NCBI RefSeq assembly: GCF_000169155.1
Contig: NZ_AAWL01000004.1
Coordinates: forward strand, 124,001-188,000
DNA length: 64,000 nt
Reading direction: 5' to 3'
Source of the DNA: Thermosinus carboxydivorans Nor1
GTDB lineage: Bacteria; Bacillota; Negativicutes; Sporomusales; Thermosinaceae
Under the pieces are notes generated by a model. The model was not told the origin of the DNA and ran no database searches. It saw only the letters and a program-made list of their open reading frames with translations. Numbering within the stretch: the stretch's first letter is position 1; the number at the start of each line of letters is the position of its first letter. The position numbers were made by a program, and so were the translations under genes. Of this stretch, positions 1 to 64,000 are shown piece by piece.

Positions 1-847
1 CTATACAAGTTGGACCGTCAGGCAAATCTTTTAGACATTGTTGAATGATATTGATAGCTTCCTGAATTTCCCTCAACCTGACCATGGCTCTTGCTCTAAC
101 ATCACAACCATTCTCTACAGCAACATTAAATTTAATCTTGTCATAAGCAGCATAAGGACTCTTGACCCGCACATCATAATCTATACCGGACCCTCTAGCT
201 ACAGGACCAACCACTCCATACCTGATAGCTTCCTCTTTAGGTAAAATCCCTGCTCCTTCAGTCCGAGCGCGAACAAATTTATTGTTCATATAAATATCAA
301 CAATTTCTTCCAATGGCTTCTTCAACATGTCCATCTGTTTCATCATATATTTAATTTTTTCATCAGAAAGGTCATATTTTACCCCGCCAATACAATTGGC
401 GGCCAAGTCCATCCGATTCCCATATACAGTCTCTTTAGTATCCTGGACTATCTCCCGTAACTCCATGACATGCATAAATAACGAATCAAAGCCAATGATA
501 TGCGCCAACATAGCGGCATTAAACAAGTTGGAGGCTATTCGTTTTATTTCATCAGCGATAACCCTTAAATATTCAGCTCTTTCCGGGATTTTAATGCCGG
601 CAATCTTCTCAAGGGCCATACAGTAGGTAAATGGGTGGTTGTTTGAACACAGAGAACAAACACGTTCAATTAAAGTTAAATTTTGGTATATATTGCGCTT
701 CATTACCAAATACTCCATGCCGCGATGCACATGACCTGCCGTTACATCCAGGCCCACGATAGTCTCTCCTTCAACCTGTACCCGGAAATACATCGGTTCT
801 TCCAGTGCCACATGCAGTGGGCCTACGGGGATTGTGTATGTGCTCAT
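1..847 (-). CDS. cooH: CO-induced [NiFe] hydrogenase large subunit CooH (partial, 3' end outside window)
   Basis: Catalytic subunit of a group 4 membrane-bound [NiFe] hydrogenase, carrying the Ni-Fe site that reduces protons to H2 on the cytoplasmic side. I translated the open frame from the ATG at 847 down to the window edge: about 282 residues starting MSTYTIPVGPLHV. The N-terminal metal-binding motif reads ERVCSLCSNNHPF, with the CxxC at residues 64 and 67; the C-terminal CxxC lies outside the window. The ATG overlaps the TGA of cooU (ATGA), so the two are translationally coupled. It is the last visible gene of a cooMKLXUH-ordered operon, and that order separates it from Ech or formate hydrogenlyase clusters. 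No internal stop is seen. Confidence 0.93.
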   Translation of the reverse strand, partial: MSTYTIPVGPLHVALEEPMYFRVQVEGETIVGLDVTAGHVHRGMEYLVMKRNIYQNLTLIERVCSLCSNNHPFTYCMALEKIAGIKIPERAEYLRVIADEIKRIASNLFNAAMLAHIIGFDSLFMHVMELREIVQDTKETVYGNRMDLAANCIGGVKYDLSDEKIKYMMKQMDMLKKPLEEIVDIYMNNKFVRARTEGAGILPKEEAIRYGVVGPVARGSGIDYDVRVKSPYAAYDKIKFNVAVENGCDVRARAMVRLREIQEAINIIQQCLKDLPDGPTCI

Positions 848-1386
848 TTAACATCCCCCTCCTGGGAAATAGCTGCAAGGACCTTTTCCCACAAAGTTTT
901 AGTGGTTGCTCCGTTCATAGCAACTGATAAAGGAATCAATTTATCCATTATTCCTTCATCAATAGTTTCATCGAGGAACAATCTCTTGGGATTGGGATGG
1001 CCGACCACTTTAATACCATATAATTCTTGCAATTCGCGTTCCGTCCAATCAGCACTCTTTAAAATCGGAGTAATGGAATTAACTTTGCCACTATCACGGG
1101 GAATTTCAATAGTAACTGTACAAGTACAACCATCCAGATCAAAATGGTATGCTATTTCATGTACTTCTCTCTGTTGAACATCTTTAGTTTTATAAGCCGT
1201 AATAGTGATTACCCGGCCGCCCAAGCTTGCCACTATCCAAGCCACATTTGTAATATGGTGGTGGTCACGGAGCCTGCACCAACCAGTAATAACTCCTTTA
1301 GAATCTGTCTCCCACCGCAAGGAGAATCCATCACCCATTGCCTCGGTTAATTTTTCCGTAAATTCCTCCTGAATGTTCCGCTTCAT
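844..1386 (-). CDS. cooU: CO-induced hydrogenase subunit CooU (NuoC/30-kDa-like)
   Basis: A 180-residue homologue of the complex I 30-kDa subunit (NuoC), which joins the large subunit to the rest of the hydrogenase. The family signature lies near residues 110-140 and reads SADWTERELQELYGIKV, followed by HPNPKRLFLDE. The N-terminal half is the usual mixed alpha/beta domain without cofactor ligands. The gene lies 16 bp after cooX and overlaps cooH by 4 bp. In formate hydrogenlyase this domain is fused to the large subunit; here it is separate, as in CO-induced hydrogenases. Confidence 0.9.
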   Translation of the reverse strand: MKRNIQEEFTEKLTEAMGDGFSLRWETDSKGVITGWCRLRDHHHITNVAWIVASLGGRVITITAYKTKDVQQREVHEIAYHFDLDGCTCTVTIEIPRDSGKVNSITPILKSADWTERELQELYGIKVVGHPNPKRLFLDETIDEGIMDKLIPLSVAMNGATTKTLWEKVLAAISQEGDVK

Positions 1387-1402
1387 CCTGTTTCCTCCTC
1401 TT

Positions 1403-1900
1403 TTATTGAAGGGCCCGTTCCTGGCGGCATTTGGGGCATAAATGCCTTAATTTTTCAATCTCCGTGTTAACTTGTTCAAAAGCTACGTTAAATAGTTCAG
1501 GAGCTATCGGCACCATAGGTGTATTACACCGGGCACAATTTACGTATTTAATGAAACCTTTTTCCACATATCGGTATTTGTCCTCTTGCCTGTGCGTTGT
1601 GTGATAATCCTCAGTCAAGCGAATTGCTTTAGTAGGGCAGTAATGTTCGCATAGACCGCAAAAAGTACATGTATTATGCCAAAGTATGAACTCCAGGCCG
1701 CTTTTGTCGGCGACTTCCCTGATTTGAATTGCTCCCCCTGCACAAACGTACTCACACATTCTACAGGCCACACAGGCCTTGGGATTATATTGGGCTTTCC
1801 CTCTCAGTCCCTTGGGAACAAAAGTTTCACCGAAGGGATAAGGGTCAGTAGACGGTCTCTTAAACAAATTGCGAATAGCTATTTTTAAAAAAGAAGCCAT
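1403..1900 (-). CDS. cooX: CO-induced hydrogenase ferredoxin-like subunit CooX (2x[4Fe-4S])
   Basis: Polyferredoxin-type electron carrier between the incoming ferredoxin and the small subunit. Two cluster motifs are visible, CVACRMCEYVC and CTFCGLCEHYC, each followed by the usual later cysteine or proline. A C-terminal extension adds two more CxxC pairs (CARC and CPKC), a possible zinc-ribbon or rubredoxin-like knuckle. I start at the ATG at 1900 (MASFLKIAI) because AGGAG sits 8 bases upstream; an upstream in-frame start would run into cooL. The gene follows cooL by 13 bp. Confidence 0.9.
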   Translation of the reverse strand: MASFLKIAIRNLFKRPSTDPYPFGETFVPKGLRGKAQYNPKACVACRMCEYVCAGGAIQIREVADKSGLEFILWHNTCTFCGLCEHYCPTKAIRLTEDYHTTHRQEDKYRYVEKGFIKYVNCARCNTPMVPIAPELFNVAFEQVNTEIEKLRHLCPKCRQERALQ

Positions 1901-1913
1901 GGGTAACTCTCCT

Positions 1914-2345
1914 TTACAGCCTGGTTTCCCAAATTTTGATGGCTTCAATTATCCCATCAATAATCGCCTGTGGTCTGGGCGGACAGCCAGGCACATTTAC
2001 ATCTACCGGAATAAAGTTGTCAATAGGCCCGGCAATAGCATAACTGTCTCTAAACACCCCTCCAGATATTGGGCATACTCCTATGGCTACCGTCACTTTA
2101 GGGTCGGGAATTTCCTCGTAAAGACGCAAAACCTTTTCCTTAACCCGGACAGTAAGAGGTCCGGTAATCAACACGATATCAGCATGCTTTGGACTTCCAC
2201 AATATTTACAGCCTAAACGTTCAACATCATAACGAGGGATACATGCCGTAGTAGCCAGCTCCACATCACACCCGTTACAGGAGCCCGCATTTATGCGATA
2301 CAACCACGGTGATTTTTTGGCGATTTTGGGCAATAGCTTTTTCAT
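1914..2345 (-). CDS. cooL: CO-induced hydrogenase small subunit CooL
   Basis: Small (NuoB/HycG-like) subunit of the group 4 [NiFe] hydrogenase, 143 residues, binding the proximal [4Fe-4S] cluster next to the Ni-Fe site. Visible ligands are CNGCDVE near residue 23, then a cysteine in GVCPISGG and another in VPGCPPRP. An extra CKYC lies in the middle of the protein. There is no Tat signal or extra cluster domain, as expected for a cytoplasm-facing energy-converting enzyme. It sits 16 bp after cooK with a clear GGGAGG ribosome site. Confidence 0.93.
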   Translation of the reverse strand: MKKLLPKIAKKSPWLYRINAGSCNGCDVELATTACIPRYDVERLGCKYCGSPKHADIVLITGPLTVRVKEKVLRLYEEIPDPKVTVAIGVCPISGGVFRDSYAIAGPIDNFIPVDVNVPGCPPRPQAIIDGIIEAIKIWETRL

Positions 2346-2361
2346 CCTGCCACCTCCCTGT

Positions 2362-3327
2362 TTACCCTTTTAACAACGTTAAAACCAAGCTGATTAACGC
2401 CAGTGCTGTAGGATACTTTAGATAAAATTTAAAGGCCTGGTCTATTCGAACCCTTCCTGTACTGGCGCGAACAACTGTAATAGAAATTACCATTAAAATT
2501 AAATATTTTAAGATGTACCACAATAGGTTAAGCAACATGTTTTCACCCAGAGGTGTCGGGAAAAAAAGCGCTATGGCTAAACCCAGTACCACAACCATTT
2601 TTAAGGAGCTTGTTAGTTTAAATAAAGCCAAAGAGGTTCCAGAATATTCCAAAATAGGACCTTCGACAATTTCCGTTTCTGCCTCAGGAATATCAAAGGG
2701 AACTACCCCCATGTTACCTGGAATAAAGGCTAGAAAAGCCAACAGAGCCGGTAACATGGTGTAATCAAAAAGCAATGCTCCGTTTTCCAGTTGGTACCTC
2801 ACAATTTCACTTAAAGAAAAAGTAGCAATTCCACCCGTTGCCAATCCAACTTTTAAAGCAACGGTTACCAGTACTACCAGTAACGGCAGCTCATAGGACA
2901 TCATCATGACCATTTCTCTGGAAAAGCCTACAGCCCCAAAGGGTGAACTAGAAGCAGAACCACCGATCATCAAGGCAATGGCAGGTAATGACAGCAAATA
3001 AAGCAAAACCAGCAAATCTCCCGAAAATTTAAAACCTTGGTATACGCCAGCAATAGGTATCAAAGTCACGGCTACCATCATCCCTGCAAACCCCAGCAAT
3101 GGCGCTAACCTGAAAGCCTGCAGATGCGCAGTCTCCGGCACAACTATCTCCTTCCTGGTTAGTTTAACCAGGTCAATAACGGGCTGGTAAAGAGGGGGCC
3201 CAACCCGCCTCTGTAAGCGGGCAACAAATTTACGGTCAATTCCCATAAGAAACAAGCCAACGACTATTGCAAACAAGCCTCCGGGAAAGAACAACAAATT
3301 AATGATTAGTTGTACAAGATCGTTCAC
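2362..3327 (-). CDS. cooK: CO-induced hydrogenase membrane subunit CooK (NuoH/HycD-like)
   Basis: Integral membrane subunit of 321 residues homologous to NuoH/HycD/EchB, forming the junction between the soluble hydrogenase arm and the ion-pumping membrane arm. Roughly eight hydrophobic segments are visible. Conserved loop features include RKEIVVPE near residue 60, EMVMMMSYELPL, and FDIPEAETEIVEGP near residue 215, the acidic loop typical of this family. It starts with GTG, 2 bp after the cooM stop, with GAGGGGGTG as ribosome site. Confidence 0.92.
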   Translation of the reverse strand: MNDLVQLIINLLFFPGGLFAIVVGLFLMGIDRKFVARLQRRVGPPLYQPVIDLVKLTRKEIVVPETAHLQAFRLAPLLGFAGMMVAVTLIPIAGVYQGFKFSGDLLVLLYLLSLPAIALMIGGSASSSPFGAVGFSREMVMMMSYELPLLVVLVTVALKVGLATGGIATFSLSEIVRYQLENGALLFDYTMLPALLAFLAFIPGNMGVVPFDIPEAETEIVEGPILEYSGTSLALFKLTSSLKMVVVLGLAIALFFPTPLGENMLLNLLWYILKYLILMVISITVVRASTGRVRIDQAFKFYLKYPTALALISLVLTLLKG

Positions 3328-3329
3328 AA

Positions 3330-6300
3330 TTACACCCCCTCACCCAGACCGGTAATCCGGTGTAAAACTTTAATGCACTGTTTAACCAGGCCTTTTGGCG
3401 ATTCATAAAGATTATGAGAATTAACATGCACCTCTTCGGCTGTTAAATCAGTTACCCCACAAGTATAGATTTTTGTATATCTGATTTTCCCATTGCTAAT
3501 AAAGTAGACACTAACACCTGCAATAAAGGCTATTGCCAATACTGCAGCGATAACTCCGGCATTCCAAGTTCCCAGGCCAGAATCAATCCCGAAAAGCGAA
3601 ACTGAAACCGGTGTAAGGCCCAACCATCTCTCTATGGCAACAATAGTAGTAAGTGGTACCCCCGGGAAAATTCCAAACACTATACACAAAACAGCCAAAA
3701 TCACCATAGGAAATTGCATTGTCCAAGGTGCTTCAGTTACATTCTCTAACTCCTTCGGTAATTGCCCGAAAAAGGCAGAATGTAAAAATTTAAGAAAAGA
3801 AGCTAAGGTCAAAACACTTGCTAACAATGAGAATAACGCTAAAAACACATATCCTTTCTCCATGGCAGCTTCATAGATTATCCATTTAGAGGTAAAACCA
3901 TTAAAAGGCGGAATGCCGGCAATAGAAAATGCCCCAATCGCAAAGGTCCCGAGAGTTATCGGCATTTTCCTGCCAATTCCTCCTAACCTGTCCAGGTTTT
4001 CAATACCGGTTTTCACCATAATCGCACCGGCAACTAAGAAAAGCAGGTTCTTAAACAGCATATGGTTAACTAAATGCAATAATCCTCCAGCCATACCTAA
4101 AGAAGAACCCAAGCTGACTCCTAAGATGATATAACCCATTTGGCTTACCGTATGATAAATAAGCAGGCGTTTCATACCACTTTGCAGCAGAGCCAGTGCC
4201 GCAGCCATTAAGATTGTTAAGCCGCTTACCCAGGCAACTATATACATCAGGCTGGGCGTCTCTCCTGACAAGCCTAACTTGCTTATAAGAGAAATGCCCC
4301 CAAACACATAAAATAATTTAATCATCCCAAATGGTGCACTTTTTAAAAGCACGGAAGAAATATAGCCACTGACCGGTGTAGGTGCTGTTGGTGGATGCAT
4401 TTGATAGTCGATGCGAAAAGGTAACATAGCCGCTTTCATGGCAAAGCCAATCAACATCATGATTAAACCAAACGCCACCAGACCTGTCGGCACGGCACTT
4501 AACCGCTCTGCCAGTTCACTCATGGCAAAGGTGCCAGTGCTGGCTGTTAATACAAGTAGTCCTAAAAACATCAAACTGGCTCCAGCATAATTAAAAATGA
4601 AGTATTTAAAACCTTCCTGTAATGCCTCCCTGGTTTCCTCATGAATAATCACAAAGTACAGAGTCCAGCTGCTCATGATTTCCCAGAAAGCAAAGAAACT
4701 GAAAAGCTCTTTGCTCATCGCCACCCCCAGAAGGCCGCCGATCATTAAAAGGAAGAAAGCGTAAAAGCGATTTTGAGCGTGGCCGTGATCCATATAACCC
4801 AGGGAATAAAATATATTTAAAACTCCAATAAAGGCGATGAGTAATGCAAAGGTTCGGGAAAAAATATCAAAACCGTAAGAATAAGCAAACAATGTTATCA
4901 ATGTTGCCACCATTGTCGCGACTGCTAACCAGCCGCTGACCCTGGCCGAAACTCTTCCCAAAAAGTAAGTAACCAGAGCGCCTACCATTGGGATTACTGC
5001 CATCAGAGGCCAAGCGATAGTAACATTAGGAATAGCAGTTATAGCCATATGTCCATTGGCGGCAATCATATCGACCACCGGCTTAACTAAAGCCAGACCT
5101 GCTTGCGGATACAAGCCATTAAAAACAGTCAGACCCGTTAGAATCCCAACTGGAATCAACATGGTAATAGGAGCTTCCTTAAGAGCAGGGCCCTCATACT
5201 TTTCAAAGAAAATAACCCTAACCAGTTTCAGATAATAAAAAGCGCCAATAATACTGCCTAGAAGAATTAAACCCGCCACTGCCAGATGACCGGATTGTAC
5301 ACTGGCGTAAAGCATCAAAAACTTGCTGATAAATCCGTTGAAAGGCGGCAAGCCCATTATGGCCAATATGCCAATACTAAAACACAATGACGTTACAGGC
5401 ATTACCCGGCCGATACCTTTGAATTTAGCAATTTCCTGACTCTTCAAGCGATAAATTAAAGCACCCACACCCAGAAACAAGAGATTTTTCATAATAGCAT
5501 GATTCAAAACATGATAAAGAGCACCAACAAGGCTCAAATAAGTGCCTATTCCCAAAGTGACCGCTATCTCGCCCACCTGGGCCATAGTTGAATAAGCCAA
5601 CATTTTTTTTATGTCGGTCTGCCGGAGGGCCATAATTTCACCGTACAAAAGGGTCAATGCCCCAAGCACGGAAATGATAAATCCAATGGTAGAAAACTGA
5701 CCAGTAGTGCCCAACTCAGTCAGCAAACCTGCACCAAAAACAACAAAGAGAATACGTACAAGTCCGTAAACACCGGTTTTGGTCAAAATCCCTGACATAG
5801 GTGCCGAAATGGATGAAGGTGCTACAGGGTGAGCATCAGGCAACCAACTATGCAGCGGCACTAAACCTGTTTTAACACCAAAACCGATTATAAACATTCC
5901 CAAAACTGCTAGCATAAGGCTTGGGGATAACAGTTTTAAGTTGGAAGAAATTGCCGCCATATCGAAGGTTCCAATCTTTACATGCAATGTTAAAATTGCA
6001 AAATGCATAATATAAGCGCCGGAAGTACACATGATAAAATATTTGAAACCGGCTTGCAGCGCCTTTTCAGTTTGTTCCTGAATGACCAAAAAGTAAGAAG
6101 TCCAGGTCATTAATTCCCAGTAGACGTAAAAATTCCCCAGGTGCTTGCTAGTTGTCAACCCCAGCAAAGTGCCTAACATTAAGAGCAAGAAGAAAAAGTA
6201 ACGATTTGTATACGGCTTATTCTTTAAATAACCCACAGAGTAAACAGTGACCAGGAAAGCGATAAAAGCCATAATCAGAGCAAAAAATCTAGACAGACTG

Positions 6301-7151
6301 TCAAAATCGCCACTTTGCCAAGTCAAGTATACCGCTGTACCGGTAATGGCGACCGCCAGAATATTACGCAAGGCCACCGAAAAACGCCCGCCCAAATAAA
6401 CAATAAATCCGCCCACATAGGGAACGAGAACCAGAATGGACCAAGGTGATTCAAAGGCAGGTAGTTGCGCAGATTTCCCTGATAAGACAGCAGTTATATG
6501 CTCAACATTATGAATGAAAGGCTCCGGTAACAAGCCCATAAAAGCGGTGAGCCCACTAAGGGCCAGTATAACTACCAGCAAAACAGGAGAAACTTCTCTG
6601 ACTTTTTCTGCCCAGACCCCGTCTTGAGCAGGTTTTTCGAAACACAGTTTTTGAAAGACCAGAAGGAAATACATTGCCTCAATGATACTGCCTAACGTGG
6701 CCAGAGCAGCATAAAACCAATGACCGCTGGCAATGGCTGCATAAATAATTAAAAATTTACTAATCGAACCCTTAAATGGTGATAAGCCCATTACCGAGAA
6801 CAAACCAAAACCGAACAAGGTTGCTGTAACCGGCATGGCCTTACCTATACCTTTGAGCTTTTCAATACTGTCAGATTGTCCTCGGGCAATAAGTGCTGCC
6901 GCGGCAACAAAGACCAATGCTCGCATTACTATTTGATATTCCAAATGCAACAGAGCTCCCGAGATACCTTCATAAGTACCAAGGCCAAGTCCCAGTAGAA
7001 CATATCCAATTTCTGCAATACTGGAAATAGTTATTAAGCGAATGAGATTTTTCATCTGCTTCAGCGCAATCAGTTCACCAACCAAAATAACTATCGCGCC
7101 AAACAAAGCTAATACAGATGACTCATTAAATAATAGAGAACTAAAATTCAC
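3330..7151 (-). CDS. cooM: CO-induced hydrogenase giant antiporter-like subunit CooM
   Basis: A 1273-residue membrane protein of the NuoL/M/N-Mrp antiporter family, the ion-translocating arm of the complex. It holds two and a half modules in tandem. Residues 1-230 resemble the C-terminal part of one module. Residues 240-690 form a full module with the TM5 glutamate E346 (YWELM) and TM7 lysine K427 (GVKTGLVPLHSWLPDAHP). Residues 700-1200 form a third module with E824 (FWEIM) and K906 (FAMKAAMLPF) but without the HSWLPDAH loop. The soluble tail includes IYTCGV. The size agrees with the large CooM known from other CO oxidisers. Start is GTG behind GAGGAGG; an overlapping ATG is followed at once by TGA. 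It is the first gene of the operon. Confidence 0.92.
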   Translation of the reverse strand: MNFSSLLFNESSVLALFGAIVILVGELIALKQMKNLIRLITISSIAEIGYVLLGLGLGTYEGISGALLHLEYQIVMRALVFVAAAALIARGQSDSIEKLKGIGKAMPVTATLFGFGLFSVMGLSPFKGSISKFLIIYAAIASGHWFYAALATLGSIIEAMYFLLVFQKLCFEKPAQDGVWAEKVREVSPVLLVVILALSGLTAFMGLLPEPFIHNVEHITAVLSGKSAQLPAFESPWSILVLVPYVGGFIVYLGGRFSVALRNILAVAITGTAVYLTWQSGDFDSLSRFFALIMAFIAFLVTVYSVGYLKNKPYTNRYFFFLLLMLGTLLGLTTSKHLGNFYVYWELMTWTSYFLVIQEQTEKALQAGFKYFIMCTSGAYIMHFAILTLHVKIGTFDMAAISSNLKLLSPSLMLAVLGMFIIGFGVKTGLVPLHSWLPDAHPVAPSSISAPMSGILTKTGVYGLVRILFVVFGAGLLTELGTTGQFSTIGFIISVLGALTLLYGEIMALRQTDIKKMLAYSTMAQVGEIAVTLGIGTYLSLVGALYHVLNHAIMKNLLFLGVGALIYRLKSQEIAKFKGIGRVMPVTSLCFSIGILAIMGLPPFNGFISKFLMLYASVQSGHLAVAGLILLGSIIGAFYYLKLVRVIFFEKYEGPALKEAPITMLIPVGILTGLTVFNGLYPQAGLALVKPVVDMIAANGHMAITAIPNVTIAWPLMAVIPMVGALVTYFLGRVSARVSGWLAVATMVATLITLFAYSYGFDIFSRTFALLIAFIGVLNIFYSLGYMDHGHAQNRFYAFFLLMIGGLLGVAMSKELFSFFAFWEIMSSWTLYFVIIHEETREALQEGFKYFIFNYAGASLMFLGLLVLTASTGTFAMSELAERLSAVPTGLVAFGLIMMLIGFAMKAAMLPFRIDYQMHPPTAPTPVSGYISSVLLKSAPFGMIKLFYVFGGISLISKLGLSGETPSLMYIVAWVSGLTILMAAALALLQSGMKRLLIYHTVSQMGYIILGVSLGSSLGMAGGLLHLVNHMLFKNLLFLVAGAIMVKTGIENLDRLGGIGRKMPITLGTFAIGAFSIAGIPPFNGFTSKWIIYEAAMEKGYVFLALFSLLASVLTLASFLKFLHSAFFGQLPKELENVTEAPWTMQFPMVILAVLCIVFGIFPGVPLTTIVAIERWLGLTPVSVSLFGIDSGLGTWNAGVIAAVLAIAFIAGVSVYFISNGKIRYTKIYTCGVTDLTAEEVHVNSHNLYESPKGLVKQCIKVLHRITGLGEGV

Positions 7152-7188
7152 ATTTTCTACCTCCTCGTATAATTAGTTTTGAAATCTA

Positions 7189-7229
7189 CCGGATAGTAAA
7201 ATTCCAGTTAGGTTGGATTTATTATCCGG
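7189..7229 (-). promoter_or_regulatory. Stem-loop in the cooM 5' leader
   Basis: An inverted repeat CCGGATA...TATCCGG with an inner TCCA...TGGA stem lies in the predicted untranslated leader, about 40 bases before the cooM start. No T-run follows on the sense strand, so it is not an obvious terminator. It could stabilise the long coo transcript or affect translation. I do not recognise a known riboswitch. Confidence 0.45.
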
Positions 7230-7302
7230 CAATTTTTTGATTGAATCTCAGACTTGCTTGCCAAAGCCGATACCTTGTTTTTTTGTGTGATTTTTCACTT
7301 TA

Positions 7303-7345
7303 AATATATCATTGTCGCTCCTTCATTCCTGTCGCTAAGATGACA
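7303..7345 (-). promoter_or_regulatory. CooA-type CO-responsive promoter of the coo operon
   Basis: Read in the direction of cooM, positions 7345-7330 are TGTCA-TCTTAG-CGACA, identical in both half-sites to the CooA recognition pattern TGTCA-N6-CGACA known from Rhodospirillum rubrum. A -10 box TATATT lies at 7308-7303, so a start near 7296 puts the box centre about 41.5 bases upstream, the class II position where a CRP-family activator overlaps -35. No good -35 hexamer is present, as expected for activator-dependent transcription. The leader to the cooM start is about 145 bases. Confidence 0.82.
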
Positions 7346-7534
7346 ACAAGCTCCGACATGCTAAAATTAAACATTGCCATCCCCCTTTCCTAAATACATT
7401 ATTACAAAAACTCAATTTTAAGACAACTATATTTTTACAGATAAGACCATCCTTAACCATTGCTTTATACGACCATAGCAAGAACAAACAGCCAAGCCAA
7501 AAGTCATTTGTGAATAGTTTGTGAATTACGATCA

Positions 7535-7560
7535 ATAAAAAACTCCCGGTTAACCGGGAG
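7535..7560 (-). terminator. Terminator of the thioredoxin gene
   Basis: The perfect stem CTCCCGGTTAACCGGGAG (7543-7560) is followed on the minus strand by a T-run. It lies 8 bp after the thioredoxin stop and isolates the coo promoter from upstream transcription. Confidence 0.88.
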
Positions 7561-7567
7561 TCGCTTT

Positions 7568-7891
7568 TTACAGTGCATTTTCCAGAGCAGCGCTAAGCTC
7601 CTGCCGTGGCCGGTACCCAACTATCCGGTTCATCTCTTGGCCATTTTTAATAACCAACAGTGTCGGTACCCCCATAACCTGATAGTCATTGGCCAGACCG
7701 GGTTGGTCATCAACATTTACTTTGACCACATAAGCCCGCCCGGCAAAAGTTTCGGCGACAGCTTCCACTTCAGGCCCTACCATCTTACAAGGACCGCACC
7801 AAGGCGCCCAGAAATCAACAAGTACTGGTTTGTCAGCTTTAAGTACCTTTTCCTCAAATTCCTCTCGGCTGGTTATATTTATTACACTCAC
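7568..7891 (-). CDS. trxA: Thioredoxin
   Basis: A 107-residue cytoplasmic thiol-disulfide oxidoreductase. The active site WCGPC is at residues 31-35, preceded by VDFWAP, and the cis-proline loop reads MGVPTLLV. I start at the GTG at 7891 (VSVINITSREEF) because AAGGAG sits 9 bases upstream and this gives the usual thioredoxin length; a longer in-frame extension would add 17 low-complexity residues. It has its own terminator. Its closeness to the hydrogenase operon does not by itself show a functional link. Confidence 0.93.
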   Translation of the reverse strand: MSVINITSREEFEEKVLKADKPVLVDFWAPWCGPCKMVGPEVEAVAETFAGRAYVVKVNVDDQPGLANDYQVMGVPTLLVIKNGQEMNRIVGYRPRQELSAALENAL

Positions 7892-8011
7892 TGTTCCCAA
7901 CTCCTTTCCCGTCCCCCCTACGGTGGGGGTGGTGATTCTCATTTTAATAGCCTTTTTTTAGCATGTCAATTTATTTTGCCATTTGCTATATTTAACTTTT
8001 TAATAACTCGA

Positions 8012-8039
8012 CAAAAAAAATTAAATGCCCCGTGCATTT
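8012..8039 (-). terminator. Terminator of the GDT1-family gene
   Basis: The inverted repeat AAATGC...GCATTT just after the stop codon is followed on the minus strand by eight T. Confidence 0.75.
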
Positions 8040-8707
8040 TATTCTTGCTGGCGCGGCATTTTGCCGTTGTTTTCCCACCTCGCCACTACATAAACAAGGA
8101 CACAAACGATCACGACGGCGGTTATAATGACCGATGGTGATACGAGGTGACGCGGCAACGCCTGGTACAACCCAAATAAGCCAAAGAAAATAAAAATCAG
8201 CGCCGCAAACCATTTTACCGCTCGCTCGGGGATTTTCCGCCCCATAACGATGCCGACGATGATACCAATCGCATTGGCAATCATCATACCTGCCGTCGTA
8301 CCTAGCCACACGGGAACAATTTCCTTAAATTGAGCGGCTAAGGCCACTGTAGCTAACTGTGTCTTATCACCCATTTCCGCAATGAAAAAGGCAATTGTAA
8401 CCGTCCAAAAGGGGCTAAACCGGCTAGCCTTCGCTTCATCCCCCAGTTCGTCACCGCGGATGGTCCACAAGCCGAAGATAATAAACGATGCAGCAGCAGC
8501 AATCTGGACATAATGGAGGGGGATAACGCGTGTTATGTAATTACCTACTACCACGGCGAATAAGTGATTTAAAACCGTAGCGACCAATACACCCCACATA
8601 ACAGTTTGCCATCTGTATCGCGTCGCAAACGCCATCCCCAAAAGCTGGGTTTTGTCCCCCATTTCCGCCAGAACTACGAACCCCAAAGATGCTAAAAATG
8701 CTGTCAC
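8039..8707 (-). CDS. GDT1/TMEM165 (UPF0016) family Mn/Ca cation exporter
   Basis: A 222-residue membrane protein with about six or seven helices arranged as an internal duplication. Each half has the family motif: AEMGDKTQLLGMA near residue 14 and AEMGDKTQLATVA near residue 110. The acidic residues and Q of these motifs bind the divalent cation. Bacterial relatives act as manganese exporters, and the yybP-ykoY manganese riboswitch directly upstream supports that substrate here. The start is GTG behind GGGGAGGAG. The gene stands alone between its riboswitch terminator and its own terminator. Confidence 0.88.
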   Translation of the reverse strand: MTAFLASLGFVVLAEMGDKTQLLGMAFATRYRWQTVMWGVLVATVLNHLFAVVVGNYITRVIPLHYVQIAAAASFIIFGLWTIRGDELGDEAKASRFSPFWTVTIAFFIAEMGDKTQLATVALAAQFKEIVPVWLGTTAGMMIANAIGIIVGIVMGRKIPERAVKWFAALIFIFFGLFGLYQALPRHLVSPSVIITAVVIVCVLVYVVARWENNGKMPRQQE

Positions 8708-8730
8708 TAAAACTCCTCCCCTTGTATTTA

Positions 8731-8794
8731 TAAAATAAAAAAGCGAGACATTTTTAGTATGACCAAAAATAGCGTCATACTAAAGGTCTCGCTT
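8731..8794 (-). terminator. Riboswitch-controlled terminator before the GDT1-family gene
   Basis: A long stem pairs AAGCGAGAC and TTTAGTATGAC with GTCATACTAAA and GTCTCGCTT, followed by TTTTTTATTTTA on the minus strand. It ends 24 bp before the GTG start, so it is the expression platform of the upstream riboswitch. Confidence 0.85.
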
Positions 8795-8880
8795 ATTGGA
8801 TACACCAATGGCAGAACCAGGCAAACTACTGCCAGTATGTTGACTCTGCCTCTGCAAGCTACTCCCCTCTAGGACACAGA
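8795..8880 (-). ncRNA. yybP-ykoY manganese riboswitch
   Basis: On the minus strand the leader carries GAGGGGAGTAGC (8870-8859), the 5' core of the yybP-ykoY aptamer, followed by a GTCAACA element and a GCCTGG...GCCATTGG 3' arm. This aptamer class senses Mn2+ and commonly precedes Mn exporters. The strong terminator that follows implies that metal binding relieves termination. Exact aptamer ends are approximate. Confidence 0.8.
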
Positions 8881-8973
8881 AAATATTACCAGAACACGGC
8901 CGCTATGTCAAGCCCATCACCATTCCGACTGCCAACACATATGATATAGTGACTTACCTGTGGAGGTGTAGGT

Positions 8974-9600
8974 ATGACGTCCAAAAAAAGAGCAAAACCG
9001 GCCAAAATGAAACCCATCGACTATACCCCGTCCTATAAACAGGCCCAGCCGCCAAGAGATACCATGTGCCCGGATGACCCCGATCTGCTACGTTTGCGGG
9101 ATGCGGCGAAGGACGAGCGCGAAGCTATAGACCTGTACCTGGAAGCGGCGCTGCGGACCCCTATGGCCGACCTTTTTCTTGATGCCGCCGAGGACGAAAT
9201 GCATCACTATATGGAATTGATGCGCCTTATTTCTTCCCTTGACCCAGTGCAGGCCACCATGTTGAAGGAGGAAAACCTTGGGACGCTCACCCTGGCAAGG
9301 GTTCGACCGCCAGCTAAATGGAAAGCACCCCCTATGTGGGTACCGGAGCCGGAAGATGTTGCCGTTACGCCGCCAGCAGAAAAAGACCTGCCTACAATTC
9401 ACTATCTGACCAAGTCGCTCGCCGGCGAACTAGAAGCAACCAATAAATACCAGACTTATATGGTTCAGGCCCAGCACGATGAAGTCAAAGCTCTCTTTTG
9501 CCACATCATGAACGAAGAAAAGGAACATATCGCCGAGTTTACCGCAGCCCTCTACCGCCTGACAAACGAACCGCTCCCCGAAGAAAGCGAGGAGGATTAA
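8974..9600 (+). CDS. Ferritin-like diiron domain protein (duplicated EAxxxY/ExxH modules)
   Basis: A 208-residue soluble protein with two similar helical-hairpin modules. The first has E50-A-x-x-x-Y55 and E75-x-x-H78; the second has E154-A-x-x-x-Y159 and E182-x-x-H185. Together these give the carboxylate and histidine set expected for one four-helix diiron bundle of the rubrerythrin/ferritin-like superfamily. A proline-rich linker (about residues 110-140) joins the modules and the N-terminus is basic. No rubredoxin domain is present. The role could be peroxide reduction or iron handling in an anaerobe; the substrate is unknown. The start has GGAGG upstream. It is a monocistron with its own hairpin terminator. 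Confidence 0.7.
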   Translation: MTSKKRAKPAKMKPIDYTPSYKQAQPPRDTMCPDDPDLLRLRDAAKDEREAIDLYLEAALRTPMADLFLDAAEDEMHHYMELMRLISSLDPVQATMLKEENLGTLTLARVRPPAKWKAPPMWVPEPEDVAVTPPAEKDLPTIHYLTKSLAGELEATNKYQTYMVQAQHDEVKALFCHIMNEEKEHIAEFTAALYRLTNEPLPEESEED

Positions 9601-9614
9601 TCACTGGCTTTGTC

Positions 9615-9642
9615 AAATAAGTCCTCAACCGAGGGCTTATTT
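9615..9642 (+). terminator. Hairpin after the ferritin-like gene
   Basis: The stem AAATAAGTCCTC...GAGGGCTTATTT closes on an AT-rich base with a short T tract. Confidence 0.65.
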
Positions 9643-9699
9643 TGTTGGGCCTTAGGGTAAACTTACCATAGTCTAAAACATTATACAGGAGTGATACTT

Positions 9700-10260
9700 T
9701 TGGAACTGTTCAATGCTATTCAATCGCGCCGCTCTGTCCGCAACTACTCCCCGCAGGAGGTCAGCAAAGATTTGCTGCACCAACTCCTTGAAGCGGCCGT
9801 CCAAGCGCCAAGCGCCATGAATTCTCAGCCATGGGCGTTTGCCGTAATCCAAGACCGTGAACTGCTGAACCATTATTCTGACCGGGCGAAGGCTTTCTTA
9901 CTAAGTCAAATGGACCAGCATCCCTCGCTGACCAAATACCGTGCGGCGCTGGCAAATCCCGATTTCAATATTTTTTATAATGCCGGCACGCTGCTCATCG
10001 TTTACGCCGTTCCTAACGGCCCCCATCCGGAAGAAGATTGCTGCTTGGCGGCGCAAAATATCATGCTGGCCGCCCATGGCCTTGGTCTCGGCACCTGCTG
10101 GATCGGGTTTGCCCGGCCACTGCTCAACCTTCCTGAAGTTAAAACCGAACTCGGCGTGCCCGCCGAATATCAGGCCGTAGCCCCTCTCATCGTGGGTTAT
10201 CCGGCAGGTCCGGTTGCCCCAATTCCGAAAAAACCGCCGCAAATCCTGTTTTGGCGTTAA
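9700..10260 (+). CDS. Nitroreductase family FMN oxidoreductase
   Basis: A protein of about 186 residues in the NADH oxidase/nitroreductase fold, which binds FMN as a dimer. Visible landmarks are the phosphate-binding SRRSVRNYSP at the N-terminus, APSAMNSQPWAF, and GLGTCWIGFARPL near residue 140. The short form without a C-terminal ferredoxin matches the type that reduces nitro groups, quinones or flavins; the natural substrate cannot be read from sequence. I start at TTG 9700 because AGGAG ends 8 bases before it; the in-frame GTG at 9691 overlaps that ribosome site. It converges on the next gene. Confidence 0.87.
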   Translation: MELFNAIQSRRSVRNYSPQEVSKDLLHQLLEAAVQAPSAMNSQPWAFAVIQDRELLNHYSDRAKAFLLSQMDQHPSLTKYRAALANPDFNIFYNAGTLLIVYAVPNGPHPEEDCCLAAQNIMLAAHGLGLGTCWIGFARPLLNLPEVKTELGVPAEYQAVAPLIVGYPAGPVAPIPKKPPQILFWR

Positions 10261-10261
10261 T

Positions 10262-10729
10262 TTAAACCAATGTATCGGATTCGAGCCGCACAAACTTGGC
10301 TCCGTTGATATTGTGCAAAATATAGCCGCGGTAAATAGCATAATAATCCGTAAGGTTAACACCGTGAAGCCGTCCGTCCTCGCCGGCAAAATCAATTAGC
10401 AGCTCACCCCAAAAGGCCGGAGTGGGACGAAAAAGATAGGTGTGTTCCAAAAAATGCAGGTTGTCGCTGAATTTTAGGCCTGTTTTAGCAGCTATTGTCT
10501 CGGTTAAAATATTTTTCGGCGCATCAGTAGGCGGTTCAGTAATGTCAAAGTTAACCCGCTTTTTAACCACCGCGTAAGGACGATGACCATTATCAAGCCT
10601 GATATCCCAAGCTCTTTCGACATACCCGGCATCACTTAGCCGCTGAATGTCCGCCAGTCTACCAACAATAAACCATTCATCATCTTCGTACACAACATAA
10701 GCAACCGCAAATTCTTCCGCTTTTTGCAT
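10262..10729 (-). CDS. Hypothetical protein, 155 aa
   Basis: I do not recognise a family. The protein is soluble, acidic and rich in aromatic residues, beginning MQKAEEFAVAYVVYEDDEWF. It has no signal peptide, membrane segment or obvious catalytic motif. AAGGAAG precedes the ATG and codon use resembles its neighbours, so it is likely real. It ends 1 bp from the convergent nitroreductase stop with no clear terminator between. Confidence 0.65.
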   Translation of the reverse strand: MQKAEEFAVAYVVYEDDEWFIVGRLADIQRLSDAGYVERAWDIRLDNGHRPYAVVKKRVNFDITEPPTDAPKNILTETIAAKTGLKFSDNLHFLEHTYLFRPTPAFWGELLIDFAGEDGRLHGVNLTDYYAIYRGYILHNINGAKFVRLESDTLV

Positions 10730-10854
10730 TAAATCACTTCCTTAACTAATTGTGATATATGTAAATTCTGCACAGGCCACGCATCTTCCTTTCAGTAGCA
10801 TACCCGCCACCCTGCGGACGCATGCCGAACGGCCGCATTACCGCGAAAAATGCA

Positions 10855-10880
10855 AAAAGGCAACGACTTGTTGCCTTTTT
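10855..10880 (-). terminator. RNase P RNA terminator
   Basis: The stem AAGGCAAC...GTTGCCTT with T-rich flanks lies just beyond the 3' end of the RNase P RNA. Confidence 0.85.
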
Positions 10881-10887
10881 TTTATCA

Positions 10888-11249
10888 GCTATGAGTAGTC
10901 AATAAGCCGAGTTCTGTTCCGCTCACGCGGTGATGGTCATCTATCTAGGCCGCCAGTTGCCTGACGGCTCAAGCGACACAACCCGGAAGGTCAGCGGGCC
11001 GCCTCATTCCTTCCCTATTCGGTCTTGCTCCGGGTGGGGTTTACCTAGCCAGCCAGTCGCCTGGCTGCTGGTGCGCTCTTACCGCACCGTTCCATCCTTA
11101 CCGAACGCGAAAGCGCCCGGCGGTCTACATTTCTGTGGCACTTTCCCTGAGGTCGCCCTCGCTGGACGTTATCCAGCACCCTGCCCTGCGGAGCTCGGAC
11201 TTTCCTCGAATGCCCTCCGGCATTCGCGACCATCTTTCGTACTCATAGC
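10888..11249 (-). ncRNA. rnpB: RNase P RNA (M1 RNA, bacterial class A-like)
   Basis: Catalytic RNA of RNase P, which trims tRNA 5' leaders. On the minus strand the 5' part contains GAGGAAAGTCCGAGCTCC followed by CAGGGC, the conserved P4/CR-I region, and the 3' part contains ACAGAACTCGGCTTAT. The ends pair perfectly as helix P1 (GCTATGAGTA with TACTCATAGC), which I used to set the boundaries. Length is about 362 nt. A promoter lies just upstream and a terminator just downstream. Open frames across this span are artefacts. Confidence 0.96.
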
Positions 11250-11272
11250 CATATGTCGTTGTCAGGAATTAT

Positions 11273-11301
11273 ACAATACCATAACTTTGCGGCTTCGTCA
11301 A
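11273..11301 (-). promoter_or_regulatory. Promoter of rnpB
   Basis: TTGACG (11301-11296) and TATTGT (11278-11273) are separated by 17 bp, placing transcription start some 15-20 bases before the RNase P RNA 5' end. An alternative -10 TATAAT overlaps slightly downstream but has a poor spacer. Confidence 0.7.
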
Positions 11302-11324
11302 CATCCAATTTGTGGAAGACCATA

Positions 11325-12026
11325 TTACTCTAAGAAAAGAATCCGGCCGCAGTTATCGCAAAACTGGATTTCGCCCGGACGGGTGCATGTTTGACAAGTT
11401 GGAATACTCCGGCGGCAGCCGCTACACACGCCCTGGCTAACCTTAGCGACCGGCATTGCCAATTTCGCATTAAGTGTTTGATAAGTTGCCAATAAACCGG
11501 CGTCGATACGGCAGCGCAGACTCTTCTGCTGTTCGCGAAGCCCCCTTTCCTCGCCGTCAAGCTTGGCTACTGTCTGAGCAATTTGCCGTTGTCCTATACT
11601 ATGACGCTGTTTTTTATTCTGCAAGTCCGTTTCCTGGTTAGCTATTCTTTCTGCCAGTTGCTCACAGTTCTCCAATAACTGGAAAATTTCCTCTTCCCGA
11701 TCGTGGATTTCCCGCTGCAGACTTTCTTGCTTGATTCTCAACTGTTCCAATTCGCGGACACTCCCGCTGCTATTCTTGTATAGCCGTTCTTCAAGTAAGC
11801 ACAGCTGACGGATTAACTTTGTCAGGTCGCTTTCCAGGGCGGCACAAACGCGGCGCTGGCACTCTAGCTTCTCTTTATCGGCGCTCAAATTTTGCGAAAG
11901 CAGTTGAATTTCCTGCCAAAGCTGGCGCACCTTGTCGGCTTTGATACTTTCCCTTCTGCAGGCAATGGCACGGCACTGCTCTTCCACCACTTGGAGCTGC
12001 CAGAGAAGCTCTAATTGGTCTCTCAC
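11325..12026 (-). CDS. Coiled-coil zinc-ribbon protein (COG1579 / CT398-like)
   Basis: A 233-residue protein whose first 180 residues are almost entirely heptad-rich coiled coil, followed by a C4 zinc ribbon: CSGCRRSIP and CDNCGRILF. An additional CQTC lies between them. This architecture matches the COG1579 family, proposed to bind nucleic acid but without an established function. It starts with GTG behind AAGGAGG and is separated from nif3 by a terminator. Members of the family often lie next to nif3-like genes, as here. Confidence 0.85.
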   Translation of the reverse strand: MRDQLELLWQLQVVEEQCRAIACRRESIKADKVRQLWQEIQLLSQNLSADKEKLECQRRVCAALESDLTKLIRQLCLLEERLYKNSSGSVRELEQLRIKQESLQREIHDREEEIFQLLENCEQLAERIANQETDLQNKKQRHSIGQRQIAQTVAKLDGEERGLREQQKSLRCRIDAGLLATYQTLNAKLAMPVAKVSQGVCSGCRRSIPTCQTCTRPGEIQFCDNCGRILFLE

Positions 12027-12063
12027 TGTTATCCCTCCTTGTGGAATTGCCTAAACGAGCTAT

Positions 12064-12096
12064 AAAAAAACAGGGAGCAAAAAAGCACCCTGTTTT
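12064..12096 (-). terminator. Terminator after nif3
   Basis: The stem AACAGGG...CCCTGTT with a long T-run on the minus strand overlaps the nif3 stop codon. Confidence 0.85.
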
Positions 12097-13213
12097 ACAA
12101 CACAGTAAATACATCCGTATTAATAGTGTCGGCATAAATGGCCACATGCCAGTTATTGGCAGCGGCGCATTCTTCAAGATAGCTTGCTATGGCGGCGACA
12201 ACGGGCTGCTCGGTGGCAAAATGACCGGCATCAATGATAGCCAGCCCAGCTGCAACAGCCTCCTGAGCTTCATGGTATTTAACGTCGCCGGTAATAAGAA
12301 CGTCAGCGCCCGCGGCAATGGCCGCGCTCGTTACACTAATGCCGCTTCCGCCGCACACGGCAACTTTGCGGATTTTAGCCGCCGGGTCACCGGCGATTTT
12401 CAGCCGCTCCAGTCCCAATGCGGCTTTAACCACTATAGCGAAGTCCGCTAGTGACAAGGATTGGACCAATGTACCCACACGGCCAAGACCGTAGGCAGAG
12501 CCGCTATTCAAAAGTGGGAAAAGATCATAAGCTACCTCTTCATAAGGGTGGGCTTTAAGCATAGCGGCAACAACCCGCCGGACAATTTTTTCCGGCGCAA
12601 TAGTCTCCAAACGGTACTCTGGTACATATTCCAATTTACCCTGCTCACCAATAAAAGGTGTGGTTCCGGCTAAAGGTAAAAATGTTCCCGTCCCCGCCGT
12701 TTGAAAAGAACAATGACTGTAATTGCCAATATGGCCGGCCCCAGCCGCAGCCATGGCATTGCGAACACGTTCCACATGCCCCTCCGGTACAAATGTGACG
12801 ATTTTGACAAGCTTTTCCGTATATTGCGTCTGGAGCGGCGCAATATCATTAAGATTGAGCTGCTTGGCCAAAACGTCATTGACCCCGCCTGTTGCGGTAT
12901 CCAGATTGGTGTGGGCGGCATAGACGGCAACATCATGCTTAATGAGTGTTTGCAGCACTCTCCCGGTTGGCGAGTCAGTGCGGATATGCTTAATTCCCTT
13001 GAATATTATCGGATGGTGAGACACAATCAAATCAATGCCATTGGCGGCTGCATATTGGGCCACGGCGGGCGTGACGTCCAAGGTAACGAAAATCTTGGCA
13101 ATGTCCTGCGTGACACTGCCTAAGAGCAGCCCTACATTATCCCAATCGGCAGCTAAATGCCGGGGAGCCAAATTTTCTAAGGCTTCTATGATAACGTGAC
13201 ACTTGACAGCCAT
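12095..13213 (-). CDS. Nif3-like dinuclear metal centre protein (YqfO)
   Basis: A 372-residue member of the NIF3/DUF34 family. The N- and C-terminal halves carry the metal ligands (SHHPIIFKG near residue 65 and a late GHFATEQ near residue 330). A middle insertion of about 100 residues is the PII-like domain found in Bacillus YqfO. The cellular function is unsettled; some members are annotated as GTP cyclohydrolase I type 2 on weak grounds. I start at ATG 13213 (MAVKCHVII) with GGAGG upstream, giving a 28-bp overlap with trmK. The trmK-nif3 pair is the same as in B. subtilis. Confidence 0.9.
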   Translation of the reverse strand: MAVKCHVIIEALENLAPRHLAADWDNVGLLLGSVTQDIAKIFVTLDVTPAVAQYAAANGIDLIVSHHPIIFKGIKHIRTDSPTGRVLQTLIKHDVAVYAAHTNLDTATGGVNDVLAKQLNLNDIAPLQTQYTEKLVKIVTFVPEGHVERVRNAMAAAGAGHIGNYSHCSFQTAGTGTFLPLAGTTPFIGEQGKLEYVPEYRLETIAPEKIVRRVVAAMLKAHPYEEVAYDLFPLLNSGSAYGLGRVGTLVQSLSLADFAIVVKAALGLERLKIAGDPAAKIRKVAVCGGSGISVTSAAIAAGADVLITGDVKYHEAQEAVAAGLAIIDAGHFATEQPVVAAIASYLEECAAANNWHVAIYADTINTDVFTVL

Positions 13214-13893
13214 TTTCGCTTGGCCTCCAGTTGCGCGAGTTTCCGGGTAAGATCCCGGTATTTTACGGAACTCTTTGCTTGTGGACTTTCCGCCATCGCC
13301 ATAAGCGCAGCCGTGATTTGTTCGATGAGGTGAGCGATGTGTTGTTTTAGCAAGCGGTGGCGGCTTTCCCACAGTAGCGGTCCTATATCATACAATATAT
13401 CTTCATACTCAGGCGATGAGCCTTGCACAGCAGCGATTATTTCATAAAGCCGCCCTTCCTCTTCCACCAGGTCTTCAGCACTCAAGCGCCAACCGTTTTC
13501 TTTGAGCCAACGCCGTACTGCCGCCGCGCCAACCATCGGCTGCAGCAACAAAAGTTTTAGCGTTTGTGTCACCTCTGGCCGCTGTGACAAAATTTCAATA
13601 ATTGTCGCTCCGCCCATGCCGGCAATTACAACCGTTTCAACCTCATAAGGACGAAGGACTTCCAGGCCATTGCCAAACCGCACCGTTATAAAGTTCTCCA
13701 GACCTAACCGCGTGACAGCCGCCTGGGCGGTTTCAAAAGGTCCTTTATGTACTTCTCCCGCTACGGCGTAAGAAATCACGCCCTCCCGAACAAGGCAGAC
13801 AGGCAGCATCGCATGGTCTGTGCCAATATCGGCCAGTCTAGTTCCCGACGGAACCAATTTGGCGATGGCCGCCAACCGTGCACCCAGTCTCAA
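13186..13893 (-). CDS. trmK: tRNA (adenine(22)-N1)-methyltransferase TrmK
   Basis: A 235-residue SAM-dependent Rossmann methyltransferase that makes m1A22 in tRNA. The SAM-binding loop reads LADIGTDHAMLP near residue 20, and the family motif IAGMGGATI is near residue 90. The C-terminal helical part is the usual tRNA-contacting coiled segment. The start is TTG behind GGGGAGG. It lies downstream of the rpoD and tRNA region and overlaps nif3, matching the sigA-trmK-yqfO order of Bacillus. Confidence 0.92.
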   Translation of the reverse strand: MRLGARLAAIAKLVPSGTRLADIGTDHAMLPVCLVREGVISYAVAGEVHKGPFETAQAAVTRLGLENFITVRFGNGLEVLRPYEVETVVIAGMGGATIIEILSQRPEVTQTLKLLLLQPMVGAAAVRRWLKENGWRLSAEDLVEEEGRLYEIIAAVQGSSPEYEDILYDIGPLLWESRHRLLKQHIAHLIEQITAALMAMAESPQAKSSVKYRDLTRKLAQLEAKRKWLSSVTLS

Positions 13894-14004
13894 GCTAAAT
13901 CCTCCCCGTTATTATTTCGTCGGCTGGTTAAATTATCCTTTCCGCAAGCAGCAAAGATATAGTTATGCATAGTGTTAAAAAATCTCCTCGCCATATGCAA
14001 AAAT

Positions 14005-14036
14005 AAAAAGCAAAGCCTACGCTTTGCTTTTTATTT
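14005..14036 (-). terminator. Terminator of the tRNA operon
   Basis: The stem AAAAAGCAAAGC...GCTTTGCTTTTT is followed by a T-rich tail on the minus strand. The symmetry would also let it act on the other strand. Confidence 0.88.
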
Positions 14037-14094
14037 TTACCAAATAAATATATATTCTCCGCAGTCCTTCGAAGAACCCGGTACATAACAATTA

Positions 14095-14170
14095 TGGTGA
14101 CCCGTAGGGGATTCGAACCCCTGTTACCGCCGTGAAAGGGCGGTGTCTTAACCACTTGACCAACGGGCCA
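14095..14170 (-). tRNA. tRNA-Glu (TTC)
   Basis: A 76-nt cloverleaf with encoded CCA. The anticodon loop is C-TTTC-AC, giving anticodon TTC. The T arm GGTTCGAATCC is intact and the acceptor stem pairs fully. Confidence 0.96.
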
Positions 14171-14181
14171 CATAAAATTAT

Positions 14182-14256
14182 TGGTGGGCCCACCTGGGAT
14201 CGAACCAGGGACCAGCCGGTTATGAGCCGGCTGCTCTACCGCTGAGCTATAGGCCC
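14182..14256 (-). tRNA. tRNA with CAT anticodon, probably tRNA-Ile2 (lysidine-modified)
   Basis: A 75-nt cloverleaf with encoded CCA and anticodon CAT. The acceptor stem has C4-G69 and C5-G68, and the anticodon arm reads GGCTCATAACC. Both are features of tRNA-Ile2, whose C34 is converted to lysidine by TilS, rather than of elongator or initiator tRNA-Met. A generic caller may label it Met. Confidence 0.88.
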
Positions 14257-14309
14257 GAAGATATTGAAAACAGGTCTTTCAATGAAAGCCTGCTTTTTTA
14301 ACAAACAAA

Positions 14310-14385
14310 TGGCTCCTCGAGCAGGACTCGAACCTGCAACCACTCGGTTAACAGCCGAGTGCTCTACCATTGAGCTATCGAGGAA
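14310..14385 (-). tRNA. tRNA-Asn (GTT)
   Basis: A 76-nt cloverleaf with anticodon GTT inside CTGTTAA, an intact T arm GGTTCGAGTCC, and an encoded CCA. It is the first gene of the three-tRNA operon. Confidence 0.96.
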
Positions 14386-14400
14386 TAACCGACAAATCAT

Positions 14401-14429
14401 ATTATAGAGTAAGCTCCGCGTTACGTCAA
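14401..14429 (-). promoter_or_regulatory. Sigma-A promoter of the tRNA operon
   Basis: TTGACG (14429-14424), a 17-bp spacer and a perfect TATAAT (14406-14401) lie about 15 bases before tRNA-Asn, giving a start just upstream of the first tRNA. Confidence 0.9.
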
Positions 14430-14467
14430 GACTATTTTTTAATCTTGCCCGCCCTTTGCCGCCGCTA

Positions 14468-15574
14468 TTATTCCAGGAAGTCTTTGAGTTTCTTGCTGCG
14501 GCTGGGATGGCGCAATTTGCGCAGCGCTTTGGCCTCGATTTGACGAATACGTTCACGCGTTACACCAAAGTATTGGCCCACTTCTTCTAAAGTACGGGCA
14601 CGGCCATCGTCCAAACCGAAACGGAGCCGCAGCACTTTTTCTTCGCGGGGTGTGAGGGTCTCAAGCACCTCTTCCAACTGTTCCTTTAGCAGCATAAACG
14701 ACGCCGCTTCGGCGGGAGCGGGCGCGTCCTGGTCCTCGATAAAATCTCCCAGATGCGAATCTTCTTCTTCACCGATGGGAGTCTCCAGGGATACGGGCTC
14801 CTGCGCGATTTTCATGATCTCGCGCACCCGCTCAACGCTGATATCCATCTCACGGGCAATCTCTTCGGGAGTCGGCTCCCGTCCTTTTTCCTGAAGAAGC
14901 TGGCGGGAAACGCGAATTAATTTATTAATTGTCTCAACCATGTGGACAGGGATACGAATAGTACGCGCCTGGTCGGCAATGGCGCGCGTAATCGCCTGGC
15001 GTATCCACCAAGTCGCATAAGTACTAAACTTATACCCCTTATTATAATCAAACTTTTCTACGGCCTTGATTAATCCTAGATTGCCCTCCTGGATCAGATC
15101 CAGGAACAGCATCCCACGGCCGACATAGCGTTTCGCGATACTTACGACCAGGCGGAGGTTGGCTTCGGCAAGACGGCGTTTAGCTTCCTCATCACCCTGC
15201 TCCATACGTTTGGCTAATTGTATCTCTTCTTCAGCCGTTAGAAGCGGAACCCGGCCAATCTCCTTAAGGTACATGCGCACCGGGTCGTCGATGCTGATGC
15301 CTTCCGGAATACTAAGATCAATATCCACTTCCTCGGGCGCTGCTTCGATTTCGGTAATGTCTGGGTCTTCCAGGGTTTCGACATCGGGAATTTCATCGAC
15401 AATTTCGATGCCTTTACTATTAAAAACCTCATACATATCGTCTATTTCGTCGGGAGTTAAATCCTCACCCTGGAGAGTATCCATTATCTCCGAATATGTC
15501 AGCACACCACCGCGTTTTTTGCCCTTATGCAGAAGTTCGTTTACATGCTCGTTAGTGTTCTTTTTGTCTGTCAT
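14468..15574 (-). CDS. rpoD: Primary sigma factor RpoD (SigA)
   Basis: The 368-residue housekeeping sigma-70. Region 1.1 is short and acidic, as in Firmicutes. Region 2.4 reads [16 protein letters not shown], recognising -10 and melting DNA. Region 4.2 holds [20 protein letters not shown], the -35 helix-turn-helix, and the protein ends [17 protein letters not shown] precedes the ATG. It follows dnaG by about 50 bp, the widespread dnaG-rpoD macromolecular-synthesis pair. Confidence 0.98.
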
Positions 15575-15625
15575 TTTACTCCCCCCTCCCGTCGGCTGTT
15601 TGGGTCTAATTGTAATAAATAGCAG

Positions 15626-17446
15626 CTAACACTGCAGCAGTTTTTTAATCTCATCATTGATTCGCTTACTTTCAGCCAATTCCTCCTGAAAGCGACTATC
15701 CCCCATGCGTTCTAATTCATCGGCTTTTAACCGGTGTTGCTCATATAAGGCTTTAAGGCGCGCAAGCCGGATTGTCTTTAAGCAGTCATCGACTACTTTT
15801 GTGACATCGGCACATTGTTCATCTATTAACATAATATGCGACAACTCGGCATTTGCTGTTTCGCTGAGTCCCATTGCTAAAGCAGCAGGCTCCAATTTTT
15901 CACCAGCATCATTAACCATGAAAATGCGACGCACAATCTCCTGGCGCGCGCTATCAGAGAAATCCTCGACAGCGAGCTGTACCTGCACATAAGGAATTAC
16001 TGCCCCATCGTCGCACATAAGACGAATTAACTGCCGCTCCGCGGCAACAGTGGCCGCTTCCGGCCCTTTAGCAAACTTGACAAAATTATGATGGCTATTT
16101 ATATTGTTTCCCTTATTTACAATTTTATCCTTTTTATACTGGTGAATATACTTAGCATATTCAGTCCTTATAGCACTTTCATCAATATTTAACTTTTGCG
16201 CAAGGCGCGCAATATGACCATTCACTTCAACAGCGTTTCCAACCGAAGCCAAAACCGGTAAGATTTTAGAAACAACCGCAACTTTTCCTTCGAGGGTTGA
16301 ATAGTCGATACTTTCAAGAGCTTGCTGCAACTGATAATCAACAAACGGCATTGCTTGCGCTACAACCCGGGCAAAAGCTTCTGGCCCGTGCCGGCGCAGA
16401 AATTCATCAGGGTCCTTGCCTTCCGGGATGGAAACAACTTTAACGTTAAATCCCCGTTCACGAACTGTTGCCAAAGCGCGAAAAGTGGCACTTTGTCCAG
16501 CGGCGTCGCTGTCATAGGCAAACAGCACTTGCGAAACGGAGCACCGCTCCAATAGTCCGGCCTGTTCAGGGGTAAAGGCTGTACCCAATGAGGCTACCAC
16601 ATTCGTAAACCCGAAGCGGTGAGCTGTAATAACATCCATATACCCTTCCACAACAATAACTTGCCCGGATTCTTTGATTGAGCGGATAGCCGCATCAAGC
16701 CCGTAAAGCAAATGGCGTTTATTAAAGAGTAAGGTATCCGGTGAATTAAGGTATTTGGGGCTGCTGTCGTCTAATACCCGTCCACCAAACCCAACTACCC
16801 GCCCGCGTGCATCGCGAATGGGAAACATAACACGGTTGCGGAACCGGTCGTAAATACCGTCACCCCTAGGACGTGTCAAAACCAACCCGGCTTTAAGCAA
16901 CAATTCTTCCGAAAGCCCACGCCGGGTAAGAGCCTGAACTAATTTGTCCCAGGCAGGCGGTGCAAATCCCAATTTAAAATTACGGATAATGTCGTCACTG
17001 ATACCTCGACTGGCAAGGTATTCTCTCGCGACTCTTCCCATGTTAGTCTTGGTAAGGCAAGCATGGAAAAATTCGCTGGCATATTCATTAGCCAAATAAA
17101 GCGAAGCCAATTCCCGTTCCCTAGCTATTTCCGCCGGTGATTTTTCTCTTTCGGGCAACGGAATATTTAGTCTGGCAGCTAATTTTTTAACGGCTTCAAA
17201 GAAGCTGATGTTTTCAATTTTCATTAGGAAATTAAAAACATTACCGCCTGTCTGACAACCAAAGCAATAGAAAAATCCTTTTTCCGGGGTGACGGAAAAA
17301 GACGGTGTCTTTTCATGGTGAAAAGGGCAACAACCCCAATAATTTCTTCCTTTTTTCTTCAGAGGAACATAGTCGGAGATTACGCTGACAATATCGCACT
17401 CAGAACGTACGCGGTCTACGAAATCGTCAAACCTAGCATCTTTCAT
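15626..17446 (-). CDS. dnaG: DNA primase DnaG
   Basis: Synthesises RNA primers at the replication fork. About 606 residues from the chosen ATG (MKDARFDDFV). The CHC2 zinc finger has C40, H43, C61 and C64. The TOPRIM core includes VIVVEGYMDVI near residue 260 and the acidic FAYDSDAAGQ near residue 310. The C-terminal helicase-binding part is divergent, as usual. A longer reading frame opens with TTG at 17497 but adds residues unlike the family, so I prefer 17446 although its ribosome site is weak. It precedes rpoD. Confidence 0.94.
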   Translation of the reverse strand: MKDARFDDFVDRVRSECDIVSVISDYVPLKKKGRNYWGCCPFHHEKTPSFSVTPEKGFFYCFGCQTGGNVFNFLMKIENISFFEAVKKLAARLNIPLPEREKSPAEIARERELASLYLANEYASEFFHACLTKTNMGRVAREYLASRGISDDIIRNFKLGFAPPAWDKLVQALTRRGLSEELLLKAGLVLTRPRGDGIYDRFRNRVMFPIRDARGRVVGFGGRVLDDSSPKYLNSPDTLLFNKRHLLYGLDAAIRSIKESGQVIVVEGYMDVITAHRFGFTNVVASLGTAFTPEQAGLLERCSVSQVLFAYDSDAAGQSATFRALATVRERGFNVKVVSIPEGKDPDEFLRRHGPEAFARVVAQAMPFVDYQLQQALESIDYSTLEGKVAVVSKILPVLASVGNAVEVNGHIARLAQKLNIDESAIRTEYAKYIHQYKKDKIVNKGNNINSHHNFVKFAKGPEAATVAAERQLIRLMCDDGAVIPYVQVQLAVEDFSDSARQEIVRRIFMVNDAGEKLEPAALAMGLSETANAELSHIMLIDEQCADVTKVVDDCLKTIRLARLKALYEQHRLKADELERMGDSRFQEELAESKRINDEIKKLLQC

Positions 17447-17499
17447 AACATACCTGTAATATGCGTGATTAATAGCTAAATAAAGGCAATTGCCCAAGA

Positions 17500-17756
17500 A
17501 TGATTTTATTCTACATTAATTGCCAAAATCCTCCTTTACCCTTAGGGCAATATACCTGTTAATATATTAATATTCAATGTGAACAACAAATATCCTCTTT
17601 AACCCCTTGACAAATTAAATAGTTTTTGCTAATGATTACAAGATGACAAAAACCCCGTCCAAGCGGGGCATAGCTTCTGTACTCAGACAGTTCCTTTGCA
17701 ACGTATGACAGTCCATAAGCAGATCACGAACCCAGCGCCAAGCAGTTTAGACATAA
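17500..17756. other. Intergenic region between dgt and dnaG
   Basis: AT-rich spacer. It contains the dgt terminator (17648-17668) and probably the dnaG-rpoD promoter, but I could not pick a convincing -35/-10 pair. No credible small gene is seen. Confidence 0.5.
17648..17668 (-). terminator. Terminator of dgt
   Basis: CCCCG...CGGGG, read on the minus strand, is followed by GTTTTTG, about 90 bases after the dgt stop. Confidence 0.78.
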
Positions 17757-18751
17757 TCATCCCAGTCCCCACTTGGAAGGTATAAACAAGTTTTCAAAAA
17801 GACTAATTGCGTAAGAATCCGTAAGACCGGCAATATAATCTATTACCGTTACTTGGAGCCCCCAACGCTCTTCCCGGTCAAGAAATTCCTGCGGCAGACG
17901 GCCGGGATGAGCCATAAAATAATCATAGAGCTTATGGATGACATATTTGGCTTTTGTCCTATCCGGTTCAAGTTCGGCCGAGTGATAAATTTTCTGGAAC
18001 ATAAACTCACGAAACTCGTCCATAGCTTCTTGCACTGCCGACGACATCCGAATTTCGCTTTGGCCGTCCGAAGCCTGAATCATATCCGACACCATAACCG
18101 TAATCATACTGGACGGGTTGGTTCCAAGGATACGGGATACTCTTTCCGGGAGGTCAGTAGGTCTAAGCATACCGGCGCGAATGCCGTCATCGTAATCATG
18201 ACAAAGGTAGGCGATACGATCACCAATCCGCACAATGTTGCCCTCAAGCGTAAACGGTTTGTTAGGACCGGTATGATTAACAATGCCATCTTTGACTTCA
18301 AGGGTTAAATTAAGCCCCTGGCCGTTACGCTCCAGATAATCCACGACCCGCAAACTCTGTTCGTTGTGATTGAATGACCGATGATTTCCCGCAAGGCATA
18401 TTCGCCAGCATGGCCAAAAGGGGTGTGGCCGACATCATGGCCAAGCGCAATGGCCTCGGTCAAATCTTCATTGAGCCTAAGTCCCCTGGCAATGGTGCGC
18501 GATATTTGTGCTACTTCTAAACTGTGGGTCATCCGCATGCGATAGTGATCACCCGGAGCAATATATACCTGTGTTTTATGTTTTAAGCGCCGAAACGCTT
18601 TACTGTGAATAATGCGGTCCCGGTCCCGTTGAAAAGAAGTGCGAAAGTCACACGGCTGTTCCTCACGGTCCCGAACAGCATCACGGCTCTTGGCGGCATA
18701 AGGAGACAGCAATTTGTATTCAATTTCTTCCAGACGCTCACGTACCTTCAT
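17757..18751 (-). pseudogene. dgt: Deoxyguanosinetriphosphate triphosphohydrolase-like HD protein, frameshifted
   Basis: HD-domain dNTPase that cleaves dNTPs to nucleoside and triphosphate. Two overlapping frames carry it. The upstream one holds the first metal ligands (THSLEVAQ and [15 protein letters not shown]); the downstream one holds the remaining part ([20 protein letters not shown]). The join falls at 18372-18376, where GGTCATTCAATCAC would read [13 protein letters not shown] if one T were added to the TT pair. With that base the protein is about 331 residues and otherwise complete. It may be a sequencing error or a true knock-out. It lies directly upstream of dnaG-rpoD. Confidence 0.85.
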
Positions 18752-18893
18752 ACTCTCCCCTCCATTCTTACCATGATTTTACAACCTCATTATATCATTC
18801 CTCTTGCAAATATTGCGAAATCATCCCAAATATTTACTATACACTTACAGGTCCAAAATTTGTTATAATTGGTTTAGAAGGAAGGTTGATCAC

Positions 18894-19367
18894 ATGCGGA
18901 AAAGAATTATCCTACTCACTATTCTGCTTTTAGTAGCCCTTACCGCAACGGCGCTGGCGGCGAAACTTTCATTTAAGGCCGATCGCCAATACTTTGATTT
19001 CAGTACCGGCTTGCACGTCCTCAGTGGCAATGTACAGATTGAAATCGGAACGCGGACTATCACCGCCGGTGAGGCAAGGGTAAACCTGGCTACTATGGAA
19101 GTTTGGGCCTCCGGCGGAATAACGGTCACGCAGAATGACTTGTATTTTACCGGCGACACTGTTTATGTATATGCGAAAGACAGCGCCGAAATAAGCGGCG
19201 GCGTCGTACTGACCCGCGACGGTCTCAAAATTTCGGCCGATAGCGTAGACTACAACTGGCGCACTAAAACGGCGGTATTCAAGGGTAATGTACAAGTATC
19301 GCAAAACGGGACTGTTTGGTCAGCCGCAACAGTAACCTACAATGTAAAAACCAATACCATTCTATAA
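18894..19367 (+). CDS. LptA/OstA-like periplasmic lipopolysaccharide-transport protein
   Basis: A 157-residue secreted protein with an N-terminal signal sequence (RKRIILLTILLLVALTATA, cleaved near ALA). The OstA/LptA beta-jellyroll follows, visible as repeated strands such as FDFSTGLHVLSGNVQIE, AEISGGVVLTRDGLKIS and TAVFKGNVQV. LptA bridges LPS from the inner to the outer membrane, so this points to a diderm, LPS-bearing cell. I start at ATG 18894 because GAAGGAAGG precedes it and the signal peptide begins there. No other lpt gene is adjacent. A TATAAT at 18864 is a possible -10. Confidence 0.83.
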   Translation: MRKRIILLTILLLVALTATALAAKLSFKADRQYFDFSTGLHVLSGNVQIEIGTRTITAGEARVNLATMEVWASGGITVTQNDLYFTGDTVYVYAKDSAEISGGVVLTRDGLKISADSVDYNWRTKTAVFKGNVQVSQNGTVWSAATVTYNVKTNTIL

Positions 19368-19379
19368 TTCACAGGGGAA

Positions 19380-19411
19380 AACCCCAGCCAGCGACATGCG
19401 CGGCTGGGGTT
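19380..19411. terminator. Bidirectional terminator between lptA-like gene and ppdR
   Basis: The perfect stem AACCCCAGCC...GGCTGGGGTT lies between two convergent genes. Confidence 0.8.
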
Positions 19412-19414
19412 AAT

Positions 19415-20239
19415 TCATCTTGCATTCGCGTTCTTTTGCGCAATCTCAAGTACTTTATTGGCCGTTTCCTCGATCGCCTTATTTGATACGTCAATGATTG
19501 GGCAACGCAGCTTACGCATGATAGCGCGGGCATACTCCAACTCTTCGGTTATTCGCTCCAGATTGGCATAGTTGGCATCAGCCGATAAGCCCATTGCCTT
19601 TAAGCGTTCGGCGCGAATTTCATTCAGTTTGAACGGGTCAATAACTAAACCGACAATCTTTTGCGGCGGAATTTGAAATAATTCCTCCGGCGGCGGCACT
19701 TCCGGCACAAGCGGTACATTGGCCACTTTTAGTTTTTTGTGGGCCAAATACATGCTAAGCGGTGTCTTGGACGTGCGCGATACACCGATAATCACCATGT
19801 CGGCTTTGTGCAAACCCCAAGGGTTTTTGCCATCATCATATTTTACGGCAAACTCTACCGCCTCAACCCGTTTAAAATACTCCTGGTCCAGCTTATGCAC
19901 CAGTCCCGGTTTGAGTTTGGGTTCGGTTCCCGCAATTTTTTGGACGGCTGTAATCATGGGCCCCATAATGTCGACAGTTGTAATTCCAAAGCGCTCTGCC
20001 TGCACCTTTAACGCTTCCCGCAGGTCGGGTGATACAAGCGTATGGCAGATGACGCTGCGCTGTGTTGATGCTTCCCTCACTACCTCCTCAATTTGCTCCA
20101 CCGAGTTGATATAGGGAACACGGATAATGTCAAACTTACCGGAATTAAATTGACTGGCAGTCGCCCGGGCCACCATTTCAGCCGTTTCCCCAATTGAATC
20201 GGAAATCGCATAAATAACTGGTAAAGACGTAATAGTCAT
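19415..20239 (-). CDS. PEP synthase / PPDK regulatory protein (kinase-phosphorylase, DUF299)
   Basis: A 274-residue bifunctional regulator that inactivates pyruvate-phosphate-dikinase-type enzymes by ADP-dependent phosphorylation of a threonine, and reactivates them by phosphorolysis. The P-loop GVSRTSKT is at residues 152-159 and the DUF299 N-terminus reads IYAISDSIGETAEMV. It overlaps ccpN by one base (TAATG) with AGGAGG upstream, and lies next to ppsA. PEP synthase is therefore the probable target, most likely at T414 near the catalytic H416. Bacillus has the same pairing as yqzB-yqfL. Confidence 0.9.
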   Translation of the reverse strand: MTITSLPVIYAISDSIGETAEMVARATASQFNSGKFDIIRVPYINSVEQIEEVVREASTQRSVICHTLVSPDLREALKVQAERFGITTVDIMGPMITAVQKIAGTEPKLKPGLVHKLDQEYFKRVEAVEFAVKYDDGKNPWGLHKADMVIIGVSRTSKTPLSMYLAHKKLKVANVPLVPEVPPPEELFQIPPQKIVGLVIDPFKLNEIRAERLKAMGLSADANYANLERITEELEYARAIMRKLRCPIIDVSNKAIEETANKVLEIAQKNANAR

Positions 20240-20874
20240 TACCTCCTTTTACCTTCGCCGAGTTCAACAAATAGCCTGGTAATATTCGTTTTCGTCAGGC
20301 GTCCCACCACTTCATATGTCTTATCCGCCGCCAAAGGACGGACGACCGGCAAGCTGTCAACCTCGTTGTCAATAATCTTTTTCGCGGCCTCCAGCACGGA
20401 TTCATCCGCAGTGGTCACAATAATCTTGGTCATCGGCGTCATAATAACTTTGACCGGCACTTTGTGTAAATCGCCACTACCCATGGCAATTTTTAGTAAG
20501 TCTTTGCGGGAAACCACTCCTGCCAATATTCCGCCCTGCTCGACCACATATACTGTTCCCACATCTTCCAGGAACATGGTGACAATTACATCGTAGGCGC
20601 TTGTATTGGTAGGAACGACAACAGGTACGGACTGGACGTCCCGAACCTTAATGCGACTGATTTCCTCGACTAGCATATTAAAGGCATTTTTACCGGTATA
20701 GTAATATCCAACTTTGGGACGTGCATCGATGATGCCGGCCATTACCAAAATTGCCAGATCGGGTCGCAAAGCCGCCCGGGTAACGTTCAGGCGTTCAGCG
20801 ATTTGTTCCCCGGTAATGGGTCCCTCGGTGCGCACAATTTCCGCAATCTTTTCTTGCCGGGGTGTTAAAGCGAT
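20239..20874 (-). CDS. ccpN: CcpN-like HTH/CBS transcriptional repressor of gluconeogenesis
   Basis: An N-terminal winged helix (ITGEQIAERLNVTRAALR) followed by two CBS domains (about residues 80-205), matching CcpN/YqzB, which represses gluconeogenic genes and senses nucleotides. The open frame continues upstream of the first usual start (GTG 20835) through residues resembling the family N-terminus, LTPRQEKIAEIV. The only possible start there is ATC at 20874, behind a run of seven G. It gives 211 residues, close to the expected length. An ATC start is rare, so it may be real or a base error. It is cotranscribed with ppdR, and ppsA lies just upstream on the same strand. Confidence 0.82.
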   Translation of the reverse strand: MALTPRQEKIAEIVRTEGPITGEQIAERLNVTRAALRPDLAILVMAGIIDARPKVGYYYTGKNAFNMLVEEISRIKVRDVQSVPVVVPTNTSAYDVIVTMFLEDVGTVYVVEQGGILAGVVSRKDLLKIAMGSGDLHKVPVKVIMTPMTKIIVTTADESVLEAAKKIIDNEVDSLPVVRPLAADKTYEVVGRLTKTNITRLFVELGEGKRR

Positions 20875-20959
20875 GATGAACCCCCCCTTCTTACTGATAT
20901 TTCGGATATATACGCTAAAAGTAGGCTAATTCCTTTTTCGTGCCAACATAAAGTTTGAT

Positions 20960-23356
20960 TTACCAGGTATAATCCTCTTTATCAACCAAACCACGACCGG
21001 TCAGTTTATCCAGTATAAGCCGCTGCTCGACCTGCGCCACCAATTTTTTAGTCGCTTTAACCGCATCCGGATTAACGGAAATAGAATCAATACCGCTTTT
21101 AACCAAAAACTCAGTAAAATCAGGATACACGCTGGGCGCCTGCCCACAAATAGATACCGTTTTGCCGTCACGGTGAGCTACTTCAATCAGGTGGCGGATT
21201 GCCCGTTTCACCGCCAAGTCCCTCTCGTCGAAAATATGAGCAACTGTTTCGTTATCGCGGTCACAGCCAAGCAGAAGCATCGTCAGGTCGTTAGAGCCGA
21301 TAGAATAACCGTCGACAAATTGATTGAATTGATCGGCAAGGATAATATTGGTGGGGATTTCCGCCATAAGCCATACTTTAAAATCCGGCCCGCGTCTTAA
21401 TCCTTCCGCGGCCATTAAGGTCGTCACTTTGGCAGCCTCTTCAACTGTGCGACAGAAAGGTATCATAACATACAAATTCTTAAATCCGTATTCTTCCCGC
21501 ACTTTGCGCACCGCTTTAATTTCCAGCTTAAACGCCTCAATATATTTGGGGTCATAGTAGCGCGAAGCACCGCGCCAGCCCAGCAGGGCACTGGGTTCAT
21601 AAGGCTCATAGCGGTCGCCGCCTTTTAGTTCGCGATACTCACTGGACTTGAAATCGCTAAACCTGAGCACAACCGGCCTGGGCGCCATCGCCTGGCACAC
21701 CTTGCGCATACCGTCGGCCAAACCGTCCACAACCCTGTCCGGGCGGCCAGTTTCGATCAAATACAGCGGGTGTTCGTGAATATAGGTCGTCCAGATAAAT
21801 TCCTCCCGCATCAAGCCAATACCGTCACATGGCAACATGGCATAACGCTCGGCTAAATCGGGATCGCCAAGATTCATGTATACTTTCGTACCGGTAACAG
21901 GGAAAGTTTCGGCAGCCGTTATGGCTTGGATGCTCTCCACCGCCGTTTGGGAGGCGACTAAGTCACTGATGGTACCGGCATATACTATGCCATTAGTGGC
22001 ATCGACAGTAATTTCGGCCCCGTCTGGAATGACTGCCGTAGCAGGATTCCCGCGGCTTTTGGTCCCTACTATACAGGGAATACCGAGTTCACGGCTGACA
22101 ATGGAAGCGTGACAAGTCATACCGCCGGCATTAGTAATAATCGCGCGAGCTTTTTTCATAGCCGGGACCCAGTCGGGCGCCGTCATTTCGGTAATGAGAA
22201 TTTCGCCCTCCCGGAAAGTGTCAATCATAGAAGGATCCAGAATGACATGAGCTTTACCCACTACCCGGCCCGGGCTGGCAGGCAGACCTTTGGTCAGTAT
22301 TTTACGGTTAGCGCCGTCTACTGCATGAGCTGGTTCAACGCCAGCACCTTTTTCTTTATTTCGACGCGACCATACGGTCTCAGGGCGAGCCTGTAAAATC
22401 CAAATTTTATTATTACGCTCGTCAATACCCCATTCAATATCCATGTAGGAACCGTAATGCTTCTCAATATCTAGTGCATACCGGGCCAATTCCCGGATTT
22501 GGCTGTCGGTGAGAACAGGGGCATTGACCATCTCAGGCGGTACAGGCTTCTCCTCGCAACCACCGACCGGGTTTCGCACCAGCATAATCGGCTTTTCGTG
22601 GACATTACTTTTTTCGATAGCCAAATCTTGCTTACGCACTAAAAAATTATCGGGAGTAACGACGCCTTGAACAATATATTCTCCCAATCCCCAGGCCCCT
22701 TCAATGAGAATATGGGTATCATTCCCAGTCGCTACGTCCACGGTAAACATAACACCAGACGCTCTGGAAAAGACCATCATCTGCACCACGGCGCTAAGAG
22801 CTACGTCCAAATGGGCAAAATTCTTTTTCACGCGATAATACACAGCCCGATCAGTAAAAGTGGACGCATAGCACTCCTTCACCTTTTCCACGACCTGTTC
22901 AGCGCCTCGTACATTGAGATAACTTTCTTGCTGGCCGGCAAAACTGGCGTCAGGGAGGTCTTCAGCGGTTGCACTGGAACGCACCGCAACAAAGGGGTCA
23001 ACCTCTCCTGCCCGCTTGCCTAATTCCAGATAGGCGGCCGTAATTTCCCCGACCAATTCAGTAGGCATAGGGGCATCCATAATAGCCTTGCGGATAGCGG
23101 CACTTACTTCCCGCAATTTGCGGCTATCCTCAACATCATCAAGTTGTCCCAAAAGTTCAGCAACTTTTGCTTCCAATCCACTATGCTTAATAAAATAGCG
23201 GTATGCCGCTGCCGTTGTGGCAAAGCCAAAAGGTACTGGCACTTTAGTGCGCGATGTCAACTCACCCAACGAAGCTGATTTGCCACCGACAATTGCTACA
23301 TCTTCTTTGCCAATCTCATCAAACCACAATACTAATTTTTCTTCCTTATTTACCAT
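20960..23356 (-). CDS. ppsA: Phosphoenolpyruvate synthase
   Basis: A 798-residue enzyme that makes PEP from pyruvate and ATP for gluconeogenesis. The ATP-grasp region includes VRSSATAEDLPDASFAGQ near residue 126. The swivelling phosphohistidine domain has GGMTCHASIV, with catalytic H416 and regulatory T414. The C-terminal barrel ends with the active-site cysteine in LLGCDRDNE. It lacks the long insertions of PPDK, so PEP synthase is preferred. A 16-bp palindrome lies upstream; the downstream neighbours are the probable repressor and modifying enzyme. Confidence 0.93.
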   Translation of the reverse strand: MVNKEEKLVLWFDEIGKEDVAIVGGKSASLGELTSRTKVPVPFGFATTAAAYRYFIKHSGLEAKVAELLGQLDDVEDSRKLREVSAAIRKAIMDAPMPTELVGEITAAYLELGKRAGEVDPFVAVRSSATAEDLPDASFAGQQESYLNVRGAEQVVEKVKECYASTFTDRAVYYRVKKNFAHLDVALSAVVQMMVFSRASGVMFTVDVATGNDTHILIEGAWGLGEYIVQGVVTPDNFLVRKQDLAIEKSNVHEKPIMLVRNPVGGCEEKPVPPEMVNAPVLTDSQIRELARYALDIEKHYGSYMDIEWGIDERNNKIWILQARPETVWSRRNKEKGAGVEPAHAVDGANRKILTKGLPASPGRVVGKAHVILDPSMIDTFREGEILITEMTAPDWVPAMKKARAIITNAGGMTCHASIVSRELGIPCIVGTKSRGNPATAVIPDGAEITVDATNGIVYAGTISDLVASQTAVESIQAITAAETFPVTGTKVYMNLGDPDLAERYAMLPCDGIGLMREEFIWTTYIHEHPLYLIETGRPDRVVDGLADGMRKVCQAMAPRPVVLRFSDFKSSEYRELKGGDRYEPYEPSALLGWRGASRYYDPKYIEAFKLEIKAVRKVREEYGFKNLYVMIPFCRTVEEAAKVTTLMAAEGLRRGPDFKVWLMAEIPTNIILADQFNQFVDGYSIGSNDLTMLLLGCDRDNETVAHIFDERDLAVKRAIRHLIEVAHRDGKTVSICGQAPSVYPDFTEFLVKSGIDSISVNPDAVKATKKLVAQVEQRLILDKLTGRGLVDKEDYTW

Positions 23357-23400
23357 AAGACCCTCCCAATTATGCTATACTTTAAAAGTAAAACCCCTTA

Positions 23401-23416
23401 TATAGTATATACTATA
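23401..23416. promoter_or_regulatory. 16-bp palindrome upstream of ppsA, candidate CcpN operator
   Basis: TATAGTATATACTATA is a perfect inverted repeat about 45 bases before the ppsA ATG, inside the probable promoter region. Its half-sites resemble the AT-rich sites reported for CcpN, but the match is partial and I could not test it. Confidence 0.45.
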
Positions 23417-23495
23417 TTTAAAATGCGTTTCCTTCTTTGCCAGCCATGACAATAATTTTTATTTTTAACTTCCCATTTTGCCGGCATAGTAATAC

Positions 23496-23525
23496 AAAAA
23501 CCTGTACCCGAAGGCACAGGTTTTT
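23496..23525 (-). terminator. Terminator of glyQS
   Basis: AAAACCTGT...ACAGGTTTT with T-runs lies 12 bp after the glyS stop. Confidence 0.88.
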
Positions 23526-23537
23526 GAAAATATGGCT

Positions 23538-25595
23538 CTAAACAATTTTGCTAAGATCGGCTACGTTTGCCGTCAAACCGGTAATTGCTTTCAACAAGGC
23601 CAAACGGTTGTTGCGCACTGCCATGTCTTCAACCATTACCATCACAGCCCCAAAGAATGCATCAATCGGGCCGGCCATTTCGGCCATGACCTTAAGTACG
23701 CCAACATAGTCGCGAACGTGCAGCTTTTCTGCCACCGTTTGGCGGGCGCTCAGGTATGCTTGATAGAGATTGTGTTCGGCTTCAGTAGAAAACAATGACG
23801 GATCAATTGTTTCCGTTATTGCGTTTTTCGCCAAATTACCAGCACGAGTAAAGGCCTGAACGGCCCGTTGCATGGCCATGGTGCCGCCTTCGAACGCCAA
23901 CGCTTTGGCCCGCAGCCATGTATCATACAGGTTATCAGTGCCGGCAGCGATGACGGCGTCAATCATGTCATGACGCATACCTTCCTCGGTGAGAATGTTC
24001 TTGATCCGCAAGCGGAAGAAATCGCCAATCTCGTCGATTAGTTTAGTCCGCCGGTCAGGGTCATGAATGCCCAGCAGATCCATTGTATGCTGCACCATTT
24101 CGGTCAGCGACAAGTGATACTTTGCATCAATTAAAATATTTACAATCCCCAACGCCTGCCGCCTTAGCGCATAGGGATCCTGCGAACCGGTGGGAATGAG
24201 ACCACGGCTAAAGGTGGCGACAATGTTATCCAGTTTATCGGCAATACCAACTACCCTGCCGGCCGGGCTTTGCGGCAGTTTATCGCCAGCAAAGCGGGGT
24301 AAATAGTGTTCAAATATCGCCTGCGCGACCGCCTCAGGCTCACCGCTTAGCCGCGCGTATTCCCGCCCCATAATGCCCTGTAGTTCGGTAAATTCGTACA
24401 CCATGCCGGTAACAAGGTCAGCCTTTGCCAGATAGGCACTGCGTTCAATGGTTGGAATTTCGCTTTCCGGCAGGCCGGCTTTCCGGGCAATGACGGCAGC
24501 CAACCGCGCAAGCCGTAATGTTTTGTCATACAAGGTGCCAAGACCTTCCTGGAAAACGATAGTCTTGAGTTTTTCCACCCGCTCGGCAAGCGGTGTCTTT
24601 TGATCCTCAGTAAAGAAAAATTGAGCGTCGGCGAGACGGGCTTTAAGCACCCGCTCATTGCCATGACGGACAATATCAATATACTCGGCACCACCGTTAC
24701 GAACGGTTATAAAGACCGGTAACAGTTTTCCATCCTTGCCGAAGACCGGGAAGTAACGCTGATGCTCTCGCATAGGCGTAATAACGACCTCCGGCGGCAA
24801 GGATAAATATTTCTCTTCAAACCGGCCATAAAGGGCAGTAGGGTATTCCACCAGGTAAACTACTTCTTCCAGCAGTTCCTCATCGATACTGACTACACCT
24901 CCCTGGTCAACGGCAATGCTTTCGACTTGCTCGCGAATAACACGCCGCCGCACGTCTTGATCAACCATGACATGATGTTCGGCCAGTTTGGCGAAATAGT
25001 CATCCGGCGAAGAGATTACTACCGGCCCTTTGCTCAAAAAGCGGTGCCCTTGCGTCATATTGCCGGACGCGACCCCGGCTAAGGTAAAGGGAACTACTTC
25101 ATTACCATAAAGCGCTACCAGCCAGCGAATGGGCCGGGCAAACCGCACATCCAAATCGCCCCAGCGCATGTTCTTGGGAAAACTTAACGCTAAAATAATT
25201 TCGGGCAGCAAAATTGGCAGGATTTCTTGAACAGGACGACCTGCTTCCTCGACAATCGCGTAAACATAGCCATCCTTGGCGACTAATTGACTGACGTCTA
25301 CGCCCTGACTGCGAGCAAATCCCAAGGCCGCTTTCGTAGGTAGACCTTTTTCGTCATAAGCAATTTTCAGGGATGGCCCTTTGTTCTCACTCTTGCGGTC
25401 AGTTTGTTTTTCCTCGACCTGATACACGATCAGCGCCAGCCGGCGAGGGGTACCAACCACCCGGACATTACTAAAACTAACACGATATGTTTCCAGTTTA
25501 CTTTTCGCGATGCTTTCCAGTTGTGCCAATGCGCCGGGCATAAATTTAGCAGGTATTTCCTCGGTGCCAATTTCCAATAATAAATCTTTAGCCAT
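23538..25595 (-). CDS. glyS: Glycyl-tRNA synthetase beta subunit
   Basis: The 685-residue beta subunit of the heterotetrameric bacterial glycyl-tRNA synthetase, responsible for tRNA recognition. The N-terminus [15 protein letters not shown] is the family signature, and the HD-like region and C-terminal anticodon-binding domain (DALR-like, about 580-680) are present. It overlaps glyQ by 8 bp and is controlled by the T-box upstream of glyQ. Confidence 0.97.
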
Positions 25596-26472
25596 TATTA
25601 CATCCTCCTTTGAGGAGCGGATAACCTAATTTTTCACGCTGCTCCAGATAGGCCTGCGCGCACAATCGCGCCATATTGCGTACCCGGCCGATAAAACTCG
25701 TCCGTTCACTGACGCTGATTGCCCCGCGCGCATCTAAAAGGTTAAATGTATGCGAACATTTCAGAACATAGTCGTAAGCTGGCAGTACAAAGCCCTTTTC
25801 AATAATGCGAATTGCTTCTTTTTCGTACATCTCAAATAACTGAAATAACATACTGGTATCAGCAAGCTCAAAGTTGTAATGGGAGTGTTCAACTTCATTG
25901 CGATGAAAGACATCGCCATAAGTAATGCCGTCAACCCATTCAATGTCAAATACATTTTCTTTGCCCTGGATATACATGGCCAAACGCTCAAGCCCATACG
26001 TAATTTCTACCGAGACCGGCTTGACATCAATGCTTCCCACTTGCTGGAAATAAGTGAATTGGGTAATTTCCATGCCGTCAAGCCAAACCTCCCAGCCCAG
26101 CCCCCAAGCTCCAAGGGTGGGCGATTCCCAGTTATCTTCGACAAAGCGGATGTCATGCTTGTCCGGATCGATGCCGAGGCGGGCCAGGCTTTCAAGATAT
26201 AACTCCTGGATATTGGCCGGCGACGGCTTCATGATAACCTGGTACTGGTGATGCTGAAACAATCGGTTAGGATTATCGCCGTAACGCCCATCAGTCGGCC
26301 GGCGCGACGGTTCCACATACGCTACATTCCATGGCTCAGGGCCGAGTGCACGAAGAAAGGTGGCGGGATTCATGGTTCCTGCCCCCTTTTCCACATCATA
26401 AGGTTGTTGAATTATGCACTTTTGCTCAGCCCAGAAGTTTTGCAAGGTTAATATAATGTCTTGAAACGTCAT
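25588..26472 (-). CDS. glyQ: Glycyl-tRNA synthetase alpha subunit
   Basis: The 294-residue class II catalytic subunit that makes glycyl-adenylate. Motifs include [34 protein letters not shown], and the late [13 protein letters not shown]. The ATG follows AAGGAGG. The transcript starts some 270 bases upstream and passes through a T-box, so expression rises when uncharged tRNA-Gly accumulates. Confidence 0.97.
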
Positions 26473-26503
26473 CGTACGCCCTCCTTCTTTATGTAAAAAT
26501 AAA

Positions 26504-26745
26504 AAGCCTCACCATCCGCAGTAACAGTTTTTGTTACAGGGACGGGAGGCTTATCTTCCCGCGGTTCCACCCTGATTGGCCGAATCGGCCCACCTTGGTT
26601 TTATGGCGAGCTTTACTCTTCCGCAGTAAACCGGAATTTCCTCTCGCAGCTTGGGACTGCCTTCGTTTTACGGCGCCAGGCTCACACCCTCCCCGGCTCG
26701 CTGCATGTGTAAAACTACTTGTGTCCCGCATTGCCGTAATTTTTT
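26504..26745 (-). ncRNA. T-box leader of glyQS
   Basis: The minus strand carries the T-box signature AGGGTGGAACCGCGGG (26573-26558), preceded by a large stem I region and followed by a terminator, AAGCCTCCCGTCC...GGATGGTGAGGCTT plus T-run (26552-26504). The T-box sequence can form the competing antiterminator that pairs with the tRNA-Gly acceptor end. I could not assign the specifier GGN codon with certainty by eye. Confidence 0.93.
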
Positions 26746-26751
26746 ATATTC

Positions 26752-26780
26752 ACTATAACAAAAGCGACAAGATTTGTCAA
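26752..26780 (-). promoter_or_regulatory. Sigma-A promoter of glyQS
   Basis: Perfect -35 TTGACA (26780-26775), 17-bp spacer, and -10 TATAGT (26757-26752), placing the start at about 26745, the head of the T-box. Confidence 0.92.
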
Positions 26781-26783
26781 ATT

Positions 26784-27241
26784 TTACAGTAAACCTTTAT
26801 CGATACGTTCGGTCTGAGTATTAGTATTGTCCTGCGCTTCGGTTCGGGAAGAAGCGGTAGCCTCCCTATCAGTATCGTTGCGAACAACTTCAATGGTACA
26901 CCGCTTAAATACGGCAACGAGAACGCCTAAAGCGGCAAGCTGCGGCAGAACAACAGCACCGATGGTCCCCAAAGTAACAGGAATATCAACAAGCGTGCGA
27001 CCGTCATGCTTAATCCGAATTTTAGTTACATTGCCTTCATGAATTATTCTTTTACTTTGTCAATGACTTCCGCCGAGCGGACGGAAAACTCCTCCGCCCA
27101 GGTGTTTTCTTTTTTGCTTTCCAATTCAATCAAAGCCTCGATGACATTACCACCATTGCGTTCCAGGACTTCTTTGGCTTCGCGGTAAGAAACGCCAGTC
27201 CGTTCACGAATGATGTCAATTTTTTCAAGCGTAATTTCCAC
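26784..27241 (-). pseudogene. DUF4342 family small protein, frameshifted
   Basis: The N-terminal part (MEITLEKIDIIRERTG, a UBA-like three-helix domain) and the C-terminal part (LGTIGAVVLPQLAALG, one hydrophobic segment, then a polar tail) are in different frames. Adding one A within GAATAATTC at 27041-27049 restores a continuous protein of about 152 residues with the expected KIRIKHDGRTLVDIPV strand between them. The start is GTG 27241 behind AGGAGG. The function of DUF4342 is unknown; the helical domain resembles those that contact translation factors or ubiquitin folds. It lies between recO and the glyQS promoter. The break may be a sequencing error. Confidence 0.75.
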
Positions 27242-27291
27242 GCAACACACCTCCTCTTTCGTTTGGTTTATTTTTTGCCGAAGCCGGTATT

Positions 27292-28038
27292 TTATCCGGT
27301 GCCTGGTCGTTCAAACCGCCGAATAAAGTTCCATGTCTTTAATTCCTTTTCCAGGTGATAAACCAGGCACTGCCCAAGCAATTTTTCCAAGTCCGCCAAG
27401 GCAGCAGCATTTACGGTAAACCGGCCGGGGTTTCTAAAATCCAATGTAAGAAACTTGGTTAGCAAATCAGCCTGTCCTTCCGTAAAGCTGGCCTGTGAGC
27501 CGCCACAGGCCGGACACATTACCCCTCCGGCCCCAATATTGAAATGGGCGGGCAAGGAAACACCCGAACCGCAGGCAACACATCGCCGATACTCGGGAGC
27601 AAACCCAGCCAAGGCCAAAAGCTGCCAGGCGGCGGCAATGGCGGCTACCCGGGGATTACGCTCTTCCAAAGCGGACAATACATCAAGCAGTAGTTCAAAA
27701 ACCTCTGGGTCTGGTTGGTGCTCCGGCCAAAGTTCGGTTACAATTTCAGCAACAAGAGCGGTGTAAACCATGCGCGGCAGTTCTTCCCGCAGTTTTCGGT
27801 GCCCACGAATTATTTCACACTGCCGAATGCATTCACCTCCCCGGTTGCGAACTAATAACAAGTCAACATGCGAAAAAGGCTGAAGGCATCCGGCGAAACT
27901 GCTTTTCGGTCGCCGAGCTCCAAATGCAACTGCCGCTATTTTGCCATATTGCCGGGAAAACAGCGTGACCATCCGGTCGGCCGTTCCGCAGTCACGGACG
28001 GTCAATAGGATGGCCTCAACGGAATATTCTTGCGTCAT
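27292..28038 (-). CDS. recO: DNA repair protein RecO
   Basis: A 248-residue recombination mediator that helps load RecA on SSB-coated DNA. The N-terminal OB fold reads EAILLTVRDCGTADRMVTLFS, and a C4 zinc site is formed by CVACG and CPACGG. The start is coupled to the upstream yqzL gene and has little ribosome site of its own. The yqzL-recO-glyQS order is shared with Bacillus. Confidence 0.93.
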   Translation of the reverse strand: MTQEYSVEAILLTVRDCGTADRMVTLFSRQYGKIAAVAFGARRPKSSFAGCLQPFSHVDLLLVRNRGGECIRQCEIIRGHRKLREELPRMVYTALVAEIVTELWPEHQPDPEVFELLLDVLSALEERNPRVAAIAAAWQLLALAGFAPEYRRCVACGSGVSLPAHFNIGAGGVMCPACGGSQASFTEGQADLLTKFLTLDFRNPGRFTVNAAALADLEKLLGQCLVYHLEKELKTWNFIRRFERPGTG

Positions 28039-28042
28039 CTTT

Positions 28043-28162
28043 TTAGTCGCGTGATGTTTCAGGATTTAACGTGCTACGGGACTGACATTCGCGGTAAACT
28101 AAGTATGCCCGTATATCTCCGGTAGTCCGGAAGATTTCCCACATTACTTCCTGCAACAACAC
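28043..28162 (-). CDS. yqzL: YqzL-like small protein (39 aa)
   Basis: A short frame just before recO encodes MLLQEV then MWEIFRTTGDIRAYLVYREC and ends NPETSRD. The W-x-[IV]-F-x-x-T-G-x-[IV]-x-x-Y-L core and the position between era and recO match the YqzL family of Firmicutes, of unknown function. I use GTG 28162 because AAAGGATGAT sits at the right distance; the internal ATG at 28144 is the alternative. The recO ATG lies 5 bases beyond its stop. Confidence 0.78.
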   Translation of the reverse strand: MLLQEVMWEIFRTTGDIRAYLVYRECQSRSTLNPETSRD

Positions 28163-28186
28163 TCGACATCATCCTTTCCTAAAAAA

Positions 28187-29499
28187 TTAATCAGCCACAG
28201 CCATTTGTTGGGTATCGAGCGGCACGGCCTTTACGCGGACAACGCGAAAACCGTTTACTTGCAGAACTTCGAACTTATAATCGCCTATATTGATTTTGTC
28301 TCCTACCTCCGGGCGGCGGCCCAACATGCCGAAAATGTAGCCCCCTATGGTATCTTCTTCGTGCTCTTCCAAGCGGATGTTTAATAACTCGGTCACATCG
28401 TCCAACAAAAACCCGCCCGTCAAATTCATAGGTGCCATCGGGGCAAACGACGAACTTCCACATCCTCCTCGTCATCATGTTCATCTTGAATATCACCGAC
28501 AATTTCTTCAATTACATCCTCAAGCGCCACTAAGCCAGCCGTACCGCCATATTCGTCGATAACAACAGCCATATGGGTACGCTTGCGGCGCATAAACTGG
28601 AGCAGTTTGGCCACCGACATTCCTTCTGGAACCACGAGAATTTCCCGCATGATCGACCTGAGGTCCTTCTCCTCAGTACTGCTCATATCCAGATCCATAA
28701 GATCGCGAATATGCACCATACCAATGACATGATCCTTGTCTTCCACGCACAAAGGATAGCGTGTATGACCTGTTTCGCGCACGATACGCATGTTTTCTTC
28801 AAAAGTATCATCGACAAACAGGCAAACCATGTCCTGCCGCGGCACCATTACTTCGCGTGCCAACCGGTCGGCGAAATCAAAGACATTATCAATCAATTCG
28901 CTTTCCATTTGGTCAAGGACGCCGCCCCGGTGACTTGCACTTACGATCATGCGCAATTCTTCTTCCGAGTGCGCCAAATCAGCCTCGTTAGCCGCCCTGA
29001 TGCCCATAACGGCAAGAATGCCTTTGGCTGCTTTATTAAACAGGATAATAATAGGATAGCCGATTTTATGAAAAATATAGAGCGGCCAAACAGAAAACAG
29101 AGCTATGCTCTCCACCTTTTGAATAGCAAGCGATTTGGGCACAAGCTCTCCTAGTACGATGTGAAGAAACGTTATAATGGTAAACCCTAGCATGATGGTT
29201 ATCGTATGCAAAAGCCAAGTTGAACCAGGGAAATAGCGAAATACCAAAGGTTCTAACAGCGAAGCCACTGCCGGTTCCCCCAGCCAGCCAAGCGCAAGTG
29301 ACGCCAGCGTAATCCCCAGTTGCGTAGCGCCAAGATAAGTGTCAAATCCCGAAACGACTTTTAACGCTAATTTTGCCCGCCCGTTTCCTTGATGGGCAAG
29401 CTCTTCCAAGCGGGTTTTCCGAATTTTTACCAGCGAAAACTCGGCTGCCACAAAAAATCCGTTAATGAGCACCAGAAGAATAGCAGCCAGTAATTTCAT
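28187..29499 (-). pseudogene. HlyC/CorC-family CBS membrane transporter, two frameshifts
   Basis: The family architecture is complete but split over three frames. It has an N-terminal DUF21 membrane domain with four helices (about residues 1-190), two CBS domains (about 200-350, including ALEDVIEEIVGDIQDE), and a C-terminal CorC/HlyC domain (LLDDVTELLNIRL to the end). Removing one base from CCCC at 28440-28443 and one from TTTTT at 28407-28411 yields an unbroken protein of about 436 residues reading LPDGTYEFDGRVLLDDV at the join. Such proteins are linked to Mg/Co or Na-coupled Mg export. The start at ATG 29499 lacks a clear ribosome site and is uncertain. Confidence 0.85.
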
Positions 29500-29540
29500 A
29501 GCACTATATAAAGGCGACTCGATAGCGCATCTCTCCCTAT

Positions 29541-30119
29541 TTAGTTTTCTGGCCGGCGTGGCATGACAGCGCCGGCGGTTAATATATATTGTAAAGCGCT
29601 TTCGCTTGTTATGTCTAAAAGTATTATATCCCGCTTCGGCACGATTATATTAAAACCCGAAGTCAGATTAAGGCTCATAGGCACAAAAACACAGACATTG
29701 TCAGTACCGACTTTTTCTACGAGCGGTTCAGACAGTTCTGGCATGATAAAACCCAAAGCCTTAACGCCAGGATGAGGATAGGGCACAAGAACAGCCTGCT
29801 TAAAAAGCTGCTGCGACTCCAGCATTGCCGTCGATAGTTGCTTCACGCTGTTGTATATAAACTTCACGATAGGGATAGCCCCCAGCAGGCGATCACCTAA
29901 TTCCAGGAGCCGTTTTAAAGCCCAGTAGGACGATAACCAACCGACAAGAACTATCAATAAAAAAACGGCAATGAGCGGCAGACCGGGAAAATGGATTGGC
30001 AGATGCCGGCCAAGCAGTTTTTCCGCTAAATTAAATATTTGCAACACGACCAGAATTGTAATGGCGATGGGAACCACGACAATCAGTCCGCGAATGAAAT
30101 TCTTAGAAATCCACTTCAT
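29541..30119 (-). CDS. DUF502 family membrane protein
   Basis: A 192-residue protein with two N-terminal membrane helices (about residues 9-28 and 48-66) and a conserved C-terminal domain. The family motif GAIPIVKFIYNSVKQL is near residue 80, followed by GFIMPEL and a VFVPMSLNLTSG loop. DUF502 members have no established function. GAGGGGTGA precedes the ATG. The gene lies between era and corC. Confidence 0.85.
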   Translation of the reverse strand: MKWISKNFIRGLIVVVPIAITILVVLQIFNLAEKLLGRHLPIHFPGLPLIAVFLLIVLVGWLSSYWALKRLLELGDRLLGAIPIVKFIYNSVKQLSTAMLESQQLFKQAVLVPYPHPGVKALGFIMPELSEPLVEKVGTDNVCVFVPMSLNLTSGFNIIVPKRDIILLDITSESALQYILTAGAVMPRRPEN

Positions 30120-30202
30120 GTTTCACCCCTCTTAACAAATAATACCACCTAGAATATATGCCGGTCAATAAAGGCCGCCAATCATAAAAAGCGAAAATAA
30201 AG

Positions 30203-30287
30203 TAAAAAACTGCCCCGGAGGGCAGATGTTTTTTCTTAGGCAAATTTTAATAAAATTGCGGCGCCGTCGCTGCGGTAGACGGCGGCG
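30203..30287 (-). terminator. Tandem hairpins after era
   Basis: The first is a GC-rich stem GCCGCCGTC...GACGGC just past the era stop (30258-30287). The second is CTGCCC...GGGCAG followed by TTTTTT on the minus strand (30203-30226), a standard intrinsic terminator. Confidence 0.8.
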
Positions 30288-30291
30288 TTTA

Positions 30292-31187
30292 TTATTCATA
30301 ACCAAGAGAACGCAGAACACTTTCTCGATTGCGCCAGTCTCTTTTTACCTTTACCCACAAATCCAAATAGCTTTTGGAACCCAAGAGATTTTCGATATCG
30401 ACACGCGCTAAACGGCCAATTTCCTTCAACATATTTCCCCCGGCGCCGATAATAATGCCTTTTTGGGAATCCCGCTCAACATAAATGACCGCCCGGATGT
30501 ACAAGTCCCCGTTAGGCCGTTTTACTATTTCTTCAATGTCTACGGCAATTGCGTGCGGAATTTCTTCCCGCGTCAAATGCAGCGCCTTTTCCCGAATAAG
30601 CTCGGCGATAATTAGCCGTTCGGGCTGGTCGGTGACCATATCGTCAGGATAATACTTTGGTCCAGGCGCAAGATGCTTTTTCACTTCATCAAGCAGGCGG
30701 TCTAAATTGACTTTTTGCAGGGCGGAAATCGGCACTACCGCGGCAAAATCCCGCGACCGTGCATATTGGTCAATAATCGGCAATACCTGCGGTTTGGGAA
30801 TTTGATCCACTTTGTTCACAACCAGGATTACCGGTGTCGCTACCTTTGCCAGGCGTTCCAAAATATATTGTTCTCCCGCTCCTTTTTCAGCGGTAGCATC
30901 TACGACAAACAAAATGACATCTACCTCACGGAGCGTCGTTTCCGCCGCTTGAACCATATATTCGCCGAGGCGATGTTTAGGCTTATGAATACCTGGCGTA
31001 TCGATAAACAAAATTTGCGCGTCGTCAAGGGTAAGGACACATAAAATCCGGTTACGGGTGGTCTGTGGTTTATCCGACATTATGGCGATTTTTTGGCCTA
31101 CCAGGCTATTCACCAGAGTAGATTTGCCGACATTGGGCCGACCAATTACCGCGACAAAACCGGATTTATACTCCCCAGCTTTTTGCA

Positions 31188-31188
<1 letters not shown>
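30292..31188 (-). CDS. era: GTPase Era
   Basis: A 298-residue GTPase needed for 16S rRNA maturation and 30S assembly. G1 GRPNVGKS, G3 DTPG and G4 NKVD are visible. The C-terminal KH domain (about residues 205-290) includes GIIIGAGGNMLKEIG, which binds the 3' end of 16S rRNA. It overlaps cdd by one base, in the cdd-era order of Bacillus. Confidence 0.97.
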
Positions 31189-31954
<766 letters not shown>

Positions 31955-31957
31955 AAG

Positions 31958-32425
31958 TCAATCACGGGTAATGCCTAGCTGTGAAAGGATATATTCTTCC
32001 TCATTCCGCATTTTTACCCGCTCCTCTTCGGTTTCATGATCATATCCCAGCAAATGGAGCATCCCGTGAAGGGTTAAATATGCCAATTCTCGCTCCAAAC
32101 CATGGCCAAATTCCTCCGCCTGGCGGGCAGCAGTCTCCAAAGAAATCACAATATCACCAAGCAGCATCGCAGCCGGGTCATTAATGATAGCGGGCTCATC
32201 CCCTTCGTTAAGGGCAAAAGACAATACGTCCGTTGGTACGTCTTTGTCCCGGTATTGTCGATTTAGCTCGAAGATGTATTCATCATCGACCAAAACAATG
32301 CTAACCTCAGTCTGCTCGCTGAGACCATAAACCTCAGCCGCTTTATTTAATACAGCTATTACCGTTTGCTCCATCTGCGGGGTAAAGCTCATCTTCTCTT
32401 GAAGATTGCTTATTATTATTTCCAT
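31958..32425 (-). CDS. ybeY: Endoribonuclease YbeY
   Basis: A 155-residue zinc metalloprotein for rRNA maturation and ribosome quality control. The metal triad is the HGMLHLLGYDH motif near residue 118. Start ATG 32425 has AGAGGAG about 10 bases upstream. It overlaps the end of the pgpH frame by 83 bp, unusually long. The order pgpH-ybeY-dgkA-cdd-era is standard in Firmicutes. Confidence 0.95.
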   Translation of the reverse strand: MEIIISNLQEKMSFTPQMEQTVIAVLNKAAEVYGLSEQTEVSIVLVDDEYIFELNRQYRDKDVPTDVLSFALNEGDEPAIINDPAAMLLGDIVISLETAARQAEEFGHGLERELAYLTLHGMLHLLGYDHETEEERVKMRNEEEYILSQLGITRD

Positions 32426-34523
32426 TCTTAGTTTTCTCCTCTCTAAGTCCCTTTACATCCGAGTACTCGATACGCTTGTGAAAAACACTAGACAGTACGC
32501 GGATAAAAACATCACCGATAACGTTAAGTTCTCTAAGGGTAAGATTGCATTCATCAAGTTGCCCGTCATAAAGCCGCTCGCGGATGATCTTGCGGACCGT
32601 CGCCTCAATCCGGTTGACATTAGGTTTTGAAAGAGAGCGTACCGCCGCCTCACAAGCATCGGCAAGCATAACCAGCGCTGCTTCCTTAGTCTGCGGCCGC
32701 GGTCCTTCATACCGGAAATCAGCCTCGATAATACAATCGCCGTGCTCATTTTCCGTAGCTCGTTTATAAAAATAAGATACCAGCGTTGTTCCATGGTGTT
32801 GCTGCACAATATCAATGACACACTGTGGCAACTTATAATCGCGACATAGTTCAACACCATCTTTGATGTGAGAAGTAACAATGAGGGTACTTAGGGTAGG
32901 TGCAATCTTGTCGTGAGGGTTTTCGGCCCCTACCTGATTTTCAACAAAGAAGTACGGCCGCCGGATTTTCCCAATATCATGGTAATAAGCTCCAACACGG
33001 GCTAATACCGCATCGGCTCCTACCAGGTCAGCCGCCGTTTCGGCTAAATTTCCCACGAGAATACTGTGATGATATGTACCCGGCGCATCAAGTAGTAGCC
33101 GCTGCAGGAGCGGATGGTTAGGCCGTGCCAGATCCAGGAGTTTTATCGGTGTTGTTATATTAAAGGTATGTTCCAAATACGGCAATAGTCCAGTGGTAAT
33201 AACAGCCGAAGCGATACCGCTGATCACGCCCAAAAGGCCCTGGGTCAGCACATGAATATTATCCACCTGTTGAATAAAGCCGGTTGAGCTGACAACCAAA
33301 AAATTAATCGCGGCTATCCACAGTCCAGTTCTGGCAAGGCTATAACCATGGGGCATTTTTGATACGCTGTAAACACCCGCCATACTACCTATCAACGCAA
33401 CGGCTACGGCCCGCAAATCGTGATCAACAATTACCCCGAACAACATGGACAAAGCAATGCTGACCATTAATCCCAATCTGGTATCAATCAGTATCGCCGT
33501 CAACAGAGCGCCTGCCGCCAATGGTGCAGCAAAATCAGAGTAATAATGGGCTGCTTTCCCCAGCAGAAGCGAAACTAAAACAATCAATCCTAGCAAAACA
33601 AGATATAAATCGTTTTGATAAATACGCGGAGCAAATTTATAAAGATAGCCTAAAACGATAACCATCACGGTAATAACAAATATAGCTAAACCAAAAATCC
33701 GAAGCTCATTTACATGCCCTGCGTATAGGCCAAGTTCTTCCATGGCATGAATTTGTTCACTAGTTACAATATCTCCCTGCCGGACTAAAACTTGGCCCTT
33801 TTTCACTGTTACCCGCACCGGCTCAATACTGGCTAGTGCCGCCTGCTTACGCTTGTCCGTTTCCCGGACGTTCAGGATGTAATTTGGACGAAGCAGCGTT
33901 TGGGCAATGCTGGCGACAGCCGCTTCAGCATTGGCGCCCAAACCCAATTCTTCGGCGTCGAGAGCGACTTGTTTGCGCGCCATATCCAAATCGTCTTCGC
34001 GAATACCGCGCTGAAAATATTTGCGAAGAATATTGCGTGTATATTCCTCCGTTTTTGCTAGGCCGGTCTCATCAAGACTAACTAGGCCGGTAACAGCACT
34101 GGTTGATAATGGTACCGGCAAAAACGTATGCAACTTGTCAGCCCGCTGGTCAGCAGTGTTTAAATTTTTATCCGCCATAACCGTACGGGCGGCCCGAAAT
34201 ATACCTGCCAAGTTTTCCTCGGCCTTGGCCATGACTGATACATCTAAATCATACACATTTGGCACGCTTGCCAGTACTTCCGCTTCTAGTTGTCTAGTTT
34301 TGACGGGATCGACATACGATATGGTGCGCGGAGCAATGACATCGCGGTCGCTTACCTGTCCAACCTGTAACGATACCTTATCTGGAATAAAATCAGCCGA
34401 TAAAATAAGCATAAAAAGGGAAAAGAAAGCCAGCCCCAGGATTATCCGACGAACAACTGGCTTAGCATATATGCTTGTCGGATGGACAAATAGCTCCCGC
34501 AATCGTTTATTTACTAATAACAT
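32343..34523 (-). CDS. pgpH: 7TM-HD family cyclic-di-AMP phosphodiesterase PgpH (YqfF)
   Basis: About 726 residues. One N-terminal helix is followed by a large extracytoplasmic domain (7TMR-HDED, about residues 50-270), then seven membrane helices (about 280-470) and a cytoplasmic HD domain with TYHHSILVGN and YYHDIGK near residue 520. Family members hydrolyse c-di-AMP. Start ATG 34523 is preferred; upstream in-frame codons lie in phoH. The last 27 residues run into ybeY in another frame and look low in conservation, so the natural stop may lie earlier. Confidence 0.92.
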   Translation of the reverse strand: MLLVNKRLRELFVHPTSIYAKPVVRRIILGLAFFSLFMLILSADFIPDKVSLQVGQVSDRDVIAPRTISYVDPVKTRQLEAEVLASVPNVYDLDVSVMAKAEENLAGIFRAARTVMADKNLNTADQRADKLHTFLPVPLSTSAVTGLVSLDETGLAKTEEYTRNILRKYFQRGIREDDLDMARKQVALDAEELGLGANAEAAVASIAQTLLRPNYILNVRETDKRKQAALASIEPVRVTVKKGQVLVRQGDIVTSEQIHAMEELGLYAGHVNELRIFGLAIFVITVMVIVLGYLYKFAPRIYQNDLYLVLLGLIVLVSLLLGKAAHYYSDFAAPLAAGALLTAILIDTRLGLMVSIALSMLFGVIVDHDLRAVAVALIGSMAGVYSVSKMPHGYSLARTGLWIAAINFLVVSSTGFIQQVDNIHVLTQGLLGVISGIASAVITTGLLPYLEHTFNITTPIKLLDLARPNHPLLQRLLLDAPGTYHHSILVGNLAETAADLVGADAVLARVGAYYHDIGKIRRPYFFVENQVGAENPHDKIAPTLSTLIVTSHIKDGVELCRDYKLPQCVIDIVQQHHGTTLVSYFYKRATENEHGDCIIEADFRYEGPRPQTKEAALVMLADACEAAVRSLSKPNVNRIEATVRKIIRERLYDGQLDECNLTLRELNVIGDVFIRVLSSVFHKRIEYSDVKGLREEKTKNGNNNKQSSREDELYPADGANGNSCIK

Positions 34524-34533
34524 AATATTCAAC

Positions 34534-35505
34534 TCACTTTTCCTGCTCGTAGCGCTCATAGGCCCGAATAATACGGCCTACGATTTCATGCCTGACCACG
34601 TCGTTTTCGTTCAAATGCACGATTTCGATGCCAGGAATCCCGCTTAAAACAGTCTGCGCGTGCTTCAAGCCGGAGCAAAGGCCAGGCGGCAGGTCAACCT
34701 GAGTAATATCCCCGGTAACAACGATTTTGGACCCAAATCCCATTCTGGTTAGAAACATCTTCATTTGCTCTGGAGTCGTATTTTGAGCTTCATCAAGGAT
34801 GATAAAGGAATCATCCAGGGTGCGTCCGCGCATATAGGCTAAAGGCGCAACCTCAATGATGTTTTTAGTCATATATTTTTGAAATGTATCAATGCCGAGA
34901 ATATCATAAAGGGCATCGTAAAGCGGCCGAAGGTACGGGTTGACTTTTTCCTGCAAATCACCAGGTAAAAAGCCTAACTTTTCACCGGCCTCAACCGCCG
35001 GACGTGTCAGGATGATCCGCTCTACCTCCTTGTTACGCAAGGAAAAAACTGCCATAGCTACGGCTAAATAAGTTTTCCCCGTCCCGGCAGGTCCTATACC
35101 TAATGTAATATAATTCTGGCGAATGGCTTGCAGATATCGGTGTTGTCCTATCGTTTTCGGTTTAATTTGGCGCCCCCGGGCAGTGACTAAAACTGTTTCG
35201 GCATACATCTCGTGGAGCGACTTTTCCCGACCTTCTTTTACCAGGCGAATGCTGTAACGCACATCATGGGTCGTAATCGCATTGCCTTCGCGGTATAAGA
35301 ACAACAGCTCCCGGAATAGTTTATCCAATTGCTCAACTTCGCCGGTTTCCCCAGTAATAACGATTTCATTCCCCCGAGCCACAATACGGCTGGAAAACTG
35401 CTCGGTAATAATGCGAAGGTGTTCGTCATTGCGTCCCAAAATCGCAATAGCTTCCTGGGTATCGCTCAAACTAAGCCGTTTCTCCATATCCGGTTGGATT
35501 TCCAA
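34534..35505 (-). CDS. PhoH-like ATPase
   Basis: A 323-residue P-loop ATPase. Walker A is GPAGTGKT near residue 138, and Walker B is FIILDEAQN. An N-terminal KH-like segment precedes the ATPase domain. PhoH proteins are linked to RNA metabolism; the exact role is unclear. The start is TTG 35505 behind AAGGAGG with 9-base spacing. It lies between yqfD and pgpH as in Bacillus. Confidence 0.93.
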   Translation of the reverse strand: MEIQPDMEKRLSLSDTQEAIAILGRNDEHLRIITEQFSSRIVARGNEIVITGETGEVEQLDKLFRELLFLYREGNAITTHDVRYSIRLVKEGREKSLHEMYAETVLVTARGRQIKPKTIGQHRYLQAIRQNYITLGIGPAGTGKTYLAVAMAVFSLRNKEVERIILTRPAVEAGEKLGFLPGDLQEKVNPYLRPLYDALYDILGIDTFQKYMTKNIIEVAPLAYMRGRTLDDSFIILDEAQNTTPEQMKMFLTRMGFGSKIVVTGDITQVDLPPGLCSGLKHAQTVLSGIPGIEIVHLNENDVVRHEIVGRIIRAYERYEQEK

Positions 35506-35529
35506 TAAGATTAGCCTCCTTAATAATAT

Positions 35530-36747
35530 CTATCGGACTATAGCAACACTTTGCCCAATATCCTCAACGGTTTCTACGCTAACTTTCACCCGGACCAAAT
35601 TAGGTTCTTCCGTTTTTAAAGTTTCTACATTGCGGGACAAAATTTGTGCATTTTCCGGAATTAGCCGCTGAACGCCGTGCCATGCCTTGCTAGTAGCATC
35701 GTCGCGCGCCTGTTCTACAGTTATTTCCCGCCAACTCGTCCCTAATTCATAGTAGATTTTTATAGTTGATTCGACAGCCAGCTCGCTATTCCTCCACCAG
35801 ACCAGCTTTTTATGTACTTCCTCTGTTTCATAGTTTTCAAAAGGCGGTTCCGAAATACGTTTCAAGAGGATATGGCGACTGCCAATAGTCACAGTAATTG
35901 CCATATCTTGCTTTCCCGTCCGCTGGCGAACGACCTGCACGGTACTTGCCTCGCCGTAGCCTTCGTACCATACTCGTGCTCTAACAATTCCTTGTGCTCT
36001 TATGAGTTGCGAAGGAATGGAAACAATTGGTGTCTGACCCGGGATTACCGGTGCAGTGTTGTCGGGGGCAAACCCTTTAATCAGCAAATCACCCTTTTTA
36101 ACGGTATCACCTTTTTTCACAGCCAATTGACCCGCAAGGGCGATTATTTCGGTAATCACCCCGTCCTTGGCAGCAACAATATGGGCGGGAGCCTTATCTT
36201 CTATGCGCGGCAGCGTTTTTTCCACCACCTCAATAACTACACGTGTTCCCGCGACATGAATGCCCACCCATGCGACCTCAGGCAAAGCAAACAAAATAGC
36301 GTTTTCCAGTGCCTTGACATCTACCTTTTCTTTAAGTACACCGGGCCTCAGCCCGTTACTATTTACAATAGCTTTGATGCGGTAACTGCTCAGGGTTTTC
36401 ATACCTGTAATATCCACAAACCAAATAAAACTTACAAGAAAGTTTAGTAAAAATAAATACAGAACCGCACCAACCACGAGCATTTTACGGCGCTTGAATC
36501 TATCGGCAATAAATGGCCAACCATAACGACTCACCACGCGAACACGAACACGGCTTTTTCTTGCAAGCGCTCTGATGCAAAAAAAATCGGACAGCCGCAT
36601 AAACGCGAACATTTCGTCGTTTTTCGTAGCGATCCCCCATAAAAAAATATGCTGTGCCAAGCACAAATTAATAAACTTCTCCGGCATTGTCCCCTGGATG
36701 CGAACACGAACAGTGCCACTAAGGTAGTTAGCGATTTTATACGTCAT
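35530..36747 (-). CDS. yqfD: Sporulation membrane protein YqfD
   Basis: A 405-residue member of the YqfD family, with an N-terminal cytoplasmic domain, one membrane helix near residues 92-112, and a large outer region. That region has a lipoyl-like hairpin, VKKGDTVKKGDLLIKG. Expression in the mother cell under SigE is known for Bacillus; the role in spore formation is incompletely understood. It overlaps yqfC by 11 bp. Confidence 0.9.
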   Translation of the reverse strand: MTYKIANYLSGTVRVRIQGTMPEKFINLCLAQHIFLWGIATKNDEMFAFMRLSDFFCIRALARKSRVRVRVVSRYGWPFIADRFKRRKMLVVGAVLYLFLLNFLVSFIWFVDITGMKTLSSYRIKAIVNSNGLRPGVLKEKVDVKALENAILFALPEVAWVGIHVAGTRVVIEVVEKTLPRIEDKAPAHIVAAKDGVITEIIALAGQLAVKKGDTVKKGDLLIKGFAPDNTAPVIPGQTPIVSIPSQLIRAQGIVRARVWYEGYGEASTVQVVRQRTGKQDMAITVTIGSRHILLKRISEPPFENYETEEVHKKLVWWRNSELAVESTIKIYYELGTSWREITVEQARDDATSKAWHGVQRLIPENAQILSRNVETLKTEEPNLVRVKVSVETVEDIGQSVAIVR

Positions 36748-37012
36748 ACCTGACCACCCCTACCGTGCCTTCTACCAAAATCTGCTCTGCCTGCAAATTG
36801 CCTAAAGTAAGATTGGTGCCGTGCACAATGAGTTCCCCCTGGTTCAATTTCACGCGAACGGTCGTAGGAGTGTATTCGATAATGCCTTTGTGGTTTTCTA
36901 CCAACAACTGTTTGTTGCCCAACATGGTAATACGCGGCAAATCAAGAATGATATCCTGCGGTATTTCCAATAATCTTGCCAATGTCTGCAAACTTCTCTT
37001 CTTGCTGCGCAT
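36737..37012 (-). CDS. yqfC: Sporulation protein YqfC
   Basis: A 91-residue YabP/YqfC family protein with the PRITMLGNKQLLVENHKG core and a beta-rich second half. AAGGGGGAG precedes the ATG. Paired with yqfD as in all endospore formers I know, it is strong evidence of sporulation. It opens the long yqfC-to-era run. Confidence 0.92.
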   Translation of the reverse strand: MRSKKRSLQTLARLLEIPQDIILDLPRITMLGNKQLLVENHKGIIEYTPTTVRVKLNQGELIVHGTNLTLGNLQAEQILVEGTVGVVRYDV

Positions 37013-37070
37013 GGCACACTCCCCCTTATATCAAAATGTATGCACAAACAAGGGGTTTAGACCAGAACAT

Positions 37071-37097
37071 AAAAAAGCGCAGGACCTATGTCCTACG
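37071..37097 (-). terminator. Terminator of the HerA-like gene
   Basis: CGTAGGAC...GTCCTGCG followed by TTTTTT on the minus strand, 14 bp after the stop. Confidence 0.82.
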
Positions 37098-37110
37098 TTG
37101 TTAAGGCGGT

Positions 37111-38637
37111 TTAGCTATTGGGGACAATGAAAACCGGGCCAGCCGATTGGCAACGCGCCAGAAAGTCCTCAAACTTATGCACTTTGACCGGCGCTGCAAA
37201 CCGCATATAGTTAGTTGCTAAAATCATTTCTCCACAATCAAGATTTTTGATTTCATTACGTTGTTGCAGAATATCTTTACGGCACATCGATTCTAGTTTG
37301 CTCCGATCGGCTTTAGATGCCAAGCCCAATATAAATAGTGTATTTAGTTGCGAAAGTACCTTATCGGCTAAAAGGCGCGGCTGCTGATCGACAACGCACA
37401 AGCCCAAATTAAATTTTCGGGCCTCGCTAACTAGCCGGGCAAAAACGTTGTTACTATTGTGTTCCTTCTTACCCAGGAAACGATGGGCTTCTTCCAACAC
37501 GATCATAATAGGTTTCAATCCAGCTCTTTGGTTATCGGGTTTTAAAGCATAATTCTGCAGCAGTTTCTTGGACAATAGGGTAGACACAGCCTGCTCCCCT
37601 ACAGGCGAAATATTTTTAAGCTCTACCAGTACAACTTTCCCTTGTTCAAGTTCCCCTAGCAGCTGGTAAATTGCCGATTGCTGATATTCCTGGATATTCA
37701 ATTCCTGTTGCAAGTTCCAGCAAATGCTCTTAATCTTGCTGATCGTGCGGGACTGAAACTTTTGTCCAGTACATCCCGCTAGCTCATCAATAATTTCCGC
37801 AACATCGTATTGAAGAAGATACTGTATCCAGTTCTCCTGCCAAACGGAATATAGTTTATATATGGCGTCAAGCTGGGGTTCGGTAAAAGTGGCACAGGCT
37901 ATAATATCTTCAGGGTCAATTTCTTGGGCATTTACGGCTAGTTTGCGCGTATGACTATCATACGGACAAGTATTATACACAACCAACCGCTCAGCCGCCT
38001 TAGGATGCTGACTCAAATCACGAAAGTATTCATTATGGACATCAAAAATCAGCATGCCATAGTTGCCATTATTAATCATCGAACTGGCCAATACTTTTAC
38101 AAGATTGCTCTTACCGGAGCCCGTCGTCCCAAAAATACCGACATGTTCTGTAATCGCTTTAGATCCATAGATGCCAACCGGGAGTTCTAACACGCCTCGG
38201 CCACTCTTTAAAAAACCCAATTCCAAATCGCCTTTCATTTCCGACAATAATGCCGCGTCGTCCGAGCTAAGCCCACGGACTTCGCAAAAAAAGTCCGGAC
38301 AGGTTTTCGGATTATGAAGATTCCCTTGGGAATCCACGTAGCAAAGTTGTTCTGCCATGCCAATTTTAACCGCATGATTGCCGCCGAGATAAAAATCTAG
38401 TTCTTCTTGGTTTTCAACCTGTCCATTCTCGTCCAACTTGCTCATTAAATAGCCAACGCCATTTAACCCTGACCAACGGGACTTCACCTTGAAATCATAG
38501 GCGCGAATATAAAAACGGTCACTGTTTTTGCCTTGCACCACTAAAATATCGCCAAAGTCAACATCCTGATTAGGAGCAACTACAAATTCCACATAAGTAC
38601 CTTTGGCATAGGTCAGCCTGCCTTTATACGTTGACAA
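37111..38637 (-). CDS. HerA-like ATP-binding protein (DUF87 helicase family)
   Basis: About 508 residues. The N-terminal HAS-barrel-like domain is followed by a FtsK/HerA-type ATPase: Walker A FGTTGSGKSN (about residue 170) and Walker B IMIVLEEAHRFLG (about 380). An arginine-finger/sensor region contains VSEARKFNLGL and VDQQPRLL. HerA proteins form hexamers that pump DNA and usually pair with a NurA nuclease; no nurA is visible here. I start at TTG 38637 because AAAGGGGG lies ideally upstream; an in-frame ATG at 38655 is the alternative. It stands alone between two terminators. Confidence 0.85.
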   Translation of the reverse strand: MSTYKGRLTYAKGTYVEFVVAPNQDVDFGDILVVQGKNSDRFYIRAYDFKVKSRWSGLNGVGYLMSKLDENGQVENQEELDFYLGGNHAVKIGMAEQLCYVDSQGNLHNPKTCPDFFCEVRGLSSDDAALLSEMKGDLELGFLKSGRGVLELPVGIYGSKAITEHVGIFGTTGSGKSNLVKVLASSMINNGNYGMLIFDVHNEYFRDLSQHPKAAERLVVYNTCPYDSHTRKLAVNAQEIDPEDIIACATFTEPQLDAIYKLYSVWQENWIQYLLQYDVAEIIDELAGCTGQKFQSRTISKIKSICWNLQQELNIQEYQQSAIYQLLGELEQGKVVLVELKNISPVGEQAVSTLLSKKLLQNYALKPDNQRAGLKPIMIVLEEAHRFLGKKEHNSNNVFARLVSEARKFNLGLCVVDQQPRLLADKVLSQLNTLFILGLASKADRSKLESMCRKDILQQRNEIKNLDCGEMILATNYMRFAAPVKVHKFEDFLARCQSAGPVFIVPNS

Positions 38638-38773
38638 TGTGCTGCCCCCTTTCATAAGAAATCGACCTAATTCTATTCTCTGCAAATTATCATTAAAAAT
38701 AACCCTGCTTCGCCTGCCAAATTTTAAAGCTTCAAGTCTAAAAACCGCTCTCCCCTGCGGTGAAACAGCCTAA

Positions 38774-38801
38774 TAAAAAAAAGGCACCTATTGCTGGTGT
38801 C
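38774..38801 (-). terminator. Terminator-like hairpin upstream of the HerA-like gene
   Basis: GACACC...GGTGCC with eight T on the minus strand. It is a second terminator some 60 bases after the rRNA-relic terminator. Confidence 0.7.
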
Positions 38802-38861
38802 ATGATGTGTAAAGTCTGACTTTTGTTCAGCCTTTAGCTTCCCCATATAACTTCACCATAT

Positions 38862-38891
38862 AAAAAGAGCACCCTGCTACAGGCGCTCTTT
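38862..38891 (-). terminator. Terminator following the 5S-like relic
   Basis: AAGAGCGCCTG...CAGGGTGCTCTT plus TTTTT lies immediately after the 5S-like sequence, as at the end of an rRNA operon. Confidence 0.82.
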
Positions 38892-38896
38892 GTTAA

Positions 38897-38992
38897 CCGG
38901 CTTCTACCTATCCCCCCCCAGGCCGTCTCCAGCCAAGTACTTTCGGCGTTTGTAGGCTTAACTTCTGTGTTCGGTATGGTAATAGGTGGATA
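38897..38992 (-). rRNA. 5S rRNA relic lacking its 5' part
   Basis: The minus strand reads CCATACCGAACACAGAAG, TTAAGC, then GCCGAAAGTACTTGGCTGGA and GGATAGGTAGAAGCCGG, the diagnostic 5S core from loop B to the 3' helix. The first 20-25 nucleotides that should pair with the 3' end are missing and are replaced by 23S-like sequence, so it is not a functional 5S gene. A terminator follows. Confidence 0.8.
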
Positions 38993-39043
38993 CTAAAATC
39001 CAATGTTAGGTTGCAGTAAAGCTCCATGGAGTCTTTCTGTCAA
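38993..39043 (-). rRNA. 23S rRNA domain V fragment (relic)
   Basis: The minus strand holds GACAGAAAGACTCCATGG, then AGCTTTACTGCAACCTAACA, close to the highly conserved GACAGAAAGACCCCATGG, AGCTTTACTGCAGCCTGA of domain V (near E. coli 2060). Changes occur at otherwise invariant positions. The fragment is joined directly to the truncated 5S, implying a large deletion within a former rRNA operon. Confidence 0.72.
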
Positions 39044-39065
39044 TTATGGCTATGAACCATGGCCA

Positions 39066-39749
39066 TTAACTATGGTCATTGCCGTTTCCGCCGTGTGCGT
39101 CATTCGGCAGAGGGAAAGGAAACTGGACATAAGTATTAGGTACTTCGCCAACTACGACATATTCAGCCACCGGCACCTGCGTATGAACACTGATACTTTT
39201 GCTAACCAAAGGAACAACAATATGAATTTGGGTAGTGGCCATGAGATAAACCATATGGCGCGTCTGATTTATACCGGCTTGTTCAAACTTGTCGACGACT
39301 TTGACCTGTACTGTACCAACGGGGATAATTGTAACAAGAATTTTAGGCCCCCAGCTTGCCAAAATTTGACTGCCTAAAACCTGACCAATGGGAATATAGA
39401 TTTTTTCTTCCGTAATAATATGTAAAGCATCTTGTACTTTTATGGTAGTATCAGCGGCCAGTTTATTAAATTCCATTGTATTGGGCTGGATCAAAACAAC
39501 GCGTCCTTTACTGTCAAAACGAACTGTTACGAGAGTTTGAGGATCAATGGTGCGACTTACTTTATCGTTGATGACGTTATTAATAGTTTGTGTTGCAATA
39601 GCTGTAGCCCTTGCTTCCGCAATCGCCATCAACGTTGGTTTCAAATGAACTTCGACCCGCCAAAATACATAGACCGCCAAGCTGAACAACAACAAACCCA
39701 CAATAGCAAACAAAGGCGCAGAAAATTTTTTCCGCACGGAGAACCTCAT
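39066..39749 (-). CDS. yunB: Sporulation protein YunB
   Basis: A 227-residue protein with one N-terminal membrane helix (about residues 12-32) followed by the YunB domain: a helix with IAEARATAIATQTINNVIND, then ITEEKIYIPIGQVLGS. In Bacillus yunB is SigE-dependent and required for efficient sporulation. I start at ATG 39749 behind GGGAGGGAG. The rRNA relic begins about 20 bases after its stop. Confidence 0.9.
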   Translation of the reverse strand: MRFSVRKKFSAPLFAIVGLLLFSLAVYVFWRVEVHLKPTLMAIAEARATAIATQTINNVINDKVSRTIDPQTLVTVRFDSKGRVVLIQPNTMEFNKLAADTTIKVQDALHIITEEKIYIPIGQVLGSQILASWGPKILVTIIPVGTVQVKVVDKFEQAGINQTRHMVYLMATTQIHIVVPLVSKSISVHTQVPVAEYVVVGEVPNTYVQFPFPLPNDAHGGNGNDHS

Positions 39750-39881
39750 TGTTCTCCCTCCCAAATAATGTTGCTTATTATTATATGCGCCAATACAGCG
39801 GCGTGCTTTCGAAATTTTCCAGTCTAATTTTTTCTAAAATGCAAAAACTAGTTTTAAACAACAACACAGGAGTAGATGGCC

Positions 39882-40247
39882 ATGGCAAACGATCATAGGA
39901 TTCTGGAACCGAAAGCCAAGAACGCCCTGGAAAAACTGAAAATTAAAGTGGCCAACGAAACGCTTGGCGGTGAAATGGAACAACAAGTAACCGCGAAAAA
40001 CTATGATAGCGTACTAAATCAAAAAAAATACGAAGTAGCTGAAGAACTAGGCCTAAAAGACAAGATAGAGCAGGTTGGCTGGGAAAACATGACCACCAAA
40101 GAAGTAGGTAAAATCGGCGGCCATATGGGCGGAAAAATTGGCGGAAATATGGTAAAAGAGTTGATCACTATGGCCGAAGCCCAAATGGCGTCTGTGGCGG
40201 ACGAAGCCGTGGATAAAAAAGCACTGCTTGACAATAACGATGAATGA
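39882..40247 (+). CDS. Small acid-soluble spore protein, SspF/alpha-beta-like
   Basis: A 121-residue protein. Residues 50-101 match the SspF pattern: YEVAEELGLKDKIEQVGWEN, then GNMVKELITMAEAQM. The N-terminal 12-30 part, AKNALEKLKIKVANETLGG, resembles the first helix of alpha/beta SASPs. A glycine-rich GKIGGHMGGKIGG lies between. SASPs coat and protect spore DNA in the forespore. It is about twice the usual length, so it may be a fused or extended form. ATG 39882 is chosen because AGGAG is 9 bases upstream; an ATG at 39876 is too close. It is divergent from yunB. Confidence 0.78.
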   Translation: MANDHRILEPKAKNALEKLKIKVANETLGGEMEQQVTAKNYDSVLNQKKYEVAEELGLKDKIEQVGWENMTTKEVGKIGGHMGGKIGGNMVKELITMAEAQMASVADEAVDKKALLDNNDE

Positions 40248-40252
40248 CATTA

Positions 40253-40291
40253 AAAATGCTAGACCGCTTATTCGCGGTCTAGCATTTTTTT
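40253..40291. terminator. Bidirectional terminator between the spore protein and pxpA
   Basis: AATGCTAGACCGC...GCGGTCTAGCATT with flanking A- and T-runs. Its core GCTAGACCG...CGGTCTAGC recurs at 45824-45857. Confidence 0.9.
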
Positions 40292-41051
40292 ACCGGCCAA
40301 AGGCTTTCAATATTATGTTTTCTTGTTCCAGTTTTGCCCGGATCGCTTTTATCATTTCAACCGCGCCCGGCGTATCGCCGTGGACGCAAATCGTTTGTGC
40401 CGAAATTGGGACAACAGTACCGTCGATGGCAGTAACCGTCTTATTTTTCACCATCGACAACACTCTGTCGGCGACGGCATTGACATCGTGGATGACGGCA
40501 CCCGCTTGCTTGCGCGGCACTAGGGTGCCCTGACTCGTATACGCCCGGTCTGCGAAGGCTTCCTCGACATATTTGACGCCTACTTTTTTGGCAGCCTCTA
40601 CCATTGCGGAATTGCCTAAGCAAACCATATAAAGGTCAGGATCAACGGCCTTAATGGCTTCCGCAATTGCAACCGCCGTGGTCACATCTTTTTCGGCAAC
40701 GTTATACAGCGCACCGTGAGGTTTAACATGTTGCAATTTAACACCTTCAGCCTTACAAAACGCCCACAAAGCGCCAATTTGGTACATAACATCGGCTTTG
40801 ATTTCTTCGATAGAAGCAGCCATAACCCGGCGCCCGAAGCCTACCAAGTCTGGAAAAGACGGATGTGCTCCGACGGCCACATCATATTTCTTCGCCAACC
40901 GCACCGTCTTAAGCATATTAATCGGATCTGAAGCGTGGAAGCCGCAGGCGACGTTAATTGATGTCACATATGGCATTGCTTCTTCATCATAGCCCAGTTT
41001 ATAAACGCCAAAGCTTTCCCCCATATCACAGTTTAAGTCAATTGTCATCAT
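40290..41051 (-). CDS. pxpA: 5-oxoprolinase subunit A (LamB/YcsF family)
   Basis: A 253-residue subunit of the prokaryotic ATP-dependent 5-oxoprolinase PxpABC, which opens 5-oxo-L-proline to L-glutamate. Family motifs are IDLNCDMGESFG at the start, SINVACGFHASDP, VAVGAHPSFPDL and HVKPHGALYN, in a TIM-like fold with metal-binding histidines. It is the last gene of the pxpB-pxpC-pxpA group and ends in the shared terminator. Confidence 0.93.
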   Translation of the reverse strand: MMTIDLNCDMGESFGVYKLGYDEEAMPYVTSINVACGFHASDPINMLKTVRLAKKYDVAVGAHPSFPDLVGFGRRVMAASIEEIKADVMYQIGALWAFCKAEGVKLQHVKPHGALYNVAEKDVTTAVAIAEAIKAVDPDLYMVCLGNSAMVEAAKKVGVKYVEEAFADRAYTSQGTLVPRKQAGAVIHDVNAVADRVLSMVKNKTVTAIDGTVVPISAQTICVHGDTPGAVEMIKAIRAKLEQENIILKAFGR

Positions 41052-41055
41052 ATCG

Positions 41056-42075
41056 CTACACCTCCGTAATTTCTACCCGATAGGTCTGCTCGCCTATCTT
41101 GACGTTAAATACCCTTGTTGGTCGGGATGCATAATCAGCCGCCCAAATAGCCTGAATCTGAGCGTAAGTCTGTTGTTCGACCCGCAGGGCCGCAACCGCT
41201 TCTTCATCGGTACAGCGGACAAACGAAACCGTATCGCCCGGTTTTGCCTGCGCCAGTTTGGGCAAATCAGGTCCGATAACCGTGCCAATCTTGGCATATC
41301 CTCCCGTTGTCTGGCGGTCGGCCATCATAACAATGGGCATCCCGTGCCCCGGCACCTGAATAGCTCCCAGACATAACGCATCGGAAACGATATCCGGTTT
41401 GCCGCTGTGTTCAATTTTTTCTCCTTCTAACCGGTATCCCATCCGGTCAGCCTCAGACGATATGGTATAAACGGCCGTGAACAGTGTATCAATTCCTTTG
41501 GTGGTAAAAAGGTCATCCTGCGGCCCCAAAAGTACGCGCAGCTGGACGTGATTGCCGTATTGGGGAATAAATTGTTCGGGGAGATGGCGCGGCACAGCGA
41601 GATACTTCCCCTCACAGCCAACCGGCAGTTGATCTCCGGTCTGCAATTGCCGGCCTTGATAGCCGCCAACACCGGCCCGCGTGTAAGTAGACCTACTACC
41701 AAGCACAATAGGTATGTCAATACCGCCATGAACGGCCAGATAAGCACGACAGCCCGTTACGGCATAATCAAAAGTCAACTCGCTCCCAGCCGGTACCCAA
41801 AAGGAAGACCAGTTGCGAATCTTTTGCCCGTTCAGCATACCTTGCATATCAGCGCCGCACACCGCCACCAGACAGTCCTGTTCAAACCGGAAGCTTCCTC
41901 CACGCAGGGTCATTTCCAATACAGCAGCATTGTCGGCATTACCGGCCAGAATATTGGCAAGCCTAAAGGCATACCGGTCCATGGCGCCGGCGACAGGCAT
42001 CCCAAAAGCCTGATACCCCCAACGTCCGTAGTCCTGTACGGTCGTAAACAGCCCGGGATTAAGAACGGTAATCAC
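41056..42075 (-). CDS. pxpC: 5-oxoprolinase subunit C (biotin-dependent carboxyltransferase-like, KipA family)
   Basis: A 339-residue subunit beginning ITVLNPGLFTTVQDYGRWGY, the family signature, with RAGVGGYQGRQL and a G-rich GHGMPIVMMADRQTTGGYAK segment. It forms the catalytic complex with PxpB. The start is GTG, overlapping the pxpB stop as GTGA. Confidence 0.92.
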   Translation of the reverse strand: MITVLNPGLFTTVQDYGRWGYQAFGMPVAGAMDRYAFRLANILAGNADNAAVLEMTLRGGSFRFEQDCLVAVCGADMQGMLNGQKIRNWSSFWVPAGSELTFDYAVTGCRAYLAVHGGIDIPIVLGSRSTYTRAGVGGYQGRQLQTGDQLPVGCEGKYLAVPRHLPEQFIPQYGNHVQLRVLLGPQDDLFTTKGIDTLFTAVYTISSEADRMGYRLEGEKIEHSGKPDIVSDALCLGAIQVPGHGMPIVMMADRQTTGGYAKIGTVIGPDLPKLAQAKPGDTVSFVRCTDEEAVAALRVEQQTYAQIQAIWAADYASRPTRVFNVKIGEQTYRVEITEV

Positions 42076-42824
42076 GACTTAATCCCTCCTTCTACCGCCA
42101 TTTCGGTAATTGTTGGTGCATAACGACCAGCCGCAACATCTTTGGCGATCGTCTCATATTCTTCGGCCGATACGGCATAGAACTTAAGATAATCACCAGC
42201 AGCAAACAAGAACGGAGTAGCCGCTTGCGGATCAAATGCTTTTACGGGCGTCCGTCCGATTAACTGCCAACCACCAGGGCTTTCTATGGGATAGAAACCT
42301 GTTTGCGTTCCTGCAATACCGACAGAACCGGCCGGTATTCTTGTCCGGGGCTTTTCCAACCGGGGTGTGGCAATACGCGGCGACATTCCGCCCAAATACG
42401 GAAATCCCGGAGTGAAGCCCAGCATATAGATAAGGTATGGAACAGAAGTATGAATCTCAATTACTTCAGCTTCTGTCAGACCGTTATGGTTAGCCACAAA
42501 CCCTATGTCCGGACCAAACTCCCCGCCATAACATACCGGAATATGAATGATGCGCGCCTTACTGTCGCCTGTTTCCGCAGTGTTTCCACTGGCAAGCAAA
42601 GCCATTGCCTGTTCGGCTACCGTTTGCCGCGTAATAATTAATGGATCAAAATAAATTAACAACGACCGATAGGTGGGTACGACTTCGATGATGCCCGGCA
42701 ATTTCTGTCCGGCAAGCTGGCGGCCAAGTTGATGCACCCGCCGGTTGATGTCGGGGTCGATGGCCTGGCCGAACTCAACGACTATAGCCTGCTCGCCAGC
42801 CGGTAGTATTCTTACCCCGTCCAT
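42072..42824 (-). CDS. pxpB: 5-oxoprolinase subunit B (KipI family)
   Basis: About 250 residues of the KipI/AHS1 domain. Motifs include FTPGFPYLGGM and PRTRIPAGSVGIAG, with GWQLIGRTP near the end. In Bacillus the homologue was first described as an inhibitor of the sporulation kinase KinA, so a second regulatory role is possible in a spore former. ATG 42824 has GGAGG 8 bases upstream. Confidence 0.92.
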   Translation of the reverse strand: MDGVRILPAGEQAIVVEFGQAIDPDINRRVHQLGRQLAGQKLPGIIEVVPTYRSLLIYFDPLIITRQTVAEQAMALLASGNTAETGDSKARIIHIPVCYGGEFGPDIGFVANHNGLTEAEVIEIHTSVPYLIYMLGFTPGFPYLGGMSPRIATPRLEKPRTRIPAGSVGIAGTQTGFYPIESPGGWQLIGRTPVKAFDPQAATPFLFAAGDYLKFYAVSAEEYETIAKDVAAGRYAPTITEMAVEGGIKS

Positions 42825-42845
42825 AGGTAGCACCTCCTCAAGAGT

Positions 42846-42874
42846 GAGGCACCATGTAAATTACATGGCGCCTC
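42846..42874. repeat. Intercistronic inverted repeat between ycsG and pxpB
   Basis: GAGGCACCATGTAA...TTACATGGCGCCTC is an almost perfect 29-base hairpin lying between two co-directional genes and lacking a T-run. It may act as an mRNA processing or stability element or a protein-binding palindrome. Confidence 0.6.
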
Positions 42875-42884
42875 CGTTCATTTT

Positions 42885-44105
42885 TTATTTATTCCAAAGT
42901 GCGGCAATACCCTGAAGCGACATGGCACCGGCATAAGCCGAGACGAGAGCAGCCAAAATTCCGAACACAAGCAGCCAGGTCGGATGCTCGTAATCGCCAA
43001 CAATCTTCTTATTACGGGCAGCAAGCAACATTGATCCAAGTGTAATCGGCAAAATAAGACCATTAAGCGAGCCGACAATGACTAATACTGTTACCGGTCT
43101 GCCCACAAACACAAAGACAAGGGTGGAAAAAACGATAAATAACATTATGAAATAGGAATTATATTTATCGACCACCTTAAACATGGACCGCAGGAAGGAA
43201 ACACTCGTGTAGGCGCAGCCAACAACAGAGGTAATGGCTGCTGACCAAAGGACGATGCCAAAGAACTTATAGCCCAAATTACCGGCGGCAATTTGGAATA
43301 CCGAAGCGGGAGGATTGTTTTTGGCCAGGGTAGCGCCGGCCGAAACGACGCCAAGAACCGCCAGGAACAAGATCACGCGCATGACACCGGTAATTAAAAT
43401 GCCGGTTACGGAACTTTTATTAACTTCCTTAAGATTCTCATGGCCAACAATGCCCGCGTCAAGCAGCCGGTGCCCGCCGGCAAAGGTAATATAGCCGCCC
43501 ACGGTACCGCCGACAAGGGTAATCATCGGCAGCAGCAGGCTGCCGTAGTCGGACGGGAAGACAGCCTTAACTACCGCCTGCCCAACCGGTGGATTAGAAA
43601 TGAGCATGACATATGCCGTAAGCAAGATCATGACAGCCCCCAGGGCTTTGGCTACCATGTCCATGGCGGCGCCGGCTTCTTTAGAAGCAAAAATCGCCAA
43701 GGCTATTATACAGGATATTATCGCCCCCGTCTGCTCTGTAACGCCAAACAGAACGTTAAAACCCATACCGCAACCGGCAATATTGCCGATGTTGAAAGCC
43801 AGACCACCCATGACAATTAACAGTGCAATAAAATGACCAAGACCGGGAAAAACCTTATTAGCCACATCCTGGCCGCGCATGCGGCTCATCGTAATGACGC
43901 GCCACACGTTCATCTGAGCCCCGATGTCAATGATAATTGACGCCAAAATGGCAAAGGCGAAGTCAGCGCGAAACTTTTCCGTAAACACCGTGGTTTGGGT
44001 CAAAAAACCCGGGCCGATAGCCGAAGTAGCCATGATAAATGCTGCCCCTAGCAATACGGACCAATTTGATTTGGAAGCCGGTTTGGTGACTACTGGTTCT
44101 GCCAT
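42885..44105 (-). CDS. NRAMP-like transporter (YcsG family), 5-oxoproline island
   Basis: A 406-residue membrane protein of about 11 helices in the NRAMP/LeuT-fold family. The N-terminal helix has SAIGPGFLTQ in place of the metal-binding DPGN of true NRAMPs, so divalent-metal transport is doubtful. Bacillus YcsG lies in the same kip/ycs cluster. The location suggests import of 5-oxoproline or a related compound, but this is inference. ATG 44105 follows GAGGAGG. Confidence 0.8.
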   Translation of the reverse strand: MAEPVVTKPASKSNWSVLLGAAFIMATSAIGPGFLTQTTVFTEKFRADFAFAILASIIIDIGAQMNVWRVITMSRMRGQDVANKVFPGLGHFIALLIVMGGLAFNIGNIAGCGMGFNVLFGVTEQTGAIISCIIALAIFASKEAGAAMDMVAKALGAVMILLTAYVMLISNPPVGQAVVKAVFPSDYGSLLLPMITLVGGTVGGYITFAGGHRLLDAGIVGHENLKEVNKSSVTGILITGVMRVILFLAVLGVVSAGATLAKNNPPASVFQIAAGNLGYKFFGIVLWSAAITSVVGCAYTSVSFLRSMFKVVDKYNSYFIMLFIVFSTLVFVFVGRPVTVLVIVGSLNGLILPITLGSMLLAARNKKIVGDYEHPTWLLVFGILAALVSAYAGAMSLQGIAALWNK

Positions 44106-44153
44106 TATATACCTCCTCAAAAACTTATCCCGTCTGTGCTTGCCTAAACAGAT

Positions 44154-44858
44154 TTACTTAATTCCCTCAGGCAATACCTGCACGGTATATTCATGCCTAA
44201 GTGCTCGGCCCAATACCGGGTCAATCATTTCCAGTTCGTATTTATCGGCAAAAATAAGCGCTTTGCCGACCGTATTAATCGTCCCGGAGAAAAAGACGCT
44301 GTTGTTCAGTTTGGTAATACCCAACTTTGTAAAAATAGGTTCCCATTCTTCCCAGCGCATGAGGGCGCCAAGCGTGGCATCCTGATAAAGAACCCGCTGG
44401 CCATCTTTTGTCGCCCAACATTTTAACTGAATTTGATCCCAGTGATCCTTTACATCCTCGTACAGCCACACTTCTTTGGCTATGATGTTGGGACAAGCCT
44501 GTTTGGATTTGGCAACGCTGAAATTTTCCAAATCCCTGTCAGTATGATCGCTGCCAACAGTAACATATGTCCTGCCGGCCTGCCACAGCAAAACATATTC
44601 GACTTCCCCAGAAGTTTTCGCTTGTTATGCACTTGAATTCGGTCCGCCCGTTGTTAAATTATAATTCGCTAAAGGATAAAGCGTAGGCGTAGTAGTCGGA
44701 GCGGGGACGCCGACCTTGGCCAATTCTTCAATATGCTCCCTTACATGTTCCTGATTGCGGCCAGCGTACCCACCGTTATAAATGTTCTCAACTACCATTC
44801 CTACTTTGTCGCAGCCACCACTTTTATAAATGACTGTCAACTCAAGCAGATTTTTCAT
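44154..44858 (-). pseudogene. DUF2848 family protein interrupted by an in-frame TAA
   Basis: Both halves are in the same frame. The first 77 residues (MKNLLELTVIYKSGG to GGPNSSA) end at TAA 44627-44625. The frame then continues QAKTSGEVEYVLL, RTYVTVGSDHTDRDLENF to EGIK, restoring a protein of about 233 residues typical of DUF2848. These proteins resemble fumarylacetoacetate-hydrolase-fold enzymes, but the substrate is unknown. The start at ATG 44858 has GGGGAGGGG. A nonsense mutation or base error is the simplest explanation. TTG 44591 could in principle restart translation, but I see no ribosome site. Confidence 0.82.
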
Positions 44859-45027
44859 TAAACCCCTCCCCAATAATACAAAAAAGTTTTGTTATAACAG
44901 GAACAAATGTATTTATACGATAATAAATGTTCCATTAATTGGTTAAAAATCCTTCTTTAACGGAAGGTATTGCAACATTTTTTGTATAATAAATAGATAA
45001 AAATTCTTAATAGGAAAGGTGATTTGT

Positions 45028-45816
45028 TTGGATTTGTCACAAATGCATCCGAAAGCCGTTAAAGCCATGATCAGGCAAAACCAGCTTGTCCAGCCAACTT
45101 CCGGTATGGCCAAAGGATACGCTCAGGCTAATCTAGTCGTTCTTCCCAAAGACCTGGCTTTTGATTTTCTCCTTTTTGCCCAGCGCAATCCCAAACCTTG
45201 CCCCATCCTCGATGTTACTGAAGTAGGTTCGCCTGAACCGGCATTGGTTGCACCCGGTTCCGATTTGCGCTATGATATCCCCAAGTACCGGGTCTATGTA
45301 AAAGGCCAGCTTGTTGAAGAAGTCCTGGATCTCGAGAGGTATTGGAATAAAGACCTTGTTGCTTTTCTGCTAGGCTGCAGTTTTACGTTTGAAACAGGAC
45401 TGTTGGATGCCGGAATACCTGTCCGACATATTGAAGAAAACTGTAATGTTCCCATGTATATTACAAATAGACAATGCATCCCGGCGGGAGTATTCCGCGG
45501 TCCCATGGTAGTCAGCATGCGCCCCATCCCGCAAGAGCAAGTAGTCAAAGCAGTGCAGGTAACATCACGATTTCCCGCCGTGCATGGCGCTCCCGTTCAT
45601 ATTGGAGATCCGGCGGCCATAGGGATTAAAGACCTTAGTACACCCGATTTTGGCGATGCTGTAACCATAAAGCCTGGAGAAGTTCCTGTATTCTGGGCGT
45701 GTGGAGTTACCCCTCAGGCCGTAGCCATGACGGTCAAGCCCGAATTAATGATTACACACGCTCCCGGACATATGTTCATTTGTGACATCCGCGACGAAGA
45801 CCTTGCCGTATTTTAA
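45028..45816 (+). CDS. YcsI / D-glutamate cyclase family protein (DUF1445, UPF0317)
   Basis: About 262 residues. Family motifs include [17 protein letters not shown] near residue 55, [20 protein letters not shown] near residue 115, and MRPIP. The late [13 protein letters not shown] closes the domain. Named as putative hydro-lyases in databases; a mammalian relative interconverts D-glutamate and 5-oxo-D-proline. Its position divergent from the ycsG-pxp genes fits such a role. I start at TTG 45028; the GTG at 45019 lies within the AAAGGTGA ribosome site. Confidence 0.87.
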
Positions 45817-45823
45817 AAATTAG

Positions 45824-45857
45824 AAAGGCTAGACCGCTATACATCGGTCTAGCCTTT
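45824..45857. terminator. Bidirectional terminator between ycsI and tyrS
   Basis: AAAGGCTAGACCG...CGGTCTAGCCTTT. It shares nine stem bases per arm with the terminator at the other end of the 5-oxoproline island. Confidence 0.88.
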
Positions 45858-45869
45858 CGTCGTTGAAAG

Positions 45870-47087
45870 CTATTTTGATAAGACTATCTTAGCAAATTTT
45901 CGTTTGCCGACTTGGACTACCATACCATCGGCAATTGTTACTTCTTCATCTACATTGGTAATTTTTTCGCCGTTAATTTTGACCGCTCCCTGCTGAATGG
46001 CGCGTTTGGCTTCGCTATTGCTGACAGCCAGACCAAGTTGGACGAGCAACTTGGGCAGCCACACGGGAGCATCACTGGCCGGTAAGCTGATCTCCGGCAT
46101 ATTCGTAGGAATGTCACGCTGCTGAAAAACGCGAATAAATTCCGCTTGAGCATTGTCAGCCGCTTCTATACCATGATATAACCTAACCAGTGTATGAGCC
46201 AAACGCATCTTGGCATCGCGGGGGTGAAGCCCACCTGTCTTCAGGCCATGCCGGATAGCTTCCAATTCTTCCAGGCTTACATCGGTAACCAGTTCATAAT
46301 AACGGACCATCAGGTCATCGGGGATAGACATGGCTTTCCCGTAAATTTCACCAGGCGGTTCATTTATACCAATATAGTTACCCAGGCTTTTGCTCATTTT
46401 ATTGACGCCATCAAGCCCCTCCAAGATAGGCATCATAATCGCCACCTGCGGTTCCTGGCCAAACTGTTCCTGCAGGTGCCGTCCCATCAGCAGGTTAAAT
46501 TTTTGGTCAGTGCCGCCAAACTCAATGTCCGCCTTTAGCGCTACTGAGTCATAGCCCTGCATAAGAGGATAAAAGAACTCATGAATACTGATTGGCCGCC
46601 CCTCTTTAAACCGCTTGGAAAAATCCTCCCTTTCCAGCATCCGGGCAACGGTATATTGCGCGGCCAGTTTGATAACGTCAGCAAAGGACAGCGGCGCTAA
46701 CCAAGAGCTGTTAAATACTACTTCTGTTTTTTCTTTGTCAAGAATCCGGAAAATTTGCTCCTCGTAAGTGCGGGCGTTAATGCGAATTTCTTCTTCAGTA
46801 AGCTGTTTGCGAGTCTCCGATTTACCGGTCGGGTCGCCTATTCGACCAGTAAAATCGCCGATGATAATAATAATGTGGTGCCCCAGGTCCTGAAACTGCT
46901 TGAGCTTACGGAGCACCACCGTATGTCCGAGATGAATATCCGGCGCGGTAGGGTCTAACCCAAGCTTTACCCTAAGAGGTACACCCGTGCTGACAGAACG
47001 CTTCAGTTTTTCTACCAACAGCGGTTCTGGCAGGATTTCGGCGACCCCGCGTTTAATTATTCTTAACTGTTGTTCAACAGGTAGCAT
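45870..47087 (-). CDS. tyrS: Tyrosyl-tRNA synthetase
   Basis: A 405-residue class Ic synthetase. The HIGH-type motif is HLGH (residues 52-55), the KMSKS loop is intact near residue 231, and the C-terminal S4-like RNA-binding domain (about 340-405) includes [19 protein letters not shown] start at ATG 47087 because GGGGAGGAAGG precedes it. No T-box is seen upstream, unlike glyQS. Confidence 0.96.
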
Positions 47088-47248
47088 ATCCTTCCTCCCC
47101 AAAACGCCAAAATGAACTTTTTACCTTATTTTGGTATCATTCAGCCGCATTATAACATAACATTAAGTAATTTGCAAATTAACCTAATTATGCTTAAGGT
47201 GCTGTTTATGATATAATAATTTGTATGCTGGCAAGTTAAGGAGGCATT

Positions 47249-49423
47249 ATGAGTAAAAAACATAACGAGCAAGGTCAGCACGACCGACGCCGCCGCGGCA
47301 AAATCGGAAGGCTGATCGCCATTGCGCTGATTGTTTTTGCTGTTATGGTCGCAGGCGCAGGACTAGGCTTTGTAACGGCAAGTATTCATACTATGCCAAG
47401 CCTGAAAGGGGAAATTCGTCCTGCCGCATCGTCGCAGGTTTTCGATAGCAACGGAAAATTGATCGCAACTATCCACTCTGTCGAGAACCGCCTTCCCGTA
47501 TCTATTAATAAAATTCCTAAAGACTTGCAAAACGCCTTCATCGCCGCTGAAGATGCCCGGTTTTACCAGCATATTGGCATTGATCCCCGGGGAATTTTAC
47601 GGGCCATTTGGGCGAATATTACCGATCGGGGCGTATCAGAAGGTGGCAGCACAATCACGCAACAACTGGCCAAAAATGCCCTTCTGTCGCAAGAACGTAC
47701 CCTAAAGCGGAAAATCCAGGAAGCCGTACTCGCACTGCAAATTGAGCGACAATACAGTAAAACCGAGATTTTGGAAATGTATCTTAACCAGATTTATTTC
47801 GGACAAGGTGCATATGGCGTCCAGGCTGCCGCGCAGGTATATTTCGGCAAAAATGTTGAGAACCTCTCTTTAGCGGAATGTGCAATGCTAGCCGGTATTC
47901 CGAAAAGCCCCAATTACTACTCGCCGGCTAATAACTTTAAAGCGGCCAAAGAACGGCAACTTACTGTCCTCAACCAGATGGTCAAGTATGGATACATTGA
48001 CGAAGCCACAGAGGAAAAGGCTAAGAAAGAAGAAATTAAATTAGCATCACCTTCCGCGAAAGACAGACCAACAGCATCCTATTTTGTTGACTATGTTGTC
48101 CAGCAATTGATCGATAAATACGGCGCCGATGCCGTATATAAAGACGGTTTAAAAATTTATACCAGTCTCGACCTGGATATGCAGCAAGCCGCAGAGCGCG
48201 CCATGGCACAACTTCCTACCGCATATACGGATAAAAACGGAATTAAACAGCCCCAGGGAGCGCTGGTGGCGATAGATCCGCACACAGGCTACATCAAAGC
48301 AATGGTCGGCGGCAGGGGCAACGACCAATTTAACCGGGCCATCATGGCAGAACGTCAACCCGGTTCAGCTTTTAAGCCTTTTGTATACCTAGCAGCCCTC
48401 GAAAATGGCTTTACAGCCGCTTCGATTATAGATGATAGCCCTATTTCCTTTGGCAATTGGTCTCCCGTAAATTATGACGGCAAGTTCCACGGACCTGTTT
48501 CATTGCGCACCGCCCTTGAGCAATCACTCAATGTGGTAGCCGTCAAACTGGCACATCAGGTCGGCGTAGATAAACCCCTGTATTATGCCCAGCAGATGGG
48601 GATTTCTACATTAGTCTTGCATGGCAATCCCAACGACCGCAACCTGGCGATGGCCTTAGGCGGCCTTACCCGTGGCGTAACACCGCTGGAAATTGCGAGC
48701 GCTTACGGTGTATTGGCCAACCGCGGTATTAGGGTGGAGCCTGTTGCTATTATTAAAGTCGTTGACCGCAATGGTAAAGTTCTCGAGCAACACACCCACC
48801 GCGAAAAAATTGTCATTAACGAACGCACTGCTTATCTTTTGACAGACATGCTGCGTGGTGTAATCACCCACGGTACCGGTACGAGAGCCAATATCGGCCG
48901 CCCGGCCGCGGGCAAAACGGGGACAACCAGCGACTATAAAGACGCCTGGTTTGTGGGCTATACCCCTGACCTGGTTGCTGCTGTCTGGCTGGGCTATGAC
49001 AATGACGGGTATCTAGAGGGCATAACCGGAGGTTCTATCCCAGCCAGTATTTGGCGTACCTTCATGAGCAGCGCCTTAGCTAAATACCCGGTACGGGACT
49101 TTGTGACGCCCCAAGGCATTGTTGTCGCTACCATATCGACTAAAGACGGACTGCTGGTTACCGATCCGAATAACAAGGAAAGCCGCAAGGAAATCTTTAT
49201 TGAAGGCACGCAGCCGACCCAACCTAGCCAAGCAACCAATAAACCTAATAATCACGATAACAAAGACGAAAAAGATAAAAAATCAGACGAACAAGCCGAT
49301 AACAAGACTGGCGATAAAGCATTACCCCCTCCGCCTGCCCGGCAGGATAAACCGGTCACTGCGCCTACTACACCGGCTACCCCGCCGCCGCCCAAACCAG
49401 AGCCTAAAAAAGGCGGACCATAA
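47249..49423 (+). CDS. Class A penicillin-binding protein 1A
   Basis: A 724-residue bifunctional peptidoglycan synthase. A basic N-tail and one membrane helix (about residues 23-45) come first. The GT51 glycosyltransferase domain follows, with EDARFYQHIGID, GGSTITQQLAKNAL and IYFGQGAYGVQAAA. The transpeptidase domain has SxxK in PGSAFKPF, SxN in QSLNVV and KTG in AGKTGTTSDY. A disordered Pro/Lys/Asp-rich tail runs from about 650. AAGGAGG precedes the ATG and TATAAT occurs upstream at about 47212. It is divergent from tyrS. Confidence 0.95.
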   Translation: MSKKHNEQGQHDRRRRGKIGRLIAIALIVFAVMVAGAGLGFVTASIHTMPSLKGEIRPAASSQVFDSNGKLIATIHSVENRLPVSINKIPKDLQNAFIAAEDARFYQHIGIDPRGILRAIWANITDRGVSEGGSTITQQLAKNALLSQERTLKRKIQEAVLALQIERQYSKTEILEMYLNQIYFGQGAYGVQAAAQVYFGKNVENLSLAECAMLAGIPKSPNYYSPANNFKAAKERQLTVLNQMVKYGYIDEATEEKAKKEEIKLASPSAKDRPTASYFVDYVVQQLIDKYGADAVYKDGLKIYTSLDLDMQQAAERAMAQLPTAYTDKNGIKQPQGALVAIDPHTGYIKAMVGGRGNDQFNRAIMAERQPGSAFKPFVYLAALENGFTAASIIDDSPISFGNWSPVNYDGKFHGPVSLRTALEQSLNVVAVKLAHQVGVDKPLYYAQQMGISTLVLHGNPNDRNLAMALGGLTRGVTPLEIASAYGVLANRGIRVEPVAIIKVVDRNGKVLEQHTHREKIVINERTAYLLTDMLRGVITHGTGTRANIGRPAAGKTGTTSDYKDAWFVGYTPDLVAAVWLGYDNDGYLEGITGGSIPASIWRTFMSSALAKYPVRDFVTPQGIVVATISTKDGLLVTDPNNKESRKEIFIEGTQPTQPSQATNKPNNHDNKDEKDKKSDEQADNKTGDKALPPPPARQDKPVTAPTTPATPPPPKPEPKKGGP

Positions 49424-49430
49424 CATCAAA

Positions 49431-49461
49431 AAAAACACGCGAATTTCTCGCGTGTTTTTTT
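49431..49461 (+). terminator. Terminator of the PBP1A gene
   Basis: AAAAACACGCGA...TCGCGTGTTTTTTT, an ideal hairpin with T-run immediately after the stop. Confidence 0.93.
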
Positions 49462-49550
49462 GTATGCCCGCATATATATTCAATAGATGTACTATACTTA
49501 ACCACGATCAAGACATGTTTCACTGAGTTCTTCCCCAGCAAACTAAATTA

Positions 49551-49658
49551 CTAGATGCTAGTCGTATCTTCTTCAACAAAGAAGAACAGCAGCAGAATTA
49601 TTATAATGAGGATAATCACCCAGCTACCATTACCAAAGCCACAACGCCCGAAACCCAT
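49551..49658 (-). CDS. Tiny glycine-rich membrane protein, 35 aa (YjcZ-like)
   Basis: A frame too short for usual callers: MGFGRCGFGNGSW, then one hydrophobic helix of about 15 residues (VIILIIIILLLFFFV), then EEDTTSI. GGAGGAG precedes the ATG. A paralogue 140 bp upstream has the same plan. The layout resembles YjcZ-type small proteins of spore formers, but the acidic FFFxEED end is distinctive. The presence of two conserved copies with ribosome sites supports real genes. Confidence 0.72.
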   Translation of the reverse strand: MGFGRCGFGNGSWVIILIIIILLLFFFVEEDTTSI

Positions 49659-49794
49659 AAACTACTCCTCCTTTCCTTAACTCAAGGGGAATTTAGGTTT
49701 AGCGATAATCCTTAAATCATATGTTCCTACTTTGAAGATCCTAACCCTTATAAAATTCAGGAACACGATGTCCGTGTCCCTTAATGGTTAGAGA

Positions 49795-49899
49795 TTATAA
49801 AGTGGTGTTAACGTCTTCTTCAAAGAAGAACAACAGAATGATAATTATTATGAGAATCCAAACAAACCCACCATTGCCAAATCCGCAACCTCTTGCCAT
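49795..49899 (-). CDS. Tiny glycine-rich membrane protein, 34 aa (paralogue)
   Basis: Encodes MARGCGFGNGGF, a helix VWILIIIIILLFFF, then EEDVNTTL. It is clearly homologous to the 35-aa protein downstream (shared CGFGNG, Ile-rich helix, FFF then EED). AAGGAGG precedes the ATG. A weak hairpin GGGACACG...CGTGTTCC lies between the two genes, so they may be separate or read through. The cytoplasmic or periplasmic side of the acidic tail is not determinable. Confidence 0.74.
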   Translation of the reverse strand: MARGCGFGNGGFVWILIIIIILLFFFEEDVNTTL

Positions 49900-50025
49900 A
49901 ATATAACCTCCTTAAATGTATCATTTGGGGAGGGCTTTTGTGGTGCCCTCTTTCTAATTTCAATATATGGAGTTGGCAAGAGAAGTGTTACACCAGGGCG
50001 CCGCACATTTTGCGAGAACGTGTTC

Positions 50026-50349
50026 TCACTTCAATAGTTTTCTGACATGATTTGGCACTTCCGCTGCCGTTTTTAAAGATTGCAAGGTAGTATTCATGAG
50101 TTCAGTTACGTTTCTGATTTTATCAATCGAAGCAGTCATAGTGCTTATCCTTCTGTCCATATTTACATTATCAGACATCAGGGTAAGCAAAATTACCAAT
50201 AATTGAGAGCCAGAATTAGGATTATTAAATATTTTTCTAAGCAAACTAACTGGCTTTACAGGTTTTGCCAGTTTTGCCTTTCCTGTTGCCGCTTCGCCAT
50301 TGGCGGTAGCGCGTTCCCGCGGTTTTCTTTTATTCAACCCAAAGGCCAT
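50026..50349 (-). CDS. Hypothetical basic protein, 107 aa
   Basis: Not recognised. A lysine/arginine-rich N-terminus (residues 1-40) precedes a short hydrophobic stretch (SGSQLLVILLTLMSDN) and an amphipathic helical C-terminus with regularly spaced hydrophobics (MDRRISTMTASIDKIRNVTE). AAGGGGTGA precedes the ATG. Its start diverges from the ybaB-like gene across a 150-bp shared promoter region, suggesting joint function with that pair. Confidence 0.68.
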   Translation of the reverse strand: MAFGLNKRKPRERATANGEAATGKAKLAKPVKPVSLLRKIFNNPNSGSQLLVILLTLMSDNVNMDRRISTMTASIDKIRNVTELMNTTLQSLKTAAEVPNHVRKLLK

Positions 50350-50498
50350 TTTATTTCACCCCTTAAAGTCCTCATTTATTTCTAATCTAATATATGACTA
50401 GCGACCTACATCGGTCTCGAGGAATAGAAAAGACATACATTAATTTTCTAATAAATGAATAGATTAACTTAAGTTTAAAATTTATGGGGGTGAAGTTT

Positions 50499-50819
50499 AT
50501 GTTGGAGAATCTAGGAAGCATTATGGAAATGGTGAAAAAAATCCAGCAAAATATTGAAAACGTTCAGGAAAATTTAAAAAATGAACGTATCGAAGTTTCA
50601 AGCGGCGATGTAATAAAGGTTGTCATAAACGGCCAGCAAGACATTATATCGATTGAATTAAATGCAAAATATTTAGCGCCGGATAATGCAGCTCTCCTTC
50701 AGGATTTGCTTGTGGCTACCATAAATAATGCTCTTACTAAATCGCGCGACCTTAATCAGACTGCCATGAATAAATTGACATCAGAGTTAAATTTGCCGAA
50801 AATCCCGGGGCTATTTTAA
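50499..50819 (+). CDS. YbaB/EbfC-like DNA-binding protein (second-copy type)
   Basis: A 106-residue protein with the YbaB plan: an N-terminal helix rich in K/Q (MVKKIQQNIENVQENL), a central beta sheet (VVINGQQDIISIELN), and a C-terminal helix (AALLQDLLVATINNAL). YbaB binds DNA as a dimer and normally lies beside dnaX and recR. This gene lacks those neighbours and is divergent in sequence, so it is probably a specialised paralogue. ATG 50499 has GGGGGTGA upstream. Confidence 0.75.
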   Translation: MLENLGSIMEMVKKIQQNIENVQENLKNERIEVSSGDVIKVVINGQQDIISIELNAKYLAPDNAALLQDLLVATINNALTKSRDLNQTAMNKLTSELNLPKIPGLF

Positions 50820-50831
50820 GGGGGCATTAAT

Positions 50832-51386
50832 ATGGCAAATGACAATCCCGATAAGCCTATAACCCTTCTCCACTCGATAATTCGTATGCTTGATGCCGCG
50901 GTTCAAAGTACCGCAGGCTATAGCACAGTTATGGATATTTTGGCTCTAATCTGCCTTTTCCTTATTCTGAACCGTCACCAAACATCGAACGTAACTGCTT
51001 TACCGCCTTCTGCAGGTAATCCCTTGCAAAAATTACTCGGCGAGTTAGGCAAATCCAATGATGGCAGCCTGCCTGCAGATGCTCTCTCTAAACTACTGCC
51101 TCTATTGAATAATTCACAAGTCAAATCGAAGTTAACCCCTGCCAATATTGCTGCTATCCTTGGACTACTAAATAGTTTAAGCAGTGGCGAAAAGCAAGAA
51201 GGGAAGAACGAGAAGCAGGAAAAAAGTGAAAAGGAAGAAATAAATACAGAACCGAAAAAGAATACGCCAGCCGCTACGATAACAACGGTAGACGTGGATA
51301 CCGAAGGGCACAACAAAATTACCACTGATCAGGATACGGAGAAAAAAGACGGTGGTCGTTATTTAAACTGGAAAAATCATTTTTAA
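50832..51386 (+). CDS. Hypothetical membrane-anchored protein, 184 aa
   Basis: Not recognised. A short N-terminus precedes one hydrophobic segment (MDILALICLFLILN, about residues 34-47). A leucine-rich middle (LLGELGK, ALSKLLPLLNN, IAAILGLLNSLSS) and a highly charged Lys/Glu tail follow. It starts 13 bp after the ybaB-like stop and is in the same operon, ending at a strong terminator. The protein could be a membrane tether for its YbaB-like partner, but that is speculation. Confidence 0.7.
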   Translation: MANDNPDKPITLLHSIIRMLDAAVQSTAGYSTVMDILALICLFLILNRHQTSNVTALPPSAGNPLQKLLGELGKSNDGSLPADALSKLLPLLNNSQVKSKLTPANIAAILGLLNSLSSGEKQEGKNEKQEKSEKEEINTEPKKNTPAATITTVDVDTEGHNKITTDQDTEKKDGGRYLNWKNHF

Positions 51387-51388
51387 TC

Positions 51389-51419
51389 AAAAAACTGAGG
51401 TGCAAACACCTCAGTTTTT
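51389..51419. terminator. Bidirectional terminator between the ybaB-like operon and the DUF2148 gene
   Basis: AAAAACTGAGGTG...ACACCTCAGTTTTT between convergent genes. Confidence 0.92.
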
Positions 51420-51952
51420 CATGTTCTATCAAAAAAGGGGTTTTTTCCGGAAATGCTTAGGGGAATGCCATAGGCAATTTTTACAACGTCTTCTTCAAAA
51501 ATGTCCAGATTGAGAGCAGCCCGGCCGATGCTAAACATAACACGGTTATCGACATGATGCTGGGCCGCGACGCTTACGGCCGAGCCAATAGCAATACCCA
51601 AATCGCCTATGCTGATAGCACAAAGACCATTGTTTTTTTCGTTTTCGGCACAGTTGGCAAAACCGCAATAGCCGCAGCTAGGTACTCCCAAAGGTTTCAC
51701 TTTTTGTCCGAGGAGTACAACCAGTGCAGCCTTGTCTATACAAACAGCATCCCTTTCAAAAAATTGCGCACCTGACGTCTTGGCAATCCGGCGCATTTCT
51801 TCCGCCAACTGGTCTTTCACTCGGCCTTTCACCACCATAGCAATCAAATTGTCCACACCTTTGGCTTTTGGCGCTGTTCTGGCCGCCACGCACATCAGGT
51901 CAGCAACATGCTCGATAGCGCGTTCCTCGATCTCCCGGTATTTAGTTATCAT
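51419..51952 (-). CDS. DUF2148 ferredoxin-domain protein
   Basis: A 177-residue protein of COG4739. The cysteine cluster CGYCGFANCAENEKNNGLC near residue 95 should hold an Fe-S centre, flanked by a FMN-reductase-like alpha/beta region. Common in anaerobes; the reaction is unknown. The start at ATG 51952 follows GGGGGAGAG. It is next to mutS2 without an obvious mechanistic link. Confidence 0.87.
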   Translation of the reverse strand: MITKYREIEERAIEHVADLMCVAARTAPKAKGVDNLIAMVVKGRVKDQLAEEMRRIAKTSGAQFFERDAVCIDKAALVVLLGQKVKPLGVPSCGYCGFANCAENEKNNGLCAISIGDLGIAIGSAVSVAAQHHVDNRVMFSIGRAALNLDIFEEDVVKIAYGIPLSISGKNPFFDRT

Positions 51953-51973
51953 CTGTCTCTCCCCCATGTTACT

Positions 51974-54328
51974 TTACTTTAATTTAACAACCGTTACCCC
52001 GTCCCCGCCCTCACTAAGCTCACCGATGCGCGTCTCAACTACATGCGGATGGTCTTTAAGATAAGAGCGAACTCCCTTGCGTAAAGCGCCTGTACCTTTA
52101 CCGTGAATCACGTTTACTTCACTTAAACCGGCAAGGAGAGCATCATCCAAGTATTTTTCCAATACTGTCTCGGCCTCGGCAACGGTCATACCTCGGACGT
52201 CAATTTCCCGAGAAACACTTTGAACTTTAGCAAAGTCTACGCTTACCCCCTTATGCCCGTGACCAGCCGGTGCCATTTCTTCTACTATCCGACAAGCAGC
52301 CACAGGCACGTTTACCTTTAAAACGCCTAATTGAACAACCGCCTCCCCGTCCTTAATTGCTAAAACAGAGCCCTTTTGCCGCAAAGTTGTTACATAAACT
52401 GTAGAGCCCGGCGTCAACAAGGCGGGAGGTGCTGTCTTTTCGGCAGCGTCAAGTTCCGGATGATGCAACTCAGCCATCTGTCGCTGCAATTGCCGCCGCG
52501 CATCCGCGATAGCTTGCTGCCGCTCTTTATCGCTCGCAACGGAAAACTGTTCCTTAAGACGGGCAATAACCTCTTCAGCCTGCCGTCTGGCTTGGCGAAC
52601 AATACTCATCGCCTCTTCCTGCGCCTTATCAATAATTTCCCGTCTGCGCGCTAAAAGCGCTGCTTCTTCCTGGGCTAATTTCTGGCGCAGGGCGGCTACT
52701 TCCGCCTCTAGCTCCTCCGCTCGCCGGCGGCGCTCTTCATATTCTTTCTTTTCTTGTTCTAAAACGGCCAAAATCTTTTCAAATTGGGCATAATCTTTAT
52801 CTAAAAATTGTCTGGCCCTATCGATCAGCTCCTGTGGCAGCCCTAACCGACGGCTGATAGCAAAGGCGTTGCTGCTGCCGGGAATACCAATCTGCAATCG
52901 GTAGGTAGGACGTAATGTATGTATATCAAATTCTACGCTAGCATTCTCAATTCCATGTCTGGAGTAAGCGAAAGTTTTAAGTTCACTGTAATGAGTGGTG
53001 GCAATCGTCCTGGCCCCCGCACTGTGTAAATATTCAAGAATGGCCATGGCTAAAGCCGCCCCTTCACCCGGATCAGTACCTGCCCCGATTTCATCAATCA
53101 GTACCAGGTCATGGGCCGACACTTTCGCCAATATTTTTACTAAATTGGTCATATGAGCCGAAAACGTGCTCAGGCTCTGCTCAATACTCTGTTCGTCGCC
53201 AATATCGGCAAAAACATTTCTAAATACTGGCATTTCCGAGCCTGAACCGGCAGGAATGAACAACCCGGCCTGAGTCATAAGGGCAAATAGCCCGACTGTT
53301 TTTAAAGTTACCGTCTTACCGCCGGTATTTGGCCCAGTAATAAGCAAAATAGAAAAGTCCTCACCCAATCTTACGTCGATCGGCACAACTTCATCACGGG
53401 GAATCAAAGGATGCCGAGCTTGCCGCAGAAAAATTCGGCCTTTATCATTTAATAGCGGCATATTGGCTTGCATATCCAGCCCCAGCTTAGCCTTCGCAAA
53501 AGCAAAATCAAGGGCGGCCACTATTTCGCTATTTTGACGAATGGCATCGACATGGCGGGCAACCTGTGAACTTAAAGCCGCAAGAATGCGTTCCACTTCA
53601 TTTTTCTCCGCCGCGACTAGTTGCTTGATGTCATTGTTGAGGTTGACGACGGCCATCGGTTCGATAAAAACAGTCGCCCCGCTCGCCGACTGGTCATGAA
53701 CAATGCCTGGAAAATGATAACGATGCTCCTGCTTAATGGGGATGACATAGCGGTCACCCCTGATGGTAACTAAAGCCTCTTGAAAATATTTTTGGTACTC
53801 TGCGGAATGTAGAATTTGGTCCAATTTTTCCTTTACCCGCTGCTGCGCTACCCTAATCTCCCGGCGAATGCGGGTGAGTTCTACACTCGCTTCGTCGCGC
53901 ACTATCCCCTGTTCACTCACGGTACTTTCAATGGCCGCTTCCAAATTCCGCAAAGCGGTAATCCGCCCTGCTTTCTCGGTCAAAAGCACGGATGACGGCT
54001 TTGCCTCTGTCAAAAACTGTTTAAGACGACGGGCCGCGTACAGTGTACTTGCAATAGCAAGCAATTCTTCCGGTTCAAGGACCGCCCCGATTTCCAGCCG
54101 GCGAAGAATAGCGCGAATATCACGCGCTCCGCCAAACGGGACATGGGACGAAGCCAAGAGAATGTCCCGTGCTTCCCTTGTTTCCCGAAGCCGGTTTTCA
54201 ACTTCGTTCCAGTCGTCAGCAGGTTCAAGGGCCAAAGCCAATTCCCGGCCCATGCTGGTAACCGTTGCCTCGGCCAGCATATCACGAATTTTTACAAACT
54301 CTAAAGTTGTCAGTACCGATGTATCCAT
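51974..54328 (-). CDS. mutS2: Endonuclease MutS2
   Basis: A 784-residue MutS paralogue that acts in recombination control or in rescue of collided ribosomes rather than in mismatch repair. Core and lever regions come first, then the ATPase with GPNTGGKT (about residue 335) and a late IDEIGAGTDPGEG. A long coiled coil follows (about 500-620), and a C-terminal Smr nuclease domain with IDVRGMTVAEAE and HGKGTGALRKGV. No N-terminal mismatch-recognition domain, as expected. ATG 54328 behind GAAGGAG. Confidence 0.95.
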   Translation of the reverse strand: MDTSVLTTLEFVKIRDMLAEATVTSMGRELALALEPADDWNEVENRLRETREARDILLASSHVPFGGARDIRAILRRLEIGAVLEPEELLAIASTLYAARRLKQFLTEAKPSSVLLTEKAGRITALRNLEAAIESTVSEQGIVRDEASVELTRIRREIRVAQQRVKEKLDQILHSAEYQKYFQEALVTIRGDRYVIPIKQEHRYHFPGIVHDQSASGATVFIEPMAVVNLNNDIKQLVAAEKNEVERILAALSSQVARHVDAIRQNSEIVAALDFAFAKAKLGLDMQANMPLLNDKGRIFLRQARHPLIPRDEVVPIDVRLGEDFSILLITGPNTGGKTVTLKTVGLFALMTQAGLFIPAGSGSEMPVFRNVFADIGDEQSIEQSLSTFSAHMTNLVKILAKVSAHDLVLIDEIGAGTDPGEGAALAMAILEYLHSAGARTIATTHYSELKTFAYSRHGIENASVEFDIHTLRPTYRLQIGIPGSSNAFAISRRLGLPQELIDRARQFLDKDYAQFEKILAVLEQEKKEYEERRRRAEELEAEVAALRQKLAQEEAALLARRREIIDKAQEEAMSIVRQARRQAEEVIARLKEQFSVASDKERQQAIADARRQLQRQMAELHHPELDAAEKTAPPALLTPGSTVYVTTLRQKGSVLAIKDGEAVVQLGVLKVNVPVAACRIVEEMAPAGHGHKGVSVDFAKVQSVSREIDVRGMTVAEAETVLEKYLDDALLAGLSEVNVIHGKGTGALRKGVRSYLKDHPHVVETRIGELSEGGDGVTVVKLK

Positions 54329-54339
54329 TGCCTTCTCCT

Positions 54340-56841
54340 TCATAAAACGCCCCTAAAATAATGCCCCCTGGTTATGTCCGCATGCTCAACTACGGAGAAA
54401 TCGCCCTTAATTAACAGAGGGTGGGCTTCACCATAGTCCAATAACTGACGGTACAATTGAGTAACTCGCTGCACATAGGCAGGGTCGCCTGTTTTCGCTT
54501 CAATGCGGATGCGGTCAATTCCGAGCTGAATAAACTTCATGACATGGGGCAGCATACTAAGTTCTTTGGCATTTAAAATATGCATGCGGCAAAACTGATC
54601 AGTCGCCACGGCAAACTTTTCATTCATCCGGTCGCGGAGCCAATACTCGCCGCGCCGGCAGGCTTGGTTGCAATTACCGGTATGTAGTCCGCCGATAAAG
54701 CTGCCGACCACACAGTATTCAGAAACCATTAAAGGCAAATAGCCGTGGACAATACATTCCAGCGCTGCACTGCCCCAGCCGGCAATATTCTCAATCTGGC
54801 CAAAGTTTAACTCAGGCGATAGAGTCAGGCTCGCCACTCCCTGCGCAACGAGAAAACAAACGGCAGCACTATTATAGATATTGAAAGAAAAATCGGCATG
54901 TAGCGGCAGAGAACATATTGTGCGGGCAATATGCAAAGAACCAAGATTACCTACACTAATAGCATCCGGGCAAAGTTCACTAAACAATTCCAGTTCTTTG
55001 CGCAGACCCGGCATCTGCCATTCCTTTACCAGCCGCGGTGTATTTAATATTATCTTCCTACCGTAATGTCGGGTAAGTTCAACGGCCTGACGGTATTCAT
55101 CAGCCGTTATCGCCCGGTGGGTATAAGTCTCGCCGCCATACAACACCCAGTCAGCTCCGGCAATCAGCGCGGCTTTAAGCTTTTCCATGGTATCAACATT
55201 AACGACGAGTTCGGTTTTCACTTTGGTTCTGGCAGCCTTATCCGGTGGGCACAGCTCTTCCAAAGTAATACTCCTTGGCGACAGATCCGGGCGGCGATAA
55301 CGGGACAGCCGCGCCTGCTCCAAGGCTTCGACGGCCTTACGACGCGCTTCGTTGATTTCGCTTAGCGGGACCATTGCTTCGCCTTCAATCCGGCATGTCA
55401 AGTTCCGTAATGCAAAAACGGTAGTACCTAGGCGCTCAAGCTGTTTTTTTACTGTCTCCTCGGTAAGCGGCCGTTTGATAGCCCTTTCTGCGACAAAATT
55501 GGTTGCAGCGGCGCCGCGAAATCCATCCACATCAGTAAAAGTAATAGTCAACGGTCGTCCTTCACCGACATCCACTTCGGCATCCACCGCAATGCGGCGC
55601 AAGGGGGCGCCGGCGTTGAAAAAAGCGCGTGCCCGTTCCATCAGCTTAGCATCAAACGTTTTAAACACCCGGTCACCCGGCCTTACCGGTGACGGAACGG
55701 GTATTGCTACGGCCCTGCCTGCCGGTGCTTCCGGGACATCTTGGCCCTGCAGTTTCAGCGAGGTCACGTTCGTGCAAACCCGACCGCCTACTTTAACCCA
55801 AAATTCTACCATATCGCCAAGCGCCAACGGCTCATCCAGCCGAATTACCGCCGTCTTCTCCCGCGGCAAATAGTCTATTACCCGGCCAATACGAACGCCG
55901 CGATTATTAGGACGACGGTCACTCATCATAAATCTACCTTCTTTTCCGAGGAGATAGGCGGTTGTAAAATCGCGGTTAAAAATTTGCGCTAAATCCTTAT
56001 GGTCCTGTGTACTTACGGTAAAATTCGTTTTATTGGCCAAATAAGCATCTATCGCGCGCCGGTATGTGTCAACCACTACCGCGACATATTCCGGTCGCTT
56101 CATCCGACCTTCAATTTTAAACGAAACAACGCCAGCCTCAATGAGACGGGGTATATGTTCGATAGTCTTTAGGTCTTTGGGACTTAATAAATACTCGCCC
56201 GCATCCCGGCCTTCAAGGACATTGCGCCCCTCTTTGTCCACCAGGGTATAAGGAAGACGGCAAGGTTGCGCACATCGCCCGCGGTTGCCGCTGCGCCCGC
56301 CAATTAGGCTGCTCATAAGACACTGCCCCGAGTAACATATACAAAGCGCGCCATGAATGAAAGTCTCAATTTCAATGGGAGCATGACGACAAATATAAGC
56401 TATATCATCCAAAGAAAGCTCGCGGGCAAGTACTGCGCGGGTAAAGCCGTGCTCGGCCAAAAACTGAACTCCGGCCAAGTTATGAACTGTCATCTGCGTA
56501 CTGGCGTGAATAGGCAGATGGGGCACAACGGCTCTGGCGATACAGGCCACGCCGATGTCCTGTACAATAATCGCATCCACGCCGATTTGGTATAAATAAT
56601 GGAGATAATCAATAAGCAGCGGCATTTCCCCATTATCTACGAGGGTATTGACCGTGACATAAACCGAAATGCCGCGTAGGTGAGCCTGCCGCACAGCCTC
56701 TGCAAGCTCTTCGTCGGTAAAGTTAGGTGCATAATGGCGTGCCCCAAACATCTTGCCACCTAAATAAACCGCGTCGGCGCCGCTCTCTAGTGCCGCTAAG
56801 AGCGCCTCCTTACTCCCTACCGGGGCAAGCAGTTCAACCAC
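54340..56841 (-). CDS. U32 family protein, RlhA-like (tandem U32 modules with DUF3656)
   Basis: About 833 residues. The first U32 module (LLAPVGSKEALLAALESGAD to about 240) includes the family signature with cysteines, ETFIHGALCICYSGQCLMS and GRCAQPCRLPY. A DUF3656-type middle (about 380-520) follows, then a second U32-like module (VDTMEKLKAALIAGADWVLY onward) with a CNQACRRGEYW cluster. E. coli RlhA of this layout hydroxylates 23S rRNA C2501. The start is uncertain: GTG 56841 has the better ribosome-site spacing, and ATG 56850 is the alternative. Both overlap the previous gene by a few bases. Confidence 0.85.
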   Translation of the reverse strand: MVELLAPVGSKEALLAALESGADAVYLGGKMFGARHYAPNFTDEELAEAVRQAHLRGISVYVTVNTLVDNGEMPLLIDYLHYLYQIGVDAIIVQDIGVACIARAVVPHLPIHASTQMTVHNLAGVQFLAEHGFTRAVLARELSLDDIAYICRHAPIEIETFIHGALCICYSGQCLMSSLIGGRSGNRGRCAQPCRLPYTLVDKEGRNVLEGRDAGEYLLSPKDLKTIEHIPRLIEAGVVSFKIEGRMKRPEYVAVVVDTYRRAIDAYLANKTNFTVSTQDHKDLAQIFNRDFTTAYLLGKEGRFMMSDRRPNNRGVRIGRVIDYLPREKTAVIRLDEPLALGDMVEFWVKVGGRVCTNVTSLKLQGQDVPEAPAGRAVAIPVPSPVRPGDRVFKTFDAKLMERARAFFNAGAPLRRIAVDAEVDVGEGRPLTITFTDVDGFRGAAATNFVAERAIKRPLTEETVKKQLERLGTTVFALRNLTCRIEGEAMVPLSEINEARRKAVEALEQARLSRYRRPDLSPRSITLEELCPPDKAARTKVKTELVVNVDTMEKLKAALIAGADWVLYGGETYTHRAITADEYRQAVELTRHYGRKIILNTPRLVKEWQMPGLRKELELFSELCPDAISVGNLGSLHIARTICSLPLHADFSFNIYNSAAVCFLVAQGVASLTLSPELNFGQIENIAGWGSAALECIVHGYLPLMVSEYCVVGSFIGGLHTGNCNQACRRGEYWLRDRMNEKFAVATDQFCRMHILNAKELSMLPHVMKFIQLGIDRIRIEAKTGDPAYVQRVTQLYRQLLDYGEAHPLLIKGDFSVVEHADITRGHYFRGVL

Positions 56842-57748
56842 TGTTCTCATTCCTTTCCAGCATCCCAATAATGGTTGGCGTGACATCCGTTAATTGTCTA
56901 ATTTGCTCGGCCACTTCCGTACAACGATAGCCAAACACTATAACCGGGACAGGATTATATGTATGAGTCCTAACGCTAAAATCTTCAAAATTCCCGTGAT
57001 CACTGGCGATGATTACCGTCATATCAGTTGGCGCCATCTGCCAAATGGCCCCAAAAAACTCATCCAGCCTGTTGACAATTTGAGCCGCTTTCTGCCAATC
57101 CTGTTTATGCCCACACCGGTCAGTCTGAAAATACTCGAACATGGTGAAATGGTGCCGGCAGGCGATTTCCACCAGGCGGCGCCCCGCCAGAGCAGGAGTA
57201 GTCAAAGGGACGGATAAACCGGCTTCCGCTAACATTTCGTTGGTAAGGTCTTGATAGACGGCATCGCCTTTAAGCAGTTCGGCCACCGACCGCAATGGCT
57301 GTCCGGCTTCTAAGACAACCAGCGTAGTTACTGCGTGTCGCCGCTTACGTGCCGCAACCAGGTTTAGATAATCAGGCATATACATATTGGCCGATGTTGC
57401 CAGGTATTTTTTGTCAACCAATCTTTTCATAATCCCGTACTGGCGAATAAATTCCGTCAGTTGCGGTCCGGGAAAGCCAGCCACGTGGCGCCCTAGTTCT
57501 TTTGCGACATTAACGCCGGTTAAAAGCGCCGTTTGTCCGGTCGCGCTCTGCGGCAGTCCCTCTGTATCCAGTCTAGCGTCAACCGGGACAAGGCAAGCAC
57601 GGCTGCTCACAAAACGGTCTATTTCCTGAGTTAGCGGTCTGCCGAAAAGCATCTCAAAAAAAGACATGTGAAAGCGGATAAGCGGGTTCACCGTTTTATC
57701 ACTGATGCCAAGGCCAAAGCCATCGACAAAAACTAATAACACGTGCAT
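56834..57748 (-). CDS. Alkaline-phosphatase-fold metalloenzyme (phosphoglyceromutase-like)
   Basis: A 304-residue protein with the superfamily core: LLVFVDGFGLG at the N-terminus, SATGQTALLTGVN near residue 68 supplying the nucleophile Ser/Thr, and late metal ligands FQTDRCGH and IIASDHGNFED. It is shorter than phosphopentomutase or iPGM, with no cap insertion, and no signal peptide, so a cytoplasmic phospho-transfer or hydrolysis role is likely but undefined. It is translationally linked to the U32 gene. Confidence 0.8.
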   Translation of the reverse strand: MHVLLVFVDGFGLGISDKTVNPLIRFHMSFFEMLFGRPLTQEIDRFVSSRACLVPVDARLDTEGLPQSATGQTALLTGVNVAKELGRHVAGFPGPQLTEFIRQYGIMKRLVDKKYLATSANMYMPDYLNLVAARKRRHAVTTLVVLEAGQPLRSVAELLKGDAVYQDLTNEMLAEAGLSVPLTTPALAGRRLVEIACRHHFTMFEYFQTDRCGHKQDWQKAAQIVNRLDEFFGAIWQMAPTDMTVIIASDHGNFEDFSVRTHTYNPVPVIVFGYRCTEVAEQIRQLTDVTPTIIGMLERNENSG

Positions 57749-57780
57749 GAAGTAATAGCAACCGTCCTCCTTATGAAATG

Positions 57781-57805
57781 GAAAAAGAAGGGTGTTATTC
57801 CCTTC
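57781..57805 (-). terminator. Terminator of the DUF421 gene
   Basis: GAAGGG...CCCTTC followed by TTTTT on the minus strand. Confidence 0.72.
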
Positions 57806-57808
57806 CCT

Positions 57809-58474
57809 TTAATGCAATTCTTTCCCCGCTTCTTCTTGACCGTCCAGTACCATCTCTTGCCGCTGCTTGCGGATTTGCTCGGCGAGACAATGTATGTCGG
57901 CCATAAACTGTTCCACCTTAGCCCATTGCGCCCCTTGTGGACTAAGGGGGTTTTCATAAAAACTTTTTAAGAAATCAGCAAAATCTTGTCTGGTGAGCGG
58001 TTCCTTTTCCGGTACCTTAATAACTGAAAAGGTGCCGCAGCTTTCCAGTCGCGCCAGTTTGATATCCTTAACGTTGGTAATATCCATGCCTAGCTTATGG
58101 AGTTCCTGGCGCAGGTCGTCATAATTAAACTGTGTTTTTACAAAGTTTTCGCGAAGAATGCGTCCATTTTCAATTAATGTGACCGGCGCCCCTTCAAACC
58201 ATTTGCGGAGCGTCTTATTTTTAAGAGCCAGGTACGCCAATAACTGTTGGAGTAATAATAAGCCAATCAATCCTTCCGCGCCAGCCCACAGAGCTTCCGT
58301 GCCATCCATCGCTACATTCGCTACAATATCGCCTATTCCGACCATAAGCACAAAATCGAAGGGTGAAAGCTGGCCGACGGCCCGATTGCCCATAACTCGT
58401 ACGACAACAAGGGCAACCGCAAAAATGGCGATCATCCGCAATATCACTTGCCCTACGCCTTCGTAACCAAACAT
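57809..58474 (-). CDS. DUF421 (YetF/YcaP-like) membrane protein
   Basis: A 221-residue protein with three N-terminal helices (about residues 8-80), a conserved VMGNRAVGQLSPFDFVLMV loop, and a cytoplasmic domain with LIENGRILRENFVKTQF. The C-terminal extra 50 residues are charged and helical. DUF421 proteins are common in spore formers and lack a firm function. ATG 58474 follows AGAAGGAG. Confidence 0.88.
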   Translation of the reverse strand: MFGYEGVGQVILRMIAIFAVALVVVRVMGNRAVGQLSPFDFVLMVGIGDIVANVAMDGTEALWAGAEGLIGLLLLQQLLAYLALKNKTLRKWFEGAPVTLIENGRILRENFVKTQFNYDDLRQELHKLGMDITNVKDIKLARLESCGTFSVIKVPEKEPLTRQDFADFLKSFYENPLSPQGAQWAKVEQFMADIHCLAEQIRKQRQEMVLDGQEEAGKELH

Positions 58475-58558
58475 AGCACCACTCCTTCTGTCTGTTATTA
58501 TGAACAAACAGAAAGAGCTATATTCCGAAGCAAACAGTGACGCCGCGGGGCAACGGCA

Positions 58559-58813
58559 TCATTTTTCGTCCTTTAGCATTTTTAACAGTTGTTGATAATC
58601 TTGTTCCAAACGCAAATACTCGTCGGCAATATTCAATGCGGCCAATACGGCAACTTTGGACGGAGACAGCCGGGAATTCGCCTTAGCAATTTTTTTCATG
58701 CGCTCATCCAGTATAGCTGCCACGCGTAATATCCGTTCTGGCTCAATATCGCCTTTTAAGGCGTATGTTTCTCCAAATATTTCAACTGTAATTTTTGTTT
58801 TTTTGCCGTCCAT
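58559..58813 (-). CDS. zapA: Cell division protein ZapA
   Basis: An 84-residue FtsZ-associated protein. The N-terminal globular part reads TKITVEIFGETYALKGDIEP; the C-terminal half (about 45-84) is coiled coil with SRLSPSKVAVLAALNIADEY. It cross-links FtsZ filaments at midcell. In many Firmicutes zapA follows pheST, as here with one gene inserted. Confidence 0.92.
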   Translation of the reverse strand: MDGKKTKITVEIFGETYALKGDIEPERILRVAAILDERMKKIAKANSRLSPSKVAVLAALNIADEYLRLEQDYQQLLKMLKDEK

Positions 58814-58904
58814 AGCGCCACCTAACTATTTTTAATATCCTCAAAATTTCCCGCTAATTTTTGCTTAATTCGACCCGGCCTTTCTTTTTCCTGCCTTCAA
58901 GAGA

Positions 58905-58935
58905 GAAAAGGCAGTTTATGTGACATAAACTGCCT
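58905..58935 (-). terminator. Terminator of the amino acid permease
   Basis: AGGCAGTTTATGT...ACATAAACTGCCT plus TTTT on the minus strand. Confidence 0.85.
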
Positions 58936-58958
58936 ACTTTTAAAAATAATAACTAGCG

Positions 58959-60359
58959 CTATTCAGCTTCGATCGCTACCTTCTGTTTGTTCAAAGCACT
59001 GTTACGGTAACTATAGACAAAATACACCGCTAGGCCAATGGCGCTCCAGATAATAAACCGAACCCAAGTTTCCCCAGGCAGATTATACATCAAATAGCCG
59101 CACGACAGAACAGCCAACGGAGCCACAATCGTTACCGCCGGACACCGGAAAGGCCGATGAACATCAGGTTTGGTGAAACGGAGGACCAAAACCCCTACCG
59201 CTGCAACAACAAAAGCAAACAAGGTGCCAATATTAGTCAGTTCAGCAATAATGCCAATCGGCGTAAATCCGGCAATCAACGCAACGGCAATGCCGGCGAC
59301 GATAGTAATAATGTGTGGCGTACCGTACTTAGGATGAATTTTACAGATACTGGCGGGAATAAGCCCATCACGTGACATGGCGAAAAAGATACGGGTCTGA
59401 CCATACATCAAAACAAGTAGTACCGTAGTAATACCAGCAATTGCGCCTGTGCCCACCAAAGCCGAACCTATATTATAACCAATGGTCCGCAGAGCGTAGG
59501 CAACAGGTTCAGCGTTGTTAAGTTGCTGATAAGGAACAACGCCAGTGAGAACGCCGGCAACGGCAATATAAAGGATCGTGCATACTGCGAGCGAACCTAC
59601 AATACCAATCGGCAAATCACGGTTAGGGTTGCGGCATTCTTCCGCAGCTGTTGCGACAGCATCAAAACCGATATAAGCGAAAAAGATGATGGCTGCGCCT
59701 GCGGCAACACCGGAAAAACCGTAAGGCATAAGGGGGGACCAATTAGCGGGATTCACCTTCGGGCCAGCTAGTGCGAGAAAGATAAATACCGCAGCTAATT
59801 TAATAAACACGAGAATTTTATTTAGGGTTGCGCTTTCTTTGGTACCCCGCACCAGTAAGGCACTCAGGAATAAAGCAATAACCATTGCCGGAAGATTAAC
59901 AATCCCTCCATCTGCGGGAACGGCTGTGAACGCATGGGGCAATTCAATTCCCGCCGATTTAAGGAGACCGACCATATACCCTGACCAGCCGGCCGCAACA
60001 GCGCTGGAACCGACGGAATATTCCAGGATTAAGTTCCAACCAACCATCCAAGCGATAATCTCGCCTAAGGAAGCGTAAGAGTAGGTGTAGGCACTGCCCG
60101 CAATTGGAACCAAGGCTGCCAGCTCGGCATAAGCCAACGCGGCAAAAGCACAGGTCAAACCAGAAAGAACAAACGAAAGCATAATTCCCGGGCCGGCATA
60201 CTTAGCGGCGGCGACCCCAGTTAAAACGAAAATGCCAGTGCCAATAATGCAGCCGATGCCTAACATCACCATGTCTAAGGCCCCTAGCGTTTTTTTCAGA
60301 CCTTTTTGTTCGGCGCCCTCTTTCAGCAAATCAATGCTCTTGGTGCGAAAAATGTTCAT
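58959..60359 (-). CDS. APC superfamily amino acid permease
   Basis: A 466-residue permease with 12 predicted helices. TM1 carries MLGIGCIIGTGIFVLTG, the unwound substrate-binding helix, and AYAELAALVPIAGSAYTY is in TM3. The family is the cationic amino acid transporter (CAT/YfnA) type, which imports branched or basic amino acids. Specificity cannot be read. AGAGGAGG precedes the ATG. It sits between zapA and pheT with terminators on both sides. Confidence 0.9.
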   Translation of the reverse strand: MNIFRTKSIDLLKEGAEQKGLKKTLGALDMVMLGIGCIIGTGIFVLTGVAAAKYAGPGIMLSFVLSGLTCAFAALAYAELAALVPIAGSAYTYSYASLGEIIAWMVGWNLILEYSVGSSAVAAGWSGYMVGLLKSAGIELPHAFTAVPADGGIVNLPAMVIALFLSALLVRGTKESATLNKILVFIKLAAVFIFLALAGPKVNPANWSPLMPYGFSGVAAGAAIIFFAYIGFDAVATAAEECRNPNRDLPIGIVGSLAVCTILYIAVAGVLTGVVPYQQLNNAEPVAYALRTIGYNIGSALVGTGAIAGITTVLLVLMYGQTRIFFAMSRDGLIPASICKIHPKYGTPHIITIVAGIAVALIAGFTPIGIIAELTNIGTLFAFVVAAVGVLVLRFTKPDVHRPFRCPAVTIVAPLAVLSCGYLMYNLPGETWVRFIIWSAIGLAVYFVYSYRNSALNKQKVAIEAE

Positions 60360-60443
60360 TATGTCTCCTCCTCTTCAGCAGTATAGTAGTAAGCATAATA
60401 CTAGAATTTGCAGATAGGTAGCACCTCATGAAACACTTCGCAC

Positions 60444-60473
60444 AAAAAAATAGGTCGGCGATAGGACCGACCC
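60444..60473 (-). terminator. Terminator downstream of pheT
   Basis: GGTCGG...CCGACC followed by TATTTTTTT on the minus strand, about 105 bp after the pheT stop and upstream of the permease. It could also serve as an attenuator in the permease leader. Confidence 0.78.
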
Positions 60474-60579
60474 ATCTTTCGTCCAAGTGAGGCGCCTACG
60501 TCCATTTCGGTTTACAGTTTAACACAAAATTCGACATAGGTAAAGTGATCAATGCATTTTCTTCATAGACATTTGTGGG

Positions 60580-63010
60580 TTAAAGCCGCAGTTTAGCATC
60601 CAGCGTCCTTTCGAGATAAAGAACAATTTCCTTATAGTAAACTTCTACTTCACTATCCGTTAAGGTTCGATCCCCGGCCCGGAAAGTAAGGGAGAATGCT
60701 AAACTGCGTGACCCCTTCGGTACTTGCTCGCCAGTGTAAACATCAAAGAGCTTTACATCAGCCAATAGCGGCCCGCCACTTTCCCAAATAGCGCGAGTTA
60801 CGCGGTCAACGGAAATATCACTCGCCAGTACTACCGCCAGATCGCGCACGATTGCCGGGAACCGGGGCAAAGGTTGGTACGCCGGTATAGGAACAGCATG
60901 CTTCAATAAAATTTCGGCAGTTATTTCAAACAAATATACAGGACGATTCAGCCCAAATGCGTCCAAAACCCTTGGATGCGCTTCGCCAACTACGGCCAAG
61001 CGGTCGCCGTCCTTTACAAAAACGGCGGTTTTGCCCGGATGAAGGGCGTAGTGGGTTCCTTGTTCTACCTTATATCCGCTAATACCGATACTTGTAAGCA
61101 ACGTTTCGACGGCACCTTTGGCGTCATAAAAGTCGACAAATTCTTTTGCTTGATTCCAAGCAACTTCATGCCGCCTACCGGTCAAAACACCGCACACCAT
61201 CAGCGGCTCCTGCGGGAAATCCTTGAGAGGAAGCTGCTCCGGCCGATAAACTGCCCCTACTTCAAAAAGCTTCATATCTTCGTTCTTCCGGGAAAGATTA
61301 CGTACAATGGTTTCCATTAAGCCGCCAAGCAGCGTCGTCCGCAGCAGCGGAAAATCATCGGTAATGGGATTGAGAAGCGGAATAGCCGTCCGCAAACTGC
61401 TGTCCGGCGGCACATTTAGCTTGTCCAGCACGGCAGGATGCGTAAAGCTGTATGAAATAGTCTCCGTAAAACCAATCCCGGCCAAAATGGTTCTGGTCCG
61501 ATCAATCACGTTCTGCAGACTGCTCTGACCACCGTAAACTATGTCACCACTGGGAGTTGTAGAAGGTATTTTGTCATATCCGAAAATACGTGCAACCTCT
61601 TCACATATGTCGGCCGGACCAACAACGTCGGCGCGCCAGGTTGGAACGGTGACCGTGATCTTTTCGCCATGCACATCCACATCAAACTCCAAACGGCGCA
61701 GAATATCGACCATGGTCGCCTGCGGCACCTCAGTACCTAGAAAACTGTTCACTTGCTTGGCCGTAAAGCTAATTTGTCGCGGCAATACAACGGTCGGATA
61801 TTGGTCAACAATGCCCGGGCACACCGTGCATGCACCCATATCTTCCAATAGTTTGGCTGCCCGATCCAAGGCACGGACGATATTGGCAACATCGACTCCC
61901 CGTTCAAACCGTCCCGACGCCTCCGATCTCAGCCCCAATACCCGGGAAGTCCGTCGGATATTGGCGCCATTAAATGCAGCTGCCTCAAGCAAAACGGTCT
62001 TGGTACTTTCCCGTAACTTCTGTAGCCAATCCACCCATTACGCCCGCAATGCCAACGGCCTGTACCGCATCGGCAACAACCAGCATGTCTGGAGTCAATT
62101 CCCGCTTAACGCCGTCCAATGTTGTCAGCCGCTCGCCCGGATAGGCCCGACGCACAATAATCTGGTGACGAGCCAAAAGATCATAATCGTAAGCATGCAT
62201 AGGTTGCCCCATTTCCAGCATGACAAAATTGGTGACATCTACTACATTGTTAATAGGACGCATGCCTGCCGCCTGCAGGCGATGCTGTAACCAGAGCGGT
62301 GAGGGACCCACCTTGACATTGCGTAAGACTCTTGCCGCGAAACGCGAACATAAGGCAGGTTCATCAATCGCAATATCAATCAGGGACGTCGCTTTTTCCC
62401 CGCCCGTCTCCCGTAAATTAAGCATAGGTTTACGCAAAACGCCGCCGGTTAAAACGGCAATTTCTCTAGCTAAGCCTAGGACGCTAAAACAATCCGCCCT
62501 ATTTGCCGTCAATTCGAATTCCAAAACCACATCATCGAGGCCCAAAGCTTCCTTTATATCAATCCCAATGGGTGTATCGGGCGGTAAAATATAAATACCG
62601 TCGCGCAGCTCCGGCGAAATGGTCTTACTATCCAACTTCAGCTCCTCGGCTGAACACAGCATGCCGTGCGACTCGATACCCCGAAATACTGCGTGGCCAA
62701 TTTCCTGTCCGTTTGGCAATTTCGCCCCTACCAAAGCGACAGGTACAATTTGCCCTTCCTGAACATTAGTGGCTCCGGTTACAATCGTTAATTCTTCCCG
62801 TCCCGTATTAACCCGGCACACAGACAACCTATCGGCAGCAGGATGTTTACAAATTTCCTTAATCTTACCCGTTATTACCCGTTCGATGTTTTTACCCAGA
62901 TACTCGACACAAGCAACAGGAATACCTGCCATAGTAAGTTTTTCGGCTAACACTTCCGGACTGTCCGTAAATGCTACATAATCCTTTAACCATTTTATGG
63001 ACGCGCGCAT
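60580..63010 (-). pseudogene. pheT: Phenylalanyl-tRNA synthetase beta subunit, frameshifted
   Basis: The full-length domain set is visible over two overlapping frames. The first frame holds the N-terminal EMAP-like tRNA-binding domain (about 40-150) and B3/B4 beginning. The second holds the rest of B3/B4, B5, the catalytic-like core and the C-terminal ferredoxin-fold anticodon domain (ending RTLDAKLRL). The break is at AAA 62007-62009: with one A removed the join reads TEVTGSTKTVLLEAAAF, giving about 809 residues, the normal length. The beta subunit is essential, so this is very probably a sequencing or assembly error unless another copy exists. It is cotranscribed with pheS. Confidence 0.88.
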
Positions 63011-63031
63011 ACATTTCCTCCTTCATCACTA

Positions 63032-64000
<969 letters not shown>

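Follow-up and report, generated by a model that had tools for sequence, protein, structure and literature searches.

The window, which is the whole 64,000-nucleotide stretch of Thermosinus carboxydivorans Nor1 analysed here (part of contig C4), begins inside a coo-type CODH/energy-converting hydrogenase operon, whose genes are read from the minus strand:

3330 to 7151, minus strand: cooM, a 1273-aa antiporter-like subunit, with a GTG start after GAGGAGG
2362 to 3327, minus strand: cooK (NuoH-like)
1914 to 2345, minus strand: cooL (NuoB-like small subunit)
1403 to 1948, minus strand: cooX (ferredoxin-like), whose listed start overlaps cooL
844 to 1386, minus strand: cooU (NuoC-like)
1 to 847, minus strand: cooH, hydrogenase large subunit, with 233 more bases beyond the window (the gene is C4:123768-124847)

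The preliminary description saw here a complete coo hydrogenase operon in a diderm of Gram-positive lineage. The host is indeed of the Negativicutes type and the gene order MKLXUH is as described, but the window does not take in all of cooH, and beyond its edge the operon goes on with hypA, cooF, cooS and cooC, giving the order cooMKLXUH-hypA-cooFSC downstream of a CooA box. Beside the 3' end of the cluster, some 7.7 kb of genes found in a genome of the same genus (G001) are apparently missing (L003 6691-6764 against G001:C4:267-8043).

The region in front of cooM holds the following promoter elements:

7330 to 7345, minus strand: CooA box TGTCATCTTAGCGACA, centred at 7337.5, about -41.5; the identical 16-mer stands before Carboxydocella cooM
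7303 to 7308, minus strand: -10-like hexamer TATATT with TGA before it (extended -10), 21 bp from the box; predicted start about 7296
7151 to 7296, minus strand: leader running from the predicted start to the cooM GTG; it exceeds that of Carboxydocella by about 80 bases and holds a CCGGATA/TATCCGG hairpin

Read from 7345 to 7330 on the minus strand, TGTCATCTTAGCGACA is an exact match to TGTCA-N6-CGACA, and thereby to the CooA-box consensus TGTCR-N6-YGACR as quoted in PMC6085454. The palindrome lies over the -35 position, where the hexamer CAGGAA is poor; a usable -10 follows at a spacing of 21 bp, and the start predicted near 7296 puts the centre of the box at -41.5. Exact half-sites, centre and weak -35 region had all been proposed beforehand, and each was borne out. 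No other match occurs in the 64-kb window, even at one mismatch, a tolerance at which shuffled sequences average 2.5; the match is informative because of its position, and not because of its rarity in 64 kb. If all bases are taken as equally likely, the chance of finding an exact match no more than about 400 bp from the start of a given operon is roughly 1e-3. In the 2.89-Mb genome exact matches number two: the search for more copies of the 16-mer, which the preliminary description had suggested, yields one further site, at C8:75084, but this lies inside an ORF and was taken as a chance occurrence on that account. Around a second full-length cooS (C7:79144), no box was found at up to one mismatch across that 13-kb region.

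Support for the spacing comes from other genomes. Nine of ten box promoters (from nine loci, this window included) have a -10-like hexamer at a spacing of exactly 21 bases, against a background of about 0.03 per position and site; the ten pairs are partly related and so are not ten independent observations, and the cooM N-termini at L030, L033 and L076 are just 42-48% identical to that of the window. Given this recurrent spacing and the identical Carboxydocella 16-mer, we regard the assignment as a CooA-type class II promoter, of an ordinary and known kind, as well supported by sequence comparison. Two further details were seen in this region. An extra half-site, GCGACA (7313-7318, minus strand), lies 17 bases after the right half-site of the box, in the spacer before the -10, and is conserved as GTGACA in Carboxydocella (L024); and the leader hairpin CCGGATA...TATCCGG (7182-7236, minus strand; folding z-score -2.2) falls in the stretch of about 80 bases that Carboxydocella is without.

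A scan for CooH across 84,980 species genomes returned 23 loci, the closest being that of Carboxydocella thermautotrophica, whose proteins from cooM to cooC are 89-98% identical to those encoded here, in the same gene order, and whose 16-base box and 21-bp spacing to the -10 are the same. The order in that genome is cooA - box - cooSC - box - cooM operon, and its annotation describes both CooA boxes within cooA-cooSC-cooMKLXUHhypAcooFSC (PMC6085454). Whilst cooA and cooSC are intact and adjacent in Carboxydocella, here they are separated from the operon, cooSC being a relic and cooA split by an insertion sequence; likewise, the DNA upstream of the box is here that of tatA, and the leader is the longer one noted above. 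A CooA box upstream of cooM is also common to Rhodospirillum rubrum and Carboxydothermus (PMC4652020, PMC6557876), which, however, have a working CooA, and no intact one was found here.

The features upstream of the box belong to a different gene neighbourhood:

7568 to 7942, minus strand: trx (thioredoxin-like), neighbour of tatA in G001
7541 to 7562, minus strand: intrinsic terminator of trx, upstream of the tatA promoter and conserved in G001
7398 to 7426, minus strand: predicted promoter of tatA, captured here, reading TTGTCT-17-AATAAT, its second hexamer preceded by TG; conserved in G001
7309 to 7374, minus strand: truncated tatA frame, 12 tatA codons and then coo promoter DNA, reading MFNFSMSELVVILATGMKERQ to a stop
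7337 to 7345, minus strand: TGTCATCTT, nine bases common to both reciprocal junctions (window, contig C43 and G001 compared)

G001 lacks both the coo hydrogenase and CooA, and its trx-tatA pair is intact, tatA coming directly after trx. On C4, the trx side of this pair (the tatA promoter, its ribosome site and the first 12 codons) abuts the coo box: identity to G001 is 88% as far as ...CTTGTTGTCATCTT, where the sequence changes to ...AGCGACAGG, the right half of the box. The counterpart is on C43, where a cooC relic and the DNA downstream of it, TTTTTTTGTCTTTGTGTCATCTT (in Carboxydocella TTTTTTTCTTTGTGTCATCTT), lead into GATTATTGCTCTGG, the rest of tatA. Since both junctions share TGTCATCTT, the joint of a reciprocal rearrangement lies within the CooA box, which nevertheless came through whole, and the left half-site of the box doubles as tatA codons. 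The DNA that follows cooC on C4 is native, and it is collinear with another contig of G001, one that begins at the place where the C40-side flank would be compared. This favours a rearrangement involving two sites of the chromosome and speaks against a simple insertion at tatA, whether of the cluster or of a circular coo element. Native TatA matches PF02416. The displaced tatA on C43 (L022, 1183-1383) still has a frame for the TatA domain, with another N-terminus in place of its own (LWRFFCLC-VILIIALVVFG...) and a PF02416 match at 1.4e-19, and two tatA-like paralogues occur elsewhere in the genome. No terminator was predicted between the tatA promoter and the coo operon, the only nearby one on the minus strand being that of trx at 7562-7541, and we infer that the operon can be read from the captured promoter without any need for CO.

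What, then, of the activator? The genome, a draft of 2,889,774 bases in 49 contigs and 96.6% complete, was searched with the CooA of R. rubrum and a Carboxydothermus CooA. The preliminary description had predicted control by a CooA-like sensor and proposed a search for cooA; a homologue is present, but it is disrupted. The single strong match lies on contig C40 and is 71% identical to C. hydrogenoformans CooA-1 as far as LGAT, past which the homology ends and the frame closes as LGATPKTHF...; the 3' part of the gene (STRQTVSVLLNDLKK...), with RQTVS, is on contig C43, beyond the insertion sequence. Both contigs end in the same 1608-bp element, oriented as for one insertion, and because they end inside it the C40-C43 link is a presumed one. 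The element belongs to the IS110 family, encoding a Transposase_20-type protein (PF02371 match) and showing at both of its junctions with cooA the CT core described for this family (PMC11208160). The genome carries it in at least 11 copies with a reported identity of 100%, many of them at contig ends, and two stand in tandem with CTACCCT between them (G000 C3:336-2730, L078).

The element separates the two helices of the helix-turn-helix immediately ahead of the recognition helix, so that the C40 frame retains the heme and dimer part (MPTR..., GDIYSTHT, including the ligand His and N-terminal Pro) and loses the recognition helix; no single frame carries a complete helix-turn-helix with RQTxS. 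Against Carboxydocella, the two parts of cooA have dN/dS values of 0.05 and 0.11, so that the gene was under constraint until recently and its loss is recent. That this is the cluster's own cooA is argued by synteny with Carboxydocella and by the adjoining cooSC, which has shrunk to cooS and cooC relics. In an alignment of CooA sequences (L024, L025, L027, L036, L076, L081 and C40), Ser replaces the heme-region Cys in most Firmicutes proteins (GDxxSTH vs GDxFCxH in R. rubrum and Carboxydothermus) and the His is invariant; we rejected the Cys-to-Ser change as a sign of cooA decay, Carboxydocella and most other aligned Firmicutes CooAs also having Ser. The papers of Techtmann (2011, 2012) are reportedly central for the CODH genes and CooA of this organism, and the disruption of cooA may be noted there.

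No intact CooA was found in the draft assembly, and no RcoM either: the four LytTR proteins encoded all have an N-terminal response-regulator receiver sequence in place of the heme-PAS domain that RcoM combines with LytTR. They are thus response regulators, and RcoM was rejected as an alternative sensor. In the assembly the operator is intact, but the activator that belongs to it is not. With CooA split, the LytTR proteins not RcoM and a second, tatA promoter predicted, CO-dependent expression is no longer the default expectation, and the earlier interpretation of regulation is only partly supported.

We consider it probable, though well short of certain, that the coo box has become an orphan operator, in an operon that lies behind a captured tatA promoter and can be read independently of CO. 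P_coo would have arrived with a cluster like that of Carboxydocella, acquired horizontally in the order cooA-cooSC-[box]-cooMKLXUHhypAFSC; afterwards, a reciprocal rearrangement at TGTCATCTT would have joined the tatA promoter, ribosome site and 12 codons to the coo promoter, leaving cooA and cooSC beside the rest of tatA, where cooSC would then have decayed and where cooA would recently have been split by the IS110-family element between its two DNA-binding helices. Predicted transcripts from near 7391 would pass through the box and reach cooM after a leader of roughly 240 bases, making coo expression from P_tatA largely independent of CO. Gain of the tatA promoter may have made cooA dispensable, in an order of events that we infer from the present arrangement. 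We hold more tentatively, at somewhat below an even chance, the fuller scenario in which the box itself served as the microhomology joint that put coo behind a constitutive tatA promoter and so freed CooA from selection, cooA being lost while the operator stayed perfect, to leave a CO-blind carboxydotroph.

Could the operon nonetheless still be under the control of a working CooA, either because the insertion is lacking in most cells or is an artefact of culture, or because another cooA lies in an assembly gap? The box is perfectly conserved, which could mean that it is still in use, and the codons of cooA bear the mark of purifying selection; hydrogen production driven by CO is a known trait of the host (PMC6687684), and a draft of 49 contigs at 96.6% completeness leaves room for an unbroken cooA that fell into a gap or is carried by some of the cells only. 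However, both junctions between the insertion sequence and cooA are assembled and no intact copy accompanies them, and the gene that is disrupted is, by its place beside the cooSC relics and by Carboxydocella synteny, the cluster's own. CO-dependent expression through CooA is thus, in our judgement, unlikely, at perhaps one chance in five. Physiology does not discriminate here: according to reports cited in PMC4652020 and PMC6687684, T. carboxydivorans grows by oxidising CO and forms H2, and such growth fits constitutive and regulated expression alike.

Rather less probable is that another regulator has taken over and that expression still responds to CO indirectly. Precedents are reported in PMC7306483: a response to CO in carboxydotrophs for which no CO sensor is known, with another regulator proposed (Moorella, T. 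kivui), and control through Rex (Calderihabitans). The genome does encode further Crp/Fnr proteins besides the four LytTR response regulators; yet the recognition helices of the two other clear Crp/Fnr proteins read RETVT and RSAVT where CooA has RQTxS, and no Rex site (TTGTGA-N6-TCACAA) was seen by eye in the leader or promoter. Least of all do we favour an artefact of assembly, in which the tatA-coo and cooA-IS junctions would be chimaeric joins. Such joins might be suspected in a draft whose contigs often end within IS copies, but the tatA-coo joint lies in only 9 shared bases and involves no long repeat, each of the two reciprocal products is assembled on a contig of its own, and the IS junctions have the expected CT core in the same orientation, all of which makes this explanation very improbable.

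Loss of a cluster's CooA has a precedent by analogy in Carboxydothermus pertinax, from whose CODH-I/ECH cluster CooA-1 and CooS-I were lost, CooA-2 being kept (PMC6557876). Both organisms are hydrogenogenic carboxydotrophs in which the cluster's own CooA is gone and the box before the hydrogenase genes remains; in contrast to C. pertinax, no second CooA was found here, and the operon has gained the promoter of another gene in addition. What is new is the anatomy around the promoter: an operator still whole after serving as a recombination joint, an activator gene interrupted by an insertion sequence, and a promoter captured from another gene.

Operator searches are often used to assign regulons, and an ideal-looking operator such as this one, even with comparative genomics in its favour, would mislead if the gene of its regulator were left unchecked. 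If the proposed history is true, a well-known hydrogenogenic carboxydotroph would have a rewired, possibly constitutive CO operon, and its CO metabolism may be expressed in the absence of CO. This would be a natural example of a horizontally acquired, regulated operon escaping its regulator, and would bear on the use of the strain as a CooA-regulated producer of hydrogen.
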